This document shows, in pieces, positions 1 to 31,084 of a stretch of 31,084 nt of DNA (positions within the stretch are counted from its first letter, which is position 1; the number at the start of each line of letters is the position of its first letter). This stretch comes from a virus. Under the pieces are notes generated by a model that ran no database searches, had not been told where the DNA came from, and saw only the letters and a list, made by a program, of their open reading frames with translations. Location: positions 1 to 31,084 of the IMG/VR virus record IMGVR_UViG_3300025645_000296, one strand, 5' to 3'. A program made the translations under genes and the position numbers.

Positions 1-1
1 C

Positions 2-322
2 ATCGTTCTGGTTCCGGAAATGCTGTCTTGGGCTGGTGTTGGTGCCACCGAGTCGACCAACCCTGGTTATCGGGTTACTGGTACTGAGTACGACGTCTTC
101 CCGATGCTGGTTGTTGGCGATGACTCGTTCTCCACCATCGGCTTCCAGACTGATGGCAAGACCGTGAAGTTCTCGGTCATGACCAAAATGCCTGGCAAGG
201 AAACTGCCGACCGGAATGATCCTTACGGTGAAACCGGCTTCAGTTCGATCAAGTGGTACTACGGTATCCTGCTGAAGCGTCCTGAACGCATCGGCTTGAT
301 CAAGACAGTCGCACCGGTCTGA
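2..322 (+). CDS. gp56: Major capsid protein, C-terminal part (N4 gp56-like)
   Basis: This is the last 106 codons of a gene that starts before the window; the frame is open from base 2 to the TGA at 320-322. The end of the protein ([20 protein letters not shown]) reads like the C-terminus of N4-type major capsid proteins, with an aromatic SIKWYYG strand and an LxRPERI segment. The position fits as well: in N4 the capsid gene directly precedes the gp55-gp50 block, and that gene order follows here. A strong intrinsic terminator lies 21 bases after the stop, as expected for a very highly expressed virion gene. The product would form the icosahedral shell. I see only the C-terminal third or less, so the call rests on this short similarity plus gene order. 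Confidence 0.8.
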
Positions 323-343
323 TAAAGACCACTGAGTAAAACC

Positions 344-376
344 AAGGGGAGAGAGGCACACTCTCTCCCCTTTTTT
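344..376 (+). terminator. Rho-independent terminator after the capsid gene
   Basis: GGGGAGAGAG (346-355) and CTCTCTCCCC (361-370) form a perfect 10-bp stem with a GCACA loop, followed by six T residues (371-376). Two A residues before the stem can pair with the T-tract. This is a textbook host RNA polymerase terminator. It would limit expression of the following virion genes relative to the capsid gene. Confidence 0.95.
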
Positions 377-416
377 CTAAGCCTGAAACAACCAATAAAT
401 TTTCAAGGAAACCTAT

Positions 417-1124
417 ATGTCTGACTCTTCAAAGACCGCGGTATCGTCCGATAACCTCTTCAAGGATGTGCTGAAAACCGCCAATGAATCCACCACAGAA
501 ACCAAGAAGGTTGAAGTTGCTGAACCAGTTGAGGAAGCTGAAGTTCAGGTCTCTGAAATCGATATGTTGAAGACCCGAGCCAAGCTCATGGGTATCGTAT
601 TTTCCAACAACATCGGTATCGATGCACTGCGATCCAAGATCAAGACCCAGCTCGAGGGTGAAGCTGCAGCCGTAGACGAAGTTGTCGAAGATGAAGATGA
701 GCCAGAGGCTGTTGAAGTTGCTTCCTCTATCGCTGCTCCTGTGGCTCGTAAGAAGTCCGATCGTGAAATCATGATTGCTGAGCAGATGCGTCTTGTTCGT
801 CTTCGGATTACCAATCTGGATCCCAAGAAGAAAGACCTTCCTGGTGAGATCATCACCGTTGGTAACCGTGTTCTTGGTACGGTGAAGAAGTTCATTCCTT
901 TCGGTGAGGCAACTGATAACGGTTATCATGTGCCTTATATTCTCTACAATCAGCTCAAGTCCCGGCAGTTCCTGAACATCAAGACCCGCAAGGACAGCCG
1001 TGGCCGAACCATTGTTGAGTCCGGTATGGCTCGTGAGTTTGCATTGGAAATCCTTCCTCCTTTGACCACCAAGCAATTGGCGGATCTCGCAGCTGCACAG
1101 GCAGCTTCAAAGGGCATGGAATAA
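417..1124 (+). CDS. Virion-associated protein, N4 gp55-like position
   Basis: A 235-residue protein with a good ribosome-binding site (AAGGAA at 405-410, 6 bases before the ATG). The first 45 residues are Lys/Glu-rich and probably disordered. Residues about 47-82 (LKTRAKLMGI...IGIDALRSKI) look like a small helix-extension-helix (HeH/LEM/SAP-like) fold. A Glu/Asp-rich linker follows at about 84-105. The conserved-looking core is about 125-222 and contains LVRLRITNLDPKKKDLPGEI, then a GNRVLGTVKKFIPFGE segment. It sits directly after the capsid terminator, in the slot of N4 gp55. I cannot assign a molecular function; the position suggests a virion or head-assembly protein. The HeH reading is a visual impression. 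Confidence 0.75.
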   Translation: MSDSSKTAVSSDNLFKDVLKTANESTTETKKVEVAEPVEEAEVQVSEIDMLKTRAKLMGIVFSNNIGIDALRSKIKTQLEGEAAAVDEVVEDEDEPEAVEVASSIAAPVARKKSDREIMIAEQMRLVRLRITNLDPKKKDLPGEIITVGNRVLGTVKKFIPFGEATDNGYHVPYILYNQLKSRQFLNIKTRKDSRGRTIVESGMAREFALEILPPLTTKQLADLAAAQAASKGME

Positions 1125-1125
1125 A

Positions 1126-1146
1126 GATAATCAAACTTTGATTATC
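1126..1146 (+). repeat. AT-rich perfect inverted repeat between virion genes
   Basis: GATAATCAAA and TTTGATTATC flank a single C, giving a near-perfect 21-base palindrome that starts one base after the TAA of the upstream gene. As RNA it would fold as an 8-bp stem with an AACTT loop. No T-tract follows, so it is not a standard terminator. It could be an RNA processing or stabilising hairpin, or a protein-binding site. Confidence 0.6.
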
Positions 1147-1174
1147 AAGTTAATACCGGGAATGGAGTAAGATA

Positions 1175-2065
1175 ATGGTTGCTACTGCAACAGGCGCTGA
1201 CGTTCTATCCAATTCAATGTTGGCTACCCTGACGACTGGCAAGTCTTTCACCATTCCCGACATTGACTTGTCCAGTGTGCTGTTTGATCAGCCACTGGCA
1301 TCAGGTGCTCTCTATGCGGTCATTAATCCGATCGACATGGATGACCTGACAATAGGTGTTGTGAATGGCACCGGTATTTTTGATAAGTTGATGACCAGTC
1401 TGGTTAAACACCTGAAGGTCGAATACGAAGCCAATCGTATATCTGGTGCTGAATACACCAAGGCTTATGTAGGTATCATTACGGCAGCCCTACAGACCTC
1501 TACCCAGGTACTGCTCTCCAAGGACGCCACATATTGGCAAGCCCTCATGGTTCAACAGCAGGCTCGTGCGGCCGAAGCTGAAGCAGTTCGGGCACGTCTG
1601 GAGCTTGAAACAACTCGTGTGGTTCTCTCCAGGTCCAAGTTTGAGGCAGCGATCGCTGAAGCCAATTACGGCTTGACCAAGATGAAGATCTCCACTGAAG
1701 ACGCCACCTACGGGAACATGGTCAAACAGGGTGAAGGTCTCGATTACACCAATGCTACGATCTTGCCTTTGCAGGCAACCCTTCTGGCTGAACAGGCTGA
1801 AGTCCAGCGTTCACAGACATTGGATACACGCTCTGATGCTGTAACAACAATCACTGGTTCTGTCGGTAAACAGAAGGACCTCTACACACAGCAGATCACT
1901 TCCTATCAGCGTGATGCAGAGACCAAGGCAGCCAAGATCTTCTCGGATGCATGGATCACCCAGAAGACAATCGATGAAGGTGTGTTGGCTCCAACCAACT
2001 TTACCAATGCCGAGCTTGATGAAGTCCTGACAATCCTGAGAACCAATCTCAACCTCACCCCATAA
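1175..2065 (+). CDS. Helical virion protein, N4 gp54-like position
   Basis: A 296-residue protein with a GGAG ribosome-binding site 8 bases before the ATG. The N-terminal third is mixed, with LATLTTGKSFTIPDIDLSSV and a Pro/Asp-rich turn. From about residue 120 to 265 it is almost entirely Ala/Glu/Gln/Arg-rich helix of coiled-coil type, for example QQQARAAEAEAVRARLELET, interrupted near LDYTNATILPLQ. No enzyme motif is visible. It occupies the position of N4 gp54, a virion protein. A long helical rod fits an internal-core or portal-associated role, but that is inference from shape and position. Spacing to the next gene is 22 bases, so the genes are probably cotranscribed. Confidence 0.75.
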   Translation: MVATATGADVLSNSMLATLTTGKSFTIPDIDLSSVLFDQPLASGALYAVINPIDMDDLTIGVVNGTGIFDKLMTSLVKHLKVEYEANRISGAEYTKAYVGIITAALQTSTQVLLSKDATYWQALMVQQQARAAEAEAVRARLELETTRVVLSRSKFEAAIAEANYGLTKMKISTEDATYGNMVKQGEGLDYTNATILPLQATLLAEQAEVQRSQTLDTRSDAVTTITGSVGKQKDLYTQQITSYQRDAETKAAKIFSDAWITQKTIDEGVLAPTNFTNAELDEVLTILRTNLNLTP

Positions 2066-2087
2066 TAGATCTTAACGGAGTACGCTG

Positions 2088-4535
2088 ATGGGCACTATTA
2101 TCGCCGTCGACTCCGTCGTCTATAACATGGCCGGCGAAGAAGCGAATCGACCACATTACATGAAGAGCCTGGTGGTCAGGAATGTCTTGTCGGGAACCAA
2201 GGAAAGCATTTCATCGACCCTGAACAATGGGTATCTAGGTGGTCCTGGTATCAAACTCAGGAACTTTTACCGGTGGTCGACTGATCCAGATAACTACGGA
2301 GAGGTGGGTCTTCCAACTGGTTCCCTGGAGATCCATGGAGCACTCAATGCATCGCTTGTGGCAAGTGCCATTACTCCAGGTGTTGGTCAGACCGTCTGGG
2401 TTCAAACAGCCAGAGTTGGCTATGCTGAAGTTGAAGAATGGGCAAGACAATGGGTGATGGTAAACCGTCCAGCTGATATAGACACAGCATGGACTGCTGA
2501 CTATTCAGAGTCTCTAAATGAGATACTGATCACCTTTGCAGATATCTCCACAACAACAATCACCCCTGTAAACTTCGATTATGAAGCGCGGTATGTCTAT
2601 GCCTATTATGGTCTGGTTGATGGTGAATCAACCAGTGCTCTCGTCACTGGTGATACTATTATTTTGACGGGTGGGGATGTTTATCCCAGTGGTGTTGACT
2701 GGGTTCTCCTCAGTGAAGTCCTTACTCCTACGATCTACCGGGTATATGAACGTCGCAGTGCCACAGGCACTTCTGACCAGGTCATTACCCTGGTGGAGAC
2801 GATGCACCAGTATGACGATGGTGTGGAAGAGTCGTATCGTATTGATACCCAGGAATTCACCTACCGGGAATATGACGCTACTCAGTTGTTGATTTATAAG
2901 GTTGGATCGGGGAATACCGATCTGGATGCGTTGGTTACAGCTTCGACAAGTTATGGGGATTTCTTCCCGTTCCTACCGATCCGGATCGAAAACGAGTTCC
3001 TCTCTGAGACCTACTTACCTGACGCTTACGCCCAGGTGAAGCGTGCCTATAAGAAAGCCACCGGTGGGAAGTTTGACTCCCTCATCGCTGATCTGGAAGA
3101 CAATGATAATCTGGCTGACATTGACCATGCCTACGTTACGTTTGGTGTGTCCCTTAATGTCGTTGAGAAATCATGCAAAAAATACCTCTACACGTTCTTT
3201 GAGAAACTGCAGCTGTCACAGGCTGGAGGTCCAAGTACCTATTCAATTTGGCAAGCAGATGTGATTTCACAACAGGCCACATTTGATGCCTGGTTGGCTT
3301 GGGTCAACAATCCTTTTGCAAGCTCAGGTCGTGATCCGGATCCAGAACCATCACGTCCCTCTTTTGCATCCATGCCAGTCAACCGTATTCGCATCAATGG
3401 TGACGGAGCAGTCAACTCCCACTTTGATGTTCGCATGGAGTGGTCATTTATTACCAATGGTTCAGGCACTGGTCTTGCTAAGATTGGAGCCAAGAAGGGT
3501 GATTACTGGTTCGAATATATCGGGACAGACACCATTACCCAGACAGTCTACACGGCACAAAATGGCGGCAGTACAGTATCTGAACCAGGTCTATATGAGA
3601 AAATAAGACTGTATCATCAGGTAGATGATGGTTCCTACACATGGCTCGAGATCATAGGTCTTATCCATCGTAATTATATTTATGCCGGTAGAGCAGCTGT
3701 CACAAGTGCAAAGACTGCTCTAGAAGATGCTGACGAGTCAGGGTTCATTGTACCGCTTCACTATGACACCTGGCGTGAAGTCCCATTGGTTGACTCAACG
3801 CAGATGGCAACTGCCTGTGTGTTTATCGTATTCAACTCCTATGTTGCCAAGAAGACCAAGTGGTATCAGAGCGGTATCTTTAGAATTCTACTCGTCATTG
3901 TGATTGCCATTGCCAGTGTTGTCCTCACCGGTGGTGCTGGTCTTGGATTGTTAGGCGCCCATCTTGCTGTTGGATCAGCACTCGGTTTCGTAGGACTTAC
4001 CGCGGCAATTGTCGGAGCTGTTGTCAATGCAATGGCAGCCTTGATCCTGAGCACGATCGTCTCAAGGTTAGCCAGTTCTCTTGGTCCAATTGGTCAGATT
4101 ATCGGCGCAGTCTTGATGATCCTTGCTGGTAACATCTCCGCATCTCTCCAAAATGGCACCTCTATATCGATGCATTGGGATCAGCTACTCCGTGTAGATA
4201 ATCTACTGAAGTTGACTGATGCCACTGGTCGAGCCATTTCGGACATGATTAGTGCAGACACAATGGGTATGCAAAGTGACTGGGATGATTATTCCAAGAA
4301 GATGGCCAAAGAATCAAATGAAATACAACAAGCATATTTTGAGGAATTCGGTTATGGTGGTGGTCTGATCGATCCAATGATGTTTGTGGACTCTACACAA
4401 GGCCCGATTGCCGAGAGCTCTGACACTTTTCTTACCCGGACACTTATGTCCGGAAGTGAAATTGCAGAGATGTCCAGAGAACTCCTCTATGAATTCCCTG
4501 ATTACAGTTTGGCTCTCCCAGACGCATTTACTTAA
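2088..4535 (+). CDS. Large virion protein with a central hydrophobic membrane-like region, N4 gp53-like position
   Basis: An 815-residue protein starting at ATG 2088 behind ACGGAG. Residues 1 to about 300 look rich in beta strands, with many short Thr/Ser/Tyr-containing strands. A helical stretch at about 310-380 includes PDAYAQVKRAYKKA. Residues about 597-687 are strongly hydrophobic: LLVIVIAIASVVLTGGAG, then GLLGAHLAVGSALGFVGL, an Ala/Val-rich segment and IGQIIGAVLMILAG. Together these could form three or four membrane-spanning helices. The C-terminal 110 residues are polar. It lies between the gp54-like and gp52-like genes. A virion protein with a glycine-rich membrane segment fits a DNA-ejection protein that inserts into the host envelope. 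No homology is recognised with certainty. Confidence 0.8.
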   Translation: MGTIIAVDSVVYNMAGEEANRPHYMKSLVVRNVLSGTKESISSTLNNGYLGGPGIKLRNFYRWSTDPDNYGEVGLPTGSLEIHGALNASLVASAITPGVGQTVWVQTARVGYAEVEEWARQWVMVNRPADIDTAWTADYSESLNEILITFADISTTTITPVNFDYEARYVYAYYGLVDGESTSALVTGDTIILTGGDVYPSGVDWVLLSEVLTPTIYRVYERRSATGTSDQVITLVETMHQYDDGVEESYRIDTQEFTYREYDATQLLIYKVGSGNTDLDALVTASTSYGDFFPFLPIRIENEFLSETYLPDAYAQVKRAYKKATGGKFDSLIADLEDNDNLADIDHAYVTFGVSLNVVEKSCKKYLYTFFEKLQLSQAGGPSTYSIWQADVISQQATFDAWLAWVNNPFASSGRDPDPEPSRPSFASMPVNRIRINGDGAVNSHFDVRMEWSFITNGSGTGLAKIGAKKGDYWFEYIGTDTITQTVYTAQNGGSTVSEPGLYEKIRLYHQVDDGSYTWLEIIGLIHRNYIYAGRAAVTSAKTALEDADESGFIVPLHYDTWREVPLVDSTQMATACVFIVFNSYVAKKTKWYQSGIFRILLVIVIAIASVVLTGGAGLGLLGAHLAVGSALGFVGLTAAIVGAVVNAMAALILSTIVSRLASSLGPIGQIIGAVLMILAGNISASLQNGTSISMHWDQLLRVDNLLKLTDATGRAISDMISADTMGMQSDWDDYSKKMAKESNEIQQAYFEEFGYGGGLIDPMMFVDSTQGPIAESSDTFLTRTLMSGSEIAEMSRELLYEFPDYSLALPDAFT

Positions 4536-4539
4536 TAAT

Positions 4540-4544
4540 AGGTG
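4540..4544 (+). promoter_or_regulatory. Ribosome-binding site that sets the start of the 163-aa gene
   Basis: AGGTG at 4540-4544 lies 6 bases before the ATG at 4551. An in-frame GTG at 4542 falls inside this Shine-Dalgarno sequence and has no site of its own, so ATG 4551 is preferred. Confidence 0.7.
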
Positions 4545-4550
4545 ACACAA

Positions 4551-5042
4551 ATGGCAGGCTTTCAAATACCAAATTATGGATATAACTCCAACACACCAAT
4601 GATGGATTTCGGTAAACAAGGTGCGTCCAACCCAACTGGTTCCTATTTTCAAGCAGCACAGGCCAATACCTCTGATGCATGGAATATTCCAGGTGGTCTA
4701 GACTACCGTAGTGTCAGTGCTCCTCAACTAAAGACTCCTGGATCCAGTAAAGATGGTTCAGGTAATTCCACCGGTCTGGGTTGGAACGTCGGTACAGGAC
4801 AGCTTGCCCTCGAAGGTATACAAACGCTTGGTAATCTCTGGCAGGCTTGGGAATCCAACAAGCTAGCTAAAGAGCAGTTCGCTTTCCAGAAAGATGTCAC
4901 CGACACCAACTTGGCGAACCAGATCCAGTCATACAACACAACTCTTGAGGATCGCACACGAACTCGTGGTCAGATCGAAGGTGGTTCTGCTCAGGATGCT
5001 CAGGCTTATATCGACAAGAACAAGCTTCGTCGTCAGAATTGA
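4551..5042 (+). CDS. Small virion protein, N4 gp52-like position
   Basis: A 163-residue protein. The N-terminus (MAGFQIPNYGYNSNTP) and the next 70 residues are Asn/Gly/Ser-rich and probably flexible. Residues about 85-163 are helical, with LALEGIQTLGNLWQAWESNK and a Gln/Lys/Arg-rich tail. No catalytic motif is seen. It sits 15 bases after the large gp53-like gene and 30 bases before the lysozyme-domain protein, within the tight late block. N4 gp52 is, as I recall, a small internal virion protein, and this gene holds the same slot. The function here is inferred only from position. Confidence 0.7.
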   Translation: MAGFQIPNYGYNSNTPMMDFGKQGASNPTGSYFQAAQANTSDAWNIPGGLDYRSVSAPQLKTPGSSKDGSGNSTGLGWNVGTGQLALEGIQTLGNLWQAWESNKLAKEQFAFQKDVTDTNLANQIQSYNTTLEDRTRTRGQIEGGSAQDAQAYIDKNKLRRQN

Positions 5043-5072
5043 TTTTATAGATAATAAATTGAGGATTTTATA

Positions 5073-7742
5073 ATGGCTGGTCCACTGACTTGGCGCGATG
5101 TATCGGCTCCCAACTTTGCTGCTTCATCCGCTTCTCAACGAAATGCAGCAGACCTCTTGAGCAATGGTATCGGAGGTCTCAGTGATGCTCTTGGTAAATT
5201 CGGAGCTGATCGTCGGGCAAACATCGATCGGGTAAACGCAGAGAATCAGAAATCAACTGACCAGAACTGGTTGTCTGGTCTGGCTCAACAGACGGATCCA
5301 TCCTCTGTGGATCGCTATCTTCAAGAGGCACGAGCCAATGGTGTATCTGCTGATGCTATTCAGTGGGGAACTAAACAGCGTGGTGTGAGCCTTGCTGACC
5401 AAGCCGCAGGACAAGCCAATTCACAGACGGCATGGAATAATAATAACACACAATCCCAGTATGCTGCTCAACCGGCCCTGGCAAGCTTCCTGGCTCAGGC
5501 AGAAGCCCTGTCTATGTCAGGAGACCCTGCTAAGATGAAGCAGGCTGAGCAGATGATGTCGTCTCCGGATGGCATAAGAATTATGTCTGAGGCCGGATTT
5601 ACGCCAGATACGGTTGCCGGTATGCAAGGCAGTACAAGGACTTCTGGTAGGAATTCATCCATAGCTGATGATGCCTATGGACAGACTGTCAGGGCTCAGA
5701 ACCAGCTCGTGGAAAGTCAGGGAATCTCTGACATTGCTAAATCAGCTGCCTTGGATGCCATGCAGAGTGGTGGTAATTCAACTCCAGCTACTGCAATTGA
5801 GAGTATCCAGAAAAGTAAATTGGACCCTCGTGCTAAAGCTGAAGCGATTCACGCTATCACCCTTGCTGGTGAAGCCGGTATATTTGCCCCACCGGACGAA
5901 TCTTCGGCACTTCTGGATCGATTGGCTCCACAAACCGACACTGCTCCTGCATCCAAAAACACGAACCAAGGTCCTCAAAGAACCAATCCTGGTCCTCGTG
6001 GCAGTGCTTTGCAGAATTTGATTATTCAAAATGAAAGTGGAAGTGGCGGCTACAGTACCTTGTTTGGTCAGGTTCAGAGACCTGGTAAAGAGTTTGCCGG
6101 CGTTGATGTGTCCAAGGCTACAATTGGACAGTTGGGTGAATTCGCATCATCTGACGGTTCTTATGGTTCCTACCAGAAAAACAAGCTTGGTTATCTCGCC
6201 ACACCAATGGGTATGTATCAGATCGTTGGTGCCACACTAAAAGCCACTGCCAAAGAGATGGGTCTCTCTCCTGACACCGTGTTTGATGAGAATACCCAGG
6301 ATGCTATGTTTGAGCACCTGGTTAACAAGCGACTCTCTGGCCCGAGAAGCATGCAGGGCAAAATTGAGGGTCTCCGTCAGGAATGGGAAGGATTCAAAAA
6401 TGTTTCAGATGCTGATCTTACACGAGCCATCACTGCTTATGAAAACGGTGATCGGAGCATTCTCACCAGCATAGGTGAATCGCAAGGGTCTTACTCCGGT
6501 AATTCAGTGGGTGAAAACCCATCCTCGCAACTGCTGCAAAGTGCCTCTGGTCAAGACAATGCAAATACCCCTAGCCTACAAATCACGAACCCTGATGCAC
6601 CTTTGGGGAACCAGCCACCAGTAGCCGAAGATCCGTCGCAATCACCGCTTCGGGATTGGGCCAAAACTCAGCTCCTGAAAGAACAAAAAACCAAGAGGGA
6701 TGCAGACGCCAATCCAGCAAATTCGGATAGTATTTTTGCACGCAATCTGAATGGTCTGTTTGACCTGCCTAAGTCAGGGGAAGAGGTCAATGCTCAGCTT
6801 GACCCAATCACCAAATACATCAACGAAGCTACTCAGCCTTTGTTTGATGGGATAAGTGAAAACCAGGCAGCACGGGTCAAAGCACGACAGGCACCGGCAA
6901 GTGAAACTCCGAGCCAGCCTGGTCCTGCTCCAGTACAGTCTGCTGTGAGACCTGGCAGACAACAGCCTGGTCCAAGTCAGGTATCTCCCGGTGAAACCTT
7001 GAGTACTTCTGCATCTGCATCTGAAGTAGCACAAGCTCAACCGTCCGCCGCCAATAATGTTCAGACCCTTATCGACCAAGGTACTGTTGATCAGACGTTT
7101 AACCGTAACGAGGCGGTCATTAATGATCTAGTCAGTAGACCAAACAAAGGTAAGACCATCATCCAAGTTGCCAAGTTATTGACTGGCGAGGGTGGAACTA
7201 TGCAGGGAACCTCTGAAAATGCGGTCATTGCAGCCATCAATGAAACCATAGCCCTTTCTGCTGGTGGGAGTATGGCTCCTGACATCGCAGGTACACTTAT
7301 TGCTAACAACCCTGAGACACGAGATCTATCAGGTTGGTTTGGTTTGTTTAGTGGCGATCCATATGGCTCTCCAGACGAAGGAAGTAAGGTCGCCACACGT
7401 GTCAACATGAAAGGTGTCGCAAAGAATATAAAGGATCTTATTGCAAGCGTGAACAGTGATGGGTCCGTTAACATAACCAAAGGTGTTGCGGGGATACAGA
7501 ACCAAAGAGGTTCACAGACAGCACTATCCGATGCAAGTCAACTACAAGCTCTCAGATCTAAAACACAAAGTGATATCTTGTCTGCCACAAACGCCATTAA
7601 AAATGGTTACGACACGAAGGCTAATCACGAATTGCTGGACAGGTCTAAGAGGATTCTAGAAAGAATTGAAGAAGCTGCTCAGGGACTGGGTCGAGAACCA
7701 AGTGCCTTGTCCACTTACAGCCGGCCTGCGATTTCAAACTGA
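5073..7742 (+). CDS. Internal virion protein with lysozyme/lytic-transglycosylase-like domain, N4 gp51-like position
   Basis: An 889-residue protein starting at ATG 5073 behind GAGGA. Residues 1 to about 300 are Ala/Gln/Asn-rich helix. A lysozyme-like domain spans about 313-470. It has LIIQNESGSGG with candidate catalytic Glu321, YSTLFG at 327-332, and MGMYQIV at 379-385, which matches the GxYQ signature of phage lysozymes and transglycosylases. It then has DTVFDENTQDAMFEHL and ITAYENGD. Residues about 480-690 are Pro/Gln/Ser-rich linker, and about 690-889 form another folded region. The domain would cut peptidoglycan locally as DNA and vRNAP enter the cell, the role played by gp16 in T7. The gene lies directly before the vRNAP gene, so the two may be packaged together. 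The enzyme class is not certain. Confidence 0.8.
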   Translation: MAGPLTWRDVSAPNFAASSASQRNAADLLSNGIGGLSDALGKFGADRRANIDRVNAENQKSTDQNWLSGLAQQTDPSSVDRYLQEARANGVSADAIQWGTKQRGVSLADQAAGQANSQTAWNNNNTQSQYAAQPALASFLAQAEALSMSGDPAKMKQAEQMMSSPDGIRIMSEAGFTPDTVAGMQGSTRTSGRNSSIADDAYGQTVRAQNQLVESQGISDIAKSAALDAMQSGGNSTPATAIESIQKSKLDPRAKAEAIHAITLAGEAGIFAPPDESSALLDRLAPQTDTAPASKNTNQGPQRTNPGPRGSALQNLIIQNESGSGGYSTLFGQVQRPGKEFAGVDVSKATIGQLGEFASSDGSYGSYQKNKLGYLATPMGMYQIVGATLKATAKEMGLSPDTVFDENTQDAMFEHLVNKRLSGPRSMQGKIEGLRQEWEGFKNVSDADLTRAITAYENGDRSILTSIGESQGSYSGNSVGENPSSQLLQSASGQDNANTPSLQITNPDAPLGNQPPVAEDPSQSPLRDWAKTQLLKEQKTKRDADANPANSDSIFARNLNGLFDLPKSGEEVNAQLDPITKYINEATQPLFDGISENQAARVKARQAPASETPSQPGPAPVQSAVRPGRQQPGPSQVSPGETLSTSASASEVAQAQPSAANNVQTLIDQGTVDQTFNRNEAVINDLVSRPNKGKTIIQVAKLLTGEGGTMQGTSENAVIAAINETIALSAGGSMAPDIAGTLIANNPETRDLSGWFGLFSGDPYGSPDEGSKVATRVNMKGVAKNIKDLIASVNSDGSVNITKGVAGIQNQRGSQTALSDASQLQALRSKTQSDILSATNAIKNGYDTKANHELLDRSKRILERIEEAAQGLGREPSALSTYSRPAISN

Positions 7743-7788
7743 CCACGTATATTTTTAGTGGTAATACGTAATAAAATCTGATCATAAT

Positions 7789-7816
7789 GATAAGGGAGGT
7801 TTTCACCTCCCTTATC
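7789..7816. other. Perfect 12-bp hairpin in the gap before the vRNAP gene
   Basis: GATAAGGGAGGT (7789-7800) pairs perfectly with ACCTCCCTTATC (7805-7816) around a TTTC loop. It is the main feature of the 127-base gap 7743-7869. No T-tract follows on either strand, so it is a poor intrinsic terminator. It may be an mRNA processing or partial-termination site that lowers vRNAP expression. Upstream, ACGTAT...ATACGT (about 7745-7770) is a second weak inverted repeat. I see no convincing sigma-70 promoter in the gap. Confidence 0.7.
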
Positions 7817-7869
7817 TGCTATTAAGAATTAATCCAGATTGTATTTTCAAGAAAATATGAGGTTATCCC

Positions 7870-10800
7870 GTGGCTGATGAATCCAACAAATTGCTCCAAG
7901 ACGTCAAGGCAATCAATGAAGCCGTAACGGCTGGTGGCCAGAGCCTGTTGAATTTGAGTGAGGCAAGGAATAACGGTAATACACTCGCTACCAACAACAC
8001 GGTCCTGAAGGACCGTCAAGAACTGACACCATTTGAGTTCATCCAAAAATACGGTAACAGAGTTCAGGATATTCTGAACCAAGCAGACCAAGGTTCTGTT
8101 GCTCTTGGTGACTACATGAAAGCGAATAGATCTACAGAGCAGGCTGTAAAAGATACAGCACTGGACGTGATATCAGGTGCAAACGCATCGTTGGGTAACG
8201 TAGGTGTATTGGGCGCAGCAATCCTTAGTCCCAAGTTGGGTCTCGAAGCCAGTAAACTTCTCTCTGATTTCACTGATTATACCCGTGGTGGTCAGTCTAT
8301 TAACCTCAAACGAAATGAGCGTATAACCGCGGTACGGGCTCAACTAGATGAGCAGGACAACAACACTCAGTATGAGGCTGATGTCAAAAAGGATGGTGGA
8401 TTTGTCGCTGGACTGAAATATTTTGGACGTGATGTTTTGGGAGGTTTCTCCCGTACACTTGAGAACCCGGCTATCCTTGGAAGCACTGTAGCTCAAGGTG
8501 TTGGCTCACTGGTCTCAGCTGGGCCTGTTGCCAAGGGACTTGGTCTACTCGGTGCAGGGACCAAGGCAGCTCTTCCTACGGCTGTTGGTCTCATGGAAGG
8601 TGGCGGAGCTTACTCAGGTACTGCTCAGGATATCATGGGAAGATCTCATGAAGACCTGATGCAGACGTCTCCTGAATATGGAGATATGATCTCCTCTGGA
8701 ATGACTCCAGAGGGGGCCAAAGAACGTATTGCCCATAACGGAGGTATTGTGGCTGCATCCATTCAAGGACCTACAGCAGCCCTGTTAACCAAGGCAACTG
8801 GTGTTGCCGGGTTCGAATCAGCACCCTTGGTTCGTAGACCAGCTCAAGAGGCGGTGACCAACGTCCTCAAAGAAGGAGTTGAAGAGGGGTTACAAGGAGC
8901 CACTGGTCAAGCATCTCAGAATATCGGTACTAAGTTCCAGGCCGATCCATCACAAAGTGTCATCCAGGGAACTGGTTCACAGGCTGCAGTCGGTGTGATT
9001 GGAGGCGTGGGTTCCTCTATTGCGATCGCTGCCCCAGGTCTCGTTATTCCCAATGCTTTGAAGGCTGCTGGTCTCACCCTCGATCACACGATCGGAGCTG
9101 GTTACAGATATCTGACAAAGAGAGGCGAAGACGACATAGCTTCTGACAATGCAGAATCTTCTGTATCCCCAGAGAAACTGTCTCCAGTCATCGAATTGGC
9201 AACGGAGCAGGCGTCCGCGACAGCGGAAAGCCTGCGAGTAGTTGCCAATGAACAAGGTGCAAAAGGACCAGAAGTTGAGTCCTATATCGCTAAAATTGAG
9301 CAAGCTGCCCAAGTCACAGCTGAGGATCTTAGTGGTGTGTCTGAGACACTGATGGGGAAACTGGGAGCCTTCAAGGAAGAAACCGGAAAGGTTCCCAATA
9401 GGTTTGATACTCTGATAATGGCGGCTGTCGTTGCCATTGATGAGGATCAGTCAAAAGACGAACGAGTGGCTGCAGCGACATTCATTCTGAAGCTCACCGA
9501 GAACAACAGGAAATTGTTCAAGGAAGATCTCCCTGAGTTCATCAAAAATGCTTCCCAGGATACTCCTCAATTCAAGGAGTTCCAGGGATATGCATCTGCT
9601 TTGGAAAAAATAAGGAATGTCCGTGAGATCAGTCAGTCCCTGAAATGGGCTCGAGAAGAAATGAGAATGTCCGATCAGGATCTGACCGGTGTTGACATCA
9701 ACTCGGATAAGGGAACCAGGATCGTCAACCAAGCCGTGGATGTCGCTACCGTGGCTCCGCATGCTCTGAGCACTCAAGTTGCCGAGCAAATCCTTCTGCA
9801 TGCTGACAACGGGACTCTGGCACTGTCACCAGAGCGTAGACGTATTCTTCGTGGGGCAATTGCCCTCGGTGAAGCTGGAAGGCTCTACGCGGCACAGAAC
9901 AGGCTTATTGAACCAGGTGTCCTGACTGAACAGGGTGATCAATTACAAGCTGAGCTTGATGCGACTAGAGAGAAAGACGAAGCGTCTGAGTTTGTTGGCA
10001 AACAGATCGCAACAGAGGGTGGCAAAGGCGATGGTCAACTCTCATTGACCCAGCACGTCGCTGGGATCAATCACGCCGCAAGTCAGGGTGATAGGGCACT
10101 GGCTCGACGTTTGGCTCAGCACCTGACGAGCTTTGCTAAATCCCACATCAATAAAGTTGGGGCAATGAACCAGTCCATCAAAAATGGTGACGGTAAGAAT
10201 GTTGCCTACAGTGCATTCTCACCGGCCAAGGGTAAGTTCTACTCCAGTGAAAAAGGCTTTGGCGTAAATGTGGGAAGTGCAGGATCTGAGCGCACAGCTC
10301 GTAAGATCCATGCAGAAGCAATGGCGATCGCTTCGTTGTCCAACAGCTTCAAGGAACAGTATCCTGACTTCGGTCTTCCGAACGTCAAGGTTCCAAAGTT
10401 ACTCCTTGATAATACACAAGATAATCAGACTAATATTAAGTCTGATAATGCCTCTAATAATCAAGATAATAAAAAGGGAAGCTCAGCACCTATCGAATCC
10501 AATGTATCATCCCAGGCTACCACGTCCGGGACGGACACTAAAATTCAACAGGAGGAGCTTCCCCTTTCGCCGTCTCAGCTTACCAAGGAACCCGTTAACG
10601 AGACCCTGGCGAGGGTTGACGTTGCGGAGTCTACCGGTAAGGCAGAGATTCAGTCAAGCGAACAAGTTAAGGCTGATACAAAACCAGTCGCTAAAACACC
10701 TAAAGTTACCAAGGTCGTGAAAGACCTTGCGGATCTTGGGTCGTTGATCGACGCCAGAACCGAAAAAACAACTCAGGAAACAACACCAGCAGAACCACTG

Positions 10801-13800
10801 TCAGTGATCGAAATCCTCGACCAGATGTCAGAGGAGGGTGATACGACTTTGTCGACCGCAGAAGCGTTCCCGACACTGGTTCAAGTCAACAACAAGAACT
10901 GGTTCCACAAGGCATTCAAGTTGTCCAAGGATCTGAAGTCCAGGATGCTTGGTCTCAATGAACCATTGAGTGATTTCTACAGATTGTTTGGATCTAGTAC
11001 CAAACTCGTAGCATTCATGAACGGCAAGAAAATCAACTATGATGTTACCTCCAAAGAGGCAGAAGGGTTCAAGAAACTTCTGGAACTCGGAGCCAAGACG
11101 AAGGCTCATGTGGACCAGCGTCTGCAGGATAAGCTAGGTAAAGGTGACCTTCTGAAGCGTATTGAGGATGGCGAAGAGTTGATCCGGTCCCGTGATCTTC
11201 GCGTCCTCAACCTGATGGAAAAGACTGACACCGGTTACGTATATAACAGGGAGCTGATGGAGAGTGCTATCATCGCATCTCTAGACTGGCTCATCAATGC
11301 ATCCAACAGGACCGCTCCACTGTCAGTGACAGATGTGGCAGCTCTTATGGGAGTTGACGAAGATACAGCTTACGCTCACCTGGAAGACTTCAACCACGGT
11401 ATGACATTGAGCTCTGCCAAGCAGTCCCTGGCACAGAATATTCGTAAGTTCTGGGGCGTTGAAGCCAACAAAGACACAAGAGATGCATTCGTTGAGGGTA
11501 TCCCAGAGGCTGTTGCCGCGGAGATCCTACACGGCATGGATATTGGTGAAGGCCAATCCGGATTGCTCGAGCTGGGTATCAAAAAGAAGAGTATCGACAA
11601 GAGGCTCTCGTTCCCAGGAGTGACCGAGAAGAAGTTCAACCGTGTGTTGGTTGATACACAAAATGATGACGTTAAAAACCTCATCAAAAGTCTCAATGGT
11701 GCCCATGATCTGTTGGCTGACCTGGCTCTCATAGACCGTAAAGTTGAAGGGTACTCCATTGGTACAGCCATCACCGAGGTGGACGAAACACAGCTTCGTA
11801 ACCCTATGGTCAAGTTGTCCAATATGGCTAAGAGGGCTTTGAGCAATGCCCAGAAAACGCCATATTTCCCAAATGATGTGGTGTTTGATTTCTATGAAGC
11901 CATGGGCGAGGAAGCCTATGTAACTCTGATGAGCAAGAGTCCTTACAAGGAGGGGGATCTCAAGAAGACGCACACCCAAATGGGTTACAATAAGAACCAT
12001 TGGAAATCTATTCAGGGTCGTCAACGTGGTCTTGTTGCGGATTACCAGAACATAATCAAACAGATGGCATCGGTACGTAAACATGGAACCAATGTTCCTA
12101 CTTTTTACGCGCACCACATCAATAAGCTGGGCCGTACCCAGATGGATGGAGCTTCCAATCCACAGACTTCCAAGACAGCTCGTGAAATCTTCATGCCCAC
12201 AAAGTCGATTCTCGACCTCTCTGGGAATGGTAAGGATCTGGACAAGTTCCTGATGACTGTTGGTCAGGGAATTGGGTTGAAGACCGACAAGATGACACGG
12301 TCCGAAGTCATGTATTCCGTTATGGAAAAGACCATGATGGAAGACGGTAAGTTCTACCCATTTATCCAGGAAATGAAAACCTGGCTTGAGCAAAGAGATA
12401 ACAAAAATGGAAAAGACCTCAATGGTTCCCTCTACCAACTTCTCCAAGATGTTGGTCTCTCTGACCACGGCATGCACTCATTGTTGGCAGTGGCTCGTTA
12501 TGAACTGGCCCGTGACAATGGCACTGATCTAAGTGCTTTTGAGACGTTCAATTATCTCGAAGCGGACGGTAAAACCAACGGACCAATCAATGCACTGATG
12601 CTATTTGCATCTGGTGTCATCACACCGGAATGGCTCACAGCAGTGGCCAAGGGTGGGGCGTTCTTTGGTCGTATTGGAAAGACTGTCAACAGCCACGAAG
12701 ACAAGGTCGACCTCTATAAGGATAGCTCTATTGCAACCCAGGTTCTGCTGTCCGATCTCGGTCGTGAGATTGCCCAGAGCAATCCTGAAGCGCATGCACA
12801 TTTTGTGAAGTTCAAGAGGTTCCTTGCAGCCCTCAATGTGACCGACATCGAAATAAAGGATGGCGAAATCTCTATCGATCGCGGATTGGTCAAGAACCCT
12901 CTGACGATTACGATCTATGGTTCAGGTCCAAAGGGTATCGCCGGCAACATCTCCAATGAGCTCATCTCCACTATTTATGAGAAACTCTCGGAGTCGATCA
13001 AGACTGGTACATCAACCGGTGAATTGATTTATGGGGTTGGTGAGACTGAAGCGTTCATGAATGATCTATCTTCATTGACCTCTCAGAGTGTCCGTAAGAA
13101 CAATAAAACTGGTGGGTATTTCGTCTCTGGATCCAACTCTCAGATCAGTGGAACCATGGAAGATTTCACACTCACCAAGGAGCAGTTCGGTACTCTCCAG
13201 GATAATGTCCTGACATTCCTGGTTGGTCCTCTTCGAAATGCAATTGATGCGAAGGTTACCGGACACGTCAAAGACGTGACGAGTACCATTCAGGCGGCCA
13301 CACAGATCCAGTCGATCATCCTAAAGGGTCTCTTCATTGATGAAGTGACAAAGCAGATTGCTCTTATGCAATCGGACCCAGAAGGTTATGATTATGTGGA
13401 TGGAGAATTCCTTTCCTACAATCAGCTTACCGATATTCGGAATAAGCTCCTCAAGTTCTCTCCGCTTATAGACACCGGTACACAAAGCTACATGATGTCA
13501 GGTGGAGAAAATACCGAGCTGTTTGGAAAGACTACGCACGATATTAACGGTAAGCTCATTGATGTCGTTATGCCAAAAGGGTTCTCTGGATCGTTGAGCG
13601 GTGACATGCTTACGCCGGCTCATGTCTATGGCCCAACAAAGGTAGGTGTGAAAGCCACTCCAACTATGGTCATTGGTTCAGGTGACGGCCAGATGATTAT
13701 GAACATGCTGGCTGATAATCCAGAGGCAGCGCAGCGTGTCCTTCATGTGTTTGATGGTGTGAACCTACCGGCCGATATGATCGACGAGTATTCGACCATG

Positions 13801-16800
13801 GTCAACGAGTCTGTGTTCAAGACATGGACCGGAGATGGTAATCCAGTAAGGGCCGTCTATGAAAGCTTTGCAGCATTCATGGGTAATGACCCGGTTGGTA
13901 CGTTGTTCCCTCTTGAGGGCCTGATTGACGCACACAGGGCCCAAGCCAAGCTCGAGTTGTCCCAGACAAAACTGGGTCGGCTTGATGTTGCTAATGCTGA
14001 GATTCTGCCTGTTACTGTGGCAAGAGCATTTATGGAAGATACCCTTGCTGAGCTGAAGCGGCATGCAGACGAAACTGATATCAGGCGCCAGGTCTACGCA
14101 GAGTTCGACTTTTCAGTTGACCAGATGGCATCTGCAGAGAGCCCATTCGTCAACAAAGGTAAGTTCGTACTGGCTGAAAATGCCACGATGAGTGAGATCG
14201 CATCAGCCATGCAGACTCGTTACGAAGAGTTGCGTGTTGAGAAGGGTCTTAATGCTCCGATTATACAAGAAGCTGAGATCGTTCCCGAACCAACTAAGCA
14301 GGATAAAGTCTCGAACCATACGCTTCGTGATCACATCAACTCCAAGGGTCTGTTTGATGATGAGACTGGAGTTACAGTCATGCATGATCGTCAGCTTGAT
14401 GGTTTGATTGACGCTTTGCCCAAGAAGACCACGGACACCCAGAAAGCTGTGTTGAAAAGCACACTGGAAAGCCTGCGAAACAGTGGATACACATTGGTGT
14501 TTGGTTCATCCGGTAATCTGGATGCATTTGAACAGGAGTACAACGCTGACCGTTTTGTTCGTGGTTCCAACAACCATCACGGTAAGATCGATCTAGTTGC
14601 CAAGATGATCCTGATCTCTAACATCTCTGTTGAGACGTTGACCCATGAAGTTATCCATGCAGCAACCCTCGACAAGGTGCATGCTGCCTATAACAATCCC
14701 AAGGTACTAGGAAATGAAAGTCTTGCCGCGGTAAAACGTATCGAAGGGTTGATGGATGAATGGTTGGCCCAGGATGTCTCATCTGAGAGTGAGGCAATCC
14801 AGGATGCTTACAACTCAGCCAAACTGACGATTGGTGGCCTCAACAAGGATCCATCTCGTAAAGTTGCCGCGGTAAACGAGTTCATGGCCTGGGTCCTGTC
14901 GAACCAGCACCTGAACACGCTGGCTGCCGAGACCGATGTGATCAGTTCATTGAACCGGATTATAGGTAAAGCCTTGGAAGCAGTGAAGTCACTGATCTTC
15001 GGCAAGACAGCGAGTCCAGATGTGGGCACTGACATGCTCTCGAATCTGCGTTTCAACACTCAGGTTCTGATTGCTCAGAAGTCCAAGGTCAAAAATCTGC
15101 AGCAGGATTTCTCTGAAACTGTCCTGCATCATTCTGCGACATTCGGAACCGATTACCGGCTATCCGAGCTACGTCAGAAGTTCAACAACAGGATCGTTTC
15201 CTGGATGAAGGACAACTACTCTGGGTCGTCAAATCCAGTGGTTCAGAAAGCCAAAGCCGATATCCGCAAGGCAGAGCTATTTCAAACAGATCTGGCTGCC
15301 AAAGATGTCACGAAATCTTTTGCTCAGCATTTCCCTGGTCTGGGAACCATGCAAGGCTGGTCGACTTTCCTCATGGTTCAGACTGCTCTGATGACCAACA
15401 TGGAGCTGAATGCCAACTCACTTTCACGCATGGAAGATATCTATGAACATGTCATAGATAAGCTGAAAGTGTCTGACTTCCGTGAGAACAAGAACCCTCA
15501 CGACCAGAACGACCAGACCCAGGCAAACGAACGCCTCAATGCCTTGCAGGGTCTCTATGTCAGCAAGACTGACAAGCAGGGCAGGTCTTCACTGTTGTCC
15601 TCGTTCCTGGCTCTAGCCATGACTGATGATGGTTTCCGCGAGATACTCTCCAAAATGGAGAAGCCAAAGTCTGACAAAAATCCAGAGAAGTCTCTGGATG
15701 CGACGTTGGAAAACCTGGCCAACTCAGAACTGGACCGGTTGTCGATCCTGTTGTCCGGTGAGAAAAGCTCAGATGCTAATGTGCAGATTGCGTTGGATCG
15801 TCTCACACTTGCAATGATCGACAATGTCGGTGATCAGAGGAGCCATATTGAAAAGCGAAGTGAGAGCTTCATTGATAATGCTGAAAATGCGACTGCGAAA
15901 AAGATCCAGGATGTCAGTGGAAAACTGGCTGAGAAGAGCGCGAATATCGCTCGAACCAGCAAGAGCCTACCAGTGAAGGCTGCAGCCACTGTGGTCAATG
16001 TCTTTGCTACCCTACTCAATGAAGAGAAGTCCGATGATGCGAAGCTAGGCATGGTCAGCTGGCTCAACAAACATAACAAGTTCAACACCATTCGTGACAC
16101 TGTCGGAAACGTCATTGGCCGTATGGATGGCAACGAGTTGATCTTCGATATGATCTCGAAGGTTCGTGCAGCTGTGGCTCAGGTTCGTCAGAACTTCCGT
16201 GACGAGCTCCCGGTGAAGTTGGCAAGGGAATTTGCCAAGCCACCTACCAAGGCTCAGTGGACTGCTATGTTTAAGTCCCTGGCCAAGACCGATCTGGCAT
16301 CCATCACGAAAAGCTTTGGTCTGGATAGCGCCCTGGATCTGATCACCAATACCAGGAAGCTCAATCTCGAGATTAAAGCTCTGGAAGTGTCCATAAATCG
16401 CATGGATCCAAGACGGTCAGTTCGTCTTCTCGAAAAGGCAAAGCAACTCGGTCATCACATGATTACCGGTGAGCAGGGTCATAATCTCATGACCAACGCA
16501 GAAGCGATTGCTCGTCTTCTGAGTGAACGTGGAATGCGGGACAATAATCCTTCAACCCAGTTGGTTGAAGAGATCGATCGTCTGGTGACACTCTATTCGA
16601 TCCAGGGTCTGGACCAAGGCACAAGGGATCAGATTACTGAACTTACTCATAATGAAAAGGACCGTGCCGGCCTGGAGTTTGCTATCAGTTATCTCATGGG
16701 TCAGCGGGTCGATGAGCTTGCCAAAATCGGAACCAATATGGTTGCGAAACTGAATCATTACAAAGGACACATTCCGTCAGAAGCCCAACAAGGTGGGTCG

Positions 16801-18510
16801 TTGATTATTGCTTCCGAGACTGAGACAGGTCACCTGTTGGGCCGTGGATACAAGAAGTTGTCTTCTTACAAGGGATCATCTGCAGAGTTTGTCAGTGATC
16901 CGAGAGCCTACTTCTTTGCTCCTGTGTCCGGAACTGCACCCTTCAGTCAGGGCGTTATGCAGACAGTCCATCAGACTGTGTCCGGTATTGATCCTCAGAC
17001 TGGCTTCACAGTCGATGAAGTTATGGCTGGTCGCATTACCAATCCGAATGATGTCAGTCGGATCGAGCGTCAATTGCAGAGAGGTAATCTGCCATCAACC
17101 AGTGAGAACTTACTCCCTCGGTATGATGAGAACGGCAATGTGGTTGCGTTCGAACGTACCGCGGATGTGTCTAAACTGACTGGTCTGAACCGCAGCACTG
17201 ATCTGGCTCAAATGCTTGGTGCATGGCGTGGTCGTCAGGTTGAAGAGATACTGGCTCAGGAATCAAATATGGAGCTGGTCGATAACCTGCACAGCATCTG
17301 GCAGAAGGCTGTGAAAGACGGAAAACAAGGTGAGTTTGTCAACATTGCTAAACTTGGATCCAATAAAGATGATCGTATCCTGATCGAAGCTGCAAATCTT
17401 ATCCCGAGACAGGCAAGAGAGCACATCAAGAACGTGTTTGGTCCTGATGAGTTCTGGGTACGTCGTGACATGCTGCTCGATACGTTGGGTGAACGTCAGG
17501 CATCTGTTGGCGATCTGTTCAGTGGTAAGACACGATGGAATCCAAAAGCTGCTCATGAATTCGAGAAGCTAGCTCGTGGTATCTTTGGTAAGAACGCTTA
17601 TGTTGGTCTGGTTGGGGCTGAAAAGAATGTCCAGGAACTGGTGGCCAACGCCAAGAACATGATTGTGGTCAAGTCTGTCATTGTGCCGGGCGCAAACCTT
17701 GTGTCCAATATGCTGCAGCTGTTGAATCGTGGGGTTCCTCTTCGCCATATCCTCAAGGGCTTCCTAACCAAGACATCTGAGATCAATTCCTACATCAAGC
17801 GTAGAGCTCGAGAAGTTGATCTGGAAGCTGATCTGAGATCAGCAACTGCCAGGAACAATCTTCCTGAAATGAGTAAGTTAGAGAACCAAATCAGAGCGAT
17901 TCAGGACTCCTACAGGCGTATGAGCATCTGGCCTCTGATTGATGCCGGCGAGTTCTCTGCCATTTCCAATGGACAGGTCACCGCAGAAGATCTGGCGATT
18001 GCTGATGGCAAGTGGACAGACTGGGTCGAACGTAAGATGAGGGATCTTCCTAGAGGATTACAGACAGTTTCACGATATGGTCTGGTTACGAGAGACACAG
18101 CCCTGTTCCAGGGTCTGGCTCGAGCTGTCCAGTATGGTGACTTTGTGGGTAAAGCCATCCTCTACGATAATGAGATCAATCAGAAGAAGGCAACACACCA
18201 GGATGCTGTGGCTACCGTCAACGAAGCGTTCGTCAACTACAACCGTCTGGCTGGTCGTGGGCGCCAATATCTTGAGAGTGTAGGATTGCTCTGGTTCTGG
18301 AACTACAAGCTTCGTATCATCAAGGAAGCAGTGTGGACACTTCGCCATAATCCCCTCAGATCTCTCCTAACAGCTGGTGTTCCTATTGGTTCACCAATCG
18401 GGGATAACTTCATATCCGTGTTGCTACAGGGTCGCCTGGGTTGGTCTGTAGGACCAGGAATGGCCTGGAACTCGCTTTCGCTTAATCCTTGGATGCAAGC
18501 GATACGTTGA
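7870..18510 (+). CDS. gp50: Virion-encapsidated DNA-dependent RNA polymerase (N4 gp50-like vRNAP)
   Basis: A 3546-residue protein (N4: about 3500) with a GTG start and GAGG 7 bases upstream. In N4 it is carried in the virion, injected, and transcribes early genes from single-stranded hairpin promoters. The N-terminal domain (about 1-845) has Gly/Ala-rich hydrophobic segments near 106-124, 204-250 and 372-401. A charged, disordered linker runs at about 846-965. The single-subunit polymerase domain (about 1000-2115) shows NKLGR at 1418-1422 (N4 TxxGR), motif A EADGKTNGP with Asp1566, and motif B RGLVKNPLTITIYG with Arg1671, Lys1675 and Tyr1683. Motif C is HVFDG with Asp1962. These lie within about 1-14 residues of the N4 positions I recall. 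The C-terminal region (2120-3546) should drive encapsidation and carries HEVIH at 2259-2263. Confidence 0.95.
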   Translation: MADESNKLLQDVKAINEAVTAGGQSLLNLSEARNNGNTLATNNTVLKDRQELTPFEFIQKYGNRVQDILNQADQGSVALGDYMKANRSTEQAVKDTALDVISGANASLGNVGVLGAAILSPKLGLEASKLLSDFTDYTRGGQSINLKRNERITAVRAQLDEQDNNTQYEADVKKDGGFVAGLKYFGRDVLGGFSRTLENPAILGSTVAQGVGSLVSAGPVAKGLGLLGAGTKAALPTAVGLMEGGGAYSGTAQDIMGRSHEDLMQTSPEYGDMISSGMTPEGAKERIAHNGGIVAASIQGPTAALLTKATGVAGFESAPLVRRPAQEAVTNVLKEGVEEGLQGATGQASQNIGTKFQADPSQSVIQGTGSQAAVGVIGGVGSSIAIAAPGLVIPNALKAAGLTLDHTIGAGYRYLTKRGEDDIASDNAESSVSPEKLSPVIELATEQASATAESLRVVANEQGAKGPEVESYIAKIEQAAQVTAEDLSGVSETLMGKLGAFKEETGKVPNRFDTLIMAAVVAIDEDQSKDERVAAATFILKLTENNRKLFKEDLPEFIKNASQDTPQFKEFQGYASALEKIRNVREISQSLKWAREEMRMSDQDLTGVDINSDKGTRIVNQAVDVATVAPHALSTQVAEQILLHADNGTLALSPERRRILRGAIALGEAGRLYAAQNRLIEPGVLTEQGDQLQAELDATREKDEASEFVGKQIATEGGKGDGQLSLTQHVAGINHAASQGDRALARRLAQHLTSFAKSHINKVGAMNQSIKNGDGKNVAYSAFSPAKGKFYSSEKGFGVNVGSAGSERTARKIHAEAMAIASLSNSFKEQYPDFGLPNVKVPKLLLDNTQDNQTNIKSDNASNNQDNKKGSSAPIESNVSSQATTSGTDTKIQQEELPLSPSQLTKEPVNETLARVDVAESTGKAEIQSSEQVKADTKPVAKTPKVTKVVKDLADLGSLIDARTEKTTQETTPAEPLSVIEILDQMSEEGDTTLSTAEAFPTLVQVNNKNWFHKAFKLSKDLKSRMLGLNEPLSDFYRLFGSSTKLVAFMNGKKINYDVTSKEAEGFKKLLELGAKTKAHVDQRLQDKLGKGDLLKRIEDGEELIRSRDLRVLNLMEKTDTGYVYNRELMESAIIASLDWLINASNRTAPLSVTDVAALMGVDEDTAYAHLEDFNHGMTLSSAKQSLAQNIRKFWGVEANKDTRDAFVEGIPEAVAAEILHGMDIGEGQSGLLELGIKKKSIDKRLSFPGVTEKKFNRVLVDTQNDDVKNLIKSLNGAHDLLADLALIDRKVEGYSIGTAITEVDETQLRNPMVKLSNMAKRALSNAQKTPYFPNDVVFDFYEAMGEEAYVTLMSKSPYKEGDLKKTHTQMGYNKNHWKSIQGRQRGLVADYQNIIKQMASVRKHGTNVPTFYAHHINKLGRTQMDGASNPQTSKTAREIFMPTKSILDLSGNGKDLDKFLMTVGQGIGLKTDKMTRSEVMYSVMEKTMMEDGKFYPFIQEMKTWLEQRDNKNGKDLNGSLYQLLQDVGLSDHGMHSLLAVARYELARDNGTDLSAFETFNYLEADGKTNGPINALMLFASGVITPEWLTAVAKGGAFFGRIGKTVNSHEDKVDLYKDSSIATQVLLSDLGREIAQSNPEAHAHFVKFKRFLAALNVTDIEIKDGEISIDRGLVKNPLTITIYGSGPKGIAGNISNELISTIYEKLSESIKTGTSTGELIYGVGETEAFMNDLSSLTSQSVRKNNKTGGYFVSGSNSQISGTMEDFTLTKEQFGTLQDNVLTFLVGPLRNAIDAKVTGHVKDVTSTIQAATQIQSIILKGLFIDEVTKQIALMQSDPEGYDYVDGEFLSYNQLTDIRNKLLKFSPLIDTGTQSYMMSGGENTELFGKTTHDINGKLIDVVMPKGFSGSLSGDMLTPAHVYGPTKVGVKATPTMVIGSGDGQMIMNMLADNPEAAQRVLHVFDGVNLPADMIDEYSTMVNESVFKTWTGDGNPVRAVYESFAAFMGNDPVGTLFPLEGLIDAHRAQAKLELSQTKLGRLDVANAEILPVTVARAFMEDTLAELKRHADETDIRRQVYAEFDFSVDQMASAESPFVNKGKFVLAENATMSEIASAMQTRYEELRVEKGLNAPIIQEAEIVPEPTKQDKVSNHTLRDHINSKGLFDDETGVTVMHDRQLDGLIDALPKKTTDTQKAVLKSTLESLRNSGYTLVFGSSGNLDAFEQEYNADRFVRGSNNHHGKIDLVAKMILISNISVETLTHEVIHAATLDKVHAAYNNPKVLGNESLAAVKRIEGLMDEWLAQDVSSESEAIQDAYNSAKLTIGGLNKDPSRKVAAVNEFMAWVLSNQHLNTLAAETDVISSLNRIIGKALEAVKSLIFGKTASPDVGTDMLSNLRFNTQVLIAQKSKVKNLQQDFSETVLHHSATFGTDYRLSELRQKFNNRIVSWMKDNYSGSSNPVVQKAKADIRKAELFQTDLAAKDVTKSFAQHFPGLGTMQGWSTFLMVQTALMTNMELNANSLSRMEDIYEHVIDKLKVSDFRENKNPHDQNDQTQANERLNALQGLYVSKTDKQGRSSLLSSFLALAMTDDGFREILSKMEKPKSDKNPEKSLDATLENLANSELDRLSILLSGEKSSDANVQIALDRLTLAMIDNVGDQRSHIEKRSESFIDNAENATAKKIQDVSGKLAEKSANIARTSKSLPVKAAATVVNVFATLLNEEKSDDAKLGMVSWLNKHNKFNTIRDTVGNVIGRMDGNELIFDMISKVRAAVAQVRQNFRDELPVKLAREFAKPPTKAQWTAMFKSLAKTDLASITKSFGLDSALDLITNTRKLNLEIKALEVSINRMDPRRSVRLLEKAKQLGHHMITGEQGHNLMTNAEAIARLLSERGMRDNNPSTQLVEEIDRLVTLYSIQGLDQGTRDQITELTHNEKDRAGLEFAISYLMGQRVDELAKIGTNMVAKLNHYKGHIPSEAQQGGSLIIASETETGHLLGRGYKKLSSYKGSSAEFVSDPRAYFFAPVSGTAPFSQGVMQTVHQTVSGIDPQTGFTVDEVMAGRITNPNDVSRIERQLQRGNLPSTSENLLPRYDENGNVVAFERTADVSKLTGLNRSTDLAQMLGAWRGRQVEEILAQESNMELVDNLHSIWQKAVKDGKQGEFVNIAKLGSNKDDRILIEAANLIPRQAREHIKNVFGPDEFWVRRDMLLDTLGERQASVGDLFSGKTRWNPKAAHEFEKLARGIFGKNAYVGLVGAEKNVQELVANAKNMIVVKSVIVPGANLVSNMLQLLNRGVPLRHILKGFLTKTSEINSYIKRRAREVDLEADLRSATARNNLPEMSKLENQIRAIQDSYRRMSIWPLIDAGEFSAISNGQVTAEDLAIADGKWTDWVERKMRDLPRGLQTVSRYGLVTRDTALFQGLARAVQYGDFVGKAILYDNEINQKKATHQDAVATVNEAFVNYNRLAGRGRQYLESVGLLWFWNYKLRIIKEAVWTLRHNPLRSLLTAGVPIGSPIGDNFISVLLQGRLGWSVGPGMAWNSLSLNPWMQAIR
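10424..10446. repeat. Inverted repeat in the AT-rich linker region of the vRNAP gene
   Basis: ATCAGACT (10424-10431) and AGTCTGAT (10439-10446) form an 8-bp perfect stem around AATATTA. The surrounding 70 bases are unusually A/T-rich and repeat GATAAT, coding Asp-Asn pairs, unlike the rest of the gene. It marks the junction between the N-terminal and polymerase domains. It may have no role beyond low-complexity sequence. Confidence 0.5.
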
Positions 18511-18533
18511 CACGATAAAAACATCGTAATAAC

Positions 18534-18565
18534 AAAACCTCTCCCGATTAACGGGAGAGGTTTTT
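18534..18565 (+). terminator. Rho-independent terminator directly after the vRNAP gene
   Basis: CCTCTCCCG (18538-18546) and CGGGAGAGG (18552-18560) form a perfect 9-bp stem with loop ATTAA. It is extended by AAAA/TTTT to 13 bp and followed by a T-run at 18561-18565. It lies 24 bases after the vRNAP stop. Its 3' arm (GGGAGAGG) also serves as the only ribosome-binding site for the lipoprotein gene that starts at 18568. Confidence 0.93.
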
Positions 18566-18567
18566 AT

Positions 18568-18861
18568 ATGAAACGTGTTCTGATTGTGTTGTCTATTTTT
18601 GTTTCAGGATGTGAAACAACGTCTACGACCTCATATGCGAGTCATGTGAATGGTCGGTATTATCTGGTTGATGAGTTAAATTGCGATCGGTATCAGGCTC
18701 TTCCAGGTCAAGCTCTTCAATGCCTTACAAAAGATGGTAAGCCTACTTATGTGGTGAAGCCTATGACACCGGATGAGATCATTTTCTATCAGCAGTCTCA
18801 GTCTAGAAATAATCAAAGTATGACTTGTTTTACCACTGGGTCTTTGACCACCTGTCAGTAA
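18568..18861 (+). CDS. Small secreted lipoprotein with four extra cysteines
   Basis: A 97-residue protein. The N-terminus is a short lipoprotein signal peptide: Met-Lys-Arg, a hydrophobic core, and lipobox VSGC with the lipidated Cys at position 15. Residue 16 is Glu, not Asp, so sorting to the outer membrane is expected. The mature part has Cys39, Cys52, Cys87 and Cys96, enough for two disulfides in the periplasm, and otherwise looks small and polar. Possible roles are a superinfection-exclusion lipoprotein that masks a receptor, or a spanin-like lysis lipoprotein. It is longer and more Cys-rich than a typical Rz1 and has no Rz partner beside it. The ATG lies 3 bases after a terminator T-tract, and the ribosome-binding site is inside the stem, so expression may be controlled. 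Function unknown. Confidence 0.75.
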   Translation: MKRVLIVLSIFVSGCETTSTTSYASHVNGRYYLVDELNCDRYQALPGQALQCLTKDGKPTYVVKPMTPDEIIFYQQSQSRNNQSMTCFTTGSLTTCQ

Positions 18862-18876
18862 TTACAAATGAGTGGT

Positions 18877-18915
18877 GAGAGGATCTTAGACTTTGTAGGT
18901 CTAGCCCATCCTCTC
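18877..18915. terminator. Imperfect hairpin after the lipoprotein gene; possible end of late transcription
   Basis: GAGAGGAT (18877-18884) and ATCCTCTC (18908-18915) form an 8-bp outer stem. TAGAC (18887-18891) and GTCTA (18899-18903) form an inner stem. No T-tract follows. It is the only strong fold between the last late gene and the opposing minus-strand cassette, so it may end late transcription or block convergent read-through. The rest of 18862-18981 holds nothing I recognise. Confidence 0.5.
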
Positions 18916-18955
18916 TAGGTGTGGGCACACCAAGACGCCACCACGCCTATTGGTT

Positions 18956-18975
18956 GGAGGGTAAATAATACCTCC
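18956..18975 (-). terminator. Weak hairpin after the end of the minus-strand cassette
   Basis: GGAGG (18956-18960) and CCTCC (18971-18975) can pair, with GTA/TAC extending the stem if one base bulges. On the minus strand it begins 6 bases after the zinc-ribbon gene stop. There is no clear T-tract. It is a plausible but weak terminator for the cassette. Confidence 0.4.
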
Positions 18976-18981
18976 CTTGAA

Positions 18982-19224
18982 TTATCGAAAATCGTCGGCT
19001 GTTTTCGCGGCATCAAAATGCCGCGTAACAGTCTCTTTAACGACGAAATCTTCGCCGCACTCGTCGCACGAAAAATCATGCAGATCATCACCCCAGTAAC
19101 TCACAATATGCTGAGATACTTCGCAGTCTTTGGTGTCGATCAGAGCCAAGCAATGCGGGCAGGTAAAGAAATCATCGCCACACATCGCCTTGGCGAGCTT
19201 TTCCAAGTCAACTGGAATAGTCAT
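18982..19224 (-). CDS. Small zinc-ribbon protein
   Basis: An 80-residue protein with two Cys-x2-Cys pairs: CPHC (Cys22, Cys25) and CDEC (Cys53, Cys56). The 27-residue gap between the pairs suits a zinc ribbon. The second knuckle continues as GEDFVVKETVTRHF, a beta-strand pattern usual in these folds. Such small ribbons bind nucleic acid or protein; no partner can be named. It is the last gene of a four-gene minus-strand cassette. Its ribosome-binding site (AAAGGA) overlaps the TAA of the 57-aa gene upstream, so the two should be translationally coupled. Like its neighbours in the cassette it uses CGC rather than the CGT preferred in the flanking phage genes. Confidence 0.75.
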   Translation of the reverse strand: MTIPVDLEKLAKAMCGDDFFTCPHCLALIDTKDCEVSQHIVSYWGDDLHDFSCDECGEDFVVKETVTRHFDAAKTADDFR

Positions 19225-19238
19225 GGTTCAATAGTCCT

Positions 19239-19412
19239 TTAGATGTTGTCTTCTACGACGGTCGGCACATCGCGCCATTCGTGACCGCCAGATGGCTTGT
19301 CAAACCGCTGTTGCAGCATGGGCCTATATTCAAAAACGTCGGGGAGCCCCTTAACCGGGAACGGCTTCATGGCGTACCGCAACGACATGGTTGGGATAAC
19401 TGTTTCGCTCAT
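19239..19412 (-). CDS. Small hypothetical protein (57 aa)
   Basis: A 57-codon gene starting ATG at 19412, with AAGGA about 6 bases upstream, and ending TAA at 19239-19241. The protein begins MSETVIPTMSLRYAMKPFPV and ends WRDVPTVVEDNI. It is rich in Pro and Arg and has no Cys or membrane segment. The strong ribosome-binding site, the exact fit between the membrane-protein gene and the zinc-ribbon gene, and the stop codon that supplies the next gene's Shine-Dalgarno sequence all support a real gene. Codons such as CGG, CCG and TCG match the cassette and not the core phage genes. Function unknown. Confidence 0.72.
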   Translation of the reverse strand: MSETVIPTMSLRYAMKPFPVKGLPDVFEYRPMLQQRFDKPSGGHEWRDVPTVVEDNI

Positions 19413-19521
19413 CGGACTTCCTTATTGTTTGCTGAGATTGACAAGGCGGGCGGCGGCGTCTTTGTCTCAAATGTACGGTCTTATGTATCAAAAGCACCAA
19501 GCTAGAGCGCAGAATATTTTA

Positions 19522-20022
19522 TCAGTGGTTTTGACCGGCTTCGTTGTGTGACGCTTGGATGGGGCCGTTGCCGGCCAGAATAACAAGCCTCGCCGCACTC
19601 CGTACCGGTAGCATGCACAGCACGCCCAAAAACATGACAACGGAAAACAATATGGTAGCGGCTAAGCTATTGGCCAAAATACATGGCACGGCTACGCGCA
19701 CGAAGTCAGTGAGTTCGCGCTTATACGGCGTATTATCTGCCGATCTCTTATGGCCAAATAAATACCTTACAGCCTGGATAAGAGATACAACAAGGACGCC
19801 AATTGCAAGGAACCAAGCCGCGCGGTAGCTATAAACTCGGTCGAGTACTCCGTGAATACCGGCGCGGTCTTCATCGCGTAAATTCGAGTACTTCAATAGC
19901 CGCTCGGCCTTATCTACCAGTTCCATTCTCATCGGGTGCATGACAGAATTAAGGCGATTACCAATGTATATGTAAACGGCAGATGCAGCGAAAGCAGATA
20001 CAATAACCATCTCCACGCTCAT
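19522..20022 (-). CDS. Integral membrane protein of the accessory cassette
   Basis: A 166-residue protein with likely membrane helices at about 4-21, 69-89 and 107-140; the last is long enough for one very long or two short helices. A charged loop at about 22-66 carries Lys/Arg/Asp/Glu and should be cytoplasmic or a small helical domain. The open frame extends 27 codons upstream of ATG 20022. That ATG has a near-perfect Shine-Dalgarno sequence (AGGAGGG), and the longer frame would overlap the 69-aa gene, so 20022 is chosen. Arg codons are CGC, CGG, CGA or AGR with no CGT in the parts I checked, unlike the core phage genes. No family is recognised. Superinfection exclusion, a holin-like role or envelope modification are all possible and unproven. 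About 110 bases after it (19413-19521) hold no gene I can support. Confidence 0.75.
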   Translation of the reverse strand: MSVEMVIVSAFAASAVYIYIGNRLNSVMHPMRMELVDKAERLLKYSNLRDEDRAGIHGVLDRVYSYRAAWFLAIGVLVVSLIQAVRYLFGHKRSADNTPYKRELTDFVRVAVPCILANSLAATILFSVVMFLGVLCMLPVRSAARLVILAGNGPIQASHNEAGQNH

Positions 20023-20027
20023 GACTT

Positions 20028-20034
20028 CCCTCCT
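20028..20034 (-). promoter_or_regulatory. Strong Shine-Dalgarno site for the cassette membrane protein
   Basis: On the minus strand AGGAGGG lies 5 bases before ATG 20022, directly after the TAA of the 69-aa gene. It fixes the start of the membrane-protein gene well inside the longer open frame. Confidence 0.85.
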
Positions 20035-20035
20035 G

Positions 20036-20245
20036 TTATTTGGCGGTACGGATACGAGCGCCAAGCTCGCGACATCGGTTTCGCATACCTGATATATGCA
20101 CATCTTCGAGCAGATCCGCGATGACGGACGCCAGCCCTTCGGTGTTCAATTTGTGCTCAATGCCGACGACTAAATCGCCGCGATTGAGCAGCTTTGCCAA
20201 TCGCTCTTTGTCGACATCTACCATCTCGCTTCGGTAATGCCCCAT
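20036..20245 (-). CDS. Small hypothetical protein (69 aa), first gene of the accessory cassette
   Basis: A 69-residue, mostly helical, charged protein (MGHYRSEMVDVDKERLAKLL at the N-terminus) with AAGGAG upstream of the ATG. It has no membrane segment, Cys cluster or clear helix-turn-helix. The C-terminus (SGMRNRCRELGARIRTAK) is basic. It ends 13 bases before the membrane-protein gene, so the two are probably in one transcript. Being first in the cassette it could be regulatory, but nothing in the sequence proves this. It is rich in CG-containing codons. Confidence 0.68.
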   Translation of the reverse strand: MGHYRSEMVDVDKERLAKLLNRGDLVVGIEHKLNTEGLASVIADLLEDVHISGMRNRCRELGARIRTAK

Positions 20246-20327
20246 TTGGCAGGTCTCCTTCGATTATGCCGGTTCTTTGCATGCGAACTCGAGCGCAGCC
20301 AATTTTTGAGTGAACTGGCATTCCTCT

Positions 20328-20351
20328 GAGACCTCCAATCAAGGAGGTCTC
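20328..20351. terminator. Perfect 9-bp hairpin at the end of the replication operon
   Basis: GAGACCTCC (20328-20336) and GGAGGTCTC (20343-20351) pair perfectly around AATCAA. On the + strand it is followed by TTATCTTCT, a weak T-tract; on the minus strand no T-run follows. The stop codon of the 55-aa minus-strand gene lies in the loop. It probably separates the replication operon from the accessory cassette and may act in both directions. Confidence 0.65.
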
Positions 20352-20506
20352 TTATCTTCTGTACTTTCTTTGATAATCACATAAGATATTAAAGCAATAA
20401 CACCAAAGATTATTAAGAAAATGGTTAGTGGGATTATCCAAACGATTATTAAGAATAATCCCACTGTGAGCAGCCCCGCATAAGCCAGTGCCTTGAAGAG
20501 CGCCAC
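20339..20506 (-). CDS. Small membrane peptide (55 aa), in frame after the acidic-protein stop
   Basis: A 55-codon reading frame, GTG 20506 to TGA 20339-20341. Residues about 9-46 are almost wholly hydrophobic, with a central Pro at 26 and a charged tail KESTEDKRPP. This gives two short membrane helices or a hairpin. It begins one codon after the TAA of the upstream acidic protein and in the same frame, with no Shine-Dalgarno sequence. Expression would need either stop-restart coupling or read-through, which would give the acidic protein a membrane anchor. The clean hydrophobic pattern and the ending inside a terminator loop make a chance frame less likely. A holin-like or anti-holin-like peptide is possible; function unknown. 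Confidence 0.55.
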   Translation of the reverse strand: MALFKALAYAGLLTVGLFLIIVWIIPLTIFLIIFGVIALISYVIIKESTEDKRPP

Positions 20507-20509
20507 GTC

Positions 20510-21049
20510 TTATGCAGCATCCGTATTCAGGTTAGCAAAGAGAGACTTCGCTGCCTGAACTGGATCCTTTTCCTTTTCAGGAGCCGATGGAGCAGCAGAT
20601 GATCCAATGTCAGGGAAGATCTTCAGTGCTGTCGGTTTGACAGGCTCATCGACGTCTGTATCCGGTGTCTTGGCTTCTGGAGTGCGTTTGATAGGCGCCC
20701 CAACATCTGTATCAGTCTCTGGTTCTGGATCAACCTCCTCGACTTCATCAACATTATCGACGAGAGGTGTCTCCGCTTCAGGTTCATTACTGTCAGTAGA
20801 TTCCTCGGCCGCTTCTGCTGCCGCAGCCATTTGAGCCTTGGTTCGACGCTTGGCACGTTTCGGCTTTGGCTCAGTGGACTTTTCAGTCTTTTCGGGTTGA
20901 TCATCGTGATCACCGATCGTGATAATAGCTTCGTTGTCAGAGAGCTCGATAGTGATCTCTTGGTCATCGTCACTACCAATATGGAAGCGATCCAGGAGAT
21001 CGGCCTTGATGGCTTCCTCAATATCGGCCTGGTTTAGAATAATTTGCAT
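20510..21049 (-). CDS. Acidic replication-operon protein, unknown function
   Basis: A 179-residue protein. The N-terminal 45 residues (MQIILNQADIEEAIKADLLD, then a short Ile/Glu strand pattern) look like a small folded domain seen at the start of other small phage proteins. The rest is disordered: a basic patch KPKRAKRRTKAQ at about 62-73, a long Glu/Asp/Pro-rich stretch at about 80-145, and a C-terminal helix with SLFANLNTDAA. No catalytic motif is visible. Its Shine-Dalgarno sequence (GAAGGAG) overlaps the end of the RuvC-like gene, so the two are coupled. A protein adaptor at the replication fork, or a DNA mimic, would fit the charge pattern, but that is speculation. Confidence 0.7.
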   Translation of the reverse strand: MQIILNQADIEEAIKADLLDRFHIGSDDDQEITIELSDNEAIITIGDHDDQPEKTEKSTEPKPKRAKRRTKAQMAAAAEAAEESTDSNEPEAETPLVDNVDEVEEVDPEPETDTDVGAPIKRTPEAKTPDTDVDEPVKPTALKIFPDIGSSAAPSAPEKEKDPVQAAKSLFANLNTDAA

Positions 21050-21054
21050 GTTGT

Positions 21055-21609
21055 CTATACTCCTTCAAGAAGTCTCATGAGATTTTTGAACATAGGCGTT
21101 CGAACGCCTGCATAAATTGAGCCAGTGGCATCAGCCATGTGCTCAGCCTTGTCTGGGACCTTTCCTGCATGCCATGGCCAATTGGCGTCAGGATAGAGCT
21201 CTACGGCTTTGGTGATCATCTCCCTTTTGGTAGCTGTCTTTTTACCTGTAAGGGCAAGTTTGGTCTCAAGTGCTGTGACTTCTATGATGGGGATTCCCAG
21301 AGCCCTTACAGCTCCGAGAACACCGACACATATGCCATAACTTGCCATCGCTCTGGCTGATTGGGATCCAACCGGGACCTCTACAAATATGACCTTGGCT
21401 TTGCGTGCAGCGGACATCATTGGATCAGCCAATTGCTCTGCTACATGCAAGTCAGAAGAGTTCTTGCGTACCTGCTTGCCCTCTAGATCCTTGGGTGTAA
21501 TCAAGGTCAGATGAAGGTTGCTCAGTATGCCAGTAGTCAGGTCCAGGTTGGCCTCGGCCATGGCCCAATTCCGAAGAGATGGGTCACAGCCGAGTACAGG
21601 TATCAACAC
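21055..21609 (-). CDS. RuvC-like Holliday-junction resolvase
   Basis: A 184-residue protein with an RNase H-like resolvase pattern. A first strand LGCDPSLRNW carries Asp9, a second FVEVPVGSQS carries Glu77, and a C-terminal helix KAEHMADATG carries His157 and Asp160 at the usual last two acidic positions. Bacterial RuvC has Asp-Glu-Asp-Asp, so His157 in place of an Asp is a possible family variant. The size is close to that of RuvC (about 170). It would cut branched DNA before packaging. The start is GTG at 21609, 6 bases after the SSB stop, with only AGAG as a weak ribosome-binding site, which suggests coupling to SSB translation. Confidence 0.82.
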   Translation of the reverse strand: MLIPVLGCDPSLRNWAMAEANLDLTTGILSNLHLTLITPKDLEGKQVRKNSSDLHVAEQLADPMMSAARKAKVIFVEVPVGSQSARAMASYGICVGVLGAVRALGIPIIEVTALETKLALTGKKTATKREMITKAVELYPDANWPWHAGKVPDKAEHMADATGSIYAGVRTPMFKNLMRLLEGV

Positions 21610-21615
21610 TCTGTC

Positions 21616-22362
21616 TTAACCGAACAGCGAGTTGGTAGCCTTGGCGCTTTCGCCAGCCTTGGGAGGCATTCCTGGACGACCTGAACGTCCACCCTGAGCA
21701 CCACCAACCTTCCGGCGATCACGGGTCTGGCCCGTGTTCTTTTCGACCCATGCAGGGTAGAAAGCCGGTGTCTGGATCTGCTTACGCGCTTCGACCACAG
21801 TCAGGTTCGAAGGGTGGTGGAAGATCTTGTCGATGACGTTCTCGTCACGGCTTTCGTCAGTGTCCACGTAGACACCATCGTCTCCCTTTTTCTGTTTGTT
21901 CTTGGTTTCCTTCAGGACACCAAGTGTCACCTTTTTACCGAGAACACCGGTGAACATCTGAACTGCCGTAGGAATTTCCTTCTTGGCGTCGAAGTCATAG
22001 ATGTTCATGGTCTTCTCTTCAGAGACCTGCTCTGCCAGACCCTGGTTGGTCGTCACCAGGCACAGCTCATCGATAGTCGTCCAACCTGGAAGCTCACGCT
22101 TCTTGGATTCGTCCTTCTTGTCGACGTAGAAGTTCTTGTTGTCCCGATTCGTGACCCAGACCGTGTCACGATATTCCTTGCCGGCGTCGTCCTTGAGGAT
22201 GATCGTAACGCTCATTGCCTTGGAGTTGGCAGCCTTGCCGGCATACATAGCTGTGATCGTACCGGTGACAGCTCCAGATTCACGGATGAAGCCGCCACCT
22301 CCGAGAGTGTCGCTGGTTTCTTCAAGACCTTCAGTGGTCTGGGTTCCAAAAATGGTTGTCAT
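21616..22362 (-). CDS. gp45: Single-stranded DNA-binding protein (N4 gp45-like)
   Basis: A 248-residue protein (N4 SSB: 265, as I recall). The start MTTIFGTQTTEG at 22362 has AAGGA 8 bases upstream and is preferred to the more distant ATG at 22512, which would overlap the upstream gene by over 100 bases. Residues about 25-200 contain alternating strands (AMSVTIILKDDAGKEYRDTV, then WVTNRDNKNFYV) that suit an OB fold. The last 35 residues are Gly/Arg/Lys-rich and end AKATNSLFG, without the acidic tip of bacterial SSB. In N4 this protein coats replicating DNA, stimulates recombination, and activates host RNA polymerase at late promoters. The same double role is likely here. It follows the Sak4-like ATPase gene in the same operon. 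Confidence 0.85.
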   Translation of the reverse strand: MTTIFGTQTTEGLEETSDTLGGGGFIRESGAVTGTITAMYAGKAANSKAMSVTIILKDDAGKEYRDTVWVTNRDNKNFYVDKKDESKKRELPGWTTIDELCLVTTNQGLAEQVSEEKTMNIYDFDAKKEIPTAVQMFTGVLGKKVTLGVLKETKNKQKKGDDGVYVDTDESRDENVIDKIFHHPSNLTVVEARKQIQTPAFYPAWVEKNTGQTRDRRKVGGAQGGRSGRPGMPPKAGESAKATNSLFG

Positions 22363-22405
22363 ATGTTTTTCCTTTGGTGATAGTCTTGGTTGATGGGCTA
22401 CTGGA

Positions 22406-23146
22406 TCAAGAGCCGTAGAAGACGTTGAGATGATCCAGAAGGAGTTGGGCATCGTTGTCCATGTAGGTCTGTTCCTTGGTGAACATTCCCATTGGTGACC
22501 GGATGCGCTCACCGACCGTTTCCTTGGTCAGTCTGGTTTGGAAGACGTGCTTGTAACCAAGATCACGATCTTCATCGGTGATGGTAAGCAAATCGGAACC
22601 ATACTTATTCAACTCCAGGATTGAGATCTTTTTGGTAGATACGACCGTGGAGAAATAAGCTTCAACACCATTGTTCTTCAATGCTCCCTTGATGGGAACG
22701 AACGTATCCATCTGATGTTTTGCTTCGTTGAGCTCACTACGAGTGTGACCCATGATGATGACCGGTTTACCGAGATTGGCTACCTTGTCCTGCATCAATG
22801 TCTTGAAGAACTGGGCATAGTTGGACCAACCCTTCATGGTGTCAGCCGAACCAATAACGTATTGGCTTTCAAACATATCCATGAGGAAAGTCACAGTGTC
22901 TACAATCACTCCGTCCCAATTGTCCGGGTGAGTTGTTGCGACATCGAAAGCGTCGTGGACCTGATATGGATCCACAACCTTTCCGACCACGAAAGTGTTC
23001 TTGAATGGGAGACGCTTACCAGCCTCACAATTCATATACATCCATTTTTCGGGGGATTTGATATTCCGCAAGCTGGCTGATTTACCAGATGCGGATTCCC
23101 CCGAAATCAAGACGAGTTGTTCATTCATAGCTTCCAGATCTGCCAT
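22406..23146 (-). CDS. RecA-fold ATPase, Sak4-like / AAA_24 (N4 gp44-like position)
   Basis: A 246-residue ATPase. Walker A is GESASGKS at 16-23 with Lys22. Walker B is WDGVIVDTVTF, with Asp83. A following strand VIIMGHTRSE looks like the sensor of RecA-fold proteins. Size and pattern match the AAA_24 family, which includes the phage recombinase Sak4; Sak4 works with a phage SSB encoded beside it, as here. It probably loads or anneals single strands in recombination-dependent replication. The ATG at 23146 has GAGGA 7 bases upstream. It could instead be a replicative accessory ATPase, since the family is assigned by motif only. Confidence 0.8.
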   Translation of the reverse strand: MADLEAMNEQLVLISGESASGKSASLRNIKSPEKWMYMNCEAGKRLPFKNTFVVGKVVDPYQVHDAFDVATTHPDNWDGVIVDTVTFLMDMFESQYVIGSADTMKGWSNYAQFFKTLMQDKVANLGKPVIIMGHTRSELNEAKHQMDTFVPIKGALKNNGVEAYFSTVVSTKKISILELNKYGSDLLTITDEDRDLGYKHVFQTRLTKETVGERIRSPMGMFTKEQTYMDNDAQLLLDHLNVFYGS

Positions 23147-23203
23147 TTATTGTCCTCGATTTGATTTGGATTTTACGAGACCCAGGAAAAAGCTCGTGGG
23201 TTC

Positions 23204-25357
23204 TCAGGCCGCTGTCAGGAAGCGTTTTGCGACTGTCTGCATGATGGTGGAGTCGATCTCATTCGGACCCATTGAGTCCGAAAGCTTTGCATCGAATGCA
23301 TGCACCTGACTACGAATAGTCGGAAGATCCCAGCCGGCATCAACCAAGCACAAGGCGTACTTGATCATCTGATTGTTACGGTTACCGTTGGAGATACGAC
23401 CAGCAAACCATCTCTCCATGTTGTCCAGAGATCCAAGGCTTGCATTATTCTGTTTATGGTGCTCGTTCCGACTTGTCTTGGGGATGAAATCCAGGACATC
23501 GATGCATTCACCATCATGGTTATAGTGGAATGTGCCTCCTTCGAAGCTTTCCCACTTTTTAGCCCTCTGGTTCGCTGACTCATCGGTCGGGAAAGGTAGC
23601 CATGCAAGGATACCGTTCATGAACTCCTTGTACTCAAGAGAGTCCATTTCCAGATAATAGTTGGTAGGCATGATCAACCTGAAACGGCTTTCCTCATCGG
23701 TATGACGCTTCGTGGTGTAAGTCATGAACTTGTAGTCTTTCATCAGCTTGTGAGCTGCTTCCAGACTGACTCCACCGTCCACATCAATTGCTATGAGGTT
23801 GAAGCCTGCCTTGACGTTTTCCTCTGCTCGGTGACCATTCTTGAAGTGATGGTTACACCAGTGCATGCCAGGGGATTGGGTCAGAACATTTAACTGGTTG
23901 AAGGGAACTGTCTCCTCCAGATAATTGTAAGCCCAATGGTTCGAGTAGGAGACTACGATGTTCTCCAGATCAGTTTTCTGGAGCATTTCACCCTTGAAGA
24001 ACTCGATCCCATCAACAAATGACTTCTTGATGATGATGTGGTTCTTGTAGCCCCAAGCTGTGGCCATCGTAATGAGTTCGGTACGTGCAGACTGGCTCGA
24101 CTTGTAGAATGGAAGTTTGTCGTGCAGGTCTGCATGCGTCAGTTCAGCATTTGCACTGGCTATGTATTTCGCCAGCTTCTCATAGGATTTTTCCCTATTG
24201 AGGATACTTTTGAAGGACTCCCCAGATTCCTCAACCAGTTTAATGGCTGAGAGTAAATGATGCATTTCGACTTCGGTGGATTGATCGATAAAGGCATAGG
24301 CGCCGGCAAGCTTGAGAGCCTTGAAGTACCGGTGTGATAGTTCTGACTTCTTGATCTCCTCATAGTCTGTAAGCTCTTCTGCTTTCTTCTCACATTGGAT
24401 ACGATATGTGAGCAGAGCTATGCTGACGTCATCCGCCACTTCCATCTTCCACCCAAATACGGCCGGATCTGCCAAAGAGTAGAAGTGCTTGGACCACTTA
24501 TCAATAACGGCATTGTTGCCGGGTTGGATCAGCTGAGTGTAAACTTCAGATGGTGTCCTGGTCTTGGATGCTTTGATACGTTTGCCATGACCAAAGATAC
24601 AGCGTCTGGCATAACCTGTCTCAAGGAACGAGTAGAACTGGTCCTCTGTATTCCCACCATCAAGCAACATGGATGGTGTACCAAAGAGCAGCATGTTTGT
24701 CGGTGTTTTACCGTCCCGTTCTTCGGTACGTCGATTTTCAGCTGTACTTTTAGTCAGCTTACGCTTGGCTCGTCCCTGGTCATAAAGTTCCAGGAACAAA
24801 GTCAACACTTCTGTGGAACCAACGAGGTTCAGACCGATCTCGTCGATCTGAAGATTGATGGAACCAGTACCTGCGATCAAAAGCTTGGCTCTGATATCCT
24901 TGACCGCGGGAGTTGTTGCAGAGTCGAATGAGAACAATAGCGGACCATAATTATTGTACTCTGTCGTAGCCTTGTCGAACTCGAGCTGTTCTTCTGTCCC
25001 GTTTTGTGCAGCCTTGGTGCTGGCAATAACCCAAAGGTTCTGCTCAGCAATCACTGGCATTGTGTCTGTCATGAATCGGTTCTCAAACCTCTTCATGAAT
25101 TCATTTTCAACCAGGCTCACAGAATGGCCTTTGCCATATCCTGATGTTGCAAGTGCCAGGGCATAGATGTTGACCGGGATTTCTCCCCGGTCTTTGGTGA
25201 CAATCATGGCTCGCATTGATGAAGCCATCTTGCCGAGAAAGTAGGCTACTTCTGCTCTGAAGAACCCACGATCCATGTTCTGTGTCTTGTTGCAGAGGAC
25301 GTCGACTATCTCTTCGAGAGCCGGATGGTGAGAGACAGTGGACAGATCAAACGACAT
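23204..25357 (-). CDS. Fused helicase-like ATPase and primase-like protein (N4 gp43-like position)
   Basis: A 717-residue protein; ATG 25357 is chosen because AAAAGGA lies upstream and it overlaps the previous gene by 11 bases. The N-terminal half resembles the DUF3987-type phage helicase domain. The P-loop ATSGYGKGHS (70-79) is unusual because Lys76 is followed by Gly. Walker B is LQIDEIGL; a later TPSMLLDGG strand and GYARRCIFGHG could supply sensor and arginine residues. The C-terminal part has the pattern of an archaeo-eukaryotic primase-like fold: IAIDVDGG with Asp525 and Asp527, then TTKRHT with His552 at the usual Ser-x-His position, then SRFRLIMP. It would unwind and prime the template for the DNA polymerase. 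The domain order, helicase before primase, is the reverse of most phage primase-helicases. Confidence 0.8.
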   Translation of the reverse strand: MSFDLSTVSHHPALEEIVDVLCNKTQNMDRGFFRAEVAYFLGKMASSMRAMIVTKDRGEIPVNIYALALATSGYGKGHSVSLVENEFMKRFENRFMTDTMPVIAEQNLWVIASTKAAQNGTEEQLEFDKATTEYNNYGPLLFSFDSATTPAVKDIRAKLLIAGTGSINLQIDEIGLNLVGSTEVLTLFLELYDQGRAKRKLTKSTAENRRTEERDGKTPTNMLLFGTPSMLLDGGNTEDQFYSFLETGYARRCIFGHGKRIKASKTRTPSEVYTQLIQPGNNAVIDKWSKHFYSLADPAVFGWKMEVADDVSIALLTYRIQCEKKAEELTDYEEIKKSELSHRYFKALKLAGAYAFIDQSTEVEMHHLLSAIKLVEESGESFKSILNREKSYEKLAKYIASANAELTHADLHDKLPFYKSSQSARTELITMATAWGYKNHIIIKKSFVDGIEFFKGEMLQKTDLENIVVSYSNHWAYNYLEETVPFNQLNVLTQSPGMHWCNHHFKNGHRAEENVKAGFNLIAIDVDGGVSLEAAHKLMKDYKFMTYTTKRHTDEESRFRLIMPTNYYLEMDSLEYKEFMNGILAWLPFPTDESANQRAKKWESFEGGTFHYNHDGECIDVLDFIPKTSRNEHHKQNNASLGSLDNMERWFAGRISNGNRNNQMIKYALCLVDAGWDLPTIRSQVHAFDAKLSDSMGPNEIDSTIMQTVAKRFLTAA

Positions 25358-26339
25358 AGTAGAGGTCCTTTTGTTTGCAAGCGTTGAAGGCAGGGCAATA
25401 TTCACAAGCCTTCACGTCGCCATTAATTTTGACCACTATTCCTTTTCCCTTTTCTGTCATGAAAGCATTGGCCGCTGACAAGTCGCCATCGAAGTTTCGA
25501 GTGGCGCGTGAACCAGGCGTAGAAGCTTTGGCGGGATCGGAGTAGTATTTATAGACTGAGCTACCCCTCCAAAGTTCCTTGTCGGTACAATGAGGAATCT
25601 CTTCGTCAGGAGAATTCATGTATTTTTGGAGATCGGAGAGTTTTTGTGTGATGTACTTTTCTGTCTCTTCGATCGTTGGCATGAGGACCGGATACTCAAA
25701 GGCTTTCGCCTGTGGGTATTTGTCATCTCCTCTGGCTCGTACCTTTTGCCAGTCTGTGAATACAAACTGGATATAGATGCTGTCATCGGTGATCAGCTCA
25801 GGATTGAGCCAACGATAGATGCCACCCTGCATGCCGAAGTCATCGTCTTTCTTACCCATGAGGTAGGAGTAGACAGAGGTGGACTTTGCATCGAACAGAC
25901 GACCCTGGATCACCTGGTCGAACTTGCCACCGATCTTGTAAGTGACACCGTTGATGTCGACTTCACGGAAGGCACGCTTTTCCATCCAGATCGGGATGAT
26001 ATCCGGATTGGCTGCAATCTGTTCTGGTTCAGGATTGATGGCGATGTTGTCGTAGATTTCTGGGGCGTAACCCAGTTTCTTCATGGCCAGTTGACCGGTT
26101 GTAGCCCAGGCTTTCTCGATGGAATCGTGAATAGCTGTTCCCATACGGGACGCTATGAACACTGATATATCGACATCCCGATCGGCCTGGTCGACTCGAC
26201 GGGACAAAACCAACTGACGAGTGCTCTTGAGTAGGCTTGTGGCCGAAATGTAGTTCGGCTCATTGATGTAGTCATATTCGTCGTGCAGCAACCAGACTGC
26301 CAATGGCAGGCTGATGCCGTGAATGTTTGTAAGTCTCAT
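25347..26339 (-). CDS. PD-(D/E)XK nuclease, RecB/Cas4/AddB-like, with cysteine cluster (N4 gp42-like position)
   Basis: A 330-residue protein starting at ATG 26339 with GAGG 6 bases upstream. The nuclease core shows MGTAIHDSIEKAW with His71, then GGKFDQVI with Asp141 and FDAKST with Asp150-x-Lys152, the PD-(D/E)XK signature. A following Gln-Gly-Gly-x-Tyr segment suits motif QxxxY of the RecB family. The C-terminus has Cys312, Cys315 and Cys321 (C-x2-C-x5-C), and IPHC gives Cys251, so four cysteines could bind an iron-sulfur cluster as in AddB and Cas4. It is probably a 5'-3' exonuclease for recombination or end processing and could partner the Sak4-like ATPase and SSB. Its TGA overlaps the start of the helicase-primase gene. 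Confidence 0.85.
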   Translation of the reverse strand: MRLTNIHGISLPLAVWLLHDEYDYINEPNYISATSLLKSTRQLVLSRRVDQADRDVDISVFIASRMGTAIHDSIEKAWATTGQLAMKKLGYAPEIYDNIAINPEPEQIAANPDIIPIWMEKRAFREVDINGVTYKIGGKFDQVIQGRLFDAKSTSVYSYLMGKKDDDFGMQGGIYRWLNPELITDDSIYIQFVFTDWQKVRARGDDKYPQAKAFEYPVLMPTIEETEKYITQKLSDLQKYMNSPDEEIPHCTDKELWRGSSVYKYYSDPAKASTPGSRATRNFDGDLSAANAFMTEKGKGIVVKINGDVKACEYCPAFNACKQKDLYYVV

Positions 26340-26364
26340 AGTGACCTCGTCAGAATTCGGGTGT

Positions 26365-26715
26365 CTATTCTTTGGCTCCACGGGGAAGTGTCAGACCAAG
26401 ATCTCGTTCGAGTTCTTCCTGGAGTAGGGCGAGAGCTCTCCAGGCCATGGCAGCACTTTCACGCTGGGTTCCATCGAACCCACCGCGGCCAGCTAAATGC
26501 CGGAGAATGCAATCAGCATGGTCCATGGACTTGCCTCTCGCATGGTGCATGGACTTGCCTGGATTGTGCTTCTGGTTCCCCTCGAAGGAGACTTTGGCCA
26601 CTTCAGCCAATGCATCAGGGAAGTAATCCAGCAAACCAGTTGCCATAGGATATTTCTTGCGCTCTTCACTCGTGGTGTCGATCAGTCGTTTGGGAGGCAC
26701 AACATGAATGTTCAT
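26365..26715 (-). CDS. dATP/dGTP diphosphohydrolase-like protein (DUF5664/MazZ-type domain)
   Basis: A 116-residue protein with the family signature KYPMATGLLDYFPDALAEVA, then EGNQKHNPG, an ARGKSMDHADCI.RHL block and AMAWRALALLQEELER. The His/Asp-rich ARGKSxDHADC block is the likely metal and nucleotide site. Members act on purine deoxynucleoside triphosphates; the related MazZ takes part in making 2-aminoadenine (Z) DNA in some phages, but most carriers of this domain are not Z phages. It is close to the length of the stand-alone domain. It would tune the dNTP pool during replication. The ATG overlaps the TGA of the 97-aa gene (ATGA), so translation is coupled. Confidence 0.8.
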   Translation of the reverse strand: MNIHVVPPKRLIDTTSEERKKYPMATGLLDYFPDALAEVAKVSFEGNQKHNPGKSMHHARGKSMDHADCILRHLAGRGGFDGTQRESAAMAWRALALLQEELERDLGLTLPRGAKE

Positions 26716-27005
26716 GAATGTAGCTCCTGGGCGAAACCGTGATGGAATTCCTGCTTGGTCATGCGGCCCAACAGACTGGTTCCCTGGATGTAGACGTCGA
26801 TGATTTCAGCACCTTTGATTTGTGGTGCTTTATCTATGAAAGAATGCATCATAGCGTCCTGAGCCTTGGCCAGATCCGACCGGGTAATAGCTTCACGCAC
26901 GGTGGTCAGCATGGCGTTGAAACCTTTTTGACGCTCTTTACCGTGCTGGTCTTTGGTTACGACCTGACCGGATACGAGCCAGTGAAATAGTGTCGGATCT
27001 GCCAT
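26712..27005 (-). CDS. Hypothetical protein (97 aa), N4 gp40-like position
   Basis: A 97-residue protein, first in the operon after the regulatory gap, with AGGAG 9 bases before ATG 27005. It begins MADPTLFHWLVSGQVVTKDQ. A helical middle (FNAMLTTVREAITRSDLAKA) is followed by a beta-like IIDVYIQGTSLLGRMT and a polar end. No catalytic or metal motif is visible. The position between the DNA polymerase and the diphosphohydrolase suggests a replication accessory role, but I cannot name one. Confidence 0.7.
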   Translation of the reverse strand: MADPTLFHWLVSGQVVTKDQHGKERQKGFNAMLTTVREAITRSDLAKAQDAMMHSFIDKAPQIKGAEIIDVYIQGTSLLGRMTKQEFHHGFAQELHS

Positions 27006-27209
27006 TGGTGATTAACTCCTCGGATTTTTGATAAAATAGACCCTAAACCGGCTTCATAATGAAAACCAGATAAAAATCCAATATGGGGTGAGTATTTTCT
27101 AGATAACCGCGTGGAGTCGTTTCGTTGTGACTCTAATAAAGGTTTGAATCTATATTGAAAGGCGATTATCGAATTTGGTACCACAGTTAATTGTGGACAT
27201 TATCAAGTT
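27006..27209 (-). promoter_or_regulatory. AT-rich regulatory gap before the replication operon
   Basis: About 200 bases with no supported gene on either strand. It holds an inverted repeat GAGTC/GACTC (27114-27118 and 27129-27133), a CCACA/TGTGG palindrome (27181-27196), and several TTTA/TTTAT tracts on the minus strand. N4 middle promoters, read by the phage RNA polymerase II, are short AT-rich sites with TTTA at the start. The gap is therefore the natural place for a middle promoter driving 27005-20339. No sigma-70 promoter stands out. Confidence 0.45.
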
Positions 27210-27241
27210 AATGGGCTGATGTGTCATGACATCAGCCCATT
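27210..27241 (-). terminator. Hairpin terminator after the DNA polymerase gene
   Basis: AATGGGCTGATGT (27210-27222) and ACATCAGCCCATT (27229-27241) form a perfect 13-bp stem around a 6-base loop, 7 bases after the polymerase stop on the minus strand. No long T-run follows, but the fold is very stable. It probably ends the helicase-polymerase transcript. Confidence 0.75.
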
Positions 27242-27248
27242 TCGTAGG

Positions 27249-29900
27249 CTACGGCGTCAGTTTAAGGACGTGGTCTGTGAAGACTGACCATATTTCTTCC
27301 CTGGTTGCGTCGTTGGGGATGACAGCTTCATGGCTCCAATCGGGGTAGAAGATCCCGAATTCACCACCAAGCTTGACTTCGTCGTGCCAGATATCAGGAT
27401 GATTCTGCCACTGACAGGCTTTCACGACATAGGTGTTGGTGTAGTGAACCACATCGATGTTGTCTCTCAGGAGGTAATATTGAGCGTCATGGATATGAGC
27501 CGATGGTTTGATGTCGTTTCGGAGAGCACCTACTCTGACGTCTACCATAAACTCGGAGGCTGCCCTTGAGTTGAGCAAGCCCCATGATTGACCCAATGCG
27601 TTACCGGCTGTTCGTCCCTCTGCTTCGGCCATGAAGGGTGTTTTGGAAGTTCCCCTGATGACCTGCTTGAGCTTGGGTGTTCTGACCCGAAGTCCAAACG
27701 CAACCGTGACATAACCATCATGGCATGCATGGTTCAGCTTGTCGGCAATCCAATCATCCGATACCTTGTAGAGCATATGATACTTGGTTTCGACACCTAT
27801 GGCTTTCTCTGTGGTCCATCCCAACTGCTCAACGATGCCGATATGCGTACCGCCATAGGTGAGCAGGAATGTTGGGGTTTTTGAGTCCCGTCTGAAATGA
27901 GCATATTTACTACCTTTTTCTGACAGGGAGTTGATACTCGTGACAGAGGTTGGATCGATGTCTGGCATCTGGTCACCGAAATAGGCTACAGCTCTGAGAG
28001 AGTGCCCATCAAACCCGTCAGTGTAGACTTTGAGTTTCTGAGGATCCTTTGTGGTCAGGGCTGAGATTTTGTCTTCGAGAGAAGAGAAGTCGATACCGCA
28101 AAAGAACCATCCTGGTGGTGCCTTGATGCAGCTCTTGATTATCTTTCCAAGGCTGAGCTTTCCGTTCTTGACGTAGGGAGCCAAGATTCCTCTGTAGAGC
28201 TCCATGAGAATATCCGAGAGAATCATCTCGACATTGGCCGGCAGGTTTTGCATGTTTGGTCCACTTGACGACAGGCGCCCTGAGACGGTGCCACCAAGAT
28301 TGAAGTTACCAAACAGCCAATACCATCCGTCTGGACCCAACACAGAGGTCTCAAATGCTACAATGAAAGTCCCTATGATCTTGTCTACTGCCTTGAAGTC
28401 TATGAGCGCACTCAGGAAAGCCAGAACCTGCGGATCTTCCGTATGGTTCAAGAGTGATGTGAGGACCTTGCCACCGGTGGATGGAGCTTTGGTCTTAGTC
28501 CTGGATATGATTGGCAGACCCAGGGTGTCATAGAGAATCTTGACCAGCTGATCAGGTGAGCCTGGATTGAACTCCTCATTGAAGTCCTTTGGGGTGACCC
28601 GTTTGACCTTCAGTTCGGTGTTGCGTCTGGTTGCCCATTCGTTGGCCACAGTGACCTGGAAGGCTTGAACCAAGGAAGATAATTCGATGCGTTTCATAGC
28701 ATCTTCCTTGATACCTTCCAGGACGACTTTCACTTTTTTCACCTGCTCCATGTCTATGGGAAGACCGGTCAACTGCATCTGGATGATGTCTTTGATCGCA
28801 GGCTTGAAGATAGTCTCATAGATTTCCACCTGGTCATCCGCAACCACGGTTGGCCAATGTTTTTCGTGGACGTACCAGGTCGATAACGTATCCAGAAGAT
28901 TGTATTGCAACAACTCTGGGAGAGGTATTTTCCTGATGTCCTTTATGTCTTCCTGGGCATAATTACCGGCGTAGTCCTGAGCTTGTATCTTGAGACCCAG
29001 TTCGTTGCCGGCACAGGAGTTTGTCGCCAGATAAGATATCAGCTGAGTGCAGTCCCAGTTTCTCAACATGATATCCAGCCCACGAAGTAGACCCTCATTA
29101 TCGAGGATATCCTTCATGAACAACTGGTAAATCAGGACGTAAACGTCATACCATATACGGTGATAAATCGCCTTGCGTTTGAACTTCATGAAGAAGTCCC
29201 TGAGCAATTCACGACATATGTCCGAGTGTTCTGGATCATCCAGGATATCAACTGGGAAGGCTATGCCTTCAGTCTTTGACCAGGCGAATGAGATCGTACC
29301 TATCCCGGCATCATAGTGCTTTAGGGAAAAGGCTTCGATGTCGATCGTCAGGTCACAATCCATACCCAGTAGACGATCAAGCCACATGGCTATGTCCTCA
29401 ACTGTATCCGGATAGGCCGAGAATTTGATGATGTCGATTCCGGGATCTTTGTATGATCCATCCATCCAGGTCGTCACTGCATTGATTCCGGTAGCAATCT
29501 TCTGATTGATCTTGGGTGGATCAGAGAAGATTGTCCTGAAGTTAGGTACATATGTAACCTTCCAGGGACCGAACTCAGTCGTCTTCATATATCCCAGAGC
29601 TGGATCAACCTTGGGACTTTTGGTGAGAGTTTTGAAGTAGTCACCATCGCCAACAATCATGATTTCAACACCCAAGTCTATGAGTGTTGGACCCAGCTCC
29701 TCGACGATGTAGGTTTTTTGTTCTGCAGATGGTGTCTTCTTCTTGTCTGGTGTTCTGTGCAAGTTGATAACGATGATCTCGTTCTCGTTGAGACCATATG
29801 GTTTGATGTAGGACCTGATGATTTCATCCTTGCGAATTTCGTTCACGAGGATGCATATTTTGTAAGTCTTTTGTTCTGGTCCAAAGGTCAAATACTGCAT
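27249..29900 (-). CDS. gp39: Family A DNA polymerase with 3'-5' exonuclease (N4 gp39-like)
   Basis: An 883-residue replicative polymerase. The exonuclease starts with LTIDIEAF (Asp187, Glu189) and ends with YNLLD (Tyr333, Asp337). The palm and fingers show motif A GIDFSSLED with Asp604, motif B RRDSKTPTFLLTYGG with Lys674 and Tyr682, and motif C HIHDAQ with His804 and Asp805. All catalytic residues are present. The N-terminal 170 residues are extra; the pattern VEIMIVGDGDYFKTL, then YVPNFRTIFSDPPK, recalls the uracil-DNA-glycosylase-like domain of some phage polymerases, without clear catalytic residues. N4 polymerase is about the same length. The gene follows the 179-aa gene by 18 bases and ends at a strong hairpin. 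The ribosome-binding site is weak (GGA). Confidence 0.95.
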   Translation of the reverse strand: MQYLTFGPEQKTYKICILVNEIRKDEIIRSYIKPYGLNENEIIVINLHRTPDKKKTPSAEQKTYIVEELGPTLIDLGVEIMIVGDGDYFKTLTKSPKVDPALGYMKTTEFGPWKVTYVPNFRTIFSDPPKINQKIATGINAVTTWMDGSYKDPGIDIIKFSAYPDTVEDIAMWLDRLLGMDCDLTIDIEAFSLKHYDAGIGTISFAWSKTEGIAFPVDILDDPEHSDICRELLRDFFMKFKRKAIYHRIWYDVYVLIYQLFMKDILDNEGLLRGLDIMLRNWDCTQLISYLATNSCAGNELGLKIQAQDYAGNYAQEDIKDIRKIPLPELLQYNLLDTLSTWYVHEKHWPTVVADDQVEIYETIFKPAIKDIIQMQLTGLPIDMEQVKKVKVVLEGIKEDAMKRIELSSLVQAFQVTVANEWATRRNTELKVKRVTPKDFNEEFNPGSPDQLVKILYDTLGLPIISRTKTKAPSTGGKVLTSLLNHTEDPQVLAFLSALIDFKAVDKIIGTFIVAFETSVLGPDGWYWLFGNFNLGGTVSGRLSSSGPNMQNLPANVEMILSDILMELYRGILAPYVKNGKLSLGKIIKSCIKAPPGWFFCGIDFSSLEDKISALTTKDPQKLKVYTDGFDGHSLRAVAYFGDQMPDIDPTSVTSINSLSEKGSKYAHFRRDSKTPTFLLTYGGTHIGIVEQLGWTTEKAIGVETKYHMLYKVSDDWIADKLNHACHDGYVTVAFGLRVRTPKLKQVIRGTSKTPFMAEAEGRTAGNALGQSWGLLNSRAASEFMVDVRVGALRNDIKPSAHIHDAQYYLLRDNIDVVHYTNTYVVKACQWQNHPDIWHDEVKLGGEFGIFYPDWSHEAVIPNDATREEIWSVFTDHVLKLTP

Positions 29901-29918
29901 GGTTTTTCCAAGGATTAT

Positions 29919-30458
29919 CTAATAAAGCAGCCGAGAAGCCACGTAAAATTCGATTTTTTCACGTAGCTGCATATATTGGGCGTATGATCTCGGATTATCT
30001 GCAAGGGTGAATGCTTCTGGTCTGGTACGTTCCAGACGTTCACATTCAGGGATGAGACTACTCATGGAATTTGGCAGGGCATCTCTGATGTCCTGTGGTG
30101 ATCGGCAGTTCCGAAGAACCAAGGTAAAGGCTTGTTTGATTCTGTCTCTCTCTTGGTTCAAAGCAGCACGCTGATCAGTAATTGAATCAGCCTGCTCCAT
30201 CAGGGACTCCATCAGAGGTCCATACTTGCCCCTGGAGCGGCCGGCACCTGTGAGATGGGTGTGTATTCGACCATTGTGTCTAAATCCGTCGTATGAGCCT
30301 CCCTCTTGGATGTTACGATCGATCAGCGTGTTTTCCTGCTTGGTGAGATAGGCTTCCTCTTTATCGAACAGGGAAACAAGGATAGTTGAGATTGTGTTGA
30401 ACAGGTATCGTGGGTCGGTCAAAGTTTTAATCCTTTGTTTAAGCGAGGATTCCCCCAT
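29919..30458 (-). CDS. Hypothetical protein between helicase and DNA polymerase, N4 gp38-like position
   Basis: A 179-residue protein. It is mainly helical and charged. An internal basic Gly/Arg segment (about 70-83: LTGAGRSRGKYGPL) could touch nucleic acid. The middle helix QADSITDQRAALNQERDRIK looks like a short coiled coil. No catalytic motif is seen. Its start overlaps the end of the helicase gene by 20 bases, so they are translated together, and it is followed closely by the polymerase. It could be a helicase-polymerase accessory factor, by position only. The start at ATG 30458 has a weak GCGGA upstream. Confidence 0.7.
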   Translation of the reverse strand: MGESSLKQRIKTLTDPRYLFNTISTILVSLFDKEEAYLTKQENTLIDRNIQEGGSYDGFRHNGRIHTHLTGAGRSRGKYGPLMESLMEQADSITDQRAALNQERDRIKQAFTLVLRNCRSPQDIRDALPNSMSSLIPECERLERTRPEAFTLADNPRSYAQYMQLREKIEFYVASRLLY

Positions 30459-31084
30459 ATTTGTCCGCTAGTGTACCATACAGGAACACACGAGTTCTTG
30501 CTCTCGAGAAAGCAACATAAAGCATTCTTGCTGCTTGGTTTGCAATGTGACAGGTGCTGATGTTACCAAGATCCACAAAGACTGAATCATAAGTGCTTCC
30601 CTGAGATTTATGTACCGTAGCTGCGTCACGAGGACGAAGATCTGCCATATTGTTTTTCAGGTAGAAGAATTTCAGCCAGTCTTTTTGCTTGGAGTAGTAT
30701 TTAGACAAATCATTAAAATGTTGACGATTGGTTGGAACAGGAACATTGAACAGCAAGTCTCCAGATGATGTCTTCATGTCCAACAGATTTACATCAAGAT
30801 GCACATCGTTCTTTTCATCGATCGGATATGTGGATGCTCCATGGTTCTTGAGAACTTCGAGACCCATCTCCACTGGGGTGATTTCTTTCTTACCGTGATA
30901 GACGGAATTGTTAACCAGAAATTCCCCAACTTGGAACTCATCAGGGAGAGCACGAATGCCGCGGATATGAGCGTTGTAAGCCATGACCTGCTTATTGGTG
31001 AAAGCCAGGATACGTGACTCATGAGTCTGCTGTTGGAACTTCTGTAGGATCTCATCCTGCATCTGTTGTGCATCGAGAAGATCG
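30439..31084 (-). CDS. RecD/Dda-like superfamily 1 DNA helicase, C-terminal part
   Basis: The frame is open to the window edge, so this is the last 214 codons of a larger gene. It has SRILAFTNKQVMAYN (motif IV-like), AATVHKSQGSTYDSVFVDLG (motif V with the Lys-Ser-Gln of RecD/Dda helicases), and LYVAFSRARTRVFLYG (motif VI with the catalytic arginines). The region between the first two is an SH3-like insertion usual in Dda. It would unwind DNA 5'-3' ahead of the phage polymerase. The position next to the polymerase matches the N4 gp37 helicase. Walker A and B lie outside the window. The annotated frame has no stop before base 31084. Confidence 0.9.
   Translation of the reverse strand, partial: DLLDAQQMQDEILQKFQQQTHESRILAFTNKQVMAYNAHIRGIRALPDEFQVGEFLVNNSVYHGKKEITPVEMGLEVLKNHGASTYPIDEKNDVHLDVNLLDMKTSSGDLLFNVPVPTNRQHFNDLSKYYSKQKDWLKFFYLKNNMADLRPRDAATVHKSQGSTYDSVFVDLGNISTCHIANQAARMLYVAFSRARTRVFLYGTLADKYGGILA

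Follow-up and report, generated by a model that had tools for sequence, protein, structure and literature searches.

The segment at positions 18,568-20,245 of the DNA analyzed here most probably consists of accessory cargo occupying a lineage-wide slot in N4-like phages, located between the last genes of the middle operon (encoding RuvC, gp47, and a small membrane protein) and the gene for the virion RNA polymerase (vRNAP); we put the probability of this reading, together with the model of transcription and exchange described below, at roughly 0.72. The DNA (the window) is the IMG/VR virus record IMGVR_UViG_3300025645_000296, which is 31,084 bases long and is a fragment rather than a whole genome. 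Its gene content places it among the Schitoviridae (N4-like phages), as it contains the giant vRNAP gene with the N4 gene order around it; going by its relatives, the phage may have an alphaproteobacterial host. The vRNAP gene (N4 gp50; 7870-18510, plus strand) is an open reading frame of 3546 aa whose DNA matches that of annotated Schitoviridae virion RNA polymerases. The minus-strand block includes, in the order seen in phage N4, genes coding for SSB, a RuvC-like resolvase (gp46; 21055-21609; 57% identity to N4 gp46), an acidic protein resembling N4 gp47 in position and N-terminus (20510-21049; phrog_7641, E 7.9e-5), and a 55-aa membrane protein (20339-20506), and the gene order gp44-gp45-gp46-gp47 is present. 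The 55-aa gene forms the left edge of the slot and is kept at the same place in relatives, with 40-50% identity in L002, L003 and L007, and 48% in L027. A first-pass annotation had described a cassette of four minus-strand genes in the gap between the convergent late and replication blocks, and this description is accurate; all four open reading frames (69, 166, 57 and 80 aa) are present, the vRNAP gene ends at 18510 and the 55-aa gene at 20339, and the two blocks converge on the interval 18511-20338 that separates them.

To compare this slot among relatives we used a survey anchored on RuvC, with loci taken from close relatives, an alignment scan, and phage records. RuvC and vRNAP could both be placed in 74 loci including the window, of which 63 remain after removal of near-copies; three phage records in the other orientation, and N4 itself, whose stretch ends inside vRNAP, were left unplaced. 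In most loci 495-929 bases separate the stop codons of RuvC and vRNAP, and in the rest 1059-3446 bases; the shorter intervals hold gp47 and usually a small membrane gene. With a cut at 950 bases, set after the lengths were known, and with L026 scored as empty (what it has in addition is an HNH endonuclease gene lying upstream of gp47), 39 of the 63 non-redundant N4-like loci have an empty slot and 24 a filled one. On a quick maximum-likelihood tree of RuvC and the vRNAP C-terminus, slot status changes 12 times, and at least eight of these changes are forced by well-supported branches, in a count that does not distinguish gain from loss.

The variation is seen at close range in the clade containing the window (SH-aLRT 98), in which L027, L005 and L007 are filled with differing genes and L002/L003 are empty, such that five members display four different cargos, the window's included, and one empty slot. 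The position of the slot and the presence, absence and differing contents of its cargo among relatives are thus observed directly, and with its conserved flanks and several unrelated cargos the locus has the properties of an accessory slot. The suggestion that the cassette is an acquired accessory unit is supported by this comparison with related Schitoviridae, in which presence, absence and different cassettes are all encountered, and in which the four genes, far from being conserved in all close relatives, are missing there. The exact ends of the insertion cannot be read, because even the nearest relatives are only ~69% identical in their core proteins.

Hairpins are likewise directly observed at both ends of the accessory block. 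The strongest of the region (18534-18564; -21.8/-24.0 kcal/mol, z -6.9/-7.6), absent from the first-pass annotation, lies beside the vRNAP stop and is a strong bidirectional terminator hairpin with a 13-bp stem, U-rich on both strands. A second (20328-20351; z ~ -3.9, with 0-1 of 200 shuffles as good) spans the 55-aa gene's stop codon and has a U-rich tail in the late (plus) direction only; L005, L007 and L027 also have a hairpin at this site or next to it. The cassette had been thought to be bounded by this hairpin and by one at 18877-18915; the former is solid, but the latter is weak, has no U-tract, and is unremarkable on the plus strand (28/200 shuffles as good) although better on the minus strand (4/200). 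A strong terminator next to vRNAP was expected in all loci, but this is not the case; a strong hairpin at most 75 nt from the vRNAP stop is present in 32 of the 39 empty slots and in only 6 of the 24 filled ones, against 3% in the control.

Within the window's clade the cargo has vRNAP on one side and the small membrane gene's hairpin on the other. In all four filled members this hairpin is found where the small membrane gene ends (in L005, L007 and the window it spans the stop codon) and its T-rich side faces the late direction, with 5-7 T of 12 as compared to 1-4 in the middle direction, whereas in three empty relatives the T-rich side of the junction hairpin faces the middle direction (5-9 vs 2-3); this is a comparison of four filled with three empty loci, and the pattern was spotted post hoc. 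The hairpin of L005 is just 22 nt from the next ATG, and there is therefore no space for an intervening promoter. A consensus scan, which does not cover phage-type promoters, found no sigma-70-like promoter in 18400-20700. The arrangement suggests that when the slot is loaded, middle transcription runs into the cargo and late antisense transcription is stopped ahead of the replication genes. In the window, the middle-phase polymerase reading the replication operon would pass the hairpin at 20351-20328, which has no U-tract in that direction, enter the four cassette genes, and halt at the bidirectional terminator at 18564-18534; the hairpin at 20328-20351, U-rich on the other strand, would bar late antisense transcripts from the replication genes. 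Cargo placed in this slot would leave the core gene order untouched, and could be gained, lost and exchanged by recombination.

The same accessory block contains a gene missed by the first-pass annotation, on the strand opposite to the cassette, coding for a 97-aa lipoprotein with the lipobox VSGC (18568-18861, plus strand). It has no match among phage records, but shares 33% identity over 84 aa (E 7e-9) with a lipoprotein in the L027 slot, which is also on the vRNAP strand, and the two phages therefore appear to draw partly on one gene pool. A PADLOC match of the lipoprotein to BrxC (E 0.0013) covers 40 residues of a 1376-residue model, and we judged it to be due to chance. The 3' arm of the terminator hairpin (window 18534-18580) contains the lipoprotein gene's Shine-Dalgarno sequence, such that translation from read-through transcripts may be blocked. 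The phage with L027 (IMGVR_UViG_3300037589_000163) resembles that of the window in having the same slot, 69% core identity, that lipoprotein homologue, likewise encoded on the vRNAP strand, and a small protein starting MANYKAEM (see below), but its slot adds a dUTPase, a YfbR-like phosphatase and a MazG-like protein, and lacks the 166-, 57- and 80-aa proteins.

The cassette itself, all on the minus strand, begins with the gene for the 69-aa protein (20036-20245), followed by those for an orphan membrane protein of 166 aa (19522-20022), with three hydrophobic segments near residues 3-21, 71-89 and 120-138, an orphan soluble protein of 57 aa (19239-19412), which is the least certain of the four genes, and an 80-aa zinc-ribbon-like protein with CxxC pairs (18982-19224). 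Strong Shine-Dalgarno sites had been reported for all four, and relative to a background with its 5% point at -6.4 kcal/mol this holds for the 166-aa (-10.8 kcal/mol) and 69-aa (-8.8 kcal/mol) genes, but the site of the 57-aa gene is moderate (-6.5 kcal/mol) and that of the 80-aa gene ordinary (-5.3 kcal/mol). The 80-aa protein matches phrog_6504, a family of unknown function, at E 3.6e-5 over profile positions 7-59 of 61, which is a modest score from one library; a match to it in L008 was rejected as a homologue since it is confined to a 21-residue zinc-finger motif. The 166-aa protein has no relatives in phages (INPHARED), IMG/VR, genome contigs or plasmids, the 57-aa protein has none in INPHARED or IMG/VR, and for the 166-, 57- and 80-aa proteins no relative of known function was found in INPHARED or IMG/VR. 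A comparison with ten related or otherwise compared records gave no convincing match to the cassette proteins, apart from the relative of the 69-aa protein in the phage of L093. AlphaFold2 models have low confidence, with pLDDT values of 60.4 for the 166-aa protein, which is modeled as long helices, and 59.6 for the 69-aa protein.

A search for the cassette proteins in other phages was productive for the 69-aa protein, with relatives in two other phage types, but not for the 166- and 57-aa orphans. The 69-aa protein is the only one with clear relatives, which are in a 42.6-kb phage (L093) and a T4-like phage (L094/L098), and are 40-43% identical over ~50 residues with an invariant N-terminal MGHYRSEM, from which we coin the name MGHYRSEM family. 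An alignment of the three has 17 invariant columns, of which eight are the motif, and each protein begins with the motif, is encoded by a gene that has its own start, and resembles the others outside the motif as well. The relatives are thus like the window's protein in the first eight residues and the sequence that follows, but differ in phage type and neighbors. In the 42.6-kb phage the gene is directly upstream of what we take, from its translation, to be a NusG-like gene, and in the T4-like phage it lies between genes that presumably, again from their translations, are gp47 and gp46. In the T4-like phage (L094:4417-4904, L098:6528-7015) the MGHYRSEM gene directly follows that of an 87-aa protein with three hydrophobic segments, and in the window it precedes that of the 166-aa membrane protein. 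The 70-aa protein starting MANYKAEM in the L027 slot is not scored by the MGHYRSEM profile. Three matches to the MGHYRSEM DNA pattern in genome contigs look like chance, with no similarity outside of the motif.

The cargo of the slot elsewhere, identified using Pfam, PHROGs, ARAGORN and Rfam, is diverse. Enzymes and enzyme-like proteins include a dUTPase in the slots of L007 and L027, the latter also having the YfbR-like phosphatase and MazG-like protein noted above, a NUDIX protein in L021, and PRA-PH/MazG and ASCH proteins in L005. H-NS-like proteins are encoded in two slots (L069:3542-3949 and L076:6236-6547), and a protein with an RNA polymerase alpha C-terminal domain in a third (L074:6547-7029). 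L027, L045 and L087 each have a small lipoprotein in the slot, and the L045 protein is BamE-like. Some N4-like loci have tRNAs as cargo, and the slot of one N4-like fragment (L033:3985-4393) contains a permuted alphaproteobacterial-type tmRNA (ARAGORN; Rfam RF04321, 84.7 bits; RF01849, 58.5 bits). Of the cultured phages, Piffle, RiverRider, Axy10, Axy12 and Axy13 have little or nothing in the slot, and tRNAs and/or small open reading frames occupy it in Ea9-2, Arace01, Zuri, Meara, LUZ7 and Moo19.

In N4 (EF056009; locus L009) the interval from gp47 to gp50 has the same organization as the window, with gp46, gp47, an unannotated small membrane open reading frame, accessory genes, and a convergent vRNAP gene, but the cargo is different, with four tRNAs, gp48 (PF13876) and gp49, and none of the window's four genes. 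The C-terminal half of gp49 (L009:5886-6368) is similar to the anti-Thoeris protein Tad2 (PF11195, E 8e-24; solved Tad2 chains, E 1.5e-15). The four tRNA genes (Asn, Ser, Thr and Pro; L009:4334-5013) and the membrane open reading frame, of 55 aa (L009:4015-4182), all lie between gp47 and gp48 and are missing from the annotation of the N4 record. A Tad2-like protein is likewise encoded in the slot of Klebsiella phage JZBo1; the slots of Moo19 and EC1-UPM have a gp48-like protein, and their other late slot open reading frame has no Pfam match.

Because three of the four cassette proteins have no informative relative, we judged function by the company kept in the slot. The Tad2-like, H-NS and RpoA-CTD proteins, tRNAs, tmRNA, and nucleotide enzymes of other slots favor counter-defense or host takeover, and our tentative reading, held at somewhat less than even odds, is that the cassette may be a middle-phase set of genes with such a role, with the membrane and MGHYRSEM proteins as its main parts. 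An exclusion or anti-defense role, as the first-pass annotation proposed, is plausible given the Tad2-like domain encoded in the N4 slot and the small lipoproteins in several others; no match of the cassette proteins to an anti-defense family such as Tad2 was found in Pfam, PHROGs or NCBIfam. Superinfection exclusion in particular, in which the 166-aa protein, perhaps with the plus-strand lipoprotein, blocks the entry of a second phage, is possible though unlikely. The occurrence of a three-segment membrane protein and a small lipoprotein in one slot, the recurrence of small lipoproteins in the L027, L045 and L087 slots, and the fact that N4's own exclusion system is not yet assigned (PMC12642591) are all consistent with it, but searches of Pfam, PHROGs and NCBIfam gave no match to a known exclusion protein, and joint expression is doubtful with the lipoprotein gene on the other strand and its Shine-Dalgarno sequence in the terminator hairpin. 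We regard as doubtful a broader proposal in which the gp47-vRNAP junction would be a dedicated cargo dock with a hairpin polarity that switches with load (a middle-direction terminator when empty and a late-direction insulator when loaded), and the cassette a new membrane-based counter-defense or exclusion system including the MGHYRSEM family, which unrelated phages would have in common.

The cassette had also been considered foreign from its composition, and the anomaly is real. Its mean synonymous-codon score is -0.061, as compared to 0.073 +/- 0.025 in the core, where none of 454 overlapping equal-length blocks is so low, and its tetranucleotide distance exceeds that of all 299 sliding windows. 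Of its 27 arginine codons 2 are CGT, as compared to 156 of 418 in the core (Fisher p = 8e-5, CGT against CGC+CGG), such that the scarcity of CGT stands, but the stated preference for CGC and CGG is not uniform; CGA is the commonest arginine codon in the 69-aa gene, and the core gene ruvC also has no CGT. The GC content is ordinary, at 50.3% compared to 48.4%. While the cassette is outside of the core range, such a signal is not peculiar to foreign DNA: a control with two near-complete relatives, based on a crude gene caller, shows that small genes are atypical generally and that slot genes are not clearly worse than the other small ones. Composition alone is therefore no proof of recent acquisition, and we dropped it as a sufficient argument. 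These data bear on the alternative that the cassette comprises ordinary, vertically inherited small genes that are old and fast-evolving, have been lost in relatives, and are atypical in the way that small, weakly expressed genes are. The similarly low codon scores of small genes in the two related phages, and the still lower score of the window's conserved 55-aa gene (-0.153), fit this explanation, and the tree counts changes irrespective of whether they are gains or losses; nonetheless, four different cargos in four clade members are hardly explained by loss alone, and the MGHYRSEM protein is found in unrelated phage types, and we consider this account improbable. A role in lysis timing, with a holin- or antiholin-like membrane protein and soluble partners, is very unlikely even though a small membrane protein with small partners would suit it and N4 displays lysis inhibition, since in N4 the functions for lysis and its inhibition have been assigned to gp60-63, the vRNAP gene and the terminal repeat, with the lysis genes (gp60-63) at a locus away from the gp47-vRNAP slot (PMC12642591), and no holin or antiholin match above cut-off was found in Pfam, PHROGs or NCBIfam.

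The favored interpretation of 18568-20245 as slot cargo agrees with the proposal of Chan et al. (2014, PMC4193335) that the stretches separating N4-like core blocks are likely hot-spots of recombination, which makes the slot a well-resolved example of something known, although in the parts of that study dealing with the hot-spots neither this slot, its cargo nor its hairpins are singled out. The literature searched contained nothing specific on a variable region at the gp47-vRNAP junction, and a limited search found no report of a slot cargo list or the hairpin-polarity pattern, which is weak evidence of novelty. These comparisons place an accessory slot at defined coordinates throughout a large phage family; among the relatives it carries a Tad2-like anti-defense domain (in N4), mimics of host transcription proteins (H-NS and RpoA-CTD), tRNAs, a tmRNA, and nucleotide-pool enzymes. 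The cassette described here probably helps the phage to cope with its host, and the slot is a place to seek new counter-defense and exclusion genes, including the exclusion system of N4.
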